64,000 bases of DNA, taken from Allonocardiopsis opalescens (lineage in GTDB: Bacteria; Actinomycetota; Actinomycetes; Streptosporangiales; Streptosporangiaceae). The translations under genes and the position numbers were made by a program. The notes below the pieces were generated by a model that did no database searches, was not told the origin of the DNA, and saw only the letters and a program-made list of their open reading frames with translations. This document shows positions 1-64,000 of the stretch, piece by piece; positions within the stretch are counted from its first letter, which is position 1; every line of letters begins with the position of its first letter. Location: NCBI RefSeq assembly GCF_003002095.1, contig NZ_PVZC01000002.1:124001-188000 (forward strand), written 5' to 3'.

Positions 1-267
1 GTCGAAGGCGGCGTCGGCGCCGGCCAGCGGGAAGCTCACGATCCGCCAGCCCGGCGGCAGCGGCCGGACCCGGTCACGGGCCCGTTCCTCGTCCACCCGC
101 AGGTCGAACCAGGTGAGGCCGCCGGGGCAGCCGGTCAGCTCGTCGTCGGTCGCCAGCGAGAGGGCGGCGGCTCGGTACAGTCGATCACCGCGCGGGCGCA
201 GGTCGGCCGCGCCGTCGCCCCGCAGCAGGACGGGACGCCAGTTGGGGGGCTTCTCCGGTCGGCACAC
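1..267 (-). CDS. Tyrosine-protein phosphatase, Y_phosphatase3-like (N-terminal part, runs off the left edge)
   Basis: Only the first 89 codons lie in the window. From a GTG at 267 the protein reads MCRPEKPPNWRPVLL, then a LYRAAALSLATDDEL stretch and WFDLRVDEERAR, ending in a VSFPLAG segment. This order (NWR near the N-terminus, RxxxLYRSAALS-like, then DLRxxxER) is the N-terminal half of the Y_phosphatase3 family of protein tyrosine/serine phosphatases. The catalytic HCxxGKDR loop would lie beyond the edge and is not seen, so activity cannot be judged. The gene is divergent from the TetR gene at 417, with a long palindrome between them. The start is chosen as the only candidate just upstream of the conserved NWR; it lacks a strong Shine-Dalgarno sequence. 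Confidence 0.6.
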   Translation of the reverse strand, partial: MCRPEKPPNWRPVLLRGDGAADLRPRGDRLYRAAALSLATDDELTGCPGGLTWFDLRVDEERARDRVRPLPPGWRIVSFPLAGADAAFD

Positions 268-280
268 GACTCAGATTCTC

Positions 281-306
281 ACAAAGTGGCAGAACTGCCA
301 ATTTGT
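281..306. promoter_or_regulatory. Palindromic operator in the phosphatase/tetR divergent region
   Basis: A near-perfect palindrome: ACAAA, one base, TGGCAG, two bases, CTGCCA, one base, TTTGT. The core TGGCAGAACTGCCA is at 287-300. It sits between two divergent genes, one of which is a TetR-type repressor, so it is probably that repressor's operator (inference). A second copy of the core lies upstream of the dehydratase gene at 1279. Confidence 0.65.
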
Positions 307-416
307 GCGAGTATTAACGGGAGCCGAACGCCGCCCGAATATCTGGCGCCGCGGCCGCGAGAGCGTTGACTTCCACCAGGCCCGGCACCGCACCGGCGTA
401 CCGAGAAAGTGAGACC

Positions 417-989
417 ATGGCCGCGCAGACCGGCTCGCGAGAGCAGAACAAGGCCGAGACCCGGCTGGCCATCCAGCTCGCCGCGGTGGAACTGTTCGAG
501 GAGAAGGGCTACGACGCGACGACGGTGGACGACATCGCCCGCCGCGCCGACGTGGCGCCGCGCACCTTCTTCCGCTACTTCCCCAACAAGGAGCTCACCC
601 TCTTCAGCGAGGACATCTCCGGCCGGCTCGCCACGCTGGTCACCGAGGCGCCCGCCGGGCTCGACCCGATGGCGGCGCTGCGCTGGGCCGTCACCGAGCT
701 GATGGACTACGAGGCGACCCCGCTGGACCGGCGCCGCCAGGCACTGCGGCGCAAGTTCAGCGAGCGGCCCGTCATCGAGCGGCACCTCGCCCACCTGTAC
801 GACTCGCTCGGCACCCGGCTGCGCGCCGCCTTCGCCGCCCGGCTCGGCGTCGACCCCGCCGAGGACCTGCGCCCCGACGTGCTGGTCGCCCTCTACCTCG
901 GGCTGGCCAGGGAGTTCGCCAAGGAGCAGGTGCCGGTGCCCGAGCTGATCGAGCGCTGGTTCACCGCCGCGAACGCGCTGACGCCGTAG
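417..989 (+). CDS. TetR/AcrR-family transcriptional regulator
   Basis: A 190-residue protein with a classical N-terminal TetR helix-turn-helix: RLAIQLAAVELFEEKGYDAT, then TVDDIARRADVAPRTFFRYF and PNKELTLF, at residues about 15-62. The C-terminal ligand-binding half is unremarkable. ATG 417 is preferred over the longer frame because GAGAAAG lies just upstream and the residues before it look non-coding. It is divergent from the tyrosine phosphatase across the palindrome at 281-306. The same TGGCAG/TGCCA palindrome recurs at 1098-1111 before the dTDP-glucose dehydratase, so it plausibly represses itself, the phosphatase and the dehydratase. The ligand is unknown. Confidence 0.88.
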   Translation: MAAQTGSREQNKAETRLAIQLAAVELFEEKGYDATTVDDIARRADVAPRTFFRYFPNKELTLFSEDISGRLATLVTEAPAGLDPMAALRWAVTELMDYEATPLDRRRQALRRKFSERPVIERHLAHLYDSLGTRLRAAFAARLGVDPAEDLRPDVLVALYLGLAREFAKEQVPVPELIERWFTAANALTP

Positions 990-1097
990 GCCGGGGGGCG
1001 CGGGGCCGGTCGAGCGGGGGCCGGCCGGCCCCGTCCGCGTTCCCCGTTCGACACGCGCCGGCAAGCCGCCCGACACCGGGCACCCCTAGGCAAATTG

Positions 1098-1111
1098 TGG
1101 CAGAAATGCCA
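1098..1111. promoter_or_regulatory. Second copy of the TetR-type palindrome, upstream of rfbB
   Basis: TGGCAGAAATGCCA repeats the core of the palindrome at 287-300 with two centre changes. It lies about 170 bp upstream of the dehydratase start. The rest of the 990-1278 interval holds no gene that I can support. Confidence 0.55.
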
Positions 1112-1278
1112 CTATTCTGCCGTGAATCCAGTCGGCTCCCCTGAGTCCCGTCCCCGTCCCACCACCGAGCAGCAGGCCCCGCGGCGCCCCGCCGCCGCGG
1201 CACGAAGCAGCGCGAAGCCCCAGGTGACCGGGGTGCGGAACCGGCCGAGCGCGCCGGCCCGCCGGGCAGGGGGCGGCC

Positions 1279-2289
1279 ATGGCGGCTGAAGCCACCACCC
1301 GGCGGGTGCTGGTGACCGGCGGCGCCGGCTTCATCGGCTCGGCCTACGTGCGCATGCTGCTGGCCGACCCCCGGCAGGCGATCGCGGTCACCGTGCTGGA
1401 CAAGCTGAGCTACGCGGGCAACCCCCGCAACCTCGACCCGGTGCGGGCCGACCCGAGGCTGAGCTTCGTCCACGGCAGTGTCTGCGACACCGCGCTGGTC
1501 GAGCGGCTGCTGCCCGGCCACGACCAGGTGGTGCACTTCGCCGCCGAGTCGCACGTCGACCGCTCCCTGGCCGTCCCGGCCGAGTTCGTCACCACCAACG
1601 TGGGCGGCACCCAGACCCTGCTCGACGCGGCGCTGCGGCACGGCGTGCGCACCTTCCTGCACGTGTCGACCGACGAGGTCTACGGCTCGATCGACACCGG
1701 GTCCTGGCAGGAGACCGAGCCGGTGGCCCCCAACTCGCCGTACTCGGCCACCAAGGCCGGCGCCGACCTGCTCTGCCTGGCCTACGGCCGGACCCACGGC
1801 ATGGACGTCCGGATCACCCGCGGCTCCAACACCTACGGGCCCTTCCAGTTCCCCGAGAAGATCATCCCGCTGTTCGTGACGAACCTGGTGCTCGGCCGGC
1901 GGGTCCCGCTGTACGGCGACGGGCTCAACGTCCGCGACTGGCTGCACGTGGAGGACCACTGCCGCGGGATCGAGCTCGCGGTGCAGCGGGGCCGGCCCGG
2001 CCAGGTGTACAACATCGGCGGCGGCACCGAGCTGTCCAACCACGAGCTGACCCTGATGATCCTGAAGCTGCTCGGCGCCGGGCCGGAGATGATCGAGCCG
2101 GTGGCCGACCGCAAGGGCCACGACCGGCGCTACTCGGTCGACTGGGCCAAGGCCGCGGGCGAGCTGGGCTACCGGCCGCGGGTCGGCTTCGACGACGGGC
2201 TGCGCGACACCGTCTCCTGGTACCAGCGGAACCGGCACTGGTGGGCGCCGCTGCGCGACCGGGGCCCGCTGGCCAGCCCGGACGACTGA
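1279..2289 (+). CDS. rfbB: dTDP-glucose 4,6-dehydratase
   Basis: A 336-residue extended short-chain dehydrogenase converting dTDP-glucose to dTDP-4-keto-6-deoxyglucose, the branch-point to rhamnose and other deoxysugars. It has the NAD-binding GGAGFIGS at residues 14-21, the catalytic Thr-Asp-Glu triad in STDEVYG (131-133), the YSATK active-site Tyr/Lys (155-159), and the family hallmarks RGSNTYGP and FPEKIIPLF. Length matches RmlB/RfbB. ATG 1279 follows a purine-rich GGGGGCGG. No rmlA, rmlC or rmlD lies beside it; the nearest related gene is the RmlD-like SDR at 47703. That isolation, together with the shared operator, suggests a separately regulated role, perhaps in cell-surface glycan (inference). 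Confidence 0.93.
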   Translation: MAAEATTRRVLVTGGAGFIGSAYVRMLLADPRQAIAVTVLDKLSYAGNPRNLDPVRADPRLSFVHGSVCDTALVERLLPGHDQVVHFAAESHVDRSLAVPAEFVTTNVGGTQTLLDAALRHGVRTFLHVSTDEVYGSIDTGSWQETEPVAPNSPYSATKAGADLLCLAYGRTHGMDVRITRGSNTYGPFQFPEKIIPLFVTNLVLGRRVPLYGDGLNVRDWLHVEDHCRGIELAVQRGRPGQVYNIGGGTELSNHELTLMILKLLGAGPEMIEPVADRKGHDRRYSVDWAKAAGELGYRPRVGFDDGLRDTVSWYQRNRHWWAPLRDRGPLASPDD

Positions 2290-2519
2290 GGGCCCGGCCG
2301 GGCCCCGCGTCGGGCCGGGCCGGACGGGTAGCGGGGCGCCGGGAATGCGCGGCGGCCCCCGGAGGCTTGGGTCTGCAGGGGCCGCGCGGGCGGCCGCGGC
2401 GCGACGGAGGCGGCGATGGACGGGATCGGCAGGACCGGCGGGCGGGCGGCGCCCGGACCGGGGCGCTCACGGCGCGATGCCGCGCGGACCGCCGGACGGC
2501 CCGGGCCGCAGGCGCACCG

Positions 2520-3278
2520 GTGAGCGGGCCTTCGGGGCCCTTCGGCGGTCCGGCGCCGGGCGGCACCGTCCCGCCCGGCGGCGCGGTGCGCTGGCAGTAC
2601 GGCCGGGTCGCCGCCGTCCGGCACGAGACCCCGTCCTCGGTGACGCTCCGGCTCGAACTCCCGCACTGGCGGCCGCACCTGCCCGGCCAGCACTACATGG
2701 TGCGGCTGACCGCGCCCGACGGCTACACCGCGCAGCGCGACTACTCCGTCGCCTCGCCGCCCGCCGACACCGGCGCGATCGAGCTGACCGTGCTGCGGGT
2801 CGACGACGGCGAGGTCTCCTCCCACCTCGCCGACGTGGTCGAGCCCGGCGACGAGATCGAGCTGCGCGGCCCCGTCGGCGGCTACTTCGTCTGGACGGGC
2901 GAGCGCCCCGCGCTGCTGATCGGCGGCGGCTCCGGAGTGGTGCCGCTCGCCTCGATGCTCCGGCACCGCCGCGCCGAGCGCATCGCCACCCCGCTGCGGC
3001 TGCTGGTGTCGGTCTCGCGCCCCGAGGACCTGCTGTACGCCGGCGAGTACGGCGCCGAGACCACCGTCGTGTACACCCGCGCCGCCCCGCCGGCCTGGCC
3101 GGGGCGGGTCGGCAGGATCACCGCCGGCACCCTGCGGCCGCTGCTGGCCGAGGCGCCGCCGGGCGGCTGGGACCTCTACGTCTGCGGCTCCAACGGCTTC
3201 TGCGAGCACGTCGCCGCCCTGCTGGTCGGCCTGGGCGCGTCGCCCACCCGGATCAGGATCGAGCGCTTCGGCGAGTAG
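2520..3278 (+). CDS. FAD-binding oxidoreductase, ferredoxin-NADP reductase type
   Basis: A 252-residue two-domain flavin reductase without an iron-sulfur domain. The N-terminal FAD barrel carries the RDYSVASPP motif (RxYS flavin binding), followed by GPVGGYFVW. The NAD(P) domain has GGGSGVVPLASML and ends with YVCGSNGFCEHV. The protein would pass electrons from NAD(P)H to a partner. In actinobacteria such reductases often sit beside a molybdopterin sulfite-oxidase-like enzyme, but none is present here. GTG 2520 is the start used; the frame stays open upstream, but that part is Arg/Gly-rich and looks non-coding. Its 3' end faces the DUF4291 gene 9 bp away. Confidence 0.82.
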   Translation: MSGPSGPFGGPAPGGTVPPGGAVRWQYGRVAAVRHETPSSVTLRLELPHWRPHLPGQHYMVRLTAPDGYTAQRDYSVASPPADTGAIELTVLRVDDGEVSSHLADVVEPGDEIELRGPVGGYFVWTGERPALLIGGGSGVVPLASMLRHRRAERIATPLRLLVSVSRPEDLLYAGEYGAETTVVYTRAAPPAWPGRVGRITAGTLRPLLAEAPPGGWDLYVCGSNGFCEHVAALLVGLGASPTRIRIERFGE

Positions 3279-3287
3279 CCGCCGCGC

Positions 3288-3902
3288 TCAGCCGCCCAGG
3301 TGGGCCGGCAGCCCGCGCGCCAGGGGGTAGGGCGCCTCCTCGGGCAGCAGCCGGGCCGCCTCCTGGAGTTCCCCCGCGCGCACCAGCGCGTGCACGCGGT
3401 GCGCCAGCGGGGTGGCGTCGGTGATCGACACGATCCACTCGTCGGCGTAGGCGCGGGCCGCCTCACCGGCCAGCCCCAGCTGGAGCGAGCGGTACGGCAG
3501 CGGCCGCAGCCGCAGGTCGCGCTCGGGGTCCCACTGCACCCGGGTGGGCGCGGCGGCGAGCCGGCGCCGCCAGTCGGCGGTGTCGGCGTGCACCCGGGGG
3601 TCGTAGTGCGACAGGCAGGCGGCGCCCAGCGCCCACTCGAAGCCCGCGCGGGTGATCTCCACCGCCAGCACCGTCTGCTGGCCGTCCTTGGCGCCCCAGC
3701 CGCAGCGGTACATCATCCACAGGAACGACGGCTTGATCCAGGTCATCCGGTCGCGCTTCCAGGCCGCCGGGAAGCGCCCCTCGCGCACGGCGGGCAGCCC
3801 GATCCCGGGCGGGTACGCCTGGTACACGGTGATGGTGCGCTCGGTGCCGTGCGCCCGGATCTGCCGCTCCGGGGGCCGGCCGGCGCCTCGCGGGCCGTCC
3901 AC
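3288..3902 (-). CDS. DUF4291 family protein
   Basis: A 204-residue protein with the whole DUF4291 signature: an early ITVYQAY segment, then RMTWIKPSFLWMMYRCGWGAKDG and a GFEWAL block near residues 50-95. Biochemical function is unknown; the family is widespread and cytoplasmic, with no signal peptide or membrane helix here. The GTG at 3902 is chosen because GGGAGG lies 8 bases before it; the upstream extension of the frame is Arg/Ala-rich and not conserved-looking. It is convergent with the flavin reductase and divergent from the M14 peptidase. Confidence 0.85.
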   Translation of the reverse strand: MDGPRGAGRPPERQIRAHGTERTITVYQAYPPGIGLPAVREGRFPAAWKRDRMTWIKPSFLWMMYRCGWGAKDGQQTVLAVEITRAGFEWALGAACLSHYDPRVHADTADWRRRLAAAPTRVQWDPERDLRLRPLPYRSLQLGLAGEAARAYADEWIVSITDATPLAHRVHALVRAGELQEAARLLPEEAPYPLARGLPAHLGG

Positions 3903-4165
3903 GCCCCCAGCCTCCCGGCGCGCACCGGCCGGCGGCAAGCCCTTTTCGCGCCCGGCCGAACCCGGCGCACCGGCGCGCAGATCCGGGCGAATGCGACGCA
4001 TTCTTGACGAAGCAGCGATGATCCGGACATCGGCCGCGGCTAGCGTCACTTCAGGTCCGGCCCGTGCCACCAGGTGGCGAGCGCCACATCCGCGCGGGCG
4101 GGGCAGCCCTTGTCCCGGTGCGGAGGGCCCGATAGAACCAGGGAACCCTGATCCCAGGAGGCCGC

Positions 4166-6778
4166 GTGAAGTCCCGGGTCGACAGCCTGTCCCCCCGTTC
4201 CCCCCTCTCAGCCCTGCTCTCCGCCGCCGCGGTCGCCGCCGTCACGGCCGCCGCGCTGACCGCGCCCGCCGGGCCGGCCCTGGCCGAGCCCGAGCCCGCG
4301 CCCGGCGGCGCACCCGTCCGCGACTTCGGCAACGGCGCCGAGCGCAACACCTACGAGGCGCCGGCCGAGCTGCCGGTCCAGCAGACCGGATCCGCCGCCG
4401 AGGCGGCCACCCGGCGCGCCGAGGCCGAGGCCGGCTACCCCAGGCAGACCGAGCTGCCGGTGTACCCGGACAACCCCGACGACCGCGCGATCCGGCTCGG
4501 GCTCACCCCGTACCACGAGATCGCTCCGCGCCTGAACGAGCTGCAGCAGCGCTCCGACCGGATCAGCGTGGAGGTCGTCGGCGAGTCGCACCAGGGCCGC
4601 GACCTCTACCTGGTCACCCTCACCGCGCCCGAGACGCCCGAGCAGACCGCCGAGCAGGAGCGGATGCGCGCCTCGATCGAGGAGCGGCCCGCGGCGGCCG
4701 CCCGCGACCGCCGCATCCCCAACCGCTACAAGATGCCGGTGTTCGTCAACAACAACATCCACGGCAACGAGTGGGAGGGCACCGACGCGGCGCTGCGCAC
4801 CATCGAGGAGCTGGCCACCAGCGACGACCCCGAGGTGGCCGAGCTGCTGAGCCGCACCCGCGTCTACTTCAACATCACCAACAACCCCGACGGCCGCTCG
4901 GGCGGCACCCGGGCCAACGGGGTCGGCTTCGACCTCAACCGCGACTTCATCACCGCCTCGCAGCCCGAGACCCGGGCCGTGCGCGAGCTGCTGATCGACA
5001 CGCAGCCGACGATGCTGATCGACCAGCACGGCTACGTGAACGGCACCCTCATCGAGCCGGCCACCATCCCGCACGGCCAGAACTACGAGTACGACCTCTA
5101 CATCAAGCACACCTACGCCAACGCCCTCGGCATGGAGCAGGCGATCCTCGACCTCGGCTACACCCCCGAGGGCGACGGCGTCAGCGCGCCGCAGATCCCC
5201 TTCCGCGACTGGGAGGAGGGCTGGGACGACTGGCCGCCGATCTTCACCCCGATGTACGCGCCGTACCAGGGCGCGGTGGCCGCCGCCACCATCGAGTTCC
5301 CGATGCGGGTGAACAACGCCGACTACACCGGGCTGCCGGTGGAGGAGCTGCGCCGCCGCTCCGCCATCAACACCGACATCTCCGCCGCCACGATGGACGC
5401 CACCCTGGACTACGCGCTGGACAACCGCGGCGAGCTGATCGCCGACCAGATCGAGGTCTTCCGGCGCGGCGAGGCCGGCGAGCCGCAGGTGGTGCCCGAG
5501 GACGGCTGGGTGCCCGGCTACGGCCGCGACGACGTGTACACCACCGAGTTCCCGCGCGCCTACGTGATCCCGGCCGGCGAGGGCCAGCGCTCGGCCACGG
5601 CCGCGGCCCGGCTGGTGGACCACCTGATCGCCAACGACGTGGCGGTGCTGCGCGCCACCGGCGACTTCCGGCTCGGCGGCACCCGCTACCCGGCGGGCAG
5701 CTACCTGGTCGACATGCACCAGGCCAAGCGCGGGCTGGCCAATGTGATGCTGGAGGCGGGCCGCGACATCAGCGCCGACGTGGACGCGATGTACGACATC
5801 TCCGGCTGGAGCCACGGCCTGCTGTGGGGCGCCACCGTCGACGCCGTCGACTCCGGCGACCCCGGGCGGGTGCGCGCCGAACCGGTGGCGGCGGCCGCCC
5901 CGACCGGCTCGGTGGCGCAGGCCGGCGACCTGGAGCTGCGGCTGGACGACGGCGGCGAGGTCGCCGCCCTCAACGAGCTGCTTGGACAGGGCGTCGCGGT
6001 GTCGTGGACCGGCGAGGGCTCCGTGGTGGTCCCGGCCGCGGCGCGGGCGGCGGCCGAGGAGGCGGCCGACCGGTACGGCGTCCGCTTCGCGGCGGCCGAG
6101 AACGCGGGCGCGCGGCCGCTCCAGGCGGTCACCGTCGCGGCGGCCGCGTCGGCCGACGAGCTGTTCACCCTGCGGGAGATGGGCTTCGAGGTGGTGCCCG
6201 CCTCCACCACCATCCTCAACGGCGGCTTCGACTGGTCGGGCATCGACACCCTGTACGTGTCCAGCGGCCTGGACTACAACCGGCTGAACGCCCAGGCGCG
6301 CGCCGCGCTCGACGCCTACCTGGAGCGCGGCGGCACGGTCACCCGCGGCTCCACCGGCGCGGCCTTCAACGCCGCCGCCGGGCTGCTGGAGGTCACCGCC
6401 CAGGCCGGGCGCGCCGACGCCAACGGCGTGGTGCGGGTCTCCGAGGGCGACGGGCAGGTGCTGAGCGGCTTCGGCGACCACGCCTTCGTCTACTCGCCGC
6501 TGTGGTTCACCGGGCTCGGCGAGGGCGTGGCCGTGGAGCAGTCCTACGCCACCGGCGAGCCGATGGCGGCCGGGCACTGGCGCGCCGACGACGAGGGTGA
6601 GGGCGGGCCCGACTCCGCCGCCGGCCAGGCGTCGGTGGTCAGCGGCACCACCCAGCGCGGCGGCGCGGCGGTGCTCTTCGGCACCGAGCCGCTGTTCCGC
6701 AACCACCCCAAGGGCCTCTTCGCCCAGGTCGCCCGCTCGCTGTACTGGACCGCGGCGCCGGGTGCCCCGGCGGCCTAG
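4166..6778 (+). CDS. Secreted M14-family zinc carboxypeptidase
   Basis: An 870-residue exported metallopeptidase. The N-terminus is a signal peptide: a basic start, a hydrophobic run at about 15-32, and an Ala-x-Ala site near residue 40. The M14 domain spans about 110-410, with zinc ligands His199 and Glu202 in HGNEWEG, third ligand His288 in DQHG, substrate-binding NPDG and NRDF motifs, and the catalytic Glu377 in ATIEFPM. The C-terminal 450 residues contain a Rossmann-like segment (YVSSGLDYNRLNAQARAALD) resembling the class-I-amidotransferase-like tail seen in large bacterial M14 enzymes. GTG 4166 follows AGGAGG. It probably trims peptides outside the cell; the substrate is unknown. Confidence 0.9.
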   Translation: MKSRVDSLSPRSPLSALLSAAAVAAVTAAALTAPAGPALAEPEPAPGGAPVRDFGNGAERNTYEAPAELPVQQTGSAAEAATRRAEAEAGYPRQTELPVYPDNPDDRAIRLGLTPYHEIAPRLNELQQRSDRISVEVVGESHQGRDLYLVTLTAPETPEQTAEQERMRASIEERPAAAARDRRIPNRYKMPVFVNNNIHGNEWEGTDAALRTIEELATSDDPEVAELLSRTRVYFNITNNPDGRSGGTRANGVGFDLNRDFITASQPETRAVRELLIDTQPTMLIDQHGYVNGTLIEPATIPHGQNYEYDLYIKHTYANALGMEQAILDLGYTPEGDGVSAPQIPFRDWEEGWDDWPPIFTPMYAPYQGAVAAATIEFPMRVNNADYTGLPVEELRRRSAINTDISAATMDATLDYALDNRGELIADQIEVFRRGEAGEPQVVPEDGWVPGYGRDDVYTTEFPRAYVIPAGEGQRSATAAARLVDHLIANDVAVLRATGDFRLGGTRYPAGSYLVDMHQAKRGLANVMLEAGRDISADVDAMYDISGWSHGLLWGATVDAVDSGDPGRVRAEPVAAAAPTGSVAQAGDLELRLDDGGEVAALNELLGQGVAVSWTGEGSVVVPAAARAAAEEAADRYGVRFAAAENAGARPLQAVTVAAAASADELFTLREMGFEVVPASTTILNGGFDWSGIDTLYVSSGLDYNRLNAQARAALDAYLERGGTVTRGSTGAAFNAAAGLLEVTAQAGRADANGVVRVSEGDGQVLSGFGDHAFVYSPLWFTGLGEGVAVEQSYATGEPMAAGHWRADDEGEGGPDSAAGQASVVSGTTQRGGAAVLFGTEPLFRNHPKGLFAQVARSLYWTAAPGAPAA

Positions 6779-6793
6779 CACCGCGGCAGAAGG

Positions 6794-6832
6794 GACGCCG
6801 CTCGCACCCCGGCCCGGGGTGCGGGCGGCGTC
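6794..6832. terminator. Bidirectional hairpin terminator
   Basis: Two 17-base arms (GACGCCGCTCGCACCCC and its complement with one mismatch) enclose a 5-base loop. It sits between the convergent M14 peptidase and the unknown gene at 6851, so it can serve both strands. Confidence 0.8.
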
Positions 6833-6850
6833 GCCGTACCGAGGGGCGGC

Positions 6851-7591
6851 TCAGCCGCTTCCGGTCTCGGCCGCCCCGGTTCCCTCGGTCTCCCGCTCGG
6901 CTCCGGCCGCGCGCCGCCGCTCCAGCCACGGGTCCCGGTAGACGAGGAGGACGCCGGGGCGGTCGGTGCGGCGCAGCAGCCCGTCGAAGGGGTGCAGGGT
7001 GGTCGTGTAGTACGGCGCGCCCGGGTGGTCGCCGCCGCGGCCGGAGCGCACCGCCCCGGGACCGCGCAGCGCCAGCCGCATGAAGGGGTAGGCCCCGGCG
7101 AACAGCGCGGACGGACTGCCGGTGAACACCGCCGTGGCGGCGTGCACGGCGAGGTCGAGCCGGTCGCTCCCGCCCGGCGGGAGCCGCCCGGTCTGCGCCT
7201 CGAACTCGGCCCGCATGTCGGTGCCGGTGTCGGCGGTGTGCGGACGCCCCTGGTCGAGCCGGGCCCGGACCTGCCGCCAGTGGCCGGGCGGCATCCGCAG
7301 CGAGTGGTGCAGCAGCAGCAGGTCGAGGGGCGGCCCCTCCCACCACTCGGCCGCGACGGCGCGCGCCCCGGGGTCGGCCCGCAGCGGCAGGTGCACCAGC
7401 GAGCGCCGGGACCGGGCCGCGAGGTGCCACAGCGCGGCGACGCGCAGCGCCTCGCCGCCGTCGGTGCACATCAGCCGGTGCCAGTCGCCGCCCTGCGTCA
7501 GCGCCACGCCCCGGATGGGCCGGGCCGGCCGGATGACCCGGTACGCGTCCCGGCCCAGCCTCGCCCGGTGCACGGTGACGCGGATCCTCAT
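6851..7591 (-). CDS. Conserved-looking protein of unknown function
   Basis: A 246-residue soluble protein that I do not recognise. It starts MRIRVTVHRA and is rich in Arg, Leu, His and Trp, with an LLLLHHSLRMPPGHW segment near residue 91 and PYYTTTLHPFDGLL near residue 203. There is no signal peptide, transmembrane helix or nucleotide-binding loop. The coding bias is typical of its neighbours, and a strong terminator follows it, which supports a real gene. No strong Shine-Dalgarno precedes ATG 7591. It stands alone, with no operon partner. Confidence 0.65.
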   Translation of the reverse strand: MRIRVTVHRARLGRDAYRVIRPARPIRGVALTQGGDWHRLMCTDGGEALRVAALWHLAARSRRSLVHLPLRADPGARAVAAEWWEGPPLDLLLLHHSLRMPPGHWRQVRARLDQGRPHTADTGTDMRAEFEAQTGRLPPGGSDRLDLAVHAATAVFTGSPSALFAGAYPFMRLALRGPGAVRSGRGGDHPGAPYYTTTLHPFDGLLRRTDRPGVLLVYRDPWLERRRAAGAERETEGTGAAETGSG

Positions 7592-8032
7592 GGCGGCCAG
7601 TACAGCACAGGAGCGGCGGGCCGCTCCGCCCGCCGAGTGCGCACCACCCGCATCACGCGCCGCTCCATTACCAAGGACGCCGAGGGGTCCGCAAGATCCC
7701 GGCGCGGCCGGTTCCGGCAAGGGCGGGGTGCCATCCGCCCACCGCCGGCCGCGTCGGCCGGCCGGCGCGGCGGCCCGCGCGGGCCGGCGGCCGGTTCCGG
7801 CGCCGGCCACCGCACTGAGCTGCGCCGACGCCGCCGAGCCGGTGGCGCGGGAACGGCGGAGCCGGCGGCGGCGTTCTGCTCGTGTGACCGGATCCACCGC
7901 GAGGATCGGTCGACGGCGCCGGACCTTCCCGAACGGAACCAGTTTCCCGTCCGCTTCGATGCGATAATCGCGGAACGTGACGGGTCCTATAGGATCCACG
8001 GTGTCGGCGGCCATGGAACGGGGGCACGACTC
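7592..8032. other. Divergent intergenic region without a supported gene
   Basis: 440 bp of divergent upstream sequence. A GATAAT at 7963-7968 could be a -10 element for the methyltransferase at 8033, and TCCTATAGGA at 7985-7994 is a perfect 10-bp palindrome just downstream of it. Frames open here look like shadows. Confidence 0.4.
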
Positions 8033-8926
8033 ATGGGCGACCAGGCCGGCAGACGCCGCGCACGCGGCGAGCGGGGTGCGGTGGACCCCATCGACTGGGC
8101 ACACTCCTTCGACATGGACGAACAGAAGGAACCCGTCGACCTCCGCACCGACCAGGCGCACGGCGCCCGCATCTACGACTACATCCTCGGCGGCAAGGAC
8201 CACTACGCCAAGGACCGCGAGGCGGGCGACGCCTCCCTGCAGGCGTGGCCCGCGCTGCGCACCCACATGCGGGCCAACCGCACCTTCATGCACCGGGTCG
8301 TCCGCTACCTGGCGGCGGAGAAGGGCGTCCGGCAGTTCCTCGACATCGGCACCGGCATCCCCACCTCCCCCAACCTGCACGAGGTCGTGCAGCAGGTCGA
8401 CCCGCGCTGCCGCGTCGTCTACGTCGACAACGACCCCATCGTGCTGGTGCACGCTCGCGCCTTCATGGACACCGGCTCCGCGGAGGGCGGCATCAACTAC
8501 ATCGACGCCGACATGCGCGAGCCCGACAAGATCCTGTCGGCCCCCCAGCTGCGCGACACCCTGGACCTGACCCGGCCCGTCGGCCTCACGATGATCGCGA
8601 TGGTGCACTTCATCCTGGACGACGACGAGGCGTACCGGGTGGTGCGCCGGGTGATCGACGCCATGCCCCCGGGCAGCTACTTCGCCGCCTCCGTCGCCAC
8701 CGACGACTTCGCCCCCGAGGTGCTGGCCAAGGTGGCCCGCACCTACGCCGACCACGGCGAGCCGCTGCGCTGGCGCACCAGGGCGCAGGCCGAGAAGTTC
8801 TTCGAGGGCACCGAGCTGCTGGACCCCGGAGTGGTCCAGATCCACAAGTGGCACCCCGACCCCGCCGAGGCCGGCATCCGGGACGAGGACATCGCGATGT
8901 ACGGCGGCGTCGCCTACAAGCCCTAG
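8033..8926 (+). CDS. SAM-dependent methyltransferase, DUF574 (Methyltransf_19) family
   Basis: A 297-residue class I methyltransferase of the family greatly expanded in actinomycetes. Hallmarks are ARIYDYILGGKDHYAKDRE near residues 45-63, then FLDIGTGIPT as the SAM-binding loop, VVYVDNDPIVLVHAR as the acidic motif, and the terminal YGGVAYKP. Substrates are unknown. The start could be ATG 8033, with GGGGGC upstream, or the internal Met at about 8114; the conserved domain begins after both. It is transcribed alone and ends in a hairpin terminator, convergent with the dioxygenase gene. Confidence 0.9.
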   Translation: MGDQAGRRRARGERGAVDPIDWAHSFDMDEQKEPVDLRTDQAHGARIYDYILGGKDHYAKDREAGDASLQAWPALRTHMRANRTFMHRVVRYLAAEKGVRQFLDIGTGIPTSPNLHEVVQQVDPRCRVVYVDNDPIVLVHARAFMDTGSAEGGINYIDADMREPDKILSAPQLRDTLDLTRPVGLTMIAMVHFILDDDEAYRVVRRVIDAMPPGSYFAASVATDDFAPEVLAKVARTYADHGEPLRWRTRAQAEKFFEGTELLDPGVVQIHKWHPDPAEAGIRDEDIAMYGGVAYKP

Positions 8927-8940
8927 CCCGCACGGGCCGC

Positions 8941-8970
8941 CCGGCCCCCGCCGCACGCGGCGGGGGCCGG
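8941..8970. terminator. Perfect 14-bp hairpin terminator
   Basis: CCGGCCCCCGCCGC and its exact complement are separated by two bases. It lies between the convergent methyltransferase and dioxygenase genes. Confidence 0.8.
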
Positions 8971-8977
8971 GGCGCGC

Positions 8978-9793
8978 TCAGCGCCGGAACAGCACCGGGT
9001 TCGACGGCGTGTCGGGCACCTCGCCGATCCGGGCGCCCGTCATCAGCAGGTCGAGTTCGCGCTGCTGCTGCGGGCGGACCAGCGGCGCGACCGTGATGTC
9101 GGCGTCCATGTAGATGACCGTCAGCACCCGGCGCGGCGCCTCGGAGAGGTTCCGCTCGGCCCGGTGGAAGATCCAGCCGACGTGGAAGCTGACGTCGCCC
9201 GCCGCGTACGGACTGCACTCGACCGGGAAGTCGCGCTCGCTCAGCGCCTGCTGCATGGCGCGCTCCGACTCGTCGCTGATCGGCATGTCGCGGCCGAACT
9301 CGAAGCGGTGGCTGCCGGCCGCGAAGGACAGCGGCCCCATCTCCAGCGGGGTGTCCTGCAGCGGGATCCAGGCCGTGCAGACCCGGTCCGAGGACAGCGG
9401 CCAGTAGTACTGGTCGGCGTGCCAGGGCGTGATGCCGCCGCCCGGCTCCTTGTACAGGGCCTGGTCGGCGAAGAGGCGGACCGCGTCGACCTGGAGCAGG
9501 TCGGCGGCGATCGCGGCGAGCCGTCTGGAGAAGACCAGCCGCCGCGCCCGTTCGCTATGTCGCCACACATTGCCCACCTGGAGGAAGGCCCGCTGGGTGG
9601 TGGAGCGCTCCGCCATGGGGGCGTGCACGGTGTTGCGTTCGAGCACGGTGCCGGTGATCTCGGGCTCGTAGGCGCGGACGGTGGCAGGGTCGAGTACGCC
9701 GCGCAGCTTCACGAAGCCGTCGCGCTCGAAGTCGCGCACCGTCTCCGGCGGAGTGGGCACCGGTGCGTCGAGCAGTTCGTCGGTGAGGGACAC
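8978..9793 (-). CDS. Phytanoyl-CoA dioxygenase (PhyH) family protein
   Basis: A 271-residue Fe(II)/2-oxoglutarate-dependent oxygenase. It begins with an FERDGFVKLRGVLD helix typical of PhyH proteins. The metal site is visible as WHADQYYWPL (His-x-Asp), and a distal His lies in the FHVGWIFHRA segment with the 2-oxoglutarate-binding Arg nearby. The substrate is unknown: PhyH proteins hydroxylate fatty acyl-CoAs, ectoine or natural products. GTG 9793 is chosen because GGAAGGA precedes it by about 7 bases; the frame extends to 9847 without support. A phased repeat array at 9856-9895 lies in its upstream region. The methyltransferase at 10044-10850 reads in the same direction. Confidence 0.85.
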   Translation of the reverse strand: MSLTDELLDAPVPTPPETVRDFERDGFVKLRGVLDPATVRAYEPEITGTVLERNTVHAPMAERSTTQRAFLQVGNVWRHSERARRLVFSRRLAAIAADLLQVDAVRLFADQALYKEPGGGITPWHADQYYWPLSSDRVCTAWIPLQDTPLEMGPLSFAAGSHRFEFGRDMPISDESERAMQQALSERDFPVECSPYAAGDVSFHVGWIFHRAERNLSEAPRRVLTVIYMDADITVAPLVRPQQQRELDLLMTGARIGEVPDTPSNPVLFRR

Positions 9794-9855
9794 GGGGACG
9801 TTCCTTCCGGCCCGCCATCGGCGTTCCCGTCCCGATTCACGGACCAATGGTCTTG

Positions 9856-9895
9856 GTGGATCAGTGGGTGGATCACTGCGGATCGCCGTGGATCA
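9856..9895. promoter_or_regulatory. Phased GTGGATCA repeat array upstream of the phyH-like gene
   Basis: GTGGATCA occurs at 9856, 9868 and 9888, with the variant GCGGATCG at 9878, so the steps are 12, 10 and 10 bp. One-helical-turn spacing places all copies on one DNA face, as in arrays bound by cooperating regulators. It lies 60-100 bp upstream of the start at 9793. A separate perfect inverted repeat, AGACC-ACA-GGTCT, is at 9959-9971. Confidence 0.55.
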
Positions 9896-10043
9896 CTACG
9901 CTGAACAGCACAATCAAGGGAACACGCGGAAGATTACCTCGCTGTTCCCACTCTGACCAGACCACAGGTCTAAGTTCTGGGCACGGATTTCGGCACCGCC
10001 GCGACCAGTGGCGATACGGCGGACCGGCCCCGCGGCCGGTGCG

Positions 10044-10850
10044 CTATCCGGCGGAGTCCTCGCGGCGGCGGCAGATCATCAGCTCCGTGGTCGGGCTCTC
10101 CCGCCGGCTGCGGACCAGCCGCCGCTCCAGCGGGTACAGCGCCGCCCCGGCCAGCCAGCCGGTCGGATTGGTGAGGGTGGCCGCGCGCAGGGTGCCGCCC
10201 CACAGCTTGCGCCAGACGGGGCCCGCGTCGACCTGGGCGTTCATCAGCACCAGCATCGGCACCCGGCGCTGCACCTCGAAGCCGACCCGGTCGAGCTCGG
10301 CGGTGATCCACTCCAGGGTGCGGTTCACCTGGTGGTCGCCGCGCTGCACCGGGCGGTGCAGGAAGTTCTCCGAGAGCACGAAGTAGCCGCCCGGCCGCAC
10401 CGCCGCGGCGATGGAGGCCAGCGCCGCCTTGTACCGCTCGTCGTCGACGATGTGGAACAGCACGTCCATGCACGACGCCGCGTCATAGCCGGCCGGCTCG
10501 ATCGCGTCGCCCGGCTCGGCGATGTCCAGCCGCATGAACTTGGCGTCGGGGAAGCGCTCGCGCAGGTTCTCCACCGCCGCCTCGGTGAGGTCGCAGCCGG
10601 TCACCGAGCCGACCCCCAGGTGCTGCCAGCCGCGCACGTAGAAGCCGGTGCCCGAGCCGACGTCCAGCACCCGGGTGTTGGGGCGGTCCAGTTCGAGCGC
10701 CCCCGCCTCGCGCAGGAACGCCTCCCAGCGCACCCGGTACATCCACAGGTTGAACGGACGGCCCAGCGCGCGGTAGCCAACGCCCGTCTCCGTCCAGTCG
10801 GCACCGAGCCGGTGCTCCCAGAACGCCCTGATGTCGTCGTGCGTCTTCAT
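10044..10850 (-). CDS. Class I SAM-dependent methyltransferase
   Basis: A 268-residue methyltransferase. VLDVGSGTGFYVRGW near residue 60 is motif I, followed by GCDLTEAAVENLRERF (motif II) and YDAASCMDVLFHIVDDERY, then a VRPGGYFVLSEN motif of the Methyltransf_11 type. The N-terminus (DIRAFWEHRLGADWTETGVGYRALG) resembles small-molecule or glycan methyltransferases, but the substrate cannot be told. ATG 10850 has GGAGG about 11 bases upstream. It lies upstream of, and in the same direction as, the phyH-like gene, with a 250-bp gap that holds its own putative promoter elements, so joint function is possible but not shown. Confidence 0.85.
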   Translation of the reverse strand: MKTHDDIRAFWEHRLGADWTETGVGYRALGRPFNLWMYRVRWEAFLREAGALELDRPNTRVLDVGSGTGFYVRGWQHLGVGSVTGCDLTEAAVENLRERFPDAKFMRLDIAEPGDAIEPAGYDAASCMDVLFHIVDDERYKAALASIAAAVRPGGYFVLSENFLHRPVQRGDHQVNRTLEWITAELDRVGFEVQRRVPMLVLMNAQVDAGPVWRKLWGGTLRAATLTNPTGWLAGAALYPLERRLVRSRRESPTTELMICRRREDSAG

Positions 10851-11045
10851 GTGGGGAAGGACCTCCGCAGGGACTCGCGGCGCGCCGGTGCGCGCCGGCC
10901 GGCGCAACAGGCCGCCGGAACAGATTGGCACGGTCCTTCCCCTCGGCGCAGCCGTTCAACCCGTTGACGACCAGGTCCGGCAGCGTGATCCGACGCCCGG
11001 CCGTCCCGTTTCCAACCGGGCGCGCCCCGTTTCGGACTTGTCGCC

Positions 11046-11120
11046 TACGATGCCCGCGTGTCCGCCGAGGCCCGCGACGTCGTCCTCGACCTGCTCGCCC
11101 GCTCCGGCCGACCGGCGGGC
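11046..11120 (+). pseudogene. Truncated leaderless gene start abutting the 3' end of paaE
   Basis: A TACGAT -10-like hexamer at 11046-11051 precedes a GTG at 11058 by six bases, the spacing seen for other leaderless genes in this window. The first 21 codons read MSAEARDVVLDLLARSGRPAG with normal high third-position GC. The frame then continues antisense through paaE and stops making sense. This looks like the severed 5' end of a lost gene; its identity cannot be recognised. Low confidence. Confidence 0.3.
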
Positions 11121-12236
11121 TCAGGCGTCGAAGTCGACCGTCACCTCGGGACTGACCGGCAGCGCCTGGCACGACAGGGCGAAGCCCGCCGCCACCTCGG
11201 CCTCCTCCAGCGCGAAATTGCGCCGCATCCGCACCTCACCGGAGCGCACCCGCACCCGGCAGGTGCCGCAGACCCCGCCCTTGCAGGCGAAGGGCAGATC
11301 GGGGCGGGTGCGCTGCGCGGCGTCGAGCACGGGCACGTCGCGCGGCAGGGTCAGCACGGTGGCGCGGCCGTCCAGCAGCACGGTCACCTCGCTGCTGGGG
11401 CCGCCGGCGGGCGCCTCGGCGTGCCGGACCGGCTCGGGCGGCACCTCCTCCACGTAGAACAGCTCCCGGTGCACCCGCTCGGGCGGCACGCCGAGGCCGG
11501 CCAGCACGGCGCGTGCGTCGGCGACCATCCCGAACGGCCCGCACAGCCACCAGTGGTCGACCTCGCCGACCGGGCCCACCAGCGCCGCGAGCAGCGCGCG
11601 CAGCCGCGCCGCGTCCAGCCGCCCGCTGAGCAGCTCGGCGCCGCGCGTCTCCCTGGACAGCACGTGCACCAGCTCCAGCCTGGCCGGGTAGGCGTCCTTC
11701 AGATCGGCCAGCTCATCGGCGAACATGACGGTGTCGCTGCGCCGGTTGCCGTACACGAAGACCAGCCGCGAGCCGGTGCGGCGCAGCAGCGAGGCCGCGA
11801 TGGACAGCAGCGGCGTCACCCCGGAACCCGCGCCGACCAGCACATGGCGGGCGTCGGCCGCCAGGTCCGGGCTGAAGGAGCCCGACGGCGGCAGCACCTC
11901 GATCTCATCCCCCGGGCGCACCTCGTCGACCAGCCAGCTCGACAGCAGACCGCCCGGGACCCGCCGCACCCCGATGCGCGGCGGCGCGCCCGCGGGCGCG
12001 CAGATGGAGTAGCTGCGCCGCTCCTCCCGCCCGCCGACGGCGCGGCGCAGCGTCAGCGACTGGCCGGGCGCGAAGGCGAACAGGTCCGCCAGCGGCTCGG
12101 GCACCGCGAAACCGATCGCGGCGGCGTCATCGCACAGCCGCTCCACGGAGGCGACGCGCAGCCGGTGGAAGACGGCGCGGCGCGAGCGCGCCGCCCCCTC
12201 CCGCTCGGGCCGCGCCAGGCGTTCGGTACCGGGCAT
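11121..12236 (-). CDS. paaE: 1,2-phenylacetyl-CoA epoxidase, reductase subunit PaaE
   Basis: A 371-residue NADPH-dependent reductase that feeds electrons to the PaaABC oxygenase in aerobic phenylacetate breakdown. The FAD domain has RRSYSICAP (RxYS) near residue 75. The NAD domain has GAGSGVTPLLSIAAS and WWLCGPFGM. A C-terminal plant-type [2Fe-2S] ferredoxin domain carries CKGGVCGTCRVRV, with the last cysteine in FALSCQ. Start ATG 12236. It is the last gene of the leftward operon, 8 bp after paaD. Nothing of the later pathway (paaF, paaG, paaH, paaK, paaZ) lies in the window. Confidence 0.95.
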   Translation of the reverse strand: MPGTERLARPEREGAARSRRAVFHRLRVASVERLCDDAAAIGFAVPEPLADLFAFAPGQSLTLRRAVGGREERRSYSICAPAGAPPRIGVRRVPGGLLSSWLVDEVRPGDEIEVLPPSGSFSPDLAADARHVLVGAGSGVTPLLSIAASLLRRTGSRLVFVYGNRRSDTVMFADELADLKDAYPARLELVHVLSRETRGAELLSGRLDAARLRALLAALVGPVGEVDHWWLCGPFGMVADARAVLAGLGVPPERVHRELFYVEEVPPEPVRHAEAPAGGPSSEVTVLLDGRATVLTLPRDVPVLDAAQRTRPDLPFACKGGVCGTCRVRVRSGEVRMRRNFALEEAEVAAGFALSCQALPVSPEVTVDFDA

Positions 12237-12244
12237 GGCGGCGA

Positions 12245-12754
12245 TCAGACCTCCTTGACGTGCTCGAACGGCTCCAGGCAGGACCGGCAGCGGTGCAGCG
12301 CCGTGCACGGGGTCGCCCCGAAGCGCGACAGCTCCTCGGTCGCCCGCGCCCCGCACCGCGGACAGGCGGGCCCCGCGGCCGGGCGCGGCCCCAGCTCCAG
12401 CGGCACCGGCCCGGCCCGCCGCACCGGCCCCGGCGGCGCCACCCCGTGCTCGACCAGCTTGCGCCGCCCTTCGGCGCTGATCCAGTCACTGCTCCACGGC
12501 GGCGCCAGCACCGTGCGCACCCGCACCGCCCCGAAGCCCGCCGCCGCGAGCGCCCGCCGCAGCTCCGCCGCGATCACCCCCAGCGCGGGGCACCCCGCGT
12601 AGGTCGGCGTGACCGTCACCACCACCTCGCCCCCCAGCGCCCGCACGTCCCGCAGGATCCCCAGGTCGTCAAGGGTCAGCATCGGCAGCTCCGGGTCCAC
12701 CACCTCCCCGGCCACCCGCCGCGCGAGCGCCAGGTCGACCGCTCCCCCGGTCAC
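12245..12754 (-). CDS. paaD: 1,2-phenylacetyl-CoA epoxidase accessory subunit PaaD
   Basis: A 169-residue protein of the MIP18/DUF59-plus-zinc-ribbon type needed for epoxidase activity, probably in iron-cluster assembly (family knowledge). The N-terminal domain has VVDPELPMLTLDDLGILRDV and VTVTPTYAGCPAL. The C-terminal ribbon has CPRCGARATEEL and a second CRSC pair. GTG start at 12754. It sits between paaC (55 bp upstream) and paaE (8 bp downstream) in the canonical order. Confidence 0.93.
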   Translation of the reverse strand: MTGGAVDLALARRVAGEVVDPELPMLTLDDLGILRDVRALGGEVVVTVTPTYAGCPALGVIAAELRRALAAAGFGAVRVRTVLAPPWSSDWISAEGRRKLVEHGVAPPGPVRRAGPVPLELGPRPAAGPACPRCGARATEELSRFGATPCTALHRCRSCLEPFEHVKEV

Positions 12755-12809
12755 GCGGCACCTCCCCGGGCGGAGGCGCGCCGGGGCCCGGCGGGGGCCG
12801 GGCGGCCGC

Positions 12810-13700
12810 TCACCACGTCGCCCCCGGGTGGGCGCGGGCCACGGACTGGAGTTCGGCGAGCAGCGGGGCCAGGTGCTCGGTGTGGGCGCCGTCGCGGCCG
12901 CCGGGCGCGGACGGGGCGGGCGGAGCGGGTCTGCCGCCCAGGGTCGCGGCGGTGAGCACCTGGCCGAGGACGTCCAGCACCTCGGCGCGCACCTCGGCGG
13001 GATCGACGGCGGCGCCCGCGGCGGCCAGCCGCCGCTCGGCGGGGTCGGCGGCGAACAGCTCGCCGAGCAGCGGCCAGACCGCGTCGACGCCGTCGGCCAT
13101 CCGCTGGTGCGACAGCGCGGTGCCGTCGCCGAGCCGCAGGGTCCAGCGGACGGCGTGGTCGCGGTGGTAGGCCAGCTCCTTGGCGCCCCTCGCGGCGACG
13201 GCGGCCAGCGCCGGATCGGTGGAGGCGGTCAGCCGGGTGAACACCGCCAGCCGCCAGGCCGAGAAGGCGAGCAGCCGGGCGGTGGAGCGGGCGAAGTCGC
13301 CGTTGGGCGCCTCCACCAGCCGCACATTGCGGAACTCCTCGGGTCCGCGCAGGTAGGCGAGGGCGTCCTCGTCGCGGCCGGTACCGTCGACGTGCCCGGC
13401 CCGCGCCAGCAGCACCCGCGCCTGGCCGAGCAGGTCGAGCGCGATATTGGCCAGCGCGACCTCCTCCTCCAGCTCCGGCGCGCGGGTGCACCACTGGCCC
13501 AGCCGCTGCGCCATCACCAGGGCGTCGTCGCCGAGCATGGTGCAGTAGGCGGCCAGGTCGGCGCGGTCGGCACCGGCCGGCACCTCGGCGCCCACCTCGT
13601 CGGGCGGCGCGTCGAAGCCGGTGCCGAACGCCCAGTGCGCGTCGCCGCCCCCGCCGCCGGCCGGTCCGGCCAGCGCCTCGTACGGGTTGTCGCCGCTCAT
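12810..13700 (-). CDS. paaC: 1,2-phenylacetyl-CoA epoxidase structural subunit PaaC
   Basis: A 296-residue ferritin-like four-helix protein that pairs with PaaA. Recognisable blocks are LAAYCTMLGDDALVMAQRLGQWC, LEEEVALANIALDLLGQAR and KELAYHRDHAVRWTLRLGDGT. In this family PaaC lacks a working di-iron site and plays a structural role. The N-terminal 40 residues are Gly/Asp-rich and variable. It starts at ATG 13700, 48 bp after paaB. Confidence 0.94.
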   Translation of the reverse strand: MSGDNPYEALAGPAGGGGGDAHWAFGTGFDAPPDEVGAEVPAGADRADLAAYCTMLGDDALVMAQRLGQWCTRAPELEEEVALANIALDLLGQARVLLARAGHVDGTGRDEDALAYLRGPEEFRNVRLVEAPNGDFARSTARLLAFSAWRLAVFTRLTASTDPALAAVAARGAKELAYHRDHAVRWTLRLGDGTALSHQRMADGVDAVWPLLGELFAADPAERRLAAAGAAVDPAEVRAEVLDVLGQVLTAATLGGRPAPPAPSAPGGRDGAHTEHLAPLLAELQSVARAHPGATW

Positions 13701-13748
13701 CGGTGCCCCCTCGGTCGGATTCGTCGGCGGTGGGACGGCCCGGCGCCG

Positions 13749-14060
13749 TCACATGTGCGGCACGTCCTCGGGGATCGGGTAGAAGGTCGGGTGCCGGTAG
13801 ACCTTGTCGCGGCTGGGCGCGAAGAAGGGGTCCTTCTCGTCCGGGCTGGACGCGGCGATCGCGTCGGAGCGCACCACCCAGATGCTCACGCCCTCGTTGC
13901 GGCGGGTGTAGACGTCGCGGGCGGCGTGCAGCGCCATCTCCTCGTCGGCGGCGTGCAGCGAGCCCACGTGCACGTGGTTCAGCCCCCGCTTGCCCCGCAC
14001 GAACACCTCGAACAGCGGCTGCTCGGTCCGCGGCGGCGCGCCCTCGGCCCCGGCCGTCAC
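13749..14060 (-). CDS. paaB: 1,2-phenylacetyl-CoA epoxidase subunit PaaB
   Basis: A 103-residue small subunit that bridges PaaAC units in the epoxidase complex. The core [21 protein letters not shown] and the [14 protein letters not shown] segment are diagnostic, and the C-terminus ends with [11 protein letters not shown]. The GTG start at 14060 overlaps the paaA stop (GTGA), indicating translational coupling; the longer upstream frame is rejected for that reason. Confidence 0.94.
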
Positions 14061-15022
14061 CGGGTCTCCCCGGCCGACCGCTTGGCGGCGTAGGCGGCGG
14101 CCGCCTCGCGCACCCAGGCGCCGTCCTCGTGCGCGGCTCTGCGCCGACGGATCCGCTCGGCGTTGCACGGGCCGTCGCCGGACAGCACCCGCCGGAACTC
14201 CGCCCAGTCGGGCTCGCCGAAGTCGTAGTGGCCGCGCTCTTCGTTCCAGCGCAGCGCGGGGTCGGGCAGGGTGACGCCCAGGCGCTCGGCCTGCGGGACG
14301 GTCATGTCCACGAAGCGCTGCCGCAGCTCGTCATTGGTGTGCCGCTTGACCCGCCACTCCATCGACTGCCGGGTGTTGGGCGACTCCGCGTCCGGCGGGC
14401 CGAACATCATCAGCGAGGGCCACCACCACCGGTCGACGGCGTCCTGCACCATCGCGCGCTGCTCGGGGGTGCCCGCCATCATCCGCAGCAGCAGCTCGTA
14501 GCCCTGGCGCTGGTGGAAGGACTCCTCCTTGCAGATCCGCACCATCGCACGCGCGTAGGGACCGTAGGAGCTGCGGCACAGCGGCACCTGGTTGCAGATG
14601 GCCGCGCCGTCCACCAGCCAGCCGATCACCCCGACGTCGGCGAAGCCCGTGGCCGGATAGTTGAAGATCGACGAGTACTTCTGCCGCCCGCCGATCAGCC
14701 GCTCGGTGAGGTCGGCGCGGTCCACGCCCAGGGTCTCGGCGGCCGCGTACAGGTACAGGCCGTGCCCCGCCTCGTCCTGCACCTTGGCCAGCAGGATGCT
14801 CTTGCGGCGCAGGCTGGGCGCGGACGCGATCCAGTCGCCCTCGGGCTGCATGCCGATGATCTCGGAGTGGGCGTGCTGCGCCACCTGCCGCACCAGCGTC
14901 CTGCGGTAGCCCTCGGGCATCCAGTCGCGCGGCTCGATGCGCTGCTCGGCCGCGACCCGGGCGGTGAAGTGCGCCGCCAGCGCACGCTCGTCGGGCCGCT
15001 CATCGACGGACGCGGTGGTCAT
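14057..15022 (-). CDS. paaA: 1,2-phenylacetyl-CoA epoxidase catalytic subunit PaaA
   Basis: A 321-residue di-iron oxygenase subunit that converts phenylacetyl-CoA to the ring-1,2-epoxide. Both iron-binding motifs are present: [13 protein letters not shown] (EAGH) and [14 protein letters not shown] (ESFH). The [13 protein letters not shown] segment is strongly conserved in the family. ATG 15022 has GGGAGG six bases upstream. First gene of the paaABCDE operon, directly downstream of the operator at 15039. Confidence 0.96.
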
Positions 15023-15038
15023 CGGCGCCTCCCGCCAT

Positions 15039-15052
15039 ACCGAACGTTCGGT
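15039..15052. promoter_or_regulatory. PaaR-type operator upstream of paaA
   Basis: The perfect palindrome ACCGAACGTTCGGT matches the core ACCGNNCGNNCGGT that I recall for the TetR-family repressor PaaR of corynebacteria; the right flank continues CGGT. It lies 17 bp before the paaA start and between paaA and the divergent AraC gene. No TetR gene is adjacent, so the repressor must be encoded elsewhere. Confidence 0.7.
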
Positions 15053-15125
15053 CGGTAATGAGTCTGGCCCAGATCCCCCGACGGGACAAGTGCCGCAGGT
15101 CGGCGCGGCTTCGTACCATGGTCAT

Positions 15126-16001
15126 GTGGCTGGCGAGGCGGACACGGCCGACCGGGCGATGCGGACCGAGACGTTCAGCGGGGAGCTGGGCGAGGGGCGG
15201 ATGGTCTTCGCCGCACCGGCCCCCGCGCTGCGCCGCCATGTCGTCCGCTACCTCGGCTACGCGGAGCGCACCCGCTTCACCCGCCGGCGCGAGGCGCCGG
15301 GCGCCACCGTGCCGCTGATCATCAACTTCGGATCACCGCTGGTGCTGCGCCCGTCCGGCGGCGCGCCCCAGCGCTTCGGACTCGGACTGGTCGCCGGCCT
15401 CGCGGACCGCGTCGGGATCGTGGACTCCGGCGGCGAGCAGACCGGACTGCAGATCGACCTCACCCCCCTCGCCGCCCGCCTCTTCCTGGACATGCCGATG
15501 GGCGGACTGACCAACCAGGCGGTGCCCCTGGAGGACGTGCTCGGCCGCGGCGCCGCCCCCGTCGTGGACCGCCTGCGGGCACTGCCCGGCTGGCCGGAGC
15601 GGTTCGCCCTGCTCGACGAGGTGATCGGAGCGCGCATCGCGGCCGCACGCGCGGTGCCGCCCGCCGTGGCGGAGGCGTGGCGCCGGCTGCACCGGGCGGG
15701 CGGCGCCGTGCCGATCGCCGCCCTCGCCGCCGACCTCGGCTGCAACCGCTCCCACCTCAGCGGCGCGTTCCGCCACCACCTCGGCCTACCGCCGAAGACC
15801 TTCGCCCGGGTACTCCGCTTCCGCGCCGTCGTGACCGACCTCGCCCGAGCCCGGACCCGCCCGCTCCTCGCCGACCTGGCCGCCCGCCACGGCTACGCCG
15901 ACCAGGCCCACCTCAACCGCGACTTCCTGGAGTTCGCCGGTATCACCCCCACCGACCACCTGCGGCGCAGCGCGTCCGGACACGGCGTGGTGGACGGCTG
16001 A
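15126..16001 (+). CDS. AraC-family transcriptional regulator
   Basis: A 291-residue protein. The N-terminal half (residues about 10-185) has APALRRHVVRYLGYAERTR and VPLIINFGSP, typical of the DUF6597 sensor domain of short AraC regulators. The C-terminal AraC/HTH_18 domain (about 195-285) has IAALAADLGCNRSHLSGAF and a second helix pair DLAARHGYADQAHLNRDF. GTG 15126 is chosen because TACCAT at 15114-15119 would start transcription on it, giving a leaderless mRNA. It is divergent from paaA and followed by a VOC protein, a frequent AraC partner. Whether it touches the paa operon is open. Confidence 0.88.
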   Translation: MAGEADTADRAMRTETFSGELGEGRMVFAAPAPALRRHVVRYLGYAERTRFTRRREAPGATVPLIINFGSPLVLRPSGGAPQRFGLGLVAGLADRVGIVDSGGEQTGLQIDLTPLAARLFLDMPMGGLTNQAVPLEDVLGRGAAPVVDRLRALPGWPERFALLDEVIGARIAAARAVPPAVAEAWRRLHRAGGAVPIAALAADLGCNRSHLSGAFRHHLGLPPKTFARVLRFRAVVTDLARARTRPLLADLAARHGYADQAHLNRDFLEFAGITPTDHLRRSASGHGVVDG

Positions 16002-16101
16002 CGCGGGACCGCCGGACCCGACACCGGCGGCCGGCACAGGGCGGCAGCGGGGCCGACATTCGTCCAAGACGCCTCGGCGGCCGCCGCCTAAGGTCACGAT
16101 C

Positions 16102-16506
16102 ATGAACGAGACCGCCACACCGAGCATCAGCCCGTTCCTGTTCTGCGCCGACGTTCCGGCCAGCCTCGACTTCGCCGCACGCGCCTTCGGCCTCGCCCCG
16201 GACGAGCCGCGGCCCGGACCCGACGGCACCGTCACGCACGCGAGCGCCCGGCTCGGGCGGCACATGGTGTACTTCTCGGCCCCGCACGAGGACGCCATGG
16301 TGCCCCCCAAGCGCCTCCCCGCCCTGCACGCACTGGTGATGATGTACGTCGCCGACGTGGACGCCGTCTTCGAACAGGCACGCGCGGCCGGCGCGACCGT
16401 GGAGTACCCGCCGACCGACATGCCCTACGACCGGCGCGAATGCGGTGTCCGCGACCTCGACGGCCACCTGTGGAGCATCGCGACGCCGCTCCCACCCGGC
16501 ACCTGA
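16102..16506 (+). CDS. VOC-family (glyoxalase/bleomycin-resistance-like) protein
   Basis: A 134-residue single-fold VOC protein of the PhnB/YdeI-like kind: FLFCADVPASLDFAARAFGL opens the first beta-alpha-beta unit, and the second ends with VRDLDGHLWSIATP, the usual metal-proximal DxxGHxW segment. Activity is unknown; relatives bind metal and small electrophiles or drugs. It follows the AraC gene by 100 bp on the same strand and may be its target. ATG 16102 is the only sensible start. Confidence 0.85.
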   Translation: MNETATPSISPFLFCADVPASLDFAARAFGLAPDEPRPGPDGTVTHASARLGRHMVYFSAPHEDAMVPPKRLPALHALVMMYVADVDAVFEQARAAGATVEYPPTDMPYDRRECGVRDLDGHLWSIATPLPPGT

Positions 16507-16578
16507 ACGCGGCTCGACGCCCTGCCGGCGCCGGCCGCCGGCACACCCGGCGGCGACGTGTCGGCGGGCGGCCCGCCC

Positions 16579-17655
16579 TCAGGCCGTCGCCGGGAGCGGC
16601 CGCCGCGACTCCAGCAGCGCGCGGATCTCGCGGACGGCGGCGCGGCCCGCGCGGTTGGCGCCGATGGTGCTGGCGGAGGGGCCGTAGCCCACCAGGTGGA
16701 TCCGCGGGTCCGCGACGGCGCGGGTGCCGTCGACCCTGATGCCGCCGCCCGGCTCGCGCAGCCGCAGTGGCGCCAGGTGGTCCACGGCGGGGCGGAAACC
16801 GGTGCACCACAGGATCGCGTCGGCCGCCACCCGGCGTCCGTCGTCCCAGGCGACACCGTCAGGGGTGATCCGGTCGAACATCGGCAGCCGGTCCAGCACC
16901 CCGCGCTCGCGGGCGGCCCGCAGCCGCGGCGTGTCGACCAGCCCGGTGGCGCTGACCACGCTGCCCGGCGGCAGCCCGGCCCGCACCCGCTCGTCCACCC
17001 GCGCGACGGCCGCCCGCCCCCACTCCGGCGTGAACGGCCCCTCCTCGAACACCGGCGGCCGGCGGGTCACCCAGGTCGTCTCGGCCACCCCGGCCAGTTC
17101 CAGCAGCAGCCCGAGCGCCGAGGTGCCGCCGCCCACGACCACCACCCGCCGCCCGGCGAACTCCTCGGCCCCCCGGTAGTCGGCCGTGTGCAGTTGCCGC
17201 CCCCGGAACGACTCCCGGCCCGGATAGTGCGGCCAGAACGGCCGCGTCCAGGTGCCCGTCGCGTTGATCAGCGCCCGCGCCAGCCACCGCCCCCGCGAGG
17301 TCTCCACCGCCAGCAGCCCGTCATCCGCCTCGCGCACCGCCCCGACCGCCACCGGCCGCCGCACGTCCAGGCCGAACTCGCGCTCGTACCGCCCGAAGTA
17401 CCCGGCCACCACCTCGGCCGCGGGCCGCGCCGGATCCGCGCCGCCCAGCTCCATACCGGGCAGCCCGTATATCCCGTGCACCTCGCCCAGTGTCAGCGAC
17501 CGCCACCGCTCCCGCCACGCCCCACCGGGCCCGTCCCCCCGGTCCAGCACCACGAACCCGGCCCCTGGCTCGAACCCCGCCCGCCGCAGGAAGTACCCGC
17601 TCGACAGCCCGGCCTGCCCCGCCCCGACCACCACGACGTCGACCCGCGCGTCCAC
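16579..17655 (-). CDS. Flavin-containing monooxygenase-like NAD(P)/FAD oxidoreductase
   Basis: A 358-residue two-dinucleotide-fold flavoprotein. VVVVGAGQAGLSSGYFLRRAG near residue 12 binds FAD, WRERWRSLTLGEVHGIYGLPG is the typical following block, and VVVVGGGTSALGLLLEL near residue 150 binds NADPH. LWCTGFRPAVDHLAPL is the conserved C-terminal ATG-like motif of the CzcO/FMO group. The GTG at 17655 is preferred because GGGAG stands 7 bases upstream; the frame stays open to 17718. It stands alone, with GC-rich inverted repeats after the stop. Substrate unknown. Confidence 0.87.
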   Translation of the reverse strand: MDARVDVVVVGAGQAGLSSGYFLRRAGFEPGAGFVVLDRGDGPGGAWRERWRSLTLGEVHGIYGLPGMELGGADPARPAAEVVAGYFGRYEREFGLDVRRPVAVGAVREADDGLLAVETSRGRWLARALINATGTWTRPFWPHYPGRESFRGRQLHTADYRGAEEFAGRRVVVVGGGTSALGLLLELAGVAETTWVTRRPPVFEEGPFTPEWGRAAVARVDERVRAGLPPGSVVSATGLVDTPRLRAARERGVLDRLPMFDRITPDGVAWDDGRRVAADAILWCTGFRPAVDHLAPLRLREPGGGIRVDGTRAVADPRIHLVGYGPSASTIGANRAGRAAVREIRALLESRRPLPATA

Positions 17656-17730
17656 CGACCGGCTCCCGTCCCGCAGCACCCCGTCCCTCACACGAACGGC
17701 AACAGCCGGGCCCGGCACCGGATTCCGCCC

Positions 17731-18510
17731 CTAGGCCCGCCCCGCCCCGCCCCGCAATCGCCGCACCACGACAGCGAGGGCGCCGACCGCCGCGGCGGCA
17801 CCGGCCAGCACACCCGCCACTGCGGCGGGCCGTAGCGCGGGCGTGGCGGACCGCCCCGGCTCGGACGGAACCGGCTCGGGCGGCACGGCGAGTCGCGCAC
17901 GGCGGTACTCCTCGTCGAGGATCTCGTGGAATCGCCGCGTCAGACGGCTGTCCGACGTCTCCAGGCGCACCTTGCCCGCCCTCTCCCAGAACCGCCGCCC
18001 GGGAGCCCCCTCGAACATCTCGCGGGCGATCGGGCGCAGCCTGGCCTCCGGCAGCGACCGGGTCTCGAAGGACATCTCCCACTGCGAGACGATCATGTTC
18101 AGGTAGAGCTGCCGACGGCGCTCCCGGACATCCTCGTCCGGTGGGACCGGCCCCCAGCAGGCATCGAGGTCCGGATCCTCGATGGCCATCATCAGCAGCC
18201 CGGCCATCGCCTGCCGCCGGGTCTCCTCGCGCGCCCGCCGATTCTCCTGCGCCTGGAACACCAGGGTGACGACCACACCCACGAGCGCCAGCACCGACAG
18301 GAACGCGCCGGCCGCACCATAGGTCTGCCCGATGAGACTCAGCCGCTCCCAGTACCCGACGGCCCCGCCGATGGCGTCCAGCGCGAGCGGCGAGGCCGCC
18401 GTCAGCCCGATTCCCACGAGGGCGACACCCAGGAAGGCCACCACAACGGACGTACGGCTCGCGCCCCGGTCGGCACCGTGCCGCTCGCTACGATTCCACC
18501 TGACTGCCAA
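17731..18510 (-). CDS. DUF6082-type membrane protein
   Basis: A 259-residue protein with two N-terminal transmembrane helices (about 20-42 and 62-85), a cytoplasmic region with RRQAMAGLLMMAIEDPDLDACWG and RRRQLYLNMIVSQWEMSFE, and a C-terminal hydrophobic segment near residue 230. This arrangement matches actinobacterial DUF6082 proteins, whose function is unknown. The start is a TTG at 18510, and the gene overlaps the 3' end of the DUF6879 gene by 23 bp, so the three genes 19382-17731 form one operon. Confidence 0.7.
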   Translation of the reverse strand: MAVRWNRSERHGADRGASRTSVVVAFLGVALVGIGLTAASPLALDAIGGAVGYWERLSLIGQTYGAAGAFLSVLALVGVVVTLVFQAQENRRAREETRRQAMAGLLMMAIEDPDLDACWGPVPPDEDVRERRRQLYLNMIVSQWEMSFETRSLPEARLRPIAREMFEGAPGRRFWERAGKVRLETSDSRLTRRFHEILDEEYRRARLAVPPEPVPSEPGRSATPALRPAAVAGVLAGAAAAVGALAVVVRRLRGGAGRA

Positions 18511-19120
18511 TCGCGGTCCGTTTCGGGGGAGGAAGTGGCGCTATCTCACGGTCGAAGTACTCTATCAGCGGCTCGGCCCCGGCATAAAGGCGACCGATGT
18601 CGGCGACCACACCGGCGACGACCTCCGGATCGTCGATCCGCCTCGCCCCGCACGGCGCCCACGATTCGTCGTAGAGAACCTCATAGAGAACTCGATCACC
18701 AAGAACGACCATTTCGGGAACCGGAGCACCGACTTCCCATTCACTGATCGCTTGCGCACCGACGACACGCACGTCCACGCCGCATTCGGCGAGCACCTTG
18801 AAGCTGTGCATCTCCCACTGCAGATATGCGCTCACCGGCTCCTCGACCACCCGGAGCCGACGCAACCGGACCCCGCGCTCGGCGTCTTTGGCGACCTCGG
18901 CCGCGATATCGTCGCGCTCCGCGTCGAACAGGCTCAGCACCTCGTCCCATTCACCGGCCACGAAGGAGCGCCACGCGGGATCGTCCGGTTCGCGGAAGGT
19001 CTGGGAGCGTTCGAGTTTCCACATCACCCCGGTCACCGACTCCGCCACCCGATCGAAGTCGGCGTGGTATTCGGTGCGGCTCAGGCGGACGCCGCGTGCG
19101 GCACGGACCCGCTCAAGCAT
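18488..19120 (-). CDS. DUF6879 family protein
   Basis: A 210-residue soluble protein. WRSFVAGEWDEVLSLF and RGVRLRRLRVVEEPVSAYLQWEM followed by GVDVRVVGAQ match the DUF6879 family, abundant in Streptomyces and relatives near XRE regulators. The start ATG 19120 overlaps the upstream stop (ATGCTTGA), so translation is coupled. Function is unknown; no catalytic motif is evident. The stretch has lower GC than its surroundings. Confidence 0.78.
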   Translation of the reverse strand: MLERVRAARGVRLSRTEYHADFDRVAESVTGVMWKLERSQTFREPDDPAWRSFVAGEWDEVLSLFDAERDDIAAEVAKDAERGVRLRRLRVVEEPVSAYLQWEMHSFKVLAECGVDVRVVGAQAISEWEVGAPVPEMVVLGDRVLYEVLYDESWAPCGARRIDDPEVVAGVVADIGRLYAGAEPLIEYFDREIAPLPPPKRTAIGSQVES

Positions 19121-19382
19121 CCGCGATGTCCGGCTTCGCCGCACGGAGCATGCTCCCGGGAATGACGACCAGGCGCTCGTCCGCACCGATACTCACGCCC
19201 AACGGCAGTCGACCGGAGTACGCGGTGGTGGCGTCGCGCCCGACGATCGCGATATCACCATTGTCGAGTTCCCAAATGTCCGGGCAGTCCTTTGTCGTCC
19301 TACTCTCTCCTAATTCGGCGGCTGACTTTCCCAGACGCCTTTTGAAATCGGCGGCCGGATCGACTTCCCAGGGGCGCACCAT
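19113..19382 (-). CDS. Small conserved protein preceding DUF6879
   Basis: An 89-residue protein with CPDIWELDNGDIAIVGRD in its middle and LPLGVSIGADERLVVIPGSML at the end, the small unnamed partner commonly found before DUF6879 genes (from memory of such loci). Met at 19382 is used; a GTG at 19448 would add 22 residues of doubtful quality. It ends inside the start of the next gene. Third-position GC is clearly lower than in neighbouring genes, which suggests transfer. Confidence 0.6.
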   Translation of the reverse strand: MVRPWEVDPAADFKRRLGKSAAELGESRTTKDCPDIWELDNGDIAIVGRDATTAYSGRLPLGVSIGADERLVVIPGSMLRAAKPDIADA

Positions 19383-19769
19383 GGCAACACGTCCGTCCGC
19401 GTTCGGGGAACCCGGAAAACACCGTATTTCATAGCCGCCTCTCCGCACAACTTACCATCCGGCCACACAAGCCGACGGAATGCCACTACGTCCAGACCGA
19501 AACTGGATTTCCAGTGCACCCCTTTCAGGTCGTTTTCTGACGTTTCTCAGAAGGGCTCCGGCATCGCGGGCTCCCACCCCTACTCGGACCAGAGGAGCGG
19601 GCAGGGCGAAGGTCACGTCACCCGGAGGCGTCCACTCCGGACGTACGGCAGGTCAAGGTCCCATCGGCCCCGTACCAGTAGTCCTTTCGGCCATGGTGGC
19701 CGTCCGGGGGCCGTGGCTAGCCTGGCGGCCTGTCATCGGTCGTGCCGGGTAGGCGTGTTGGGGGTCGCG
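19383..19769. other. Lower-GC intergenic region between divergent units
   Basis: No gene seen. It holds the promoter region of the DUF6879 trio and an inverted repeat TTCTGA-CGTTTC-TCAGAA at 19532-19549. Base composition is visibly less GC-rich than the rest of the window. Confidence 0.4.
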
Positions 19770-20291
19770 ATGTCGGTCGGGGTTCGGGCGGGAGTGCCGA
19801 GGGTGCCGCCGCGGTGGTTCGTCCGGTTGGCCTGGTCGGTGCACCGGGGGGTGTACCGGCTGACCGGGGGGCGGGTCGGGCTGTGGCGGCCTCGCGGCGC
19901 GGGGTGGGGCGCGCTCCGGCTGACCACGACGGGGCGTCGCACCGGTCGGCGGCGCGGCGTCATCGTCGCGTACATCGAGGACGGCCCGAACCTGGCGGTG
20001 CTAACGATGAACGGGTGGGGTGAGGGGGAGCCCGCCTGGTGGCTGAACCTGCGGGCGGACCCGGACGCGACCGTCGAGCTGGTCGACGGGCGGCGGCCGG
20101 TACGAGCGCGCGCCGCGGTCGGCGACGAGCGGTCGCGGCTGTGGGCTCGCTGGCGCGAGATGGACGCGAACCTGGACGGCTACGCCGCGCGGCGGCCGTC
20201 GGAGACCGCGGTGGTGGTGCTGGAGCCCGGCCCACGCGCGTCGGGCACGGCGCGGGACGACCCCACGGCGGATCAGCCGCGCTCGCCCTGA
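19770..20291 (+). CDS. Deazaflavin (F420)-dependent nitroreductase family protein (Ddn-like)
   Basis: A 173-residue split-barrel protein. LRLTTTGRRTGRRRGVIVAYIEDGPNLAVL and GEPAWWLNLRADPDATVEL are the family hallmarks (TxGRxSG-like phosphate/F420 site and the PxWxxNLxAxP block). Such enzymes use reduced F420 to reduce quinones or other electrophiles. ATG 19770 has GGGGG five bases upstream. The 3' end overlaps the convergent MerR gene by 19 bp. Confidence 0.85.
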   Translation: MSVGVRAGVPRVPPRWFVRLAWSVHRGVYRLTGGRVGLWRPRGAGWGALRLTTTGRRTGRRRGVIVAYIEDGPNLAVLTMNGWGEGEPAWWLNLRADPDATVELVDGRRPVRARAAVGDERSRLWARWREMDANLDGYAARRPSETAVVVLEPGPRASGTARDDPTADQPRSP

Positions 20292-21076
20292 CCGGGGAGC
20301 CGAGCCGCTGCGGCCGGTCGTCGGCGGGCCGCCGCGTGCCCTGGCCGGTGCGCCGGTACCGGCTCATCAGGCGCGACCGGCCCCACCGGGACCTCCAGCA
20401 CCGTGACGCCGTTGCCGTCCGCGTCGACCAGGTGGTCTTCCAGGGTCGGTCCGGTGACGGCGAGTTCGTGGCGGCCGAGCCAGGCGAACAGGTCCTGGCC
20501 GGTGCGGACCACGCCCCGGTCCGGGGGGACCAGCGCGCGGACCACGGTGCGGGCGGGCAGGGTGAGGGGCTCGCCGCCGTGTGCGGTGGCCGCGGCCGCG
20601 GCGAAGGGGCCCTCGGGCGGCCCGGTCAGCCAGGTCAGCAGGGTGGTGGGAGCCGGGCAGCGGGTGCCCAGTTCGGACGGGTGGGCGATCCGCAGGCGGT
20701 GGACGCGCAGGCGGCGCGGGCCCACCGTGGTCCGCTGGGGCAGGATCGGGCTCTGCGCGGCGAGGTGGTCCTCGGCGGCGGCCACGGCCGCGGACCTGGC
20801 GGCGATCTCGCGGCGGAGCTCGGCCAGCGCCTCGGCCAGGGCCTGCCGGACCTGCGGCTCGGGCGCGTCGACGAGTTCGGCGATCGCGCGCAGGGGCAGG
20901 CCGAGGCGCTGGAGTCCGCGGATGCGCTCCAGCCGGGCCAGCTCCGCCGCGCCGTACCACCGGTAGCCGGTGGCGCTGTCCACGGCGGCCGGGGGCAGCA
21001 GCCCGATCCTGTCGTAGTGGCGCAGGGTGCGGCCGGAGACCCCCGCCATCCGCGCCAGCTGTCCGATGCGCCACAT
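20273..21076 (-). CDS. MerR-family transcriptional regulator
   Basis: A 267-residue regulator. The N-terminal MerR domain reads WRIGQLARMAGVSGRTLRHYDRIGLLPP, then GYRWYGAAELARLERI, followed by a dimerisation helix to about residue 115. The C-terminal 150 residues appear to be an effector domain. It is divergent from the membrane protein at 21133, and the shared promoter has the long spacer and dyad expected of a MerR target, so it probably activates that gene. No cysteine pattern for metal sensing is evident; a drug-like ligand is more likely (inference). Confidence 0.87.
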   Translation of the reverse strand: MWRIGQLARMAGVSGRTLRHYDRIGLLPPAAVDSATGYRWYGAAELARLERIRGLQRLGLPLRAIAELVDAPEPQVRQALAEALAELRREIAARSAAVAAAEDHLAAQSPILPQRTTVGPRRLRVHRLRIAHPSELGTRCPAPTTLLTWLTGPPEGPFAAAAATAHGGEPLTLPARTVVRALVPPDRGVVRTGQDLFAWLGRHELAVTGPTLEDHLVDADGNGVTVLEVPVGPVAPDEPVPAHRPGHAAARRRPAAAARLPGQGERG

Positions 21077-21092
21077 CGCGGCCTCCTCGCGG

Positions 21093-21125
21093 TTGACCTT
21101 GCCCCTGCGTCAACTTCCTACGGTC
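21093..21125 (+). promoter_or_regulatory. MerR-type promoter with 20-bp spacer
   Basis: -35 TTGACC at 21094-21099 and -10 TACGGT at 21120-21125 are separated by 20 bp. The dyad GTTGAC (21093-21098) and GTCAAC (21109-21114) overlaps the -35 and spacer. Transcription would begin at the ATG 21133, giving a leaderless mRNA. Confidence 0.7.
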
Positions 21126-21132
21126 ACGGGCC

Positions 21133-21819
21133 ATGGACTCCACTCACCGCACCGCGGCGGCCCGGCTCACGGGCGTCCTGCTGCTGACCGCGTTCGCGAC
21201 CATGTTCGCCGGGGCGGTCATCGTCGTGCCATCGGGGTTGACCCTGAATCCGTCCGAACCGGCCGCCGCGCTGGCCGCGGTCGGGGCACGCCCCTGGCTG
21301 CACCTGCTCGCCCTGGGCCTCGACGTCGCCGGCTGGCTCGCGCTCGCGGCCGGCGCGCTCACGATGGCGGCGGCCGCCCCCCGCGCGGCGCTGCTCCCGG
21401 CCGGGCTGCTCGCCGCCGCCGGCCTCGCGGGCATGCTCCACGACGCCGGCAACCTGGCCCTGACCCAGCTGGCGGCCGACCCGGCCGCCCCGGCGGCGAC
21501 GGCCGTCGCCGGCGCGGTCCTGCTCACCGCCAAGTGGGGCGTCAACCTGGCCGGACTCCTGTGGGTGGCCGCGACGGCGACCGCCGCGCTCCACCTCCCC
21601 CTGGCGACCGGCATGCGGCGCGCCGGAGCGGTCGCGGCCCTGTCGGGCCTGGTCGCCGTCGCGCTGCCGTGGCCGACCGGGCTCGACGGCCCGTCCCCCG
21701 CGCAGGAGCAGTTCGGCTACGCGCTCCACCTGCCGGTCATGGTCTGGTGGGCCGTGCTGGGCGGCCGGGAACTCGGCGCCCGGCCGCGCGCCGGCGGACC
21801 GGACCTGCCCGCGCCGTGA
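21133..21819 (+). CDS. Multi-pass membrane protein, probable MerR target
   Basis: A 228-residue protein with about six hydrophobic helices (near 10-33, 55-80, 85-105, 120-150, 160-178 and 195-212), separated by short loops. The N-terminal MDSTHRTAAARLTGVLLLTAFATMF resembles DUF4386-like membrane proteins, but I cannot assign a transport function. It is probably controlled by the divergent MerR regulator through the promoter at 21093. ATG 21133 is fixed by the promoter geometry. A long hairpin follows it. Confidence 0.7.
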   Translation: MDSTHRTAAARLTGVLLLTAFATMFAGAVIVVPSGLTLNPSEPAAALAAVGARPWLHLLALGLDVAGWLALAAGALTMAAAAPRAALLPAGLLAAAGLAGMLHDAGNLALTQLAADPAAPAATAVAGAVLLTAKWGVNLAGLLWVAATATAALHLPLATGMRRAGAVAALSGLVAVALPWPTGLDGPSPAQEQFGYALHLPVMVWWAVLGGRELGARPRAGGPDLPAP

Positions 21820-21863
21820 TGCGGGCACCGCCGCAGGCCGCACCGCCCGCCCCCGGCCGGAAG

Positions 21864-21911
21864 CGGCCCCGCCCCGCGCACCCGGGCCAGAGAGGTGGCG
21901 GGGCGGGGCCG
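21864..21911. terminator. Hairpin between convergent genes
   Basis: A 14-base arm CGGCCCCGCCCCGC pairs exactly with GCGGGGCGGGGCCG across a 20-base loop, between the membrane-protein gene and the GH16 gene. It could serve both strands. Confidence 0.65.
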
Positions 21912-21920
21912 GTACCGGTG

Positions 21921-23216
21921 CTAGGTGACGGTCCACTTCTGGGCGGCGGTGCCGTTGCACGTCCACAGCTGGACGGGGATGGCGTTGGCGGCGGTGCCGT
22001 TGGTGACGTCCAGGCAGCGGTCGGCGGCGGGGTTCACCAGGTCGCGGGCCGCGGTGTAGACCCACTGCTGGGCGGCGGTGCCGTTGCAGTCCCACAGCTG
22101 GACGCGGGCGCCGTCGTTGGTGGCGCCGCCGGAGATGTCCAGGCACTTGCCGAGGGCGCGCACGGTGCCGTCGCCGGGACGGGTCCACCGCTGGGCGTTG
22201 GTGCCGTTGCAGTCGTACATCTGCACGGTGGTGCCGTTGGCGGTGTTGGCGCCGGCGACGTCCAGGCAGCGTCCGCCCAGGCCGGTGATGGCGCCGCCGC
22301 CGGTGCCGCCGTCGTTCACCCAGGAGTAGACCCGCACGTAGTCGACGGTGAGCGACTGCGGGAACTGGGTGCTGCCGTCGGGGTACCCGGGCCAGTTCCC
22401 GCCGACCGCGACGTTGAGGATCATGAAGAACGGGTGGTCGAAGACCCACGGGTTGCCGCGCAGGTCGGCGGCGGTGCGGGTCTGGAAGAGCGTGCCGTCG
22501 ACGTACCAGGAGATCGAGGTGGGGGTCCAGTCGACGGTGAAGGTGTGGAAGCCGTCGGCGAAGACCCGGCCGCCCGGCAGGGTGTAGGAGCCGGTGACGC
22601 CCGAGCCGCCGGAGTAGCCGGGGCCGTGCAGGGTGCCGTGCACGGTGCTCGGCTCGCGGCCGATGTTCTCCATGATGTCCAGCTCGCCGCTGGCGGGCCA
22701 GCCGACCTGGCCGAAGTTGTCGCCGAGCATCCAGAAGGCCGGCCAGATGCCCTGCCCGCGCGGCAGCCGCATCCGCGCCTCGAAGCGCCCGTACGCCTGG
22801 GTGAAGCGGCCGGAGGTGTTCAGCCGGGCCGAGGTGTACTCGCACCTCCCGTAGTGGCACTGGTAGTCGCCGGGGTTCTCCCGGCGGGCGGTGATCACCA
22901 GGTTGCCGGAGCCGTCGAGGGACGCGTTGCTCGGGCGGTTCGTGTAGTACTGGCTTTCGTTGTTGCCCCAGCCGTGGCCGCCGGTCTCCATCTGCCAGCG
23001 GGACGGGTCGGGCGACTGGCCGGCCGGGCCGTTGAACTCGTCGGCCCACACCAGCGGGCCGATGGCGGTCGGCATGGCGCCCGCGGGCTCGTCGGCCCGC
23101 GCGGGCGCGGCGGGGGCGAGGCCGGCCGCCAGGGTGCCGAGCGCGACGGCGAGGGCGGCGAGGGCGGCGAGCACGGGTCTTGGTCTGCGGGCGCGGGGGG
23201 ATCGGGTCGCGGTCAT
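21921..23216 (-). CDS. Secreted GH16 endo-beta-1,3-glucanase with ricin-B lectin domain
   Basis: A 431-residue exported hydrolase. The signal peptide covers residues about 1-42 (RRPRP, a hydrophobic run, ARA-DEP). The GH16 domain (about 50-290) contains the catalytic GELDIMENIG, with nucleophile Glu178, Asp180 and acid/base Glu183; this laminarinase form of the motif points to beta-1,3-glucan. A short Gly-rich linker leads to a ricin-type beta-trefoil (about 305-431) with three QxW repeats (AQRW, AQQW, AQKW) that would bind carbohydrate. Start ATG 23216. The palindrome at 23424 is a candidate operator. Probable role: degradation of fungal or plant beta-glucans. Confidence 0.94.
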   Translation of the reverse strand: MTATRSPRARRPRPVLAALAALAVALGTLAAGLAPAAPARADEPAGAMPTAIGPLVWADEFNGPAGQSPDPSRWQMETGGHGWGNNESQYYTNRPSNASLDGSGNLVITARRENPGDYQCHYGRCEYTSARLNTSGRFTQAYGRFEARMRLPRGQGIWPAFWMLGDNFGQVGWPASGELDIMENIGREPSTVHGTLHGPGYSGGSGVTGSYTLPGGRVFADGFHTFTVDWTPTSISWYVDGTLFQTRTAADLRGNPWVFDHPFFMILNVAVGGNWPGYPDGSTQFPQSLTVDYVRVYSWVNDGGTGGGAITGLGGRCLDVAGANTANGTTVQMYDCNGTNAQRWTRPGDGTVRALGKCLDISGGATNDGARVQLWDCNGTAAQQWVYTAARDLVNPAADRCLDVTNGTAANAIPVQLWTCNGTAAQKWTVT

Positions 23217-23423
23217 GGTCCACCTGTCTTCGGCACAGGCGGTGCTTGGGCAGCACCGGGCGGGACACCGCGGGCGGCGGCTCGGCGGGCGCGTCGCGGC
23301 CCGCCGACGGCTCCGGCGCCTGCGGCGGTGAGGGGGAGAGAAGGGGATCGGCGGGGGCGGGGAGGGGCGGACGGCAGGGCACGCTCGTGTAGTACAGGGG
23401 TCCGGTGCCACTACCGTACGTTT

Positions 23424-23442
23424 CTGGAAAGAGACTTTACAG
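23424..23442. promoter_or_regulatory. Palindromic operator candidate upstream of the GH16 gene
   Basis: On the minus strand CTGTAAAGTCTCTTTCCAG is a 19-bp inverted repeat (arms match at 7 of 8 positions). Related AAAG/CTTT palindromes are common before secreted glycosidase genes in streptomycetes (from memory). It lies about 210 bp before the GH16 start. No other gene is seen in 23217-23607. Confidence 0.45.
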
Positions 23443-23607
23443 TTGCCGCCGGAGAGCCGACAAGGCCCGGACCGCAGTCGATCCGGCCCGGGAACATTTT
23501 GGCCGATCAACCCGTATGATCACCCTCCGCAACTTACGCTGACCCTGAGCTACCTGCCGCCCGGCCGCCGCCCACGGCTCGGGCCCTCTACAGCGAAGCG
23601 GAGTTCC

Positions 23608-24387
23608 ATGACGGACAACTTGCTGTTCACGATCGGTTTCGTCGTCCTGCTGCTCCTCGCCGGGGCGCTGGCGATCTGGAAGGTGCGGATCTCCGAACGC
23701 GACCTCGGCGGGTCCATCGGCACGATGGTGGCCCCCGCCGTCCTCTCGGTCTACCTGCTCGTCGCGGCCATGGCCATCGTCATCGGCTGGGAGTCCAACA
23801 ACGCGGCCCGCGACCTCACCGTCACCGAGGCGACGGCCGCCACCGACACCTACTGGGCCGTCCAGCGCCTGCCCGAGCCCCAGCGCGAGGAGGCGGCGGC
23901 CGGGGTGCGCGACTACCTGTCCACCGTCGTCAACGAGGACTGGCCGCGGATGCGCGACGGCGACATGAGCCAGGCGGGCGACTCCGTCCTGGCCGGGCTG
24001 CGGGCGACCGTCGCGGAGACCCCCGAGGCCGCCCCCGACGACTACGCCGCCGCCGACCGCGCCAGTGCGATCATGGAGACCGGCGAACTGCTCGACATCC
24101 GGACCGAGCGGGCCAACACCGCCGGGAGCAACATCCCGGTCTTCCTGGTGATCGTGACCGCCCTGCTCGGCCTGGCCGTGGCCGTGCTGCCCTTCGCGAG
24201 CGGGAACTGGCGGTCGCGCGCCGACATGTTCTGGTGCGCCGTCAACTTCGTCCTGGTCGTCGCGACCCTGGTCATCCTGGTGTCGCTGGACAACCCCTAC
24301 GCGGGCATGTTCCCGGTCGGCCCCGGCCCGCTGCAGGACTCACTGGACGGGTTCGACACGATCGACGCCGCCGTCAGCGCCCAGTGA
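23608..24387 (+). CDS. DUF4239-type membrane protein
   Basis: A 259-residue integral membrane protein with four predicted helices: two near the N-terminus (about 5-24 and 40-62), a soluble helical segment with LPEPQREEAAAGVRDYLSTVVNEDWP, and two near the C-terminus (about 172-192 and 205-226). The SLDNPYAG segment after the last helix is the typical end of bestrophin-like DUF4239 proteins. Function is unknown. ATG 23608 has GCGGAG upstream. The gene stands alone between the GH16 gene and the Pro/Glu-rich protein. Confidence 0.75.
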   Translation: MTDNLLFTIGFVVLLLLAGALAIWKVRISERDLGGSIGTMVAPAVLSVYLLVAAMAIVIGWESNNAARDLTVTEATAATDTYWAVQRLPEPQREEAAAGVRDYLSTVVNEDWPRMRDGDMSQAGDSVLAGLRATVAETPEAAPDDYAAADRASAIMETGELLDIRTERANTAGSNIPVFLVIVTALLGLAVAVLPFASGNWRSRADMFWCAVNFVLVVATLVILVSLDNPYAGMFPVGPGPLQDSLDGFDTIDAAVSAQ

Positions 24388-24412
24388 GCGGCGCGGCGCG
24401 CGCTCGCCCGGC

Positions 24413-25039
24413 TCAGCCCCGCGAGCGCGCGCCGACGGTGCCGGCGATGATCACCGCGACGACCAGCAGCACCACCAGGACCGGCTTGCGCATCGGCCCC
24501 GAGGCGGCCGACTCGCGCACCGGCTCCTCGGCGATCACCGGCACGTAGTCCGCCGCGGCCACGGGCTCGGGACTGGGCTCGGGTTCCGGCTCCGGCGAGG
24601 GCGGCGGGGCCGCTTCGACCGGCTCGGCCACCGCCTCGGCCGGCGGCTCGGGCGCGGGCTCTTCGGGCACCGGTTCGGGTTCGGGCTCCGGCTCCGGGGG
24701 AGCCGGCTCGGGCCGCTCGGGCTCGGGCTGCGGCTCGGGCTCCGGCTCAGGCTCCGGCGGGGGCGGGAGCGTCGGCTCGGGCTCGGGCTCCGGCGGGGGC
24801 GGTTGGTGGCACCACGGCGGCAGCTCCAGGTAGGGGTGGGCCTGCACGAGCTCGGAGTCGTTCCACCAGTCCGGGTACCACGAGCAGATCCAGCCCGGCC
24901 AGTCGTGGTCGTGCCCGTCGCCGCGCTCGGCGCCGACCGGCTCCGCCTGCGCCGGCCCCGCCACCGAGGCCAGCAGCGCCACCAGCACGGCCAGCCGCGC
25001 CGCGCGCCGCCTGCGCCGTCCGTTCCGCCGATCCGCCAT
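24413..25039 (-). CDS. Secreted Pro/Glu-rich wall-spanning protein with C-terminal membrane anchor
   Basis: A 208-residue surface protein. It has a signal peptide (basic RRRRR start, hydrophobic run, AQA cleavage near residue 32), then a small head with seven tryptophans and two cysteines (DWPGWICSWYPDWWNDSEL... PPWCHQ). A long Pro-Glu repeat at about 80-165 probably acts as a stiff spacer across the cell wall. A single membrane helix (about 186-203) ends in ARSRG, giving extracellular exposure. There is no sortase signal. Function is unknown; the head may be a small disulfide-bonded domain. A/T-rich inverted repeats lie upstream at 25073. Confidence 0.75.
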   Translation of the reverse strand: MADRRNGRRRRRAARLAVLVALLASVAGPAQAEPVGAERGDGHDHDWPGWICSWYPDWWNDSELVQAHPYLELPPWCHQPPPPEPEPEPTLPPPPEPEPEPEPQPEPERPEPAPPEPEPEPEPVPEEPAPEPPAEAVAEPVEAAPPPSPEPEPEPSPEPVAAADYVPVIAEEPVRESAASGPMRKPVLVVLLVVAVIIAGTVGARSRG

Positions 25040-25072
25040 GGGACTCCCTCAACGGCGCGTCAACCACATACG

Positions 25073-25098
25073 ATCACTGGGTAAATACTAAGAGTGAT
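25073..25098. promoter_or_regulatory. A/T-rich inverted repeat upstream of the Pro/Glu-rich protein
   Basis: ATCACT (25073-25078) and AGTGAT (25093-25098) form an inverted repeat around an unusually A/T-rich core for this genome. It lies 34-60 bp upstream of the start at 25039, a likely promoter or operator position. Confidence 0.4.
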
Positions 25099-25144
25099 TA
25101 CATGATCGTTCTGGCCTAACGGACCAGGAAGCCCGCGGCGGTTC

Positions 25145-25183
25145 GCGGAGCGGCGCGCCCGGCGTCCGGCCGCGCCGCTCCGC
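25145..25183. terminator. Hairpin terminator of the MerR gene
   Basis: GCGGAGCGGCGCG and its exact complement flank a 13-base loop, 11 bp after the stop of the leftward MerR gene. Confidence 0.7.
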
Positions 25184-25193
25184 CCCCGCACCG

Positions 25194-26039
25194 TCAGGCC
25201 GTCGAAGCGGGCTCGGCCGGTCCGGCGATCTCCCACTGGAGCTCCGTCACCCAGTCGGCCGGCGCGGCGCCGGCCTGGAGGGTCACCTCGCGGGCCTGCC
25301 CGCTCGCCCGGTGCCCGTGCCGCTCGATCCAGTGCGCGAGCGCCTGGTGCGCCTGGCCCACGTCGTCCATGGGGCCCTGGTGCACGAGGGTGGCGGCGCG
25401 CTCGATCCGCGGCAGCGCGACGACCTCGAACGGGTGCCCGGCGCCCGGATCCCCGGCGAGGGGCACCCCGGCGCGGATCAGGACGCTGCCGTCCTCCCGC
25501 GGCTCGTAGCAGGCGATGCCGCCGCAGTCTGACGCCGGGCGGGCCCCGGCCGCGCCGAGCAACTCGCCGAGCCGCCCGAACAGCTCCTGCACGACCGGGC
25601 CGATGTGCCCGTACTCGAGATCCGGCGCGGTGCCCCGCAGCTCGGCCACCAGCACCGGTGCGATGCCCTTGACGACGACGTCCTCGGTGTCCATCCGACC
25701 TTCCCTCTCGATCGCCCGGAGCCTCGCCTCGATGCCGCGCAGCCGCACGGCGTCCTCGGCGATGCGCGCCTCGAGCTGCGCGCGCAGCAGCCGGACCATG
25801 CCGTGCAGCTCGGCCGCGCCGACCTCCTCGTCGAGGATCGACCGGACCTGTTGCAGCGTGAAGCCGAGGTCCTTGAGCGCGATGACCCGGTTGAGCCGGG
25901 CCAACTGCGCGGCCGTGTAGGACCGGCGGCCGGTGGCCGGGTCGACGTGCGCGGGACGCAGCAGCCCGACCGCGTCGTAGTGGCGCAGCATGCGCACCGA
26001 GACGAGGCCGAGCCTGGCGAACTCTCCGATTCCGAACAT
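25194..26039 (-). CDS. MerR-family regulator with GyrI-like effector domain
   Basis: A 281-residue protein of the BmrR-like class. The MerR helix-turn-helix is MFGIGEFARLGLVSVRMLRHYDAVGLLRP, followed by GRRSYTAAQLARLNRVIALKDLGFTLQQV and a coiled dimer helix. Residues about 120-275 form a GyrI-like small-molecule-binding domain (VVVKGIAPVLVAELRG, RAATLVHQGPMDDVGQAHQAL). ATG 26039 has GGAGGGG eight bases upstream. Its own promoter has a 19-bp spacer containing a dyad (26050-26080), so it is very likely autoregulated. No divergent target gene is present beyond the gap. Confidence 0.88.
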   Translation of the reverse strand: MFGIGEFARLGLVSVRMLRHYDAVGLLRPAHVDPATGRRSYTAAQLARLNRVIALKDLGFTLQQVRSILDEEVGAAELHGMVRLLRAQLEARIAEDAVRLRGIEARLRAIEREGRMDTEDVVVKGIAPVLVAELRGTAPDLEYGHIGPVVQELFGRLGELLGAAGARPASDCGGIACYEPREDGSVLIRAGVPLAGDPGAGHPFEVVALPRIERAATLVHQGPMDDVGQAHQALAHWIERHGHRASGQAREVTLQAGAAPADWVTELQWEIAGPAEPASTA

Positions 26040-26049
26040 GACCCCTCCA

Positions 26050-26080
26050 GGTGTAGGACCTCACACGGTGTCAGGTGCAA
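26050..26080 (-). promoter_or_regulatory. MerR-type autoregulatory promoter, 19-bp spacer
   Basis: On the minus strand -35 TTGCAC and -10 TACACC are separated by 19 bp. The spacer holds the near-palindrome ACCTCACACGGTGTCAGGT (plus-strand view, 26058-26076), as expected for a MerR operator. Confidence 0.7.
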
Positions 26081-26188
26081 GGCCGCCGGAGGGCGCAGGC
26101 GCGGGACGGTCCGGAGACGGACCAGAAGGGGGAACGGGGGGATGCGCTCCCACGCCGGGACGCCGCGATCAAGTGATCTTGAAAGACG

Positions 26189-26202
26189 TGGGAGCGCTCC
26201 CA
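26189..26202. promoter_or_regulatory. CebR-box-like operator without a sugar gene
   Basis: TGGGAGCGCTCCCA is a perfect 14-bp palindrome identical to the operator that I know for the cellobiose repressor CebR. A partial copy, TGCGCTCCCA, lies at about 26143-26152, and a GAAA-AC-TTTC dyad lies at about 26238-26247. The 26040-26442 gap holds no gene that these could control. Confidence 0.6.
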
Positions 26203-26442
26203 AAGAGTTGGTAACACCGGCGATCGTGCCGTGTCAATTGCGAAAACTTTCGGAACGGAGCCGCGCGAGCACGTTCGGCGACCATTCGGGGCGCCGAAGC
26301 GCTGGTCACGTCCTGCGGCGACCGGCCGGCGGGCACCCGGGCGCCCGCCGAAAGCGTTCCGGCGCCGGAGCCGCCGTGCGCGTCCGCCCGGACACGCCGG
26401 TGGCACGCGGCGCGGGGCCGCGTGCCACCGGTCGCGGTGCCG

Positions 26443-26697
26443 TCAGCCGGTGCTCGGCCGGCGGTAGCGCCGTTCGAAGCGCTCGACGCGGCCCGCGCTG
26501 TCCAGCACGCGGGAGCGGCCGGTGTAGAACGGGTGGCTGGCCGAGGAGGTGTCCACGTCGACCACCGGGTAGACGGCGCCGTCGCGCCATTCGACCGTGC
26601 GCTCGCTGACGGCCGTCGACCGGGTCAGGAAGGCGTGTCCGGTGGAGCGGTCGCGGAAGACCACCGGGCGGTACTCGGGATGGATGTCGCGCTGCAT
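26443..26697 (-). CDS. rpmE2: 50S ribosomal protein bL31, type B (zinc-free paralogue)
   Basis: An 84-residue protein beginning [20 protein letters not shown] and containing ASHPFYTG, the type B L31 pattern. It has no CxxC zinc motif, so it is the C-minus form that replaces the zinc-binding L31 when zinc is scarce. It lies in the same direction as the rpmG paralogue, 44 bp downstream, below a Zur-box-like site. This is the standard zinc-sparing arrangement. Confidence 0.93.
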
Positions 26698-26741
26698 CGC
26701 TGCCTCGTCTCTCGTCTCGTTCGCGCCGGCGGGCCGCCGGC

Positions 26742-26906
26742 TCAGCGCTCCTCGCGGAACAGCCGGTGCCCGCGCGCCACGGGGTCGTACTTGCGCAGTC
26801 CGAGCCGGTCCGGGTCGTTGCGCCGGCTCTTGCGCGTCACGTAGGTGTAGCCGGTGCCGGCCGTCGACCGGAGCCTCACCACCGGCCTGGTCTCGCCGCG
26901 CGCCAT
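26742..26906 (-). CDS. rpmG2: 50S ribosomal protein bL33, zinc-free paralogue
   Basis: A 54-residue protein, read directly from the sequence. It begins [20 protein letters not shown], continues [22 protein letters not shown] and ends LFREER, the L33 fold. The four zinc cysteines of the C-plus form are replaced (KSRRN and KYDP where CxxC pairs would be), so it is the C-minus version. ATG 26906 has only weak upstream purines; transcription from the nearby Zur-box region is likely. It forms an operon with rpmE2. Confidence 0.92.
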
Positions 26907-26956
26907 GGCCTCCCCCTTTCGCCGTGTTCACCGCCGGGCTCATCCGCCGGCAGCTA

Positions 26957-26971
26957 CGATAACGATAATCA
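26957..26971. promoter_or_regulatory. Zur-box-like site between rpmG2 and the CobW gene
   Basis: CGATAACGATAATCA shares 11 of 15 positions with the site before znuA at 28494 and fits the TGNNAANNNATTNTCA-type actinobacterial Zur box. It lies 51 bp from the rpmG2 start and 31 bp from the CobW start, so one site could repress both directions. Confidence 0.7.
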
Positions 26972-27001
26972 TTCCCAGAACATTCCGAGAGGCGGAGAAG
27001 G

Positions 27002-28171
27002 ATGAGCGGTCATCGGCCGGTCCCCGTCGTGCTCGTCGGCGGGCTGCACCGCCGGGCACGCGCGGCCGCGGTACACGAACTCCTGGGCCCCGGCGCGGTC
27101 GCGGTCCGCCACGACCTGTCGCGCGTCGACGACGGCATCGTGCACCGGACCGTGCGCGACCGCTTCGGGGTGCGCGAGCACCTCGCGCTCGAGCCGGCGC
27201 ACGGCTGCGCGTCCTGCACGCTGCGCGAGGACCTGATCGGGGTGCTGCTCCGCCTCGCCGAGCAGCCGGAGAACACCCTGCTGGTGGTCGAGCTGTGGGA
27301 CTCCGTGGAACCGCGCGCCCTCGCCGAGTCGCTGTGCTGGGCCGTCCTCGACGGGCGCCCGCTCGCGCACGACCTCGCCGTGGCGGCCGTCATCACCGCC
27401 GTCGACGCCGACCGGCTCGTCGCGGACCTCTGCTGCGAGCAGGACGTCGCCGAACGGGGCATCGGCTCCGCCACGGACTCCCGGCCCGTCGCCGAGGTGC
27501 TGGCGCACCAGATCGAGTACCCGACGGCGCTGGCCGTGCACGGCGCCGACCGCGACGCGGCCGTCCGCCGCCAGGCCGCCGCCCTGCTGGGCCAGCTGAA
27601 CCCGGCGGCGATGCTGCTGCCCACCGGCCGGGGGCGGCTGCTCCCGCTGGCCCGGGGCCGCTTCGACGCCGACGCGGCGGCGGCCCGCGCCGATCCGGCC
27701 GGCCGGCAGTTCCCCGACAGCTGCGCGGCCGACGGCGTCACCACCGTGACCTGGCGCCGCCGGCGGCCGCTGCACCCCGGGCGCCTCTACGCCGCGCTCG
27801 ACGAGGTCGTCGGCGGCTCCCTGCGCAGCCGGGGCCGCTTCTGGCTGGCGAGCCGGCCCGCGACCATGCTGGTGTGGGACGCGGCCGGCAACCGGCTCGC
27901 GGTGGACGAGGCCGGGCCCTGGCTGGCGGCGCTGCCCGGCGCCGCCCGCGGACTGGCGGCCGAGCCCAGGCGCCTGGCCGCCGCCCTGGACTGGGCGCCC
28001 CGTACCGGCGACCGCCTCCAGCAGCTCTCCTTCACCGGCACCGGGCTCGACGCCCGGGCACTGACCGACCTGCTCGACTCCTGCCTGCTCACCGACGACG
28101 AACTCCACGCGGGCGAGGACGCCTGGACCCACCTCACCGACCCGTTCCGAACGGCCCTCCGGGAGGCGTGA
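27002..28171 (+). CDS. CobW/ZNG-family protein with degenerate P-loop
   Basis: A 389-residue CobW-like protein, a family that includes zinc chaperone GTPases induced by zinc starvation. The metal motif [10 protein letters not shown] (CxCC-like) is near residue 69, followed by a Walker B-like [10 protein letters not shown]. The expected GxxGxGKT Walker A is replaced by [13 protein letters not shown], so GTP binding is doubtful. The C-terminal half has the CobW_C fold with [16 protein letters not shown] and [13 protein letters not shown] lies just before ATG 27002. The Zur-box-like site at 26957 and the zinc neighbours place it in the zinc-starvation response. Confidence 0.85.
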
Positions 28172-28211
28172 GCGGTGTTGCCCCGGACCCCTGCGCCGCC
28201 CCGACCGCCCC

Positions 28212-28443
28212 CAGCCCAGTCCCCCGCCCACCCTGGGGGGACTTCCCCTGCACACGATCCTCGCGCCCCACCGTGCGCAGCGCGATCCCTACCGGACGGT
28301 TGTGGACAACGGCTCCGGGGTGGCGGCGGGCTGTGGACAACCGCCCTCAGCCCAGTCCCCCGCCCTCCCAGGGGGACTCCCCTGCGTCAATTCTTCCGCC
28401 CCGCCATGCGCCGCGCACCCACGAGCGGACCGTTGTGGACAAG
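28212..28443. repeat. Tandem hairpin repeat with DnaA-box-like sequences
   Basis: Two imperfect copies of a roughly 96-bp unit (28212-28310 and 28348-28443, offset 136 bp). Each opens with a hairpin whose arms are AGTCCCCC and GGGGGACT around a C-rich loop, continues with TCCCCTGC, and ends with TTGTGGACAA, whose complement contains TTGTCCACA, a high-GC DnaA box. An extra TGTGGACAA is at 28332. A third copy lies inverted at 42010-42096. The rest of 28172-28492 is non-coding. Confidence 0.65.
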
Positions 28444-28492
28444 GCACCCGATCGGAGCGCGCCTGTGGACGCCGACTTGACACCGGTCCAGT

Positions 28493-28521
28493 TTGACAAC
28501 GATTTTCATTTTCTGGACACT
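28493..28521 (+). promoter_or_regulatory. znuA promoter with overlapping Zur box
   Basis: -35 TTGACA (28493-28498) and -10 GACACT (28516-28521) are 17 bp apart. The Zur-box-like TGACAACGATTTTCA (28494-28508) covers the -35, so bound Zur would block polymerase. The start codon is 8 bp after the -10, so the transcript should be leaderless. Confidence 0.78.
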
Positions 28522-28528
28522 GAACAAC

Positions 28529-29620
28529 ATGAGCATACGAATGGCGCGTAACGCCTTCGCGCTGGTCGGCGCGGGCGCACTGCTGCTGGCGGGTGCCGCC
28601 TGCGGCACCGGGGCGGACGGATCGGCCGACGACGGGCGGCCCACCGTCGTCACCGCGGTGTACCCCCTGCAGTGGCTGGCCGAGCGGGTCGCCGGAGACC
28701 GCGCCGAGGTCGCGAACCTGGTGGAGCCGGGTGTCGAGGCGCACGACGTCGAGCTCACCCCGCGCCAAGTCGGCGAGCTGGGGCAGGCCGCGGTCGTGTT
28801 CTACATCGCGGGCATGTCCCCCGCCGTCGACGACGCCGTCGCCCAGGAGGCGCCCGACACCGCCCTCGACGCGCAGACGCTCACCGACCCCCTCGCCCCC
28901 GCCGAGGAGGAGGGCGGCGAGCACGCCGACGAGCACGCGGAAGAAGAGGGCCACACCCACGAGGGCGAGGAGCCCGCCCACGAAGAGGGCCACACCGACG
29001 AGGCCGAGCACGCCCACGAGGGCGAGGCGGAGCACGCCCACGAGGGCGAGGCGGAGCACGCCCACGAGGGCGAGGGCGAGGCCGGGCACGACCACGCGCA
29101 CGAGGGCGCCGACCCGCACCTGTGGCTCGACCCCACCCGGATGGGCCCGCTCGCCGAGGGCCTGGCCGAGCGCCTCAGCGAGGCCGACCCCGAGGGCGCC
29201 GAGACCTACGCGGCCAACGCCCAGGCGGTCGCCGACGAAACCACCGCCCTGGACGAGGAGTTCACCACCGCCCTGGAGGGCTGCGCGGCCGACACGATCG
29301 TCACCAGCCACACCGCCTTCGGCTACCTCGCGGACCGCTACGGCCTGCACCAGGTGGGCATCGCCGGGCTGAGCCCCGACACCGAGCCCTCCCCGGCCCG
29401 GATGGCGGAGGTCGCCGAGATCGCCGAGCACGAGGGCGTCTCCACCGTCTTCACCGAGACCACGGTGAGCCCCGAGGTCGCCCAGACCCTCGCCGACGAG
29501 ATCGGCGTCAGCACGGCCGTGCTGAACACCCTCGAAGGCGGCCCCACCGAGGGGGGCGACTACCTGTCGACCATGCGCGAGAACCTCGCCGCCCTCACCG
29601 GCGCCCTGGACTGCGGCTGA
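28529..29620 (+). CDS. znuA: Zinc ABC transporter substrate-binding protein
   Basis: A 363-residue lipoprotein-type cluster A-I binding protein. The signal peptide ends with AGAAC, Cys25 being the probable lipid anchor (a weak lipobox). VVTAVYPLQWLAERVAGDRAEV opens the domain and His in GVEAHDVEL is the first ligand. A very long metal-catching loop at about 128-192 is rich in His and Glu with repeated HAHEGEAE units. DPHLWLDP and TSHTAFGYLADRYGL supply further ligands. No ATPase or permease (znuC, znuB) follows: the next gene is convergent zur. It must therefore work with a transporter encoded elsewhere. Confidence 0.93.
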   Translation: MSIRMARNAFALVGAGALLLAGAACGTGADGSADDGRPTVVTAVYPLQWLAERVAGDRAEVANLVEPGVEAHDVELTPRQVGELGQAAVVFYIAGMSPAVDDAVAQEAPDTALDAQTLTDPLAPAEEEGGEHADEHAEEEGHTHEGEEPAHEEGHTDEAEHAHEGEAEHAHEGEAEHAHEGEGEAGHDHAHEGADPHLWLDPTRMGPLAEGLAERLSEADPEGAETYAANAQAVADETTALDEEFTTALEGCAADTIVTSHTAFGYLADRYGLHQVGIAGLSPDTEPSPARMAEVAEIAEHEGVSTVFTETTVSPEVAQTLADEIGVSTAVLNTLEGGPTEGGDYLSTMRENLAALTGALDCG

Positions 29621-29627
29621 CGCGCGA

Positions 29628-29670
29628 GCGCCCGGCGGCCCGCGGTGGAGACCGCGGGGCCGCCGGGCGC
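29628..29670. terminator. Bidirectional hairpin between znuA and zur
   Basis: A 19-20 base arm GCGCCCGGCGGCC... pairs with its complement around the loop GGAG, with one bulged base. It lies between convergent genes. Confidence 0.78.
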
Positions 29671-29690
29671 CCCCATGCTCTGGGCGGAGC

Positions 29691-30113
29691 TCAGCCGCGC
29701 CGCTCCGCCGCGGCGGCATCGGCCTGGGCCGCCGCCTTGGCCGCCGCGCACGCCGGGCAGGTGCCGAACACCTCCACCGTGTGCTCCACGTCCACGAAGC
29801 CGTGCGCCGCCGCCACCTCGTCGGCCCACCGCTCCAGCGCCGGATTGGCCGCCTCGATCGCGGTGCCGCAGTCGCGGCAGACGAGGTGGTGGTGGTGCTC
29901 GTCGCTGCGGCACGCCCGGTACACGGCCTCGCCGCGCGCATTGCGCACGGTGTCGACCTCACCGGCCACCGTCAGCGCCTGCAGCGACCGGTAGACGGTG
30001 GCCAGCCCCACCCGCTTGCCGCTCTCGCGCAGCCGCGCGTACACCTCCTGGGCGCTGCGGAACTCATCGCAGTCGCTCAGCGCCGCGCGCACCTGCGCCG
30101 TACGGTCCGACAC
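29691..30113 (-). CDS. zur: Fur-family zinc uptake regulator
   Basis: A 140-residue Fur-family repressor. The winged helix has [30 protein letters not shown]. The metal domain has the His-rich [15 protein letters not shown] with the first CxxC, and [10 protein letters not shown] with the second. Its location beside znuA and the zinc-free ribosomal proteins identifies it as Zur rather than Fur. The GTG at 30113 is chosen because GGAGG lies 8 bases upstream; a GTG three codons earlier would sit directly on the Shine-Dalgarno sequence. With zinc bound it should repress the two boxes at 26957 and 28494. Confidence 0.92.
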
Positions 30114-30140
30114 CGGCGCCACCTCCGTTCGACCCGGCCG

Positions 30141-30155
30141 TGACGGTATACGTCA
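30141..30155. promoter_or_regulatory. Inverted repeat upstream of zur
   Basis: TGACGGTATACGTCA is an inverted repeat (TGACG and CGTCA arms, 5-base centre containing TATA), 28-42 bp upstream of the zur start. It differs from the Zur boxes, so another regulator or a core promoter element is possible. Confidence 0.4.
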
Positions 30156-30324
30156 GACTCTATTCAAACGCCCCCGCCACAGGTGCTGTTCCCCGCCCCC
30201 GCTCCGCGCGCCGCCGCGTGCGCCCGTGCCACCCGATCCGGCGCGAAGCGGCCGGACTGTGTCACCCTGGTCGTGGGCGACGATCTCGCCCGCATCGCAA
30301 CGACCAAGAAGAACGGAGCGCACC

Positions 30325-31425
30325 GTGAGCGAGCACGCGACCCGTGGCTCGGGTGCAGGAGCCGTGTTCAGCCGGCACACCGGGCACGAGCAAGTCGTCT
30401 TCTGCCACGACGAACCCAGCGGTCTCCGGGCGATCATCGCCATCTACTCCACCGCGCTGGGCCCCGCGCTCGGCGGCACCCGCTTCTACCCCTACGCCGA
30501 CGAGGACGACGCCATCGACGACGTCCTCGCCCTCAGCAAGGGCATGGCCTACAAGAACGCCCTGGCCGGGCTCGACCTCGGCGGCGGCAAGGCCGTCATC
30601 ATCGGCGACCCCGCCGTCCACAAGACCGAGGCGCTGCTGCGCGCCTACGGGCGCTTCGTCGCCTCGCTCGGCGGCCGCTACTACACCGCCTGCGACGTCG
30701 GCACCTACGTCCCCGACATGGACGTCATCGCCCGCGAGTGCCGCTGGACCACCGGCCGCTCCGTCGAGGCGGGCGGCGCCGGAGACTCCTCCGTCCTCAC
30801 CGCCTACGGCGTCTACCAGGGCATGCGCGCCTCCGCCCAGCATCTTTGGGGCGGCCCGAGCCTCAGCGGGCGGCGGGTGGGCGTCGCCGGGGTGGGCAAG
30901 GTCGGCCGCCACCTCGTCGGCCTGCTGCTGGACGACGGCGCGGAGGTCGTCGTCACCGACGTGTCCGAGCAGGCCGTCGACAGGATCACCGCCGAGTACC
31001 CGGCGGTCGACGTGGTCGACGACAACGACACCCTGGTCCGCTCCGACCTCGACATCTACTCCCCGTGCGCGCTCGGCGGGGTCCTCGACGGCGAGACGGC
31101 CGCGGCGCTGCGCGCCCGCCTGGTCTGCGGCGCGGCCAACAACCAGCTCGCCGACCATGCCGTCGGCAAGCAGCTCGCCGAGCACGGCGTGCTGTACGCG
31201 CCCGACTACCTGGTGAACGCGGGCGGCGTGATCCAGGTCGAGGACGAGATCCACGGCTTCTCCTTCGAGCGCGCCAAGGCCAAGGCGGCGCGGATCTTCG
31301 ACACCACCCTCGACGTCTACCGGATCGCGGCCGAGGAGAACCTGCTCCCCGTCGACGCCGCCGACCGGATCGCCGAGCGGCGCATGGCGTCCGTCGGCCG
31401 GCTGCGCGGCATCCTGCTGCCCTGA
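30325..31425 (+). CDS. Glu/Leu/Phe/Val dehydrogenase, probably valine or leucine dehydrogenase
   Basis: A 366-residue NAD-dependent amino acid dehydrogenase that deaminates branched-chain amino acids to 2-oxo acids. [22 protein letters not shown] opens the substrate domain. The catalytic lysines are in [21 protein letters not shown], and the Rossmann loop is [31 protein letters not shown] is highly conserved. The length fits Streptomyces Vdh and Bacillus LeuDH; substrate choice cannot be read from sequence. GTG 30325 follows GGAG by about 7 bases. In streptomycetes such an enzyme supplies acyl-CoA precursors from valine (family knowledge). Confidence 0.92.
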
Positions 31426-31485
31426 GGCAGGGCCGTCCGCCGACGCGACCAGGGCCGATCCGCTCGGCCCTCTACACTGGTGGGC

Positions 31486-32739
31486 ATGGGCGGCGAGGTC
31501 GCCGGGCCGCGGCTCGGCACGGCGGTTCCGGCACCACCGGCCGCCCCCTCGGCGCCCGTGCCCCCCGGGCTGCGCGCCGCCTCACGCGCGGGGATCCGCG
31601 CCCGCAACCTCTCGGCGCTGCTGCGCACCGTCCACCTGCACGGCCCGCGCTCCCGCAGCGAACTCACCGAGCTGATCGGCGTCAACCGCAGCACCATCGG
31701 CGTGCTGGTGGCGACCCTCGCCGAGGCCGGGCTGGTCGGCGAGCAGCCCGGCGCCGGCAGCGGGCGGGCCGGCCGGCCCTCCCAGGTCGTCACCGCACGC
31801 GCCGACGCCCGGTACGCCCTCGCCGTCGACCTGCGGGTGCGCCAGGTGGTGGCGGCGCGGGTAGGGCTCGGCGGCGGGGTCCAGCAGCGGCTCGAACTCC
31901 CCGCGCCCGACGGCGGCATCGACCGCGCCGTCGCGGTCGTCGCGCAGGCCTGCGCGCGGCTGCGCGAGGCGGCGCCGCCCGCGGCCGCTTGCGTGGGGGT
32001 GGGCGTCGCGGTGCCCGGCATGGTCGGCGGCGGGGTGGCCCGGCTCACCCCGAACCTCGGCTGGGTGGACGTGCCGCTGGCCGACGAACTCACCCGCCGG
32101 CTCGGCCTGCCGGTGCGGATCGACAACGAGGCCGACCTCGGGGTGCTGGCCGAGCAGTTGCGCGGGGCGGCGGTCGGCGCCGACTACGTCGTCTACCTGT
32201 CCGGCGAGGTCGGCGTGGGCGCCGGGGTGATCAGCGGCGGCCGGCCGCTGCGCGGCGTCGGCGGCTACGCGGGCGAGATCGGGCACATCATGGTGAACCC
32301 GCGCGGGGTGCCGTGCCGGTGCGGCTCGCGCGGCTGCCTGGAGACCGAGATCGGCGCCGAGGCGCTGCTGCGGGCGGCCGGACGCCCGCCGGGCGGCGGC
32401 GCGGTCGCGGCCGCCGGGGTGCTGGCCGCGGCCCGCCAGGGCGAGGCCGGCGCCCGGATGGCGGTGGCCCGCGTCGCCGGCTGGCTCGGCCGCGGGCTCG
32501 CCCTGCTGGTGAACACCTTCAACCCCGCCCTGGTTCTGGTCGGCGGCCCGCTCGGCGCCCTCTACCGCGCGGCGACGGACACCGTCACCGCCGCCTACAC
32601 CGAGGCCGCGCTTCCCGCCCCGCGCGAGCAGGCCCGTATCGCCCTCCCCGCCTTCGGCGAGGACTCCACTCTGCTGGGCGCCGCCGAACTGGTCTTCACG
32701 GACCTCCTTGAGGACCCGCTGGCTCCGTCGGCGGCGTAG
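31486..32739 (+). CDS. ROK-family transcriptional repressor
   Basis: A 417-residue NagC/XylR-type regulator. After a Pro/Ala-rich leader, the winged helix (about 35-90) reads RARNLSALLRTVHLHGPRSRSELTELIGVNRSTIGVLVATLAEAGLV. The sugar-kinase-like half has the DNEADLGVLAEQL motif, GVGAGVISGG, the zinc site CRCGSRGCLE, and NTFNPALVLVGGPLG. TACACT at 31473-31478 places the transcription start on ATG 31486, a leaderless mRNA. It is a reasonable candidate regulator of the xylBA operon 7 kb away, but it is not adjacent. A perfect hairpin terminator follows. Confidence 0.88.
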   Translation: MGGEVAGPRLGTAVPAPPAAPSAPVPPGLRAASRAGIRARNLSALLRTVHLHGPRSRSELTELIGVNRSTIGVLVATLAEAGLVGEQPGAGSGRAGRPSQVVTARADARYALAVDLRVRQVVAARVGLGGGVQQRLELPAPDGGIDRAVAVVAQACARLREAAPPAAACVGVGVAVPGMVGGGVARLTPNLGWVDVPLADELTRRLGLPVRIDNEADLGVLAEQLRGAAVGADYVVYLSGEVGVGAGVISGGRPLRGVGGYAGEIGHIMVNPRGVPCRCGSRGCLETEIGAEALLRAAGRPPGGGAVAAAGVLAAARQGEAGARMAVARVAGWLGRGLALLVNTFNPALVLVGGPLGALYRAATDTVTAAYTEAALPAPREQARIALPAFGEDSTLLGAAELVFTDLLEDPLAPSAA

Positions 32740-32820
32740 CGGGCCGGGCCCCGCGATCGTCGACGGACCGGGCGGCCAGGCCCTGGGCACCGTGGGCGCC
32801 GCCCTCGGCGCCCGCCACGC

Positions 32821-32850
32821 CGTGACCCCCGGCCGCGGCCGGGGGTCACG
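32821..32850. terminator. Perfect hairpin between ROK and MMPL genes
   Basis: CGTGACCCCCGGCC and its exact complement with a GC centre form a continuous 30-bp palindrome between convergent genes. Confidence 0.8.
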
Positions 32851-32855
32851 GGCGG

Positions 32856-35048
32856 TCACACGTAGCCGGCCGGTTCGCTCGCCGCCTCGGGCAGCTCCGG
32901 CCGGCCGCTGGACGACCGGGGCCCGCCCGGCCACCAGTTCGCCCGGCCGAGCAGCCGCATCGCGGCGGGCACGATGACCGAGCGGACCAGGGTCGCGTCG
33001 ATCACCACCGACAGCGCCAGCCCGACCCCAATGGTCATGACGAACAGCGAGGTGGCGCTGAGGCCCATGGCGGCGAGCACGACGACCATCAGCAGTCCGG
33101 CCCGGGTGATGACCGAACCGGTGCCGCTCAGTCCCACCCGGATGGCGCGCCGGTTGTCGCCCGTCGCCTGGTACTCCTCGTAGACGCGGCCCACCAGGAA
33201 CATCTCGTAGTCGGTCACCAGCCCGAAGGCGATGGTGATGATGACCGCCAGGGCCCACACGTCGGTCGTGCCCACCACGTAGAAGTCGAGCGGGCCCTGG
33301 AAACCGCCCTCCTGGAAGCCCCACACGATCAGGCCGAGCGAGGCCCCCAGTGAGAGGAAGGCGACGGCGACCGCCTTGAGCGGCACGAGCACCGAGCGGA
33401 AGCAGACGAAGAGCAGCACCAGGGTCGACAGGCCGACGAAGGCGAGCGCCCACGGCAGCGCGCCGGTCGTCGCCTCGTTGTTGTCGAGGCTGACCGCGGG
33501 GCTGCCGTCGCCGCCGACGAGGACCGCCTCAGCGCCGGCCGGGGCGCCCAGCGCCCTGATCTCGCGCACCAGCGCCAGATTGCGCGGATCGTCGACCTCG
33601 CCCCGGTAGCCGACGTTCACCCAGGTCAGCTCGGTGTCGGCGCGGTGGACGGCAGGGTCGTGCGCCCCCGCTATACCGTCCACGCTCCGCAGGTAGTCCG
33701 TCAGGGCCCGCTCCTCCACCGGGCCGGAGATCGCGATGTCGAGCCGGGCCTCGCCCGCGTGGCCCGCGGCGAACTGCTCGTCCAGGATCCTCGGCACCAC
33801 CTGGGCCTCGTTGTCCGCGGGCAGGTAGCGGTGGTTGGTCAGGCCCGGCTCCAGCCAGAACAGCGGGGCCGCGGCGGCCAGGAGCACCAGCAGACCGCCG
33901 GCCAGCCACGGCACCGGCCGCCGGGTGACGGAGGCGGCCAGCGCGCCCCAGGCCCGGTCCTCGCGGGTGACGGTGCCGGGCCGGCGGCGCAGCCATCGGG
34001 GGCTGAGCGCGTTGATCCGGGGGCCGAGTGCGGCCAGCGCGGCGGGCAGCACCACGAGCGCGGCGATGATGTCGAAGAGGACCACCGTGATGCCCGCCCA
34101 GGCGAAGGACTGGGAGATCGGCTGCGGGAAGAACAGCAGCCCGCAGAGGCCGATCACGACGACCAGGCCCGAGAAGGCGACCGTGCGTCCGGTCGTGTTC
34201 ACCGTCGCCGCCAGCGCCGCGCCCACGTCGCCGCCGTGGCGGTCCAGTTCGCCGCGGAAGCGGGTGACGATGAAGAGCCCGTAGTCGATGGCGAGGCCGA
34301 GGCCGAGCAGCATGGTGATCTCCAGCGCGAAGATCGAGATCTCCGTGACGTGGGTCAGCCAGCGCAGCAGCGCCATCGAGCCGAGGATCGCCATGATCCC
34401 CAGGGCGACGGGGAGGGCGGCGGCCACCAGGCCGCGGAAGGTGATCAGCAGCAGGACCAGCAGGATCGGCAGCGAGATCAGCTGGGCGGCGGCGAGGCTC
34501 CGCTGGGCCTCCGCCTGGAGGTGGTGCAGGCTCGTGGGCCCGCCCGCGAGGTAGGTCTCCAGCCGGCCGTCGTCGGCCCGGACCGCCTGCTCGATCTCGC
34601 CGTAGGACTCCAGGCGCTCGGTGGTGTCCGCGCCGTTCAGGGTGAGCGTGGCGATCGTGGCGGACCCGTCCCCGGAGACGTAGGCGGCGCGCTCCTCCTC
34701 GGTGAGTCCCGGGCTCCAGTAGCCGGTCCAGGAGAGGACCTCGGACTCCGGCAGCCGGTCGAGCGCCGCCGTCACCGCCTGTTCGAAGGCCGGGTCGTCG
34801 ACGGTCAGCTCGCCGGTGGGGTCGGTGTAGAGCGCCACCGTGTCCCGATCGCCGGGCTGGTGCCCGAAGTGGCTCTCCAGCAGCTCGGAGGCGCGGCTGG
34901 ACTCCGCGTTCGGCGGCTCGAGCCCTCCGGTGCTCATCGCGCCGAATACGCCGCCGCCCCAGGCGCCGGCGAGCACCATGAACAGGGCCGCCGCGATCAA
35001 GATCACGCGCCTTCGCGCATGGGCGAGGCGCCCCAGCCGTATGAACAT
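32856..35048 (-). CDS. MMPL-family RND transporter
   Basis: A 730-residue inner-membrane transporter with about 11-12 helices in two homologous halves, each with a large external loop. The first half has a helix at about 12-32, then an external domain with RASELLESHFGHQPGDRDTVALYTD, and helices with GLGLAIDYGLFIVTRFRGEL; the second has FGLVTDYEMFLVGRVYEEY. These Asp-Tyr pairs are the proton-relay positions of MmpL proteins. Substrates may be lipids or drugs. MFIRLGRLAHARRR at 35048 is preferred over the ATG five codons earlier because GGAG lies 8 bases before it. The regulator may be the TetR at 35595, though the SDR remnant separates them. Confidence 0.88.
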   Translation of the reverse strand: MFIRLGRLAHARRRVILIAAALFMVLAGAWGGGVFGAMSTGGLEPPNAESSRASELLESHFGHQPGDRDTVALYTDPTGELTVDDPAFEQAVTAALDRLPESEVLSWTGYWSPGLTEEERAAYVSGDGSATIATLTLNGADTTERLESYGEIEQAVRADDGRLETYLAGGPTSLHHLQAEAQRSLAAAQLISLPILLVLLLITFRGLVAAALPVALGIMAILGSMALLRWLTHVTEISIFALEITMLLGLGLAIDYGLFIVTRFRGELDRHGGDVGAALAATVNTTGRTVAFSGLVVVIGLCGLLFFPQPISQSFAWAGITVVLFDIIAALVVLPAALAALGPRINALSPRWLRRRPGTVTREDRAWGALAASVTRRPVPWLAGGLLVLLAAAAPLFWLEPGLTNHRYLPADNEAQVVPRILDEQFAAGHAGEARLDIAISGPVEERALTDYLRSVDGIAGAHDPAVHRADTELTWVNVGYRGEVDDPRNLALVREIRALGAPAGAEAVLVGGDGSPAVSLDNNEATTGALPWALAFVGLSTLVLLFVCFRSVLVPLKAVAVAFLSLGASLGLIVWGFQEGGFQGPLDFYVVGTTDVWALAVIITIAFGLVTDYEMFLVGRVYEEYQATGDNRRAIRVGLSGTGSVITRAGLLMVVVLAAMGLSATSLFVMTIGVGLALSVVIDATLVRSVIVPAAMRLLGRANWWPGGPRSSSGRPELPEAASEPAGYV

Positions 35049-35063
35049 AGGGATAAACTCCAT

Positions 35064-35309
35064 TAAACAGGTAGGAATGATAGGATGCTGTGGCGGCCGA
35101 CCTCCTCGACGGGCGGGTTTGAGTGCGTCCCCCTGCGGGAGGTCGGTCTCCGTGCCGGGATGCGGCGCGACGCCGGTATGAGCGCCGCGCCGAGAAGGGG
35201 GCACCGGCGTCGTCTCGGGCGTGTTCTGCCGGCTACGGCCGGATCTGCGGGTTCTCACCGCGGCCGGTCAGACAGGCGCTTTCATCGCCCGTCCGGTCGC
35301 CGCGGACCG
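35064..35309. other. Gap between the MMPL gene and the SDR remnant
   Basis: No supported gene. On the minus strand TATCAT followed by ATG 12 bases later may mark the MMPL promoter near 35075-35085. Confidence 0.35.
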
Positions 35310-35507
35310 TCAGCGGTGGGCGGCACCCTCGGGAACCGCTCGCGAGCGACGAAGGACCCGCGCCGGCAGCGGCAGGCCGGCGCCGGGGAGGGCGGTGCGG
35401 ATCCGCCGGGCCGCGCGGGGGCGGGCGACCGCCTCGCCGAGGCCACCGCTTGCGCCGGTGACCACGGCTCGCCCGCGGGCGGAGGCGGGGAGTGAGTCGG
35501 GGGGCAT
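35310..35507 (-). pseudogene. Internally deleted short-chain dehydrogenase (SDR)
   Basis: A 65-codon frame that begins with a real gene start (AAGGAG eight bases before ATG 35507). It reads RGRAVVTGASGGLGEAVAR, the NAD-binding TGxxxGxG of an SDR at residues 11-29, then jumps to an Arg-rich ending (AARRIRTALPGAG, ARVLRRSRAV). The central two-thirds of an SDR, including the Ser-Tyr-Lys triad, is missing. It faces the TetR gene across a double operator, the usual layout for a TetR repressor and its enzyme. I infer a large in-frame deletion of the former target gene. Confidence 0.55.
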
Positions 35508-35534
35508 GTTGGCTACTCCTTGCGCACACTGGTA

Positions 35535-35585
35535 GGTTGACGCCGTCAACCACGTTAGCCGCCTAGGTTGACATCGTCAACCTAG
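35535..35585. promoter_or_regulatory. Double TetR operator
   Basis: Two palindromes: GGTTGAC-GCC-GTCAACC (35535-35551) and CTAGGTTGAC-ATC-GTCAACCTAG (35563-35585). Their centres are 31 bp apart, three helical turns. They lie between the divergent SDR remnant and tetR. Confidence 0.8.
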
Positions 35586-35594
35586 AGGAGGCCG

Positions 35595-36197
35595 ATGAAT
35601 CCGACCCGTACCAGGCTGATCGACGCCGCCACCCGACTCCTGGACGCCGGCGGTCCGGCCGCGGTCACGCTGCGCGAGGTCGGCCGGCGCGCCGGCGTCT
35701 CCCACAACGCCCCGTACAAGCACTTCGCCGGCAAGCAGGACCTGCTCGCCGCCATCGCCGCCGACCAACTGCGCACGCTCACCGACCGCATGCGAGCGGC
35801 CGCGGCCGACCACCCCGCGGGAGTGGACGCCGTCAAGGCCGCCATCACCGCCTACCTGGACTGGGCGCAGCGGCATCCGGCCCGCTTCACGCTCACCTTC
35901 GGCCCCTGGGAGGGCGAATCCGACGAACTCGGCCAGGCCGCGGCCGCCGCCCGCCAGGTCCTGCACGATCTCGTGGCCGCCGCCTGCGACAACGGCACCT
36001 TCCCCGGCGAGCCAGCCCCCACCGCCGCGCTCATCTGGACACTCGCCCACGGCGCCGTCGACCTCTCCCAGACCGGCCACATGTCCAAGTCCGGCGCCGA
36101 TCCCACCCCCGACGCTTTGGTCGGCCTCCTGATCCAGACCCTGCGCCGCCCGGCCTCACCACCGCCACCGGCCGCCGACGGCACGACCGTCATGTGA
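35595..36197 (+). CDS. TetR-family transcriptional regulator
   Basis: A 200-residue repressor. RTRLIDAATRLLDAGGPAAVTLREVGRRAGVSHNAPYKHFAGKQDLLAAI forms the DNA-binding domain (residues 5-55). The C-terminal part (TetR_C_33-like) has AYLDWAQRHPARFTLTFGPWEGES. GAGGAGG lies just before ATG 35595. The double palindrome directly upstream should be its operator, controlling itself and the broken SDR gene. A compact palindrome at 36381 lies downstream. Confidence 0.9.
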   Translation: MNPTRTRLIDAATRLLDAGGPAAVTLREVGRRAGVSHNAPYKHFAGKQDLLAAIAADQLRTLTDRMRAAAADHPAGVDAVKAAITAYLDWAQRHPARFTLTFGPWEGESDELGQAAAAARQVLHDLVAAACDNGTFPGEPAPTAALIWTLAHGAVDLSQTGHMSKSGADPTPDALVGLLIQTLRRPASPPPPAADGTTVM

Positions 36198-36856
36198 TCG
36201 CAGGCCGCGCCCGCCGAGGCGAGACGAGCGTCATCATCCGCGGCAGAACCCGCGAACCCGCCCGCGCCGGGTGGCGGAGATCTCCGACGGCCACTCGTCC
36301 AGGCCGCCCGCGCCGACGCCTCTCGACCGTCATTCTCAGCGGTCGGCCCCTCCCGCCAGCACCGCAGGCACCAGAAGCCTCCGGACCTTCAAGGTCCGGG
36401 GAAAAGGCGCCTGGGCGGGACGCACGCGCACCGAACGGCGGGCAGGTGGTGCGCTGACTCCGCAGCCCGAGGATCACCCCGAAAGGCCGTGCCACTCCTG
36501 CAAGACCACGCAAGCTCCCAGCCCGAACTGTGGACAACCCAAGCGGCCGGCGACCTTATCCACAAGCCGCACACCTCCACATGGACCGCTCTCCCCCCTT
36601 CGGGAGATGCTCTCCCCGTGGCGGTCACGTTGCCGCCACCACTGGTCAGTCGAGGGGAGGGAGTGCCGATGCGCGCTGGCGCTCCCGTCAAGCACCCCGC
36701 TGGCCAGACGCCACGGAAGCCGTCGACGCGGGTCGGCGGGGCTTCACGGGAAGCACGGGCCGGAGCGGTTAGCACCGTTCCAGCCCGTTCCGACAACGAG
36801 AACGACGGCCGGCGGCGTGACCGCGGCAACGTGACCGACCACACCAACCGAGAGAC
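36198..36856. other. Non-coding accessory stretch with palindrome and paired DnaA-like boxes
   Basis: No gene that I can support. CCGGACCTT-C-AAGGTCCGG at 36381-36399 is a perfect 9-1-9 palindrome, an operator or short terminator. TTATCCACA occurs at 36556-36564 and its relative TTGTCCACA on the opposite strand at 36529-36537, so two DnaA-type boxes face each other 18 bp apart. Confidence 0.45.
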
Positions 36857-36886
36857 GGCCGTCCTGGGACAGAGCCCAGGACGGCC
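36857..36886 (-). terminator. Hairpin terminator downstream of xylA
   Basis: GGCCGTCCTGGG and its exact complement CCCAGGACGGCC flank a 6-base loop, about 80 bp after the leftward xylA stop. There is no T-run, as usual for this GC content. Confidence 0.7.
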
Positions 36887-36964
36887 GACGGAAAGGACGA
36901 TCCTCTCAACCTCAACCAGGGCGATCCATCCGACCGCCCCCCGAACACGGAAAGGAAGTGAGCC

Positions 36965-38125
36965 TCACCGAACCCCGTAAAGATGCTCCAGGGCAAGCTG
37001 GTCCAGCCGCTCGAAGGCCATCCCTCGCTCGGCCAGACCGGTGACGTCCACCTCCACCTCGCGCAACTCGCGCCAGGTCTCACCCTCCGCGACGGTCGGC
37101 GTGCTCAGCTCGGGCACCCGTGCCGCCGCCAGGGCCTCGGCCACCTCCGGGTCGGCACGGAAGGCGCGGGCCTTCTCGCGCAGGATGAGGTAGTTGCGCA
37201 TGCACGCGCGCGCCGACTCCCAGACGCCTTCGTCGTCCTCGGTCCGCGGCGGCTTGTAGTCGAAGTGGATCGGGCCCTCATAGCCGCCCGACTCGACCGC
37301 GTCCACGACCCAGAAGGCGCCGCCCACGTTGCCCGCGCCGAAGCGCAGGTCCTGGTCGAAGCGCGGGCCGTGCTGACCGTTGAGGTCGATGTGGAAGAGC
37401 TTGCCGTGCCACAGCGCCTGCGCGATGCCGTGCGCGTAGTTGAGGCCGGCCATCTCCTCGTGGCCCACCTCCGGGTTCAGGCCGACCAGTTCGGGGTGCT
37501 CCAGCTCGTTGATGAAGGCGAGGGCGTGGCCGACGGTCGGCAGCAGGATGTCGCCGCGCGGCTCGTTCGGCTTGGGCTCGATGGCGAAGCGCAGGTCGTA
37601 GCCCTGGTCGAGCACGTACTGGCCGAGGAGGTCGAAGGCCTCCTTGTAGCGGTCCAGGGCGGCGCGCACGTCCTTGGCGGCGCCGGACTCGGCGCCCTCG
37701 CGACCGCCCCAGCACACGTAGGTCCGGGCACCGAGTTCGGCGGCCAGGTCGATGTTGGCCATCACCTTGCGCAGCGCGAAGCGGCGCACGTCGCGGTCGT
37801 TTGCGGTGAACGCGCCGTCCTTGAAAACCGGGTGGCCGAACAGGTTCGTGGTGGCCGTGGTCACCACCAGGCCGGTCTCGTCCAGGGCGGTGCGGAAGGC
37901 GTCGATGAGGCGTTTGCGTTCGCTGTCGTCGGCCTCGAACGGGAACACGTCGTTGTCGTGGAAGTTGACTCCGTACGCGCCGAGTTCGGCGAGCTTGCGC
38001 ACGGCGCGGTCGGCGGCCATGGGGGCGCGCGACGGGCCGCCGAAGACGTCCTGGGCGGCCCACCCGACCGTCCAGATGCCGAAGGAGAAGCGGTCCTGCG
38101 GGGTGGGTGTGTAGCGGTCGCTCAT
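36965..38125 (-). CDS. xylA: Xylose isomerase
   Basis: A 386-residue TIM-barrel enzyme of the class I actinobacterial type, converting D-xylose to D-xylulose. [22 protein letters not shown] is the classic N-terminus. His56 in NFHDND is catalytic, [12 protein letters not shown] carries the metal-binding Glu and Lys, and HIDLNGQ and HFDYKPPR complete the metal sites. ATG 38125 overlaps the xylB stop (ATGA), so the order in the message is xylB then xylA with translational coupling. The terminator lies at 36857. Confidence 0.97.
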
Positions 38126-39519
38126 CGGGCCTCTCGATTCTCGTGCCAGGGTCGGGTGTCCTCGCGCAGCTCCGCGTAGCGGTCGCGCACGTGCGGGGTG
38201 GGGTCGGCGGTGCAGGTCAGCGCCGGCGGGCTCGGCCACTCGGGCGGAGTGGGGCCGCCTCGGAGCGCCCAGGCGGCCTGGCGGGCTGCGCCGAGGGCGA
38301 CGTATTCGGCCGGTTCGGGGACCTCCAGCGGCCGCCCGAACACGGCCGGGGCGATGCGGCGGAAGGCGTCGGAGCGGGCGCCGCCGCCGATGAGCAGGAC
38401 GCGGTTGACGGTGACGCCGTGCTCGACCAGGGCGTCGACGGCGTCGGCCAGGCTGCACGCGAGGGCTTCGACGGCGGCTCTGGCCAGGTTCTCGCGGGTG
38501 GCCGAGGCGCCGGTGAGGCCGCGCATGACGGCGTTCGCCTCGGGCCGGGCGGGGGTGCGCTCGCCGTCGAAGTACGGCAGCAGGGTGACGCCGCCCGCGC
38601 CGGGTTCGGCGGCCAGGGTCAGTCGGGACAGTTCGTCCACGTCGACGCCGAGCAGGCCGGCGGTGTAGGTGAGGATGCGGGCGGCGTTGAGGGTGCACAC
38701 CAGCGGAAGGTGGCGGCCGGTCGCGTCGGCGAAGCCGGCGACGATGCCGGTGGGATCGGCGGTGGGGTGTTCGGCGACGGCGAAGGCGGTGCCCGAGGTG
38801 CCGACGGAGACGGCGACGTCGCCGGTGCGCAGGCCGAGGCCGAGGGCGGCGCCCATGTTGTCGCCGGTGCCGGGGGCGAGCTTCGCGCCCCAGGAGGTCT
38901 CGCCGACGACTTCGCCGGGGGCGGCGACCCGGGGCGTGTCGGCGGAGTGGCCGAGGGCGGCGGTCAGGAACTCGGGCAGCCACTCGCCGGTGGCGGGGCT
39001 CCAGTAGCCGGTGCCCGATGCGTCGCCGCGGTCGGTGGTGCGCTCGCGCTTGCCGCCGAGGCGCCAGGTGAGCCAGTCGTGCGGGAGGAGGACGCCGGCG
39101 GTTCTGGCCGCGTTGCCGGGTTCGTGCTCGGCCATCCAGCGCAGCTTGGTGACGGTGAACGACACGGCGGGCACGCTGCCGGTGCGCTCGGCCCACGCCC
39201 CGGGCCCGCCGAGTTCGGCGGTGAGGGCGCGGGTCTGGGGTGCGGAGCGGACGTCGTTCCACAGCAGGGCGGGCCGGACGACCTCGCCGTCGGCGTCGAG
39301 GGCGACCATGCCGTGCTGCTGGGCGGCGACCGCGACGGCGTCGGCCCGCTCCAGCAGGTGCTCACCCGCCTTGGTGAGCGCGTGCCACCATTCGGCGGGG
39401 TCGCACTCGGTGCCGTCGGGGTGCGGGGCGGTGGCCTCGCCGACGATTCCGCCGTCGTCCGCCCGGCACAGAACGATCTTGGTGGACTGGGTCGATGAGT
39501 CGATGCCGGCGACGAGCAT
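38122..39519 (-). CDS. xylB: Xylulokinase
   Basis: A 465-residue FGGY-family kinase that phosphorylates D-xylulose. [17 protein letters not shown] is the phosphate-binding start, QQHGMVALD and [11 protein letters not shown] bind substrate, and the ATPase core has [11 protein letters not shown] and [15 protein letters not shown]. The catalytic Asp lies in [10 protein letters not shown] or the preceding DE pair by family alignment. First gene of the xylBA operon, with a clear promoter/operator 50-80 bp upstream. No xylFGH transporter is in the window. Confidence 0.95.
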
Positions 39520-39567
39520 GGCCTGGCCGAACCTTCCGTCGAGAGCGCGTGATCGCTGCTCCCGCTA

Positions 39568-39596
39568 TTTGTATGGCTCGGCAACAAAAAAGTCAA
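39568..39596 (-). promoter_or_regulatory. xylBA promoter with overlapping inverted-repeat operator
   Basis: On the minus strand -35 TTGACT (39591-39596) and -10 TACAAA (39568-39573) are 17 bp apart. TTTGT-N11-ACAAA (39568-39588) spans the -10 and spacer, a position where a ROK/XylR-type repressor would block transcription. Confidence 0.7.
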
Positions 39597-39662
39597 CGGC
39601 TCGCCGGACCCGCTGCGCGCCGCTCGGACGGCACCGCGCACGATGCCGTCCGGCGGGCGGGC

Positions 39663-40160
39663 TCAGATCATCGCGCCCTCGTTGCGCAGCAGCCACAGCT
39701 TGGCGTCCAGGCCGTAGCCGTAGTGGTTCAACCGGTTGCCGGCGCCGAGGATGCGGTGGCAGGGCACGATCGGGGCGACCAGGTTCGCGGCGCAGGCGTT
39801 GCCCGCGACCCGGGCGCTGCCGGGGTGGCCGGCATTGGCGGCCAGTTCGGCGTAGGTGACCGTGCTCCCGGCCTTGACCTCGCGCATGGCTTGCCACATC
39901 CGCTCGCGCACCGGGGTGGAGGGCTGGTGGACGGGCAGGTCGTCGAGGGCGGTGGCCTCGCCCGCGAAGTAGCGTTCGACGGCGGCGCTCAGCTCGCCGA
40001 GGTCGTCGGCCGGGGTCATCGGCAGCGGGCGCATGGAGCTGTGCAACCGGTTGTGCAGCTCGGCCGGGTCGTCGTAGAAGCCCGCGCCGATGAGGGCGCC
40101 GTCGAGTTCGAGCAGGCTGAGCCGCCCGATCGGGGTGGGCATGACGAGCGATCGGATCAT
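39663..40160 (-). CDS. ogt: Methylated-DNA-protein-cysteine methyltransferase
   Basis: A 165-residue suicide repair protein that removes O6-alkyl groups from guanine. The C-terminal domain has RERMWQAMREVKAGSTVTYAELAANAGHPGSARVAGNACAAN, with the active-site Cys in VPCHRI and GYGLDAKLWLLRNE at the end. The start overlaps the alkA-fusion stop (ATGA), so it is translationally coupled to the Ada-AlkA protein. Together they form a complete alkylation-repair operon. Confidence 0.94.
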   Translation of the reverse strand: MIRSLVMPTPIGRLSLLELDGALIGAGFYDDPAELHNRLHSSMRPLPMTPADDLGELSAAVERYFAGEATALDDLPVHQPSTPVRERMWQAMREVKAGSTVTYAELAANAGHPGSARVAGNACAANLVAPIVPCHRILGAGNRLNHYGYGLDAKLWLLRNEGAMI

Positions 40161-41728
40161 GATGTCTTCCCTGTCTGGTGGTGCTGCGGAATCCGCTGGA
40201 TCTGCTCGGGCGGCGCCGTCCACAGGTGCAGTGCGGCATAGGCCCGCCACGGACGCCACGGCTCGGTGGTGGTGATGCCCGCTGACTCCATCGCGCGCCG
40301 CAGCACCAGGTCGGTGCCGGGGAACGCGTCGGGGTCGCGCAGGGCGCGCATCGCGATGTAGCCGGAGGTCCACGGGCCGATGCCGGGAAGCTCCTCCAGT
40401 GCCGCGGTGGTGGCCGCGACGTCGGCGCCGGAGTCGAGGTGGAGGCCGCCGTCCGCCACGGCCTCGGCTAGCGCGCGCAGGGTGCGGCGGCGCGCCCCGG
40501 TGAGTCCGACATGGTCCAGGTCGGCCCCTGCCAGCGCGTCGGCGGTCGGGAACACGTGGGTGAGGGTACCGACGGGCTCCGGCAGCGGGGTGCCGGTGGC
40601 GGCGACCAGCCGTCCGGCCAGGGTGCGGGCGGCCGCGACGGACACCTGCTGGCCGAGTACCGCGCGGACCGCGAGTTCGAAGCCGTCATAGGCGCCGGGC
40701 ACCCGCAGCCCGGGCCGGGCCGCGACGAGCGGCGCGAGCGCCGGGTCGGCGCCGAGGACGCCCGCGACGGTGGCGGGGTCGGCGCACAGGTCGAACAGCG
40801 CCCGGCAGGCCGCCACGACCTGCGGGGTGCCGCGCAGGTCGGGCACGGCGAGGCGCAGCACGATCTGCGGCGCTCCGGGGTCGGGCAGCAGTTCGAGGGT
40901 GCCGGGGCCGCCCGGGGTGGCGATGGTGCGGGCGTAGCGGTTCGGGCTCACCTCCTCCACGCCGGGGATCGCGCGGGCGGCCAGGAAGTCCAGCAGGGCG
41001 GCCGCGTCGAAGGGCGGGCGGTAGGCCAGCCGCAGCGACAGCGGCCCGCCGGGCTGGGCGGCCCGGAGCGGCCGACCCGTCCGGTGGCCGCGCAGCGCCC
41101 CCGGCGGTAGGCCGTAGGCGTCCTTGACGCTCTCGTTGAACCGTCGGACGCTGCCGAATCCGCTGGCGAAGGCGATATCGGTGATGGGGAGGTCGGATTC
41201 GGCGAGCAGTCGGCGGGCGAGCTGGAGGCGGCGGGTGCGGGCGAGTGCGAGCGGCCCGGCGCCGACCTCGGCGATGAACAGGCGGTGCAGGTGGCGCTCG
41301 GTGACGGCCAGCCGTCCGGCGAGGCCGCCGACGCCCTCGGCGTCGACGGTGCCGTTCTCGATCAGCCGCAGCGCGCGGCCGATGAGGTCCTTGCGGACGT
41401 CCCAGTCGGGTGAGCCGGGGCTGGTCTCCGGGCGGCAGCGGCGGCAGGCGCGGAAGCCCGCCACCTCGGCGGCCGCGGCGTGCGGGTAGAAGCGCACGTT
41501 GCGGCGGGCGGGGGTGCGCGAGGGGCAGATCGGCCGGCAGTAGATGCCGGTGCTGGTGACGCCGATGTAGAAGCGGCCGTCGAAGCGCGCGTCGCGCGCC
41601 ACGATGGCGCGGTAGCAGGTGTCGAAGTCCAGGTCGCGGAGCAGGTGCTCCTGGCCGTTGCCGCGTGTGCCGCCGGGGGTGGCGGCCGCCGTGGCGGCGC
41701 TCGGTTCGGCAGCGGTCGCGATGTCCAT
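40157..41728 (-). CDS. alkA: Ada regulatory domain fused to AlkA 3-methyladenine DNA glycosylase
   Basis: A 523-residue three-part protein. Residues about 30-105 are the Ada zinc domain (GIYCRPICPSRTPARRN, then FRACRRCRP) with four Cys and the methyl-accepting first Cys. Residues about 110-195 are an AraC-type helix-turn-helix (DLPITDIAFASGFGSVRRFNESVKDAYG). Residues about 215-515 are AlkA: an N-terminal AlkA domain, then the HhH-GPD fold with LEELPGIGPWTSGYIAMRAL and catalytic Asp in FPGTDL. The protein senses methyl phosphotriesters, activates its own operon and excises alkylated bases. ATG 41728 follows a GGGGG. It is a common actinobacterial fusion. Confidence 0.94.
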   Translation of the reverse strand: MDIATAAEPSAATAAATPGGTRGNGQEHLLRDLDFDTCYRAIVARDARFDGRFYIGVTSTGIYCRPICPSRTPARRNVRFYPHAAAAEVAGFRACRRCRPETSPGSPDWDVRKDLIGRALRLIENGTVDAEGVGGLAGRLAVTERHLHRLFIAEVGAGPLALARTRRLQLARRLLAESDLPITDIAFASGFGSVRRFNESVKDAYGLPPGALRGHRTGRPLRAAQPGGPLSLRLAYRPPFDAAALLDFLAARAIPGVEEVSPNRYARTIATPGGPGTLELLPDPGAPQIVLRLAVPDLRGTPQVVAACRALFDLCADPATVAGVLGADPALAPLVAARPGLRVPGAYDGFELAVRAVLGQQVSVAAARTLAGRLVAATGTPLPEPVGTLTHVFPTADALAGADLDHVGLTGARRRTLRALAEAVADGGLHLDSGADVAATTAALEELPGIGPWTSGYIAMRALRDPDAFPGTDLVLRRAMESAGITTTEPWRPWRAYAALHLWTAPPEQIQRIPQHHQTGKTS

Positions 41729-42009
41729 GCCCCCATTCAACCCGCAGCTTCCGGGTCCGTGCTCGCGGAAATCGGACCTGGCGGTGGCGGCCGCTCCGGG
41801 CGCCGATTCCCGCTGCCGCCCTGGTGCCGGGCCGGGCGCGACGGTGCGCGGGCGGCGTCCGCGTGCCCGGTGGACGGCGGCCGCCGACCGGGCCGGTCCG
41901 TCGAGGTCCGCCCAGGTCAACACGGCGGGCGGGGGCCGCGATTCCGTGCCCGGGCGCGGGATGGTGGCGGCGCAAGCCGACCGTCCACAGGCGGCGGCCT
42001 TGGCCCTTC
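41729..42009. other. Upstream region of the ada-alkA operon
   Basis: No gene that I can support. It contains the promoter region of the operon and, at its distal end, the start of the inverted hairpin repeat. Confidence 0.4.
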
Positions 42010-42096
42010 GTTGTCCACAACCCGTGGGTAACCCGCACGCGGCGCACCCTGGAGCGCAAGGATGGTTGTAGGGGAGCCCCCCAGGGAGGGCGGGGT
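42010..42096 (-). repeat. Third copy of the hairpin/DnaA-box repeat, inverted
   Basis: Read on the minus strand it opens with the hairpin AACCCCGCCCTCCCTGGGGG (42075-42096 region), passes CTCCCCTAC and a GTGCGCCGCG-like middle, and ends with GGGTTGTGGACAAC (42008-42021). The order and length match the two copies at 28212-28443, 14 kb away. Confidence 0.6.
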
Positions 42097-42111
42097 TCGC
42101 AGATGGGTGCA

Positions 42112-42306
42112 GTTCTTCTTAGCGTTGCGCCTGGTCAGGACGTTGCTCGCTGACCATGTCTCGTCTAGGCGGTCGCTGGTGAGGGTCGCTGTGATCTTGG
42201 CGCGTCGGGTCCGGCGGTCGAAGTCCACCCGCAGGTTCAGCGAGTCCAGTAGTCGGCCCAGGGCGTCGTGCGGCAGGGCGTCTAGAGCAGCGTCATCTGG
42301 CCCAGA
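42112..42306 (-). pseudogene. Possible C-terminal relic of a serine recombinase
   Basis: The open frame reads LPHDALGRLLDSLNLRVDF, then DRRTRRAKITATLTSDRLD, which resembles the C-terminal tail of large serine recombinases (LG-L-V-YDxxTR followed by beta strands). It begins after a stop at 42307 and runs into the hairpin repeat, so both ends are cut. GC content is lower than average. The assignment rests on pattern only. Confidence 0.3.
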
Positions 42307-42389
42307 TCACCGCACGTGCGCGCGCAGCCGGACAGGCCAGCGCGCGCCGAGCCGCCTTCCTCGTCACCAGCGCCGACCCCGGCGAGATC

Positions 42390-42629
42390 ATGAGCGGCGT
42401 CCGTCTGCTGTTGTCGCTGGACCGGGCGTTCAGGCATGACGCCCTGGTCGCCGCCGCCTACTTCCTCGCGCAGATCGAAGCCGAGCAGGACGACCAGGAC
42501 GACGACGAGCAGCGCCACGACGACTCCACCGAGCCCGAACCGCAGCCCGCCCGGCTCCGCCCCGTCCCCGACCCCGCCGCGATGACCAAGACCGTGTTCG
42601 CCCAGGCCGACCAGGAGGCCCAGTCATGA
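42390..42629 (+). CDS. Small protein of unknown function, probably 5'-truncated
   Basis: A 79-residue protein from ATG 42390; the coding frame clearly continues upstream to about 42285 (LAQITARARAAGQASARRAAFLVTSADPGEI), where sense is lost at the boundary with the recombinase relic. It has RLLLSLDRAFRHDALVAAAYFLAQIEAEQ, then a very acidic Asp/Glu/Gln stretch and PAAMTKTVFAQADQEAQS. The stop overlaps the next start (ATGA). No domain is recognised. Confidence 0.45.
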   Translation: MSGVRLLLSLDRAFRHDALVAAAYFLAQIEAEQDDQDDDEQRHDDSTEPEPQPARLRPVPDPAAMTKTVFAQADQEAQS

Positions 42630-43024
42630 CCGACGACAGCACCCTAGATCTCACGTGGGCGTTCACCGCCGCACTGACCGACGCCGCCACGGACGCCGTG
42701 CGGCTGCCCGACGCAGCGCGAGAGCTGGACGACCGGTTGGAGCGCGCCAGTGAAGCCGGGGCGCCGCTGTGGCCGAACGAGCGCTACGGCACCGCCCATT
42801 TGCGCGGCTTGCTGGACACCGCCCTTGACTACGCGCTGACCGGCGCGCCCCCCGGCGAGCAGCTGGCGGGCATCGCCGCGATCGCCCACGTCGCCGACGA
42901 TCACCAGTTGGGCGAGCGGTTCGTGTTCGAGGCGGCCGCCCACTGGGCGACCAAGGTCGCCGAGTACGCCCCCGTCATCACGGTGATCCGCCCCGGCACC
43001 CCGGAATGGGCGCACATCCCATAG
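42626..43024 (+). CDS. Protein of unknown function, translationally coupled
   Basis: A 132-residue acidic, mainly helical protein (MTDDSTLDLTWAFTAALTDAA, ERYGTAHLRGLLDTALDYAL, AHWATKVAEYAPVITVIRPGT). The ATG overlaps the previous stop. No family is recognised. It lies in the accessory segment between the recombinase-like relic and the pentapeptide gene and is probably mobile-element cargo. Nothing else is seen in 43025-43183. Confidence 0.6.
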   Translation: MTDDSTLDLTWAFTAALTDAATDAVRLPDAARELDDRLERASEAGAPLWPNERYGTAHLRGLLDTALDYALTGAPPGEQLAGIAAIAHVADDHQLGERFVFEAAAHWATKVAEYAPVITVIRPGTPEWAHIP

Positions 43025-43183
43025 TGGGCGCGCCCGGCGGCCCGACTCGACATCTGGCTGTACGACCGCGCCATGCGCACCGTCCGCACGGGCGGCGGCC
43101 GGGCCCCGCCCCGGCGGAGGAGACGCCACCAGGCGCACACTCACGCCAGGGACCGGCCTTGACCGTGTGACAACTTCCCCCTA

Positions 43184-44365
43184 CTATCCAGCGCCGCCGC
43201 CCGACACCTCACCCGTGATCGCGGACGCCAACTGCTCAGCAGTCAAACCACGCACACCTTCAAGGCGAGCCATCCGCAGATCCGCCCCTGCGAGGTGAGC
43301 GCTCCACAGATCCGCCCATGCGAGGTCAGCGCCCCCTAGGTTTGCTTGTTCGAGGTGAGCGTCCCCCAGGTTCGCGTGTTCGAGGTGAGCGCCCCCCAGG
43401 TACGCGTGTTCGAGGTGAGCGCCCCCCAGGTACGCGTGTTCGAGGTGAGCGCCCCCCAGATGCGCGTGTTCGAGGTGAGCGCCCCCCAGGTACGCGTGTT
43501 CGAGGCGAGCGCCCCACAGGTTTGCTTGTTCGAGGTGAGCGCCCCCCAGCCGCGCGTGTTCGAGGTGAGCGCCCCCCAGGTACGCGTGTTCGAGGCGAGC
43601 GCCCCCCAGGTACGCGTGTTCGAGGTGAGCGCCCACCAGGAGCACGGCTTCGAGGCGAGCGCCCACCAGGTTCGCACCGCGTAGGTCGGTGCTTCGTAGG
43701 TCCACCGGGTTGGGTTCGGGGCGGTTGGGGCGGCGGGCGAGGACGGTGAGCGCGGTCTGCACATCCGTGGCCACCCGTGCCGCGGACCGTTCGGCGGACG
43801 GGTCATCAGGTGTTCCCGCCGGTGGGTGCATCCACCGGTCCCGGTCCCCTTTCGGGGCGGGTGCGGCGGTGTCGTCCACGGGGGCGTTCTCGCGGACGAA
43901 GGCGGCCAGCACCTCCACCACGGTGGTGTGGTCGCGCTCGGACTCGCGCATCAGATGTTCCAGCGCGTAGATCCCGCCGATGCGTTCGGCCAGCTGTTCG
44001 GAGGCCAGCTGCCCGATCGCCACCGCGTAGCGCTCGGTGAACTGGCCCCGCCGGTTCAGCAGGTAGTTCGTCGCGGTGAACACCAGCGCCGACAGCGCCG
44101 CCGTCCCGCCCACCGCCTGCAACAACGTCTGACGAACCGCGTTGACCGCCGCCGCCTCCTGATCAGGCGGCAGCGTCCACACCCTGTCCCCGGCCGCCCA
44201 ATCCGTCACCGGCCCCAGCACCAACCACAGCACCGCCACCGCCAAGCCCACACCTACCGGAACCCACAACCAGACCCGACGCCCCCCGATCCACCCACCG
44301 ACCCGCCCGCCAACGCCCCGAACACGCTGGAACCACCGCTGTAGGAAACTCCGCATAGTCCGCAT
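43184..44365 (-). CDS. Membrane-anchored pentapeptide-repeat protein
   Basis: A 393-residue protein. Two N-terminal membrane helices (about 28-52 and 78-100) are joined by a loop with DRVWTLPPDQEAAAVNAVRQTLLQA. RYAVAIGQLASEQLAERIGGIYALEHLMRESERDH is a conserved block of pentapeptide membrane proteins. After a Pro/Asp linker, residues about 225-390 form pentapeptide repeats of the form A[HNRD]LxxAxLxG, with twelve almost identical decapeptides encoded by the 30-bp tandem repeat. The repeats should fold as a right-handed quadrilateral beta helix. Start ATG 44365; earlier Met codons exist. Function is unknown; related proteins mimic DNA or act in stress or defence. Confidence 0.82.
   Translation of the reverse strand: MRTMRSFLQRWFQRVRGVGGRVGGWIGGRRVWLWVPVGVGLAVAVLWLVLGPVTDWAAGDRVWTLPPDQEAAAVNAVRQTLLQAVGGTAALSALVFTATNYLLNRRGQFTERYAVAIGQLASEQLAERIGGIYALEHLMRESERDHTTVVEVLAAFVRENAPVDDTAAPAPKGDRDRWMHPPAGTPDDPSAERSAARVATDVQTALTVLARRPNRPEPNPVDLRSTDLRGANLVGARLEAVLLVGAHLEHAYLGGARLEHAYLGGAHLEHARLGGAHLEQANLWGARLEHAYLGGAHLEHAHLGGAHLEHAYLGGAHLEHAYLGGAHLEHANLGDAHLEQANLGGADLAWADLWSAHLAGADLRMARLEGVRGLTAEQLASAITGEVSGGGAG
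43321..43680. repeat. Twelve tandem 30-bp coding repeats
   Basis: Exactly twelve units of 30 bp, consensus beginning CGAGGTGAGCGCCCCCCAGG and ending CGTGTT; several are identical and others differ at 1-6 positions. They encode the decapeptide GGAHLEHAYL on the minus strand. Degenerate units flank both sides. The uniformity implies recent expansion or gene conversion. Confidence 0.95.
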
Positions 44366-44903
44366 CACAACACCACGAGCCACCTCGGCACCGGGCCTGA
44401 CCACCAACGGCCACGAACCCCACCCCAACAACCCCCCGTCCAACATTCCGCCGACCGGCGTGGACCAGCCAGGGCCAACCCACGCCGGACAGCACGCACC
44501 TACACGTCCGTAGTCCAAGACACGGTGAGCGCCGCAGGCGAAGCGTGATCCCATCTGCTGCCCCCAGGGAGGGCGGGGGAAGGAGTGGTTGGCGCTGTTT
44601 TCGGTGGAGCGCTCGACGGGCTTGGCGGAGGCGGTCTGTGTTGATTGTCCGTTGGGATGGAACATTGGCCGAGCATGACGGCGGCACTCCAGCCGCTGAC
44701 GGGCTGACCTGTGGGTTCAGGATCGCCTACGTTTCCGGCTGGCAGGGCGAGTGATCGGCGGGCGTCCGGGCGCGGGCGGTGGTGAAGGTCGTCGGTCGGG
44801 TGGCTGGTACGCAACCGGTGCCGGAGGGCTGAGCGGGGCCGCCGGTGCCTGGTGCGACGGGCGCGCATACGCCGTTGCGGGCGGCATCGGGATCGCATAG
44901 TGG
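44366..44903. other. Accessory non-coding stretch with a fourth hairpin-repeat fragment
   Basis: The sequence CCCCCAGGGAGGGCGGGGGA (44561-44580) repeats the hairpin of the 28.2-kb and 42.0-kb elements, but the DnaA-box end is absent, so it is a truncated copy. No gene that I can support; short open frames here look random. Confidence 0.45.
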
Positions 44904-45095
44904 GTGGCAGTCCGCCACTGCCCGCCCCCTGAGCTGGCGGAGGCCCTGCCCACGGCGCGGCCCGATGTGTCTCATGCCTGCGCCGAGCCGCGCTGTGGGC
45001 GCCGGATCGTCGCGGCCGTGCCGCTCGCTTCGCGGCATGGCGGCTCCGCGAGCGGATTCGCGCGCCGACAGGCGCCCCGAAGAGCCGACGCCTGA
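44904..45095 (+). CDS. Small cysteine-containing protein, uncertain
   Basis: A 63-residue frame from GTG 44904: HCPPPELAEALPTARPDVSHACAEPRCGRRIVAAVPLASRHG. Third-position GC is high and the Cys spacing could form a small metal site, but there is no clear Shine-Dalgarno or family. It may be an accessory gene or chance. The following 45096-45442 holds nothing that I can assign. Confidence 0.3.
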   Translation: MAVRHCPPPELAEALPTARPDVSHACAEPRCGRRIVAAVPLASRHGGSASGFARRQAPRRADA

Positions 45096-45442
45096 CGCTG
45101 CCCGGGTCGACGCGTGCCCGGCGCGGCGCACCGCAGAGTTTCGCCGTGAGCGGCTGCGGCCCGGCGGCGATCGCCGTACTCGGCCCGCGGGTATCGCCGC
45201 CCGGCCGCGCCTCTCCTTGCTGTTCCGGCCCTTGGAGCGGCCTTGGCCGCTCGTCGTCGGCTCCCGCCACAGTGGCATGGTGGCCGCTGAGTCGGCTCGG
45301 CCCACCGCGGCGCGGCTCGCTCCGGTAGGTGTCCGCCGGGTGCTGGTCCTCCCCCCGTACGCGACCGATCGCCGCCGTGGCCGGAGCCGCCCCTACGCCC
45401 GGCCGGGCCTCAGCGGTGCGCCGTGACGCCGCGCACCGCCCG

Positions 45443-46951
45443 TCAGCGCTTCATCTTGGCGACCAGCTTCCTGGCGCGCTTGGGGCGCCGGACCTCCAGG
45501 TAGTGGGTGCGGGCGCGTTCGATCTCGACGTACTCGGTGCCGGTGAGCAGGCCGAGGGCGAAGCCGTTCGGGGAGTCGGCGCGGTGTCCGGCGATCGCGG
45601 TCAGCTCGTCGCGGGCGACGACGCCGTCCTGCTGGTCGCCGAGCGCGGTCTGGACGCGCTTGGCGAGTTTGGCGAGGCGGCGGGCGGGCTTGCCGAGGGC
45701 GCCCGAGGCGGCGTCGGCGGCGTAGCGGGCGCGCTTGGCGGCCTTGCGGACGTCGTGGCGGGCGGTGTCGGCGGCGTCCTGGGTGTCGGCGCGCTTGGCG
45801 CGCTTCTCGGCACGTTCGACGCGCTTCCAGGAGTCGGCGACGGCGCGGGCCAGCTCCGGGCGCGCCTTGGCGCGGCCGCGCGGGGTGAGCGGCGGGTCGG
45901 CGATCAGTGCGTCGAGGCGGTCGAGGAGCTCGCGGTAGCGGTCACCGGCCAGCACCTCGTCCGCCACGGCGTACGCGTCGCGTTCGCGCTCGGCGAGTTC
46001 GGCGTCCAGTTCGGCGGCGAGCGCCTCGGCTCCGGGTGGCGGGCCGGGCAGCGCCGCGACGCGGTGCGCGATGCGCGCCCGCATCACCTCGGCGTCGCGC
46101 GCCGGGGCGAGGGCGCGGCCGAGCCAGCGCAGCTCGTCGGCGACCTGGCGGGCGGCGGCGGGGTCGAACAGCGAACTGTAGGCGCGCAGCAGGGCGCGCG
46201 AGCGGCGGGCCGAGACGCGCATCTGGTGGACGGCGTCCGCGCCGCGCAGCCGGACCAGCGGATCGTTGGTCACCAGCTTCTCGTAGTGGCGGCGCAGCGC
46301 TGGGAGGACCACGCCCGCCGCGGTGGAGTCCTTCGGCCACCGGTCCGGCTCCGGGCGCGGGTCGCCGAGGACGCGGGCCAGCTTGGACGCTGACGCGGCC
46401 GGACGGGCGCCCGCGGTCAGCAGCCGCTCCCCAACGGCCGCGAGCAGTTCGGCGGAGCCGGTGCCGAGTTCGACCTCGACCTCGCGCCAGGACACGGCGG
46501 GCGCGTCGGGCCCCGTGGTGCCGACGACGGAGTCGTCGGCGATCTCGGCCAGCGTCCGGCCGTCGCCGTCGAGCAGCCGCCGCACCGAGCGGCGGGTGGT
46601 GAGGGTGGCCACCGGTTCGGGGCGGGCGCCGCGCAGCCGGTGGGCGGCGAGGTCGAGGAGTCGGCGCGGCGGGCCGTCGGCGGCGGGCGTCAGCGGCTCG
46701 CCCAGCTCGCGGCGCACTCCGGCGCTGACCGGCAGCTTGAGGTGCCAGCCCTCGTCGGTGCCGCCGGTGCGCCGCCGCAGGGTGACGCCGTGCGCGGCGA
46801 GCGGCAGGCCGGGGGCGTCGTAGTAGGTGGCGCCGAGCAGCTGCACGTCGCTGAGGGTGACGGCGGCGCAGCCGGGGAGGTCGCCGAGGCCGGGCAGGTT
46901 GAACTCGGCGTCCACCTCGAACTTCGTCTCGATCTCCTGGTGGTCGCTCAT
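45443..46951 (-). CDS. CYTH and CHAD domain-containing protein
   Basis: A 502-residue two-domain protein. The N-terminal CYTH triphosphate-tunnel domain (about 1-200) starts with EIETKFEV, the ExExK motif that binds triphosphate through metal. The C-terminal CHAD domain (about 215-500) is helical and rich in conserved His and Arg (AVHQMRVSARRSRALLRAYSS, DTARHDVRKAAKRARYAADAA) and binds polyphosphate. Such fusions occur near polyphosphate genes, as here (ppk at 49492). Role: probably polyphosphate binding or triphosphate hydrolysis. Confidence 0.92.
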   Translation of the reverse strand: MSDHQEIETKFEVDAEFNLPGLGDLPGCAAVTLSDVQLLGATYYDAPGLPLAAHGVTLRRRTGGTDEGWHLKLPVSAGVRRELGEPLTPAADGPPRRLLDLAAHRLRGARPEPVATLTTRRSVRRLLDGDGRTLAEIADDSVVGTTGPDAPAVSWREVEVELGTGSAELLAAVGERLLTAGARPAASASKLARVLGDPRPEPDRWPKDSTAAGVVLPALRRHYEKLVTNDPLVRLRGADAVHQMRVSARRSRALLRAYSSLFDPAAARQVADELRWLGRALAPARDAEVMRARIAHRVAALPGPPPGAEALAAELDAELAERERDAYAVADEVLAGDRYRELLDRLDALIADPPLTPRGRAKARPELARAVADSWKRVERAEKRAKRADTQDAADTARHDVRKAAKRARYAADAASGALGKPARRLAKLAKRVQTALGDQQDGVVARDELTAIAGHRADSPNGFALGLLTGTEYVEIERARTHYLEVRRPKRARKLVAKMKR

Positions 46952-47702
46952 GGGGCCTCCCTCGTGTGCGTGCCCGCCCCGGGGTACGGCTGCCGGGGGC
47001 GGGAACGCGCCTCGGCGCCGCCGTGGGGGCCGGTGGCGGTCCGGCCCTCATGCTTCCCGCGTGCGGTGCTCTTCCAACATCACAACGCTCCGGCCGGGCA
47101 CCGTGTGCCCCGCGGTGCCGGATGGACGGCGCCGTGCCCGCCACCGACGCCGAGACGGTCGCCGGTGACGCCGACCCCGAACGAAGCGGATCCCTGCGCT
47201 GAGCACCCGCGCTGGTCAGCGCACGCATGGACGCGGCCCCCGCATCGACCACCGGCCACGGGCGGACCGCTCGCCTCCCGATCGTTCCGGGCACCGCGAA
47301 GCACCCCGACCGAACATGGGTACACGGCCGCGGACGGACGCGATGGCGCACACCACCGGGGCAGCGGCGGCCCGCTCCCGCACGGCGCGGCCGCCAGACC
47401 CGGACGAGGAGACGGTCGCCGACCCGCGCTGCCGGGACCCACGTGGTGGCGGGACGCCTCCCGTGCCGGGTCGCTGGGCTCAGCGGGGCCTTCGAATCCG
47501 CTCCGGATGCCCCTTCTCGACCCGGGGCTCCGTCTCAGCGCGGTCTGTCCGACGGCGACGGGCATGGTCGGGGCGCACGACCGGTGTCGTGTTGGCCGTG
47601 GCCGTGTGGGACGCCCGTCCGATCGGCGTGGCGGGCGACTTCTCGATCGCTCTCGCCGGTCCGCGCGGTGACGGGGGCGCCGGCGCGCCGGTGGTGGTGC
47701 GG
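46952..47702. other. 750-bp gap without a supported gene
   Basis: Several frames are open because of the high GC content, but none shows a domain, ribosome-binding site or consistent codon bias. It contains the upstream region of the CYTH-CHAD gene. A TTCGAATCC at about 47492-47500 resembles a tRNA T-arm, but no tRNA fold surrounds it. Confidence 0.4.
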
Positions 47703-48524
47703 TCAGGCCAGGAACTCGCGGGCGCCGCGCGGTCGGTTGCGGAGGCGCCGGCGGCTGGCGGTGCCGTCCAGGCGGAGGTCCAGCGGCCCGGGCGGGCCCA
47801 GTTCGGCGCGTTCGCCGCGTGGCAGTGCGGTGGGGTCGAGGCCGTCGCGCCGGGCGATGAGGGCGCCGAGTTCGTGCCGGCTGAGCGCGTCGGGTCCGGC
47901 GAGGTGGTAGGTGCCGGTGTGCCCGGGTGAGGCGAGTTCCAGCAGTGCGGCCGCGAGGTCGTGTACGTGGACGGGGCAGCGGATGTCGTCGGTGAACAGG
48001 ACTCCGGTGGCCTGGCCGGTGGCGAGGGCGTGGACGCGGCGTTCGTGGCCGGAGCCGCCGTCGCCGATGATCAGCGAGGTGCGGGCGATCGCCGCTGAGG
48101 GGTCGATGGCCTTGACCGCCGTCTCGGCCGCGGCCTTGGCGGCGCCGTAGGGGGTGATGGGGTCGGGGGCGGCGGTCTCGTCGTAGCGGGCGGCGGCGCC
48201 GGAGAACACGGTGTCGCTGGAGACGTGCACGAGCCGGGCGCCGGTCGCGGCGGCGGCGAGGGCGACGTGCGCGGCGCCGTCCGCGGTGCTCGCCCAGTCG
48301 GTCTGCTGGTAGGCGGCGTTGACGACCGCGTCGGGCCGCACCGCGGCCACCCGTTCGGCGACCTGCCGGCGGTCGCGGACGTCCAGGGGGGACCACGACG
48401 CCGCGGCCGCGCCGCCCGGCCGTGTCCGGTAGGTGGCGGCGACCCGGTGACCCGCCGCCAGCGCCTGCCGGACGAGTTCGGTGCCGAGGAACCCGCTGCC
48501 GCCGACGACGAGGATGAGTGCCAT
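47703..48524 (-). CDS. RmlD-like sugar-nucleotide reductase (SDR)
   Basis: A 273-residue extended SDR of the dTDP-4-dehydrorhamnose reductase group. LILVVGGSGFLGTELVRQALAAGHRV binds NAD(P), VVNAAYQQTDWAS resembles the RmlD nucleotide site, SSDTVFSGAAARYDE holds the SSD-x-VF motif, and TPYGAAKAAAE provides the active-site Tyr-x3-Lys. It could reduce a keto-deoxysugar made by the rfbB product, but the genes are 45 kb apart and the link is speculative. It is not in an operon with its neighbours. Confidence 0.82.
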   Translation of the reverse strand: MALILVVGGSGFLGTELVRQALAAGHRVAATYRTRPGGAAAASWSPLDVRDRRQVAERVAAVRPDAVVNAAYQQTDWASTADGAAHVALAAAATGARLVHVSSDTVFSGAAARYDETAAPDPITPYGAAKAAAETAVKAIDPSAAIARTSLIIGDGGSGHERRVHALATGQATGVLFTDDIRCPVHVHDLAAALLELASPGHTGTYHLAGPDALSRHELGALIARRDGLDPTALPRGERAELGPPGPLDLRLDGTASRRRLRNRPRGAREFLA

Positions 48525-48587
48525 GGATGCTCACGGTACCGCCGGCCGGTTCGCCGTCGTCGGGCGCGGGCCGCCGGGAGCGCCGTC

Positions 48588-49499
48588 TCAGCCGCGGATG
48601 GCGTGGCGCTCGATGGCGGCGAGGCGGGAGTCGGCCATGTGGACGGCCCAGAACGACGCCTTGCGGAGGTTGGGTTCTTCGGGGGCGGCGGCGCCGAGGT
48701 GTTCGCACACCTGGGTGATGATCTCGGGGACGAGTTCGCCGTGGGTGCACAGGATGGTGGGGCGCTGCTCGGCGAGGAGTTCGGCGGTGCGTTTGGCGAC
48801 GGTCTCGGGGTCGCCGAGGCGCCGTCCGCCGGGGTCGGCGGTGTAGGCGAGGTCGGTGCGGAGTTCGGCGCCGGTGCGCTGGAGGTAGGGCAGGACGGTT
48901 TCGACGCAGCGGGCGGTGGCGGAGCAGATGACGCGGGCGGTGCCGTAGGCGGCGAGGAGGGTGCCGAGGAGGGCGGCGTCGGGGCGGCCGTCGGGGTCGA
49001 GGGGGCGGAGGGTGTCGTCGTCGGTCCACTCGGACTTCTCGCCGGCGGAGGCGTGCCGCATCAGGATGAGCGGGGTGGTGGGGAGGGGGCCTTCGACGAG
49101 GCCGCGCAGGACGGGGAGGTCGCGTTCGTAGCTGAGCCGCTGCTCGGCTTCGGCGGCCGGCAGCCAGGCGAGCTGGTCGACTTCGTCATTGGGCTGGAAG
49201 GGGCCGCTGTCGGCGGGGGTGGCGGTCCACCACTCGACCTGCTTGGGACGGCCCTCCTTGAGGTAGTGCTGGGCGGCGAGGCGGCGGCCGAGGACGGGGC
49301 GGATGCCGGTCTCCTCGGTGACCTCGCGCACGGCGGCGGCCAGGACGTGTTCGCCGCCTTTGAGCTTGCCCTTGGGGAGGGTCCAGTCGTCGTAGCGGGG
49401 GCGGTGGATGAGGGCGACCTCGGCGCCGTGGGGGCCGGGCCGCCACAGGACGGCCCCGGCGGCGCGGATGGGGTCGGCTTCGGTGGGGCCGCTAGCCAT
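48588..49499 (-). CDS. Nudix hydrolase fused to SixA-type histidine phosphatase (MutT1-like)
   Basis: A 303-residue two-domain protein. The Nudix domain (1-145) has the full box [19 protein letters not shown] (GxxxxxExxxxxxxREUxEExGU). The histidine-phosphatase domain (about 150-300) has LMRHASAG with the phosphorylated His and [11 protein letters not shown] later. This is the MutT1 architecture of mycobacteria, which cleans up 8-oxo-GTP and diadenosine polyphosphates. The start overlaps the ppk stop by 8 bp, giving coupled expression. Confidence 0.93.
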
Positions 49500-51582
49500 C
49501 GACGGACCTGAGGTGGCGGTGGCGGCGCAGCCAGCGCTGGATGTCGCGGAGCGGTTCGCCGTCGGCGTCGCGGGAGTGGCGGGTCCAGGAGCCGTCGGGG
49601 GCGAGGTGCCAGGAGGAGACGGTGTCGGACATGGCCATGTCCATGATCTCGGTGAGCCGTTCGCAGTGGTCGGGGTCGGCGATGCGCACCAGCGCCTCGA
49701 CGCGGCGGTCCATGTTGCGGGGCATGAGGTCGGCGCTGCCGATCCACATGTCGGTGTCGCCGCCGTTGTCGAAGGCGAAGATGCGGGAGTGCTCCAGGAA
49801 GCGGCCGAGGATGCTGCGGACGCGGATGGTCTCCGACAGTCCGGGGATGCCGGGGCGCAGGACGCAGCCGCCGCGCACCCACAGGTCGATGGGGACCCCG
49901 GCGCGGGAGGCGGTGTAGAGGGCGTCGACGATCTCCTCGTCGACGAGGGAGTTGGTCTTGGCCCTGATCCTGGCGGGGCGCTTGGCGCGGTGGTGGTCGA
50001 TCTCGCCCTGGATGCGGTCGAGGAGGCCCTGGCGGAGGGCGTGGGGGGCGACGAGGAGGCGCCGGTAGGAGACGTCGCGCGAGAATCCGGTGAGGTGGTT
50101 GAAGAGGTCGGAGATGTCCTGGCCGACCTCGGGGGCGCAGCTGAACAGGCCCAGGTCCTCGTAGATGCGGGCGGTGCTGGGGTTGTAGTTGCCGGTGCCG
50201 ATGTGGCAGTAGCGGCGCAGGGTGCCGTCGTCTTCCTGGCGGACGACGAGGGCGAGCTTGCAGTGGGTCTTGAGGCCGACGAGTCCGTAGACGACGTGGC
50301 AGCCGGCGTCTTCGAGTTTGCGCGCCCAGGAGATGTTGTTCTGCTCGTCGAAGCGGGCCTTGAGTTCGACGAGGACGACGACCTCCTTGCCTGCCGCGGC
50401 GGCGTCGATGAGCGCGTCCACGATCGGGGAGTCGCCGCTGGTGCGGTAGAGGGTCTGCTTGATGGCCAGCACCTTGGGGTCGCGGGCGGCGTCGGCGAGG
50501 AAGCGGACGACGCTGGTGTTGAACGACTCGTAGGGGTGGTGGACGAGCAGTTCGCGCTCGCGCATGGCGTCGAACAGGGTTCCGTCGATGAGTTCGGGTG
50601 GTTCCACGGGCACGAATGGACTGTATTTCAGTTCGGGCCGGTCGAGGTCGGCGAGCTGGGTGAGTCCGGAGAGGTCGAGGGGGCCCTGGGTGCGGTAGAC
50701 CTCGCCGGGTTCGGCGCCGAGTTCGCGGCTGAGGAGGGCGAGGGCGTCGTCGGAGATGGTGTCCTCGACCTCCAGGCGCACCAGCGGGCCGAAGCGGCGG
50801 CGCAGCAGTTCGTGCTCCAGCGACTTCAGCAGGTTGTCGGTCTCGTCCTCGTCGACTTCGAGGTCGGCGTTGCGGGTGACGCGGAAGGCGTGGTGCTCGA
50901 TGATCTCCATGCCGGCGAAGAGCTGGCTGAGGTGGGCGGCGATGACGTCCTCGACGGGGACGAAGCGGTCGCCGCCGAGCGCGATGAAGCGGGGCAGTAC
51001 CGAGGGCACCTTGATGCGGGCGAAGACGCGCCTGCCGTTGCTCCTGCTGGGGTCGCGGACGAAGATGCCGAGGTTCAGGGAGCGGCCGGAGATGTGCGGG
51101 AAGGGGTGGGCGGGGTCGACGGCGAAGGGGGTGAGCACGGGGTAGATCTGCTCGCGGAACAGCTGGTGCATGCGTTCGCGCTCGGTGGGCCGCAGTTCGG
51201 CCCAGCGCACCAGCATGATGCCGGCGGTCTCCAGGGCCTTGCTGATGGGGCCGTGGAAGACCTGGGCGTGGCGGCGGCCGAGTTCGTGGACGACTTCGGA
51301 GATGCGGCGCAGCTGCTCGCGGGGGTGGCGGCCGCCGGGGGCGGGTACCGCGATACCGGTGGCGAGGCGGCGGGCGAGGCCGGCGACGCGGACCATGAAG
51401 AACTCGTCGAGGTTGCTGGCGAAGATGGCGAGGAAGCGGACGCGTTCCAGCAGCGGGATGTCGGGGTCCTCGGCCAGTTCGAGCACGCGTTGGTTGAACC
51501 GGAGCCAGCTCTCCTCGCGGTCGAGGAAGCGGTCGGCCTGCGGGTCGTTCTCCTCGTCGGCGATGCGAGCGGGTTCGGTCAC
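49492..51582 (-). CDS. ppk: Polyphosphate kinase 1
   Basis: A 696-residue enzyme that makes polyphosphate from ATP reversibly. [22 protein letters not shown] opens the N domain and [13 protein letters not shown] follows. The catalytic domains carry [38 protein letters not shown], and [13 protein letters not shown] with the His that is autophosphorylated. [21 protein letters not shown] is another family hallmark, and [14 protein letters not shown] lies near the end. GTG 51582 follows AGGGGAAG. It is coupled to the MutT/SixA gene and near CYTH-CHAD and GPP34. Confidence 0.96.
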
Positions 51583-51764
51583 GGTCTCGGCGCTTCCCCT
51601 GTTTCGTGGTCGGCTGGTGGCTGCTGTGGTGGACAGGGCGGCCGACTGCTCCGCTTCCCCCTGTTCTCCATTCTCACCCTCGCCTGTGACGGCCAAGCAC
51701 AGCAAGGCACGATCCGGGACAATTTGCTCAGCCGTCATCCGGCCGCCGCCGGGGTGTCGCCGGC

Positions 51765-52445
51765 TCAGCCCGCGCCGCCGGCCGCGACGCCCGCCGCGCC
51801 GGCCGCTGCGGCGGCTCCGGCGGTGGCGGCGTGCACGGACCGGATGACCTTGCGGACGACGGGGCCGATGGCGTCGCCCTGCGCGATGGCGGCGACCCGC
51901 TGGGCGCGGACGTGCCGGGGTACGTCGTGCAGGATCTTGCGGTCGAGCCGGGTGGCGTCGAGGATCGCGAAGAGGGCGACGGTGCGGTGGTCGGGCGGGT
52001 GGGTGCCGTCGAAGACGGCGCGGACCCGTTCGCTGACGTGCCGCCCGGCGGCGTCGCCGGCCGGGTAGCGGGTGAGCGAGAAGACGCGGAAGACCGACTG
52101 GCGTTCGGAGCGCAGCGCGCCGCGCCGCACCAGGTCGGTGAGGAGCCGGCCGCGCAGCCCGGCGCCTTTGAGGCGGTTCACCCACCAGGTGGCGGGGCGG
52201 GGGGTGTGCCGGGAGGCGAGCTGGGCGAGGACGGAGTCGAGGAAGCGGTCGCCGAGTGGGGCGGCCTTGACGACGGCGACCCGCTCGCCCTGCAGGGCGA
52301 TGCGTTCGGCGAGGGCGAGCTGGGCGAGGATGGCGCCCGCGGCGCCGCAGTCGAGCTCCAGGGGGTTGACGAGTCGGGTCCCGGTGTCGGGATGGTGCCC
52401 GAGCAGCAGGAACTCGTGGGCGATCGTCAGCTCGGCCCCGTCCAT
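51765..52445 (-). CDS. GPP34 family phosphoprotein (GOLPH3/Vps74-like)
   Basis: A 226-residue protein with [44 protein letters not shown] at the start, the GPP34 hallmark, and [23 protein letters not shown] in the C-terminal half, then an Ala/Gly-rich tail. The eukaryotic relatives bind PtdIns4P at the Golgi; bacterial roles are unknown but the family is multiplied in actinomycetes. It precedes ppk by 180 bp on the same strand. Confidence 0.92.
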
Positions 52446-52524
52446 GGGCCAAGGGTACGTTCCCGTTCTTGCGCTTTCCAGGGCGGCCGCCCCCCTGATT
52501 CGGGTATGTCCGCAATGCCGCTGA

Positions 52525-53472
52525 TCATCGCTCGACGTGGTCGGCGCGGTCGGCGAGCCGGGCCAGCGCGTCGGGCCAGGGCATGCTCTCGGCGTCGCCG
52601 GGGACGCTGACGGCGCAGGCCCCGGCGGCGCTGGCCAGCCGCAGGCAGCGGGCGACGGGCTCGCCGCGCAGCAGCCCCGACAGGAAGGCAGCGGCGAAGG
52701 CGTCGCCGGCGCCGACGGGGTCGGCGACGGGCACCGGGAAGGCGTCCTGCTCGGTGACGCCGCCGTCGTGGACGGCGTAGCAGCCGTGCTCGCCGTGGAC
52801 GACGGCGGTGCGGGCGCGGGCGGTGGCGAGGAAGCGCCGGACGTGCTCGGGGTCGTCGCCGCCGGTGAGGACGGCCGCCTCGGCGTCGCTCATGAACAGC
52901 AGGTCGGCCTGGCGGGCGAGCGGGCCGAGCAGCCGCTGCGGGTCGCGCCCGGCCAGCAGGCGGTGCCGCATGTTGACGTCGAAGGAGAGCAGGGTGCCGC
53001 GCGCCACGGCGGCGTCGGCGAGGGTGCGCACGGTGTCGGCGGCGGTGTCGGAGAGGGCGACGGGGATGCCGGTGAGGTGCAGGACGCGGGCGGACAGGCT
53101 GTGGTCGAGGTCGCCGGCGGCCAGCCGCCCGCCGGCGGCGCCGGTGCGGTAGAAGGCGGCGGCGAGCCGCCGGGGGGCGCTCCACTCCTTGAAGTAGATG
53201 CCGGTGGGGGCGTCGGGGTCGGTCTGGGCGCGGGAGACGTCGACGCCCTCGGCGCGCAGCATTCCGAGCACCTGGGCGCCGAACTCGTCGGCGCCGACCC
53301 GGCCGGACCAGGCGGTGCGGTGGCCGAGGCGGGCCAGGGCGACGGCGACGTTCACCTCGGCCCCGGCGACCCGCTTGGTGAAGGCGGCGACGTGGCGCAG
53401 CGGGCCGGGGTGGGCGGGGTCGAAGACGACGAGCCCTTCGCCGAGTGTGGCGACGTCGAGTCCTTCGGCCAT
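52525..53472 (-). CDS. PfkB-family carbohydrate kinase (2-keto-3-deoxygluconate kinase-like)
   Basis: A 315-residue sugar kinase. VATLGEGLVVFDP opens the fold, GAEVNVAVALARLGHRTAWSGRVGADEFG is the first PfkB signature, and DPVGAGDAFAAAFLSGLL the second, with the catalytic Asp. Overall features, including APTGIYFKEW, resemble 2-dehydro-3-deoxygluconate kinases; substrate remains unproven. ATG 53472 follows GGAGGGG. It is divergent from an IclR regulator with duplicated sites between them, typical of sugar-acid catabolic control. Confidence 0.88.
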   Translation of the reverse strand: MAEGLDVATLGEGLVVFDPAHPGPLRHVAAFTKRVAGAEVNVAVALARLGHRTAWSGRVGADEFGAQVLGMLRAEGVDVSRAQTDPDAPTGIYFKEWSAPRRLAAAFYRTGAAGGRLAAGDLDHSLSARVLHLTGIPVALSDTAADTVRTLADAAVARGTLLSFDVNMRHRLLAGRDPQRLLGPLARQADLLFMSDAEAAVLTGGDDPEHVRRFLATARARTAVVHGEHGCYAVHDGGVTEQDAFPVPVADPVGAGDAFAAAFLSGLLRGEPVARCLRLASAAGACAVSVPGDAESMPWPDALARLADRADHVER

Positions 53473-53552
53473 GCCCGCCCCTCCGCTCGCCCGGCAGGTG
53501 GCGGGCCCGGCGCCCGGCACCGCGCCCGCATGCTAGCGTGCCTCCCGCTGAC

Positions 53553-53712
53553 AGGGAACATGTGCCGATGAGCGGGACAGTCGGAAATCGCTCCGGGTGC
53601 GGACCGGTCGGCGCTCCGCGTCGGAAGTCCGCTGGATCTCTCGGTTTGTGCGGCCGGGCGGCGGGACTATCATCGTCCCACTCGTAGAGGACATGTCCTG
53701 ATGAGTGAGACA
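53553..53712. promoter_or_regulatory. Duplicated operator and iclR promoter between the kinase and iclR
   Basis: A 27-bp element occurs twice: 53553-53579 and 53686-53712, both built on GGAACATGTGCC or GGACATGTCC followed by GATGAG and GAGACA/GGGACA. The second contains the palindrome AGGACATGTCCT. Between them lie TTGTGC (53646-53651) and TATCAT (53668-53673), a plausible promoter for iclR, and GGGAC/GTCCC arms around it. Confidence 0.65.
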
Positions 53713-53753
53713 TCGGCGCCGGAGCGGTGGCGGCCGGTGGGACGGGAGGGGCC

Positions 53754-54563
53754 GTGGAGGGTCGACCCGCGCGCCGCCCCGGCGGCACCGCCGGGCCCGG
53801 GCTCGACGGGGTCGGCACCCTGGAGCGCGGCCTGGCGATCCTGGAGCACGTCGGCGCACGCGGCGAGGCCAGCACCAACGCGGTCGCCCGTGAGCTGGGG
53901 CTGAGCCGCAGCGCCGCCTACCGCACCGTGGGGCTGCTGCGGGAGCTGGGCTACCTGGAGGCCGACCCGGTGACCGGCAGGGTGCGGCTGGGGGTGCGGC
54001 TGGTGGAGCTGGGTGTGAAGGCCCTGTCGGCCACCGACCTGTTCCGGTTGGCGCCGCCGCTGATGCGGGAGCTGGCGGCCCGCTCCAGGGAGACCGCCTA
54101 CCTGGCGGTGGCCGACGAGGGCGCCGTGGTGTACGTGGCGCGGGAGCAGGGCCCCAGCGCGGTGGCGCCCAGCGCCGGGCTGGGCGGGCGCCGCCCTCTG
54201 CACGCCACCGCGCTGGGCAAGGCGTGGCTGGCCGCGCTGCCCGACGGGGAGCGGCGCCGCCGGGTGGCGGGCCTGGACCTGCGGCGGCGCACCGCCAACA
54301 CGATCGTGCAGCCGCAGGAGCTGCTGGCCGAGCTGGACCGGGTGGCCGAGCGGGGCTGGGCGGTGGACAACATCGAGAGCGAGCCCGACGTGGGCTGCGT
54401 GGCGGCGGCCGTCCTGGACCGGGCGGGCGAGCCGGCGGCGGCGCTGAGCCTGGCGGGTCCGGCCGGGCGGGTGCTGCTGCGCGCCGAGGAGCTGGGGCGG
54501 CTGGTGCGGGCCGCCGCCGGGGACCTGTCGCGGCGGATCGGCCACCTGGAGCCGCCGGCCTAG
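53754..54563 (+). CDS. IclR-family transcriptional regulator
   Basis: A 269-residue regulator. The N-terminal winged helix is GVGTLERGLAILEHVGARGEASTNAVARELGLSRSAAYRTVGLLRELGYLE. The effector domain follows with LMRELAARSRETAYLAVADEGAVVYV, PLHATALGKAWLAALP and GWAVDNIESEPDVGCVAAAVLDRAG. GTG 53754 is chosen because GGGAGGGG precedes it. The upstream duplicated site is probably its operator and the divergent kinase its target. Confidence 0.9.
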   Translation: MEGRPARRPGGTAGPGLDGVGTLERGLAILEHVGARGEASTNAVARELGLSRSAAYRTVGLLRELGYLEADPVTGRVRLGVRLVELGVKALSATDLFRLAPPLMRELAARSRETAYLAVADEGAVVYVAREQGPSAVAPSAGLGGRRPLHATALGKAWLAALPDGERRRRVAGLDLRRRTANTIVQPQELLAELDRVAERGWAVDNIESEPDVGCVAAAVLDRAGEPAAALSLAGPAGRVLLRAEELGRLVRAAAGDLSRRIGHLEPPA

Positions 54564-54840
54564 CGGGGCCGTGCGCGGGGGGACGGCCTGGGGAGACCGG
54601 CGGTGAGCTGCCGTTATGTCCGTTCCGGTTGAGAGCCTGTCCGGGATCCGCTATTTTCACCCCCGTCACACCCGTAAAACCCGTTGACACCGCGTTGGCA
54701 CCGAATCGCTGCGCTTGTCGGCGTCCCCGCCCCGGCCCTTCCCCGGGAGCCGGCGCGGCCGGCGGGCCGCCAGGACCCCGGGTCCGCGGCCCGCGCCCCC
54801 CTGAACCCGCTGCCCCCGGCGGTGTGAGGAGTGTTGATCG
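54564..54840. other. Leader region of the NlpC/P60 gene
   Basis: Contains TTGACA at 54684-54689 as a possible -35 and a C-rich stretch. In actinomycetes such genes often have a c-di-AMP riboswitch; I could not build its conserved helices here. Confidence 0.4.
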
Positions 54841-55833
54841 ATGCCTGATCGGCGAGAGTGGTCCGTGCGCGGCCGTATCGCGGCCGGAGTGGGACTGGCG
54901 GCGGTCGGAGCGCTGTCGGTGCCGGCCGGCGCCGTCCACGCCGACCCCGAGCCGACCCAGGAGGAGGTCGAGCAGCGGATCGAGGAGCTGGCCGAGGAGT
55001 CCAGCACGCTCGTCCAGGAGTTCAACGAGGCCGAGGAGGACGTCGAGGCGGCCGAGGCCGAGCTGGAGGACGTCGAGGAGCAGACCGCCGAGGCCGAGGA
55101 GCGCTACGGCGACCTGCGCGAGAGCCTCGGCGAGCTGGCGGCGGCGGCCTACCGCTCCGGCGACCTCGGCTCCCCGATCACCGTGCTCAGCGCGGGCGAC
55201 CCCCAGGACGTGGTGGAGCAGGCCAATCTGCTGGAGTACCTGTCCAGCAGCCGCCAGGCGGAGCTGGACGAGTACACCGCCGCCACCGAGCACCTCGAAG
55301 AGCTGCGGGCCGAGGCCGAGGCGGCGCTTGAGGAGGCCGAGGAGGCCCGCGCCGAGGCCGAGTCCCGCGCGGCGGAGGTCGAGGAGTCCCTGGCCGAGCA
55401 GGAGGAACTGCTGGCCGAGTTCGAGGTGTCCGCCGTAGGCGAGGGCTCCACCAGCGGCTCCTACACCGGCTCCGCGTCCGGCAGCGCGGCGGTCGCCCTC
55501 GACTTCGCCTACGCCCAGCTCGGCAAGCCCTACATCTGGGGCGGCACCGGCCCTGACGGCTACGACTGCTCGGGCCTGACCCAGGCGGCCTGGGGCGCGG
55601 CCGGGGTGAGCCTGCCGCGCACCACCTACACGCAGTGGGAGGTCGGCCAGGCCGTCGCCTGGGACGACATGCAGCCGGGCGACCTCATGTTCTTCTACGC
55701 CGACCTCGGCCACATGGGCATGTACGTCGGCAACGGCCAGATGATCCACGCCCCCAGCAGCGGCAACTACATCAGCGTCGTCACGCTGGACAGCTACTAC
55801 CAGAGCAACTTCCAGGGCGCCCGCCGCCCCTGA
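54841..55833 (+). CDS. Secreted NlpC/P60 peptidoglycan endopeptidase with coiled-coil domain
   Basis: A 330-residue exported hydrolase. The signal peptide is at residues 1-35 (cleavage near VHA). Residues about 38-200 are an uninterrupted Glu/Ala-rich coiled coil, as in RipA/PcsB-type hydrolases. After a Ser/Gly linker, the NlpC/P60 domain (about 218-330) carries the catalytic Cys in YDCSGLTQAAWGAAG and His in GHMGMYVGNGQMIHAPSS. It cleaves peptide stems of peptidoglycan. GAGGAG lies about 9 bases before ATG 54841. Confidence 0.93.
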   Translation: MPDRREWSVRGRIAAGVGLAAVGALSVPAGAVHADPEPTQEEVEQRIEELAEESSTLVQEFNEAEEDVEAAEAELEDVEEQTAEAEERYGDLRESLGELAAAAYRSGDLGSPITVLSAGDPQDVVEQANLLEYLSSSRQAELDEYTAATEHLEELRAEAEAALEEAEEARAEAESRAAEVEESLAEQEELLAEFEVSAVGEGSTSGSYTGSASGSAAVALDFAYAQLGKPYIWGGTGPDGYDCSGLTQAAWGAAGVSLPRTTYTQWEVGQAVAWDDMQPGDLMFFYADLGHMGMYVGNGQMIHAPSSGNYISVVTLDSYYQSNFQGARRP

Positions 55834-55855
55834 GGCGGAAAGGGGAGCCGTCCGT

Positions 55856-56659
55856 ATGGGCCTGGACGCCTTCGTCCGCTGCCGCTGCTGGGACGACGGC
55901 CTGGTCTCGGAGCCGCCGGTGCCGCGCGGACTGATCGCGGTCGACGACGAGGGCCACCTGGGCGTTCCCGAGGACGTCCCCGACGAGCTCTACCACCGGT
56001 TCCTGGACTGGGCGGAGAGCGGTGCCTGCGCGCACGACGACATGCAAGAGCTGTCGCGTCGCGTCGCCAACTGGTCGGGCTACCGGCTCTTCCAGGACGC
56101 CGCGCGCACGCTCGGCGCCGAGCGGCTGCCGGTGCTGTGCGGCCGGCTGCCCGAGGCCAACGGCGGGCTGCTCGGCCCGGACGAGGCCGGGCGCGCCCTG
56201 GCCGAGCTGCGCGTCTTCGCCGAGCAGATCGGCGCCGTGCCGCGCACGGTGCTGCTGGACGAGGCGGACGGCCGGGCGGTGGCCACCCATGTCGCCGCCT
56301 ACGACGGCGTGTTCCTGCTGGACGGCCGCTCGCAGCTGCGCGCCGGGGTCGGCCCCGGCGGCTTCTTCGTCCGCGACGAGAGCGCCTCGCCGCCGGTGGA
56401 GCTGTTCCGGGCGGTGCGCTTCGCCCAGGAGCGGGTGGGCGAGCGCGCGGTGCGCCTCACCGACCTGGACGGCCCCGGTGAGGCGACGGTGCCGCTGTTC
56501 ACCGCGGTGGGCGCGCGCGGCGCGCCGGACGACCACCCGCGGCGGCTGCGGGTGGAGACCAAGCCCGCCACCGCGGCCGACTTCGCCTACGCCACCGGGC
56601 CGCTGGCCGAGCTGTTCGCCGCTTCGGTGCGCACCGGCAACCCCGTCGTGTGGTATTGA
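55856..56659 (+). CDS. Protein of unknown function
   Basis: A 267-residue soluble protein starting MGLDAFVRCRCWDDGLVSEPP, with ELYHRFLDWAESGACAHDDMQELSRRVANW near residue 43 and ending TGNPVVWY. Two early cysteines and many acidic residues are present; no signal or membrane helix. I recognise no named domain, though the opening motif looks like a conserved actinobacterial family. The gene follows the NlpC/P60 gene by 22 bp and may share its transcript. ATG 55856 has GGGGAG upstream. Confidence 0.7.
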   Translation: MGLDAFVRCRCWDDGLVSEPPVPRGLIAVDDEGHLGVPEDVPDELYHRFLDWAESGACAHDDMQELSRRVANWSGYRLFQDAARTLGAERLPVLCGRLPEANGGLLGPDEAGRALAELRVFAEQIGAVPRTVLLDEADGRAVATHVAAYDGVFLLDGRSQLRAGVGPGGFFVRDESASPPVELFRAVRFAQERVGERAVRLTDLDGPGEATVPLFTAVGARGAPDDHPRRLRVETKPATAADFAYATGPLAELFAASVRTGNPVVWY

Positions 56660-56682
56660 CGCCGGATGCGCGCGGCCCAGAG

Positions 56683-56713
56683 TTGACTCCCGGTGGGGGC
56701 CGGCCGCCATCCT
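56683..56713 (+). promoter_or_regulatory. MerR-type promoter, 19-bp spacer
   Basis: -35 TTGACT (56683-56688) and -10 CATCCT (56708-56713) are separated by 19 bp. The GTG at 56721 is eight bases after the -10, so the mRNA would be leaderless. Confidence 0.55.
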
Positions 56714-56720
56714 GGCCCGC

Positions 56721-57530
56721 GTGAACGACGACGAACTGCTGCCGATCGGCCGCTTCGCCCGGCTGGTGCGGCTGAGCGTGAAGCGGCTGCGCCACTACGC
56801 CGACCTCGGTCTGCTGCCGCCCGCCCGGATCGACCCCGACACCGGCTACCGCTACTACCGCGCCGCGCAGGCCCGCGACGCCATGTCCATCGGCCTGCTC
56901 CGCTCGCTGGACGTGCCGCTGGCCGCCGTCGGCGAGGTGCTGTCGGGGCCCGATCCGGCCGGGGCGCTGGCCCGGGTCCGCGACGAGCTGGACGCGGAGC
57001 TGGCGCGGCGCCGGCTGGCGCTGTCGGCGCTGGAGCGGATCGCCGCCGAGGGGCTGCCCGGCGCCGAGGTGTCGGTGGTGCGGGAGCCGCCGCGGCGGGT
57101 GGCCGTCGTCCGCGAGCCGGCGGAGTCCGAACGCGATATCGGCCGGGTCGCCGCGGCCTGCGCCGGGCGGCTGGCGGCGGCGCTCGCGGGCCGCCTCGGG
57201 CCCGCCCCGCTGACCGGCCTGTTCCCGCTGGACCTGGACGAGCCGATACCGGTGGCGGTGGCGGCCGAGCTGCCCGAGGGGGCGGCCGCGCCGCCGGGCC
57301 TGGCCGCCGAGCGGCTGGCGGGGGGCGTGTTCGCGTCCGCGGTGCACACCGGCCCCTACGACCAGGTGCCGCTCACCCTGCACGCCGTGCTGGCCTGGTG
57401 CGGCGAGCGCGGACACGCCCCGGCCGGGCCGGTGCGGGAGGTCTACCTGTCCGACCCGGCCGCCGTACCGCCGGAGCGGCTGGCCACCCGGCTGCTGGTC
57501 CCGCTGGACGGGGGCTTCGAGGCGCCGTGA
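56721..57530 (+). CDS. MerR-family regulator with GyrI-like C-terminal domain
   Basis: A 269-residue protein. LLPIGRFARLVRLSVKRLRHYADLGLLPPARIDPDTGYRYYRAAQ is the MerR DNA-binding domain, followed by a dimer helix (about 80-115). Residues about 120-265 form a GyrI-like effector domain (SVVREPPRRVAVVREP, GGVFASAVHTGPYDQVPLTLHAVLAWCGERG, VREVYLSDP). Its own promoter has the lengthened spacer typical of MerR targets. The peptidase operon begins 88 bp downstream on the same strand, so control of that operon is possible but unproven. Confidence 0.88.
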   Translation: MNDDELLPIGRFARLVRLSVKRLRHYADLGLLPPARIDPDTGYRYYRAAQARDAMSIGLLRSLDVPLAAVGEVLSGPDPAGALARVRDELDAELARRRLALSALERIAAEGLPGAEVSVVREPPRRVAVVREPAESERDIGRVAAACAGRLAAALAGRLGPAPLTGLFPLDLDEPIPVAVAAELPEGAAAPPGLAAERLAGGVFASAVHTGPYDQVPLTLHAVLAWCGERGHAPAGPVREVYLSDPAAVPPERLATRLLVPLDGGFEAP

Positions 57531-57618
57531 GGGCGGGTGCCGCCGCCGTGGCGCGGTCCGCGCCGCTCCGGGGAGCCCGCTCGCCCGGCGGGCCGGGCGG
57601 GCCGTAGGGTAGTCGGCC

Positions 57619-58452
57619 ATGAAGATCCTGATCTCCGCCGACATGGAGGGCGCCACGGGGGTGACCTGGCCCGCCGACGTGGAGCCGGGAACCGAGCAGT
57701 GGCAGCGCTGCCGGCGGATGTTCACCTCCGACGTCAACGGCGCCGTGGCGGGCTTCCTGGACGCCGGCGCCCGCGAGGTGGTGGTGAACGAGGCGCACGC
57801 CACCATGCGCAACCTGCTGCTGGAGGAGCTGGACGAGCGCGCCGCCATGCTGACCGGCCGGCACAAGGACCTGTCCATGGTGGAGGGGATCCAGTACGGC
57901 GACGTCGACGCGGTCGCCTTCGTCGGCTACCACACCGGCGCCGGCACCGAGGGGGTGCTGGCCCACACCTACCTGCCGAACTCCATCACCGGGGTGTGGG
58001 CCGACGGCGCCCCGGCCAGCGAGGGGCGGCTGAACGCGCTGGTCGCCGCCGAGTACGGGGTGCCGGTGGTGCTGGTCACCGGCGACGACCGCACCTGCGC
58101 CGACGCCGAGGGCTACGCGCCGCGGGCCCGCACCGTCGCGGTCAAGGAGTACGTGTCCAGGTACGCGGCGGTGTGCCGCCCGCCGGGGCGCACCCGCTCC
58201 GACATCGCGGCCGGGGCGCGGGCCGCGCTGGCGCTGGCGGGCCGCACCGAGCCGGAGGCGCCCCGGCCGCACACGGTGGAGATCGAGCTGGACGCAGCCC
58301 AGCTGACCGGCGCGGCCTGCGTGGTGCCGACGGTGGAGCGGGTGTCGGAGCGCCGGGTCCGCTACACCGCGCCCAGCGCCTACGACATGATCCGGTGCTT
58401 CAAGGCGGTCACCACGGTGGTGTCGTCGGCAGTGGAGGCGAACTATGGCTGA
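57619..58452 (+). CDS. M55-family D-aminopeptidase (DppA-like)
   Basis: A 277-residue zinc aminopeptidase of the DppA family, which removes N-terminal D-amino acids from peptides such as D-Ala-D-Ala. Metal ligands match DppA closely: Asp8 and Glu10 in SADMEG, His60 in NEAHAT, His105 in GYHTGAG and Glu135 in PASEG. His116 in VLAHT corresponds to the nucleophile. TAGGGT at 57605-57610 suggests a near-leaderless start at ATG 57619. First gene of a four-peptidase operon; its stop overlaps the next start by 8 bp. Confidence 0.93.
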   Translation: MKILISADMEGATGVTWPADVEPGTEQWQRCRRMFTSDVNGAVAGFLDAGAREVVVNEAHATMRNLLLEELDERAAMLTGRHKDLSMVEGIQYGDVDAVAFVGYHTGAGTEGVLAHTYLPNSITGVWADGAPASEGRLNALVAAEYGVPVVLVTGDDRTCADAEGYAPRARTVAVKEYVSRYAAVCRPPGRTRSDIAAGARAALALAGRTEPEAPRPHTVEIELDAAQLTGAACVVPTVERVSERRVRYTAPSAYDMIRCFKAVTTVVSSAVEANYG

Positions 58453-59836
58453 GAGCACGGCGGTCCGCGAGGCGGAGGGGCCGGGCGGCCCGGGGGCCGG
58501 CGCGGTCACCGACGCCGAGGTGGTCCGCTTCACCAGCGAGCTGATCCGCATCGACACCACCAACCGGGGCGGCGGCGAGGGCAATGAGCGGCCCGCCGCC
58601 GAGTACGCGGCCGAGCGGCTGGCCGAGGCCGGGGTGGAGCCGGTGGTGCTGGAGTCGGCGCCGGGCCGCGCCAATGTGGTGGCCCGGATCGAGGGCACCG
58701 ACCCCTCGGCGGACGCGCTGCTGGTCCACGGCCACCTGGACGTGGTGCCCGCCCAGCCGGCCGACTGGACCGTGCCGCCGTTCTCCGGCGAGGTCCGCGA
58801 CGGCATGGTGTGGGGCCGCGGCGCCGTCGACATGAAGAACATGGACGCGATGGTGCTGGCGGTGGTGCGCGCCTGGGCGCGCGAGGGGCGCCGCCCGCGC
58901 CGCGACATCGTGGTCGCCTTCACCGCCGACGAGGAGGACAGCGCCGCCTACGGCGCGCAGTGGCTGGTCGACCGGCACGCCGGGCTGTTCGAGGGCTGCA
59001 CCGAGGCGGTCGGGGAGTCCGGCGGCTACACCTTCCACGCCGAGCGGTCCGGCGGCGGGCCGCCGGTGCGGCTGTACCCGGTGGGGGCGGGCGAGCGGGG
59101 CACCGCCTGGCTGCGGCTGTCGGCGCACGGCCGCGCCGGGCACGGCTCCAAGGTGAACCGCGACAACGCGGTGGGGGCGCTGGTCACCGCGATGGCGCGG
59201 ATCTACGCGCACCGCTGGCCGGTGCGGCTCACCCCCACGGTGCGCGCGGCGCTGGACGGGATCGCGGCGGCGCTGGGCGCCGGCGGCGGCCCCTCGTCGC
59301 CGGGCTTCGAGCCCGAGCGCGACACCGACGCGCTGCTGGCCCGGCTCGGCTCGGCCGCGCCGCTGGTGGACAACACCGTGCGCAACAGCGCCAATCCGAC
59401 CATGCTCTCGGCCGGGTACAAGGTGAACGTGGTCCCCGGCTCGGCCACCGGCCATGTCGACGGGCGGGTGCTGCCCGGCGCGGAGGCCGGCTTCGAGGCG
59501 GTCATGGACGAGCTGACCGGCCCCGATGTGACCTGGGAGTACGCGCACCGCTCGCCGGCGCTGACCGCGCCGGTGGACGCCCCCGTCTTCGCCGCGATGC
59601 GCGACGCGCTGCTGGAGTTCGACCCGGGCGGGCACGTGGTGCCGTACTGCATGGGCGGCGGCACCGACGCCAAGCAGTTCGCCGGGCTGGGTATCACCGG
59701 TTACGGCTTCGCGCCGCTGCGGCTGCCGCCCGGCTTCGACTACCACGCGCTGTACCACGGCGTGGACGAGCGGGTGCCGGTGGACGCCCTGCACTTCGGG
59801 GTGCGGGTGCTCGACCGGTTCCTCACCACGGCCTGA
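58445..59836 (+). CDS. M20/M25/M40-family metallopeptidase
   Basis: A 463-residue di-zinc amidohydrolase/peptidase. LLVHGHLDVVP carries the first His and Asp, WGRGAVDMKN the bridging Asp, FTADEEDS the catalytic and ligand Glu pair, and YCMGGGTDAKQF the distal region. A dimerisation domain sits in the middle (SAHGRAGHGSKVN). Members split dipeptides or N-acyl amino acids. Its start lies within the end of the M55 gene (ATGGCTGA), so it is translationally coupled. Confidence 0.92.
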   Translation: MAESTAVREAEGPGGPGAGAVTDAEVVRFTSELIRIDTTNRGGGEGNERPAAEYAAERLAEAGVEPVVLESAPGRANVVARIEGTDPSADALLVHGHLDVVPAQPADWTVPPFSGEVRDGMVWGRGAVDMKNMDAMVLAVVRAWAREGRRPRRDIVVAFTADEEDSAAYGAQWLVDRHAGLFEGCTEAVGESGGYTFHAERSGGGPPVRLYPVGAGERGTAWLRLSAHGRAGHGSKVNRDNAVGALVTAMARIYAHRWPVRLTPTVRAALDGIAAALGAGGGPSSPGFEPERDTDALLARLGSAAPLVDNTVRNSANPTMLSAGYKVNVVPGSATGHVDGRVLPGAEAGFEAVMDELTGPDVTWEYAHRSPALTAPVDAPVFAAMRDALLEFDPGGHVVPYCMGGGTDAKQFAGLGITGYGFAPLRLPPGFDYHALYHGVDERVPVDALHFGVRVLDRFLTTA

Positions 59837-59867
59837 CCCCCTGACGCGACCCTCCGAGGAGGCTCCC

Positions 59868-61880
59868 ATGCCCGAGCCCGCCCCCTACGGCGGCTGGACC
59901 TCGCCGATCGGCGCCCGGGACGCCGCCGGGCACGGCGGGCGGCCGGGCTGGCCGACCGCCGCCGGCGGCGAGCTGTGGTGGACCGAGCCGCGTCCGCTGG
60001 AGGGCGGCCGGGTGGCGCTGGTGCGGCGCCGCTCCGACGGTACGGCCGCCGACGCGCTGCCGGCGCCGTGGAACGCGCGCAGCCGGGTGCACGAGTACGG
60101 CGGGCGGCCCTTCGCGCTGGTCGGCGGCGGCGCGGGGGCGGGTGGGCCGAGTGTGGTGTTCAGCGAGTTCACCGACCAGCGGCTGTACCGGTGGGAGCCC
60201 GACGGCGGCGGCGAGCCCTATCCGATCACCCCGGAGCCGGCGGCGCCGGCCGGGCTGCGCTACGTCGACCCGGTGCCGGTGCCCGGCGGGCGCGAGCTGT
60301 GGTGCGTGCGGGAGCGCTTCACCGGCCCCGCCCCCACCGACGTGCGCCGCTCGATCGTGGCGGTGCCGCTGGACGGTTCGGCGGCCGAGCGGGGCGACGC
60401 CATACGGGTGCTGGTGGAGGGCCACCATTTCCTGGCCTGCCCCCGCCCCTCCCCCGACGGCACCACTCTGGCCTGGATCGGCTGGGACCACCCCGACATG
60501 CCGTGGGACTCCACCGAGCTGCTGGTCGCGCCGATCGCCGCCGACGGCACCGTGGGCCCGGCCCGCGCGGTGGCCGGCGGGGCGGGTGAGGCGGTGGTGC
60601 AGGCGGGATGGACGGCCGATGGGCGGCTGCTGGCGGTCACCGATCCCGGCGGCTGGTGGAACCTCTACCAGGTGCAGCCGGACGAGGGCCCCAGGGCGGC
60701 GGTGAACCTGTGCCCGCGCGAGGAGGAGTTCGGCGGCCCGATGTGGCAGCTGGGCATGGAGTGGTTCGCGCCGCTGCCCGATGGGCGGGTGGCGGTGCTG
60801 CACGGCACCTCCTCGGTGCGGCTGAGCCTGCTCGACCCGGGCACCGGGGAGCTGGTGCCGGGCGCCGCCCCGCACACCGAGTGGGCGCCGGCCCTGGCGG
60901 TGGCCGCCGACGGCGGGGTGGTGGGCGTCGCCGCCTCCCCGGAGCGCTCCTACCAGGTGGTGGCCGTCGACGCCTCGGGCCGCTCCTGGACGCCGCTGAC
61001 CGGCGCGGAGGGCTACGGCCCCGACCCCGCCGACCCGCTCGCCCCCTACCTGCCGCGGCCGCGCGCCCGCACCTTCGCCGGGGAGGGCGGCCGCGAGGTG
61101 CACGCCAGCGTCTACCCGCCCTACAACCCCGACTTCACCGGCCCGCCCGGCGCGCCCGCCCCCTACGTGGTCTTCGCGCACGGCGGCCCGACCAGCCGCG
61201 CCCCGATGGTGCGCGACCTGGAGATCGCGTACTTCACCAGCCGGGGCATCGGGGTGGCGGAGGTGAACTACGGCGGCTCCACCGGCCACGGCCGCGCCTA
61301 CCGGGAGCGGCTGCGGGAGAACTGGGGCCTGGTGGACGTGGCCGACTGCGCGGCCGTGGCCCGCGCCCTGGTGGAGCAGGGCGCGGCCGACCCGGCCCGG
61401 CTGGCGATCCGCGGCGGCAGCGCGGGCGGCTGGACGGCCGCGGCCGCGCTCACCTCCGTCGACGTGTTCGCCTGCGGCACGATCCTGTACCCGATCCTGG
61501 ACCTGGCGGGCTGGCGCACCGGCGAGACCCACGACTTCGAGTCGCAGTACCTGGAGAGCCTGGTGGGCCCGTGGCCGGCCGCCAGGGAGCGCTACCGGGA
61601 GCGCTCGCCGATCAACCGGGCCGAGCGGCTGTCGGCGCCGTTCGTGCTGATGCAGGGGCTTGAGGACGTGATCTGCCCGCCGGTGCAGTCCGAGCGCTTC
61701 CTGGAGCGGCTGCGCGGGCGGGGGGTGCCGCACGCCTACCTGGCCTTCCCCGGCGAGCAACACGGCTTCCGCCGCGCCGAGACGGTCGCGGCGGCGCTGG
61801 AGGCGGAGCTGGGGCTGTACGCGCGGGTGATGGGCTTCAGCCCGCCCGGGGTGCCGCCGCTGGAGCTGGTGCAGTCGTGA
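59868..61880 (+). CDS. S9-family prolyl oligopeptidase-type peptidase
   Basis: A 670-residue serine peptidase. The N-terminal two-thirds is a beta-propeller-like region (WWTEPRPLEGGRVALVRRR, repeated WD-like turns). The C-terminal alpha/beta-hydrolase has PYVVFAHGGPTSRAP for the oxyanion hole, the nucleophile Ser518 in GGSAGGWTAAAAL, the acid Asp in LEDVICPP and His in GEQHGFRRAE. This is the acyl-peptide hydrolase/dipeptidyl peptidase group. There is no signal peptide, so it should work on imported peptides. GGAGG lies before ATG 59868; the stop overlaps the S66 start (GTGA). Confidence 0.92.
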   Translation: MPEPAPYGGWTSPIGARDAAGHGGRPGWPTAAGGELWWTEPRPLEGGRVALVRRRSDGTAADALPAPWNARSRVHEYGGRPFALVGGGAGAGGPSVVFSEFTDQRLYRWEPDGGGEPYPITPEPAAPAGLRYVDPVPVPGGRELWCVRERFTGPAPTDVRRSIVAVPLDGSAAERGDAIRVLVEGHHFLACPRPSPDGTTLAWIGWDHPDMPWDSTELLVAPIAADGTVGPARAVAGGAGEAVVQAGWTADGRLLAVTDPGGWWNLYQVQPDEGPRAAVNLCPREEEFGGPMWQLGMEWFAPLPDGRVAVLHGTSSVRLSLLDPGTGELVPGAAPHTEWAPALAVAADGGVVGVAASPERSYQVVAVDASGRSWTPLTGAEGYGPDPADPLAPYLPRPRARTFAGEGGREVHASVYPPYNPDFTGPPGAPAPYVVFAHGGPTSRAPMVRDLEIAYFTSRGIGVAEVNYGGSTGHGRAYRERLRENWGLVDVADCAAVARALVEQGAADPARLAIRGGSAGGWTAAAALTSVDVFACGTILYPILDLAGWRTGETHDFESQYLESLVGPWPAARERYRERSPINRAERLSAPFVLMQGLEDVICPPVQSERFLERLRGRGVPHAYLAFPGEQHGFRRAETVAAALEAELGLYARVMGFSPPGVPPLELVQS

Positions 61881-62836
61881 CGGCCGGGGTCCGGGAGGGC
61901 GCCCCGCCGCTGCGCGAGCTGGTGCGGCCGCCCCGGCTGCGGCCCGGTGACCGGGTCGCGGTGGTCGCGCCGAGCAGCCCGGTGCCGCCGGAGGTGCTGG
62001 CGGAGGGCTGCGCGCTGCTGCGCGGCTGGGGCCTGGAGGTGGAGGTGGCGCCGCATGTGCTGCGGCGGCACCGCTCGCTGCCGCACCTGGCCGGCTCCGA
62101 CGCGGGGAAGGTCGACGACCTGCAGGCGGCCTGGCTGGATCCGGGGGTGGCGGCGGTGCTGTGCGCGCGGGGCGGCTACGGCGCGCACCGGATCGTGGAC
62201 CTGCTGGACTGGGCGGCGCTGGCGGCGGCGCCGCCGAAGGTGCTGGCCGGGTTCAGCGACGTCACCGCCCTGCACACCGCCTTCGCGGTCCGGCTCGGCC
62301 TGTCCACCCTGCACGCGCCGATGCCGGGCAGTCCGCTGCTCACCGGTGACGAGCGCGGCCAGGAGCTGCTGCGCCGCGCCCTGTTCGAGCCGGAGTCGGT
62401 CCAGGTGCTGGGCGGCCCCGACGCGGTGCCCCTGGTCGGCGGGCGGGCGCGCGGGATCACGGTGGGCGGCTGCGCGAGCCTGCTCGCCGCCGACCTGGGC
62501 ACCCCCACCGCGCTGCCGGGGGCGCGCGGCGGCATCCTGCTGCTGGAGGACATCGGCGAGGAGCCGGGGCGGCTGGACCGGATCCTCACCCAGCTGCTGC
62601 GCAGCGGCTGGCTGGACGGGGTGGCCGGGATCGCGCTGGGTTCGTGGGAGGACTGCGGCCCTCCCGAGGTGCTGCGGGCGCTGATGCTGGACCGGCTCGG
62701 CCCGCTGGGGGTGCCGATCGTGTGGGAGCACGGCTTCGGCCACTGCGGCAGCCAGTTCACCGTGCCGCTGGGGGTGCCGGCGGTGCTGGACGCCGACGCG
62801 GGCCTGCTCACCCTGGAGCTGCCGGCGCTGCGCTGA
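61877..62836 (+). CDS. S66-family LD-carboxypeptidase / MccF-like peptidase
   Basis: A 319-residue serine carboxypeptidase. LRPGDRVAVVAPSSPVPPEVL opens the N domain, AVLCARGGYGAHRIVDLLDW is the family block next to the nucleophile region, and PKVLAGFSDVTALHTAF follows. GILLLEDIGEEPGRLDRILTQLL and GHCGSQFTVPLGVPAVLDAD carry the conserved Glu and His. LD-carboxypeptidases cut the L-Lys/meso-DAP-D-Ala bond of murein tetrapeptides; MccF relatives detoxify microcin C. With M55 in the same operon, murein-peptide recycling is the simpler reading. GTG start coupled to the S9 gene. Confidence 0.92.
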   Translation: MTAGVREGAPPLRELVRPPRLRPGDRVAVVAPSSPVPPEVLAEGCALLRGWGLEVEVAPHVLRRHRSLPHLAGSDAGKVDDLQAAWLDPGVAAVLCARGGYGAHRIVDLLDWAALAAAPPKVLAGFSDVTALHTAFAVRLGLSTLHAPMPGSPLLTGDERGQELLRRALFEPESVQVLGGPDAVPLVGGRARGITVGGCASLLAADLGTPTALPGARGGILLLEDIGEEPGRLDRILTQLLRSGWLDGVAGIALGSWEDCGPPEVLRALMLDRLGPLGVPIVWEHGFGHCGSQFTVPLGVPAVLDADAGLLTLELPALR

Positions 62837-62847
62837 GGCGCGGCGGC

Positions 62848-63918
62848 TCAGGCGCGGGCGCGCGCCGCGGCGTAGTGGCAGGCGGCCTGGGCCTCGCCGG
62901 AGCCGGCCAGGATGGCGGGGTCCTCGGTCTGGCAGCGCTCGGCGACCCCCGCCTCCTCGGCGGCGCCCGAGGCCAGGATCGGGCAGCGCACGTGGAAGCG
63001 GCAGCCGGGCGGCACCCGGGAGGGGTCGGGCGGCTCGCCCGACAGCACCACCGGGATGCCCGCCCGCGCCTCGGGCAGCACCGACAGCAGCGCCTGCGTG
63101 TAGGGGTGCTCGGGGGCGACCAGGATCTTCTCCACCGGCCCGGTCTCCACGATCCTGCCCAGGTACATCACCGCGACCCGGTCGGCGATGTTCCAGGCCA
63201 GGCCGAGGTCGTGCGTGACGACCAGCGCGGACAGGCCGAGTTCGTCGCGCAGCCGCAGCAGCAGCGCCAGGATCTCGCCGCGCACGGAGGCGTCCAGGGA
63301 GGCGACGGGCTCGTCGGCCACGATCACCTTCGGCTCCAGCACCAGCGCTCCGGCGATCACCACCCGCTGCCGCTGGCCGCCGGACAGCTCGTGCGGGTAG
63401 CGCAGGAAGAAGCGCTCGGGCGGGCGCAGCCCGGCGCGGGCCAGCGCGTCGGCGACCCGCTCGCGTTCGTCGGCGGCGCCGCCGTGGATGCGCAGCCCCT
63501 CGGCGACGGCCTCGTAGACGGTGTGCCGGGGGTTGAGCGAGCCGGCGGGGTCCTGGAGGACCAGCTGCACCTCGCGCCGGTAGGCGCGCAGCGCCCGGCT
63601 GCGGTAGGACAGCGGCCGCCCGGCGTAGCTGACGGTGCCCGCGCTGGGCCGCTCCAGGCCGAGCAGGGTGCGGGCCAGGGTGGTCTTCCCGCAGCCGGAC
63701 TCGCCGACCAGGGCGACGATCTCGCCGGCGCCCACGTCCAGGTGCACGCCGTCGACCGCCCGCGCCGGCGGTGCGCCGCGCCGTCCGGCGAAGCGCACCG
63801 ACAGGCCGGCGGCGCTGAGCACCGGCACGGCGGTCCGGGGCTCGGCGGGCTCGGCGGTCCGCTCGGTCACCGCGTCGCTGATGGGGACCACTCCCTCTCC
63901 ACTGCTGGGGCCGGGCAC
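62848..63918 (-). CDS. Dipeptide/oligopeptide ABC transporter ATP-binding protein (OppF/DppF-like)
   Basis: A 356-residue ATPase. Walker A is GESGCGKTT (about 74-82), the Q-loop is in VQLVLQDPAGSLNP, the signature is LSGGQRQRV, Walker B is VIVADEPVASLD, and the H-loop VVTHDLG. The C-terminal oligo_HPY region PPGCRFHVRCPI is specific to peptide and nickel importers. GTG 63918 follows GGAG by 7 bases and sits 4 bp after the upstream ATPase stop. It is convergent with the peptidase operon, 11 bp apart, suggesting a shared peptide-use locus. Confidence 0.94.
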   Translation of the reverse strand: MPGPSSGEGVVPISDAVTERTAEPAEPRTAVPVLSAAGLSVRFAGRRGAPPARAVDGVHLDVGAGEIVALVGESGCGKTTLARTLLGLERPSAGTVSYAGRPLSYRSRALRAYRREVQLVLQDPAGSLNPRHTVYEAVAEGLRIHGGAADERERVADALARAGLRPPERFFLRYPHELSGGQRQRVVIAGALVLEPKVIVADEPVASLDASVRGEILALLLRLRDELGLSALVVTHDLGLAWNIADRVAVMYLGRIVETGPVEKILVAPEHPYTQALLSVLPEARAGIPVVLSGEPPDPSRVPPGCRFHVRCPILASGAAEEAGVAERCQTEDPAILAGSGEAQAACHYAAARARA

Positions 63919-63922
63919 GGCG

Positions 63923-64000
63923 CTACTCCGGCGCGGGCCGCCCGGCCGCCGCCGCGGCGCCGGGCGCCGACTCGGGGAGCAGGGCGTCGAGTTCGGCCGG
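63923..64000 (-). CDS. C-terminal end of an ABC transporter gene, probably OppD/DppD (partial)
   Basis: The last 25 codons, ending AELDALLPESAPGA...GRPAPE then TAG. It reads in the same direction as, and ends 4 bp before, the OppF-like ATPase. By the standard order of peptide transporter operons it should be the partner ATPase OppD/DppD, but no motif lies inside the window. Confidence 0.45.
   Translation of the reverse strand, partial: PAELDALLPESAPGAAAAAGRPAPE

Follow-up and report, generated by a model that had tools for sequence, protein, structure and literature searches.

A dispersed cassette combining DnaA boxes with a promoter-like block in Allonocardiopsis opalescens and other actinomycetes

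Cassette units at the locus

The window analysed here is a 64-kb stretch of the Allonocardiopsis opalescens genome, in which two tandem repeat units are flanked by a CobW-like gene and a ZnuA-type zinc-uptake gene (27029–29620). Copies were scored with R1, a sequence-only model built from 29 A. opalescens copies (alignment A1) whose E-values are rough. Unit 1 (28217–28340, plus strand; blastn and R1 match C2:152217–152343, 75.9 bits) opens with a plus-strand hairpin at 28218–28243, which has a C-rich 5′ arm and a G run (arms 28218–28225/28236–28243; DNA fold, 8 bp, −8.0 kcal/mol, z −1.65 against shuffles). The plus-strand CCCC that follows (28245–28248) reads GGGG on the minus strand, where it is the predicted transcription start. 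A −10-like hexamer, GAGGAT, lies on the minus strand at 28257–28262, 44 nt from the first of two plus-strand DnaA-box matches, box 1 TTGTGGACAA (28300–28309) and, 31 nt after it, box 2 CTGTGGACAA (28331–28340).

Unit 2 (28353–28470, plus strand; R1 match C2:152353–152474, 75.1 bits) repeats this order, with a plus-strand hairpin at 28354–28378 (arms 28354–28361/28371–28378; DNA fold, 8 bp, −8.1 kcal/mol, z −2.32), the minus-strand hexamer AAGAAT (28390–28395), again 44 nt from box 1, a plus-strand box 1 TTGTGGACAA (28433–28442), and a plus-strand box 2 CTGTGGAC (28463–28470) followed by TTGACA. The hairpins of both units outperform shuffled sequences modestly. Unit 3 is inverted (41983–42096, minus strand), with box 1 at 42011–42020 on the minus strand, box 2 at 41983–41990 and the hexamer AAGGAT on the plus strand (42058–42063), 44 nt from box 1. 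It is adjoined by weak ORFs without a Pfam match (42390–43024).

A sequence-only reading of this DNA had described a dispersed repeat whose units start with a hairpin and end with TTGTGGACAA, and this holds for both tandem units. The two tandem units, the inverted unit and a 23-nt fragment all belong to one genome-wide family. The inverted unit is a real copy (R1 match C2:165978–166096, 85 bits, E 2.2e-23) but lacks the AGTCCCCC/GGGGGACT hairpin attributed to it (DNA fold, z −0.53). The fragment, reported as hairpin-only, is indeed the 5′ hairpin part alone (44561–44583, minus strand): 23 of its 23 letters are identical to part of other copies, and it is not among the R1 matches.

Exact TTGTGGACAA occurs three times in the 64-kb window, each time inside units 1–3. 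With up to one mismatch it occurs seven times against 0.48 expected, a count reached in 0 of 100 shuffles. In each window unit a second box lies 30–31 nt beyond box 1 (28331, 28463 and 41983–41990), and an A-NNN-T block precedes box 1 by exactly 44 nt in all three. A further pair of boxes, CTGTGGACAA and, separated from it by 18 nt, an inverted TTGTGGATAA, lies at 36528–36565; no cassette was found there.

Copy number and architecture

When one unit was used as a blastn query, the A. opalescens genome yielded 41 hits at E ≤ 10. R1 found at least 130 matches at E ≤ 1, at least 94 of them at E < 1e-7, with scoring applied to the best 150 of 16,639 first-look candidates. The at least 116 matches at E < 0.01 bear out the expectation that a genome search would uncover more copies. 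Further analysis used the best 103 of the 130 copies and left out the 27 weaker ones.

The order of elements is a C-rich hairpin, CCCC, about 4 nt, a CC-A-NNN-T block, a DnaA box and a second box. Written from left to right, the letters are CCCCC[G/T]CCCNCCCNGGGGG(G), a few nucleotides, CCCC, about 4 nt and CC-A-K-Y-S-T; about 39 variable nucleotides then lead to [C/T]TGTGGAYAA (box 1) and the second box. Among the columns without variation in the 29 copies of A1 are the C tracts, the G run, both block letters A and T, and TGTGGA. In weaker A. opalescens copies a different G/C hairpin stands in place of the C-rich one, with CCCC and the block retained. None of the eight predicted hairpin pairs covaries.

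Spacing was examined in 189 copies, after removal of 15 duplicates and with the block placed by A-NNN-T alone. The block lies within 2 nt of 45 nt before box 1 (43–47) in 175 of the 189, with 170 of these at 44–46 nt; at eight other offsets the pattern occurs in 9, 12, 12, 4, 25, 8, 7 and 2 of the copies. Part of this tightness is selected, because the search patterns behind most foreign copies prescribe the hairpin, the box and the permitted range of spacings. In 77 of the 97 foreign copies listed, the distance from hairpin start to box end is 85–88 nt, under a pattern that permitted a range of about 25 nt; several longer copies reach the second box. The two boxes are 30–32 nt apart, start to start, in 82 of the 103 A. 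opalescens copies and 19–20 nt apart in 36 of the 37 Goodfellowiella copies that could be scored (four of the 41 were left out), distances near three and two helical turns.

A promoter-like block on the opposite strand

Read on the opposite strand, the block becomes N-A-[G/C]-[A/G]-[A/C]-T followed by GG, and CCCC becomes GGGG at +1. Examples are TAGGCT in Goodfellowiella, TAGACT in Labedaea, GACACT in Actinomadura and GAGAAT in A. opalescens. The −10 element of sigma-A promoters depends most on A at −11 and T at −7, and both letters are present in all 29 A1 copies. Among the 175 aligned copies, positions not used for placing the block are A or C at −8 in 99% and A or G at −9 in 97%. The same set has G at −6 in 82% and at −5 in 94%, at −14 in 79%, and at +2 to +4 in 89–98%. 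T at −12 occurs in only 23% of copies, which counts against a promoter-like reading. Within the window units, no −35 TTGACA was found at 16–18 nt and a sigma-70-type scan returned nothing. The pattern of conserved positions nonetheless suggests that the block may have promoter activity.

Of 76 A. opalescens copies, 25 have TTGAC in the 60 nt that follow box 2, as compared to 28 of 1520 control windows, and in 17 of the 76 it lies exactly +14 from the box 2 start, as in the window at 28463–28482. A few copies from other genera also carry TTGAC 13–14 nt after box 2. It was considered as the −35 element of a rightward promoter and rejected, no −10 element being seen at normal spacing.

DnaA boxes

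Box 1 scores 8–9 of 9 against TGTGGAYRA in all 103 copies, and a box 2 scoring 7 or more of 9 is present in 87 of them. The cassette box matches the actinobacterial consensus TTGTCCACA, listed in Table 1 of PMC4285127 as the high-affinity DnaA box of S. coelicolor and M. tuberculosis. The 8-kb dnaA region of A. opalescens contains seven forward and four reverse boxes of the same kind, and the earlier description of the repeat ends as DnaA-box-like is supported at the sequence level. In ChIP-seq, E. coli DnaA favours two boxes 2–3 bp apart (PMC11317965); such pairing is not found in most copies, where the spacing is 19–20 or 30–32 nt. Judging from the box sequence, DnaA is predicted to bind at the cassettes.

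We considered oriC as a source of the cassette and discarded it, the strict pattern finding none in the 8 kb around A. opalescens dnaA. A weak partial R1 match lies just upstream of that gene (C3:175044, E 0.07), and in Streptomyces sp. SPB074 a cassette-like copy (L292, about 4254–4330) lies ~700 nt downstream of dnaA. Orientation relative to oriC, a comparison proposed with the first description, shows a weak excess, with 15 of 21 copies on contig C3 pointing away from oriC by hand count. Phages were also considered and rejected: five viral contigs match a loose pattern, and the stretches inspected have DnaA boxes with no cassette hairpin seen.

Placement and orientation

Genes were called with a purpose-written codon-usage gene caller. 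An intergenic location had been proposed for the repeat, and 101 of the 103 A. opalescens copies overlap a called gene by at most 30 nt; two overlap by more. The strands of the left and right genes are ++ for 60 copies, +− for 20, −+ for 16 and −− for 7. Copies in co-directional gaps are thus split 60 to 7 in favour of one orientation (p 1e-11), and 80 of the 103 have the hairpin side next to the 3′ end of a gene. Convergent and divergent gaps number 17:15 with a cassette as compared to 5:21 among cassette-free gaps of at least 200 nt (Fisher p 0.014).

In Goodfellowiella, 41 of the 49 copies gave strands of +− 16, ++ 12, −− 10 and −+ 3. There the 16 convergent gaps outnumber 3 divergent ones and the orientation bias is absent (12 of 22 co-directional copies), such that 3′-end placement recurs in this genus and the orientation bias does not. 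The suggestion that the sites are transcription-coupled accordingly suits A. opalescens, where 60 of 67 co-directional copies face one way, but not Goodfellowiella. A pool of 117 copies from other clades gave ++ 38, +− 37, −− 18, −+ 5 and 19 with one side unknown; this pool contains duplicates and in-gene Actinomadura copies, and the Goodfellowiella counts are preferred. The bias in A. opalescens may stem from selection against G-rich sense RNA.

Copying as discrete units

In 781 pairs of A. opalescens copies the match covers most of the cassette, and in none does it exceed 400 nt. The closest pair, C1:985089/C1:1089781, has 95.6% identity across 229 nt between flanks that are unrelated; this stretch extends 23 nt to the left and 80 nt to the right of the model match. 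In these two copies (C1:985089–985213 and C1:1089781–1089905; L221, L150), cassette and leader are shared up to the start codons of different genes. Other close pairs are 85–87% alike over 151–191 nt, and the median nearest identity among A. opalescens copies is 0.78. In Goodfellowiella, the pair L307/L308 shares a long flank of 816 nt. Since matches end near the unit and the flanks are unrelated, the units were copied as such, once fairly recently. The copies spread as units, mostly long ago.

No pairs of inverted repeats of at least 12 nt were found in 28100–28600 or 41900–42200, and no target-site duplication was evident by eye in near-identical pairs. The Y1 transposase domain (PF01797) was found neither in A. 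opalescens nor in five of seven other cassette-bearing genomes; the remaining two have one match (G230) and one weak match (G231). Filled and empty linkers of the AtuA and dnaX genes were too variable to fix the cassette ends.

Distribution among actinomycetes

The cassette architecture recurs in at least Goodfellowiella, Labedaea, Streptoalloteichus, Actinoallomurus, Actinomadura and some Streptomyces, with at least 97 matching stretches in a pattern scan across genera, at least one of which (L110) looks like chance. A strict hairpin pattern was found in 15 of 200 family genomes and a looser pattern in 3 of 394 class genomes, A. opalescens being included in both counts. In a further set the looser pattern was present in 16 of 20 genomes, 19 of which had been chosen for an earlier pattern match; the highest counts were 62 copies in A. 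opalescens and 49 in Goodfellowiella. A hairpin-free pattern matched 5 of 393 genomes, again with A. opalescens; this pattern is insensitive, as only eight A. opalescens copies were found by it. With R1, 10 of 40 relatives each showed one or two weak matches. Reversed-pattern controls gave none in the genomes listed for the strict, looser and hairpin-free patterns. Few of the sampled genomes carry the cassette family, and these can have many copies.

Cassettes inside genes

In Actinomadura, cassettes lie in sense and in frame within the linkers of dnaX, of an AtuA-like protein and of an E2 acyltransferase. The dnaX loci were chosen by protein, with the gene present in 59 of 60 genomes, 50 of the 59 read and 48 scored. 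A linker cassette is present in 30 of the 48 genes, in frame in all, and its A-to-box spacing is 44 in 30 of 30 (scoring permitted 43–47). Among the 18 genes without a cassette, six are cut at contig ends and in one (L351) the break falls inside the cassette; the box letters survive in four (L361, L365, L376, L396), and seven have neither box nor block.

Codon choice within the dnaX cassettes is skewed towards codons that the same genes seldom use. Threonine is ACT in 26 of 27 (usage 0.6%), serine AGT in 28 of 29 (0.7%) and aspartate GAT in 28 of 29 (4.8%), all three being counts that ignore shared ancestry. The scoring pattern placed no constraint on the T in ACT or in GAT, and for AGT it accepted either T or C. 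TCT (usage 1.2%) is the sole serine codon of SVD[N/D] in 28 of 28 such tetrapeptides across all 48 linkers, its last T being demanded by the scoring pattern in 25 of the 28 and left free in three. The fixation of rare codons in the dnaX cassette therefore points to selection on the DNA letters.

At 30 AtuA loci, likewise chosen by protein, linker length is a multiple of three in all 30, and the strict pattern finds a cassette in 11. At the remaining loci the box is altered (L250, L257), the hairpin is a different one (L273), the copy has decayed (L251) or the linker is empty. Some copies decay (L251 and four in dnaX), and loss is therefore tolerated.

Proposed function and alternatives

Our preferred explanation, which we put forward tentatively, is that the cassette is a DnaA-docking, promoter-like unit. 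It draws on the copy number, modular architecture, spacing, 3′-end placement, recurrence, unit copying and dnaX letter conservation observed above, of which the dnaX result weighs most. An old, dispersed cassette family would have spread through the genome in discrete units, each presenting one or two DnaA boxes in fixed orientation, with the A-to-box distance mostly 44–46 nt. The opposite strand would offer an extended −10 element (NANNNT followed by GG), a start at GGGG and a G-rich foldable leader. DnaA docked on phased boxes could then meet RNA polymerase held at the −10-like block, a contact that we infer from the spacing. In this arrangement DnaA, the replication initiator, might serve as the local switch of a short transcript or of a parked polymerase, in either case directed away from the boxes; in A. 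opalescens this direction mostly leads into the 3′ end of the adjacent gene. Some consequence for transcription or replication would be expected.

The cassette looks like a working, undescribed signal and not junk, because its exact letters are preserved even inside the DNA polymerase gene dnaX in relatives. We found no description of it in the open-access literature (subscription papers lay mostly outside the scope of the search). A bolder claim, about which we are more doubtful, is that it represents a hitherto undescribed type of chromosomal signal, with phased DnaA-docking promoters in about a hundred copies that spread as units and whose letters are maintained even in the replication gene dnaX. 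If so, DnaA would act on transcription or on parked polymerases chromosome-wide and would tie replication state to gene borders. Genome-wide regulation by DnaA is hard to study with boxes that are short and scattered. The cassette packages the box with a fixed partner block in about a hundred copies, and dnaX provides a natural experiment in which the letters can be changed and the protein kept the same. The role of DnaA away from oriC would thereby become directly testable in filamentous actinomycetes.

A somewhat unlikely alternative is a small non-autonomous mobile element (MITE or REP-like) that uses the DnaA box as a host-factor site, its copies being selfish or leftover and present in linkers by chance. 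Mobility had been suggested from the outset, and it stands insofar as copies are discrete units (0 of 781 pairs above 400 nt, one pair 95.6% identical over 229 nt between unrelated flanks). Many copies in few genomes, in-frame copies in the Actinomadura dnaX, AtuA-like and E2 genes and the window fragment at 44561–44583 are also what such an element would leave. REPs and RPEs are likewise described downstream of genes and in linkers, replication genes included (PMC3733652, PMC2229807). The transposition side of the claim fared less well: A. opalescens has no Y1_Tnp, and neither terminal inverted repeats (≥12 nt, in 28100–28600 and 41900–42200) nor a target-site duplication was seen. Most copies are old by their median nearest identity of 0.78, and the 95.6% pair shares its leader as far as the next start codon, such that its ends may reflect recombination. 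Debris would also lose the letters that are kept at the rare dnaX codons. Mobility and function are nonetheless compatible and do not exclude each other.

Dispersed DnaA-titration sites are an unlikely explanation. Here ~200 extra boxes would couple initiation to genome duplication, with the block merely keeping the site accessible. The box count agrees with this idea (box 1 in 103 of 103 copies and box 2 in 87 of 103, versus seven forward and four reverse boxes within the 8 kb around dnaA), and in Streptomyces DnaA-box clusters outside oriC limit initiation. Titration, also raised in the sequence-only reading, is thus possible, but it leaves the fixed architecture unexplained: the hairpin, the −10-like block and the fixed spacing are not needed for it, and most relatives do without the cassette family.

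We regard a transcription terminator or attenuator of the upstream gene as very improbable. The hairpin side at gene 3′ ends (80 of 103 copies), the ratio of convergent to divergent gaps (17:15 with a cassette versus 5:21 without, p 0.014) and the 16 convergent versus 3 divergent gaps of Goodfellowiella would suit a terminator, yet a terminator scan of the window units gave no hit and 0 of 8 hairpin pairs covary. The sense orientation in mid-gene within dnaX, the AtuA-like gene and E2 also argues against it, termination there being harmful. A structured non-coding RNA or a peptide tag (PPPAQGGDPTSSV...SVDN) is scarcely credible: despite the foldable hairpin and an open frame across the cassette in Actinomadura, the window has no Rfam match at gathering scores, 13 copy loci gave seven Rfam matches at E ≤ 5 of which just three, all tRNAs, reached the family cut-off, no compensatory pairs were found, and a tag explains neither the rare-codon conservation nor the intergenic copies.

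The sequence-only interpretation is thus borne out in part. The promoter-like block, the second box, the fixed spacing, the occurrence in other families and the letter-level conservation in dnaX all lie beyond it.

Comparison with known systems

Among known repeats, REP elements are mostly downstream of genes, in convergent or unidirectional gaps and sometimes in replication-gene linkers (PMC3733652). Like those REPs (GTAG/CGTC families, RAYT-associated), the cassette is dispersed, hairpin-bearing and located downstream of genes. It differs in unit length (~95–130 bp as compared to 20–40), in having no GTAG/CGTC tag among the invariant or nearly invariant A1 columns (29 copies), in the lack of a Y1 transposase in A. 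opalescens and in carrying DnaA boxes that are spaced at a fixed distance. The small mobile sequences known as Rickettsia palindromic elements and ERIC/RU are also similar, with in-frame copies of RPE and ERIC inside conserved proteins in addition to intergenic copies (PMC2229807). In the cassette, however, letters and not the frame alone are conserved in dnaX, and no terminal inverted repeats were seen. As compared to a MITE, discrete dispersed units are found and terminal inverted repeats are not (28100–28600 and 41900–42200).

DnaA boxes outside oriC are shared with datA, DARS and non-oriC box clusters. While datA and DARS are few fixed loci, the cassette has about a hundred copies, carries a promoter-like block and lacks E. 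coli-type box pairs 2–3 bp apart. MIRU sequences are actinobacterial, intergenic, co-oriented with neighbouring genes and can be in frame, features in which the cassette resembles them. MIRU are not known to carry a DnaA box or −10-like block.

Variant copies

Several loci depart from the common arrangement. Head-to-head cassette pairs at C3:439304–439531 and C3:229582–229805 (L213, L228) share one atypical G/C hairpin, and three tandem divergent copies at C3:25328–25775 (L241) are 0.89–0.93 alike, with the second box inverted. Goodfellowiella copies (L307–L346) carry a CGA[A/T]CGGGTGA-like motif after box 2, with [A/G]GGTGA at +22 to +24 in 18 of 37. In five Streptomyces loci (L034, L042, L067, L078, L104), a CTCACTC...GAGTGAG-like hairpin often follows box 1, and in some of them an inverted DnaA box comes after that hairpin.
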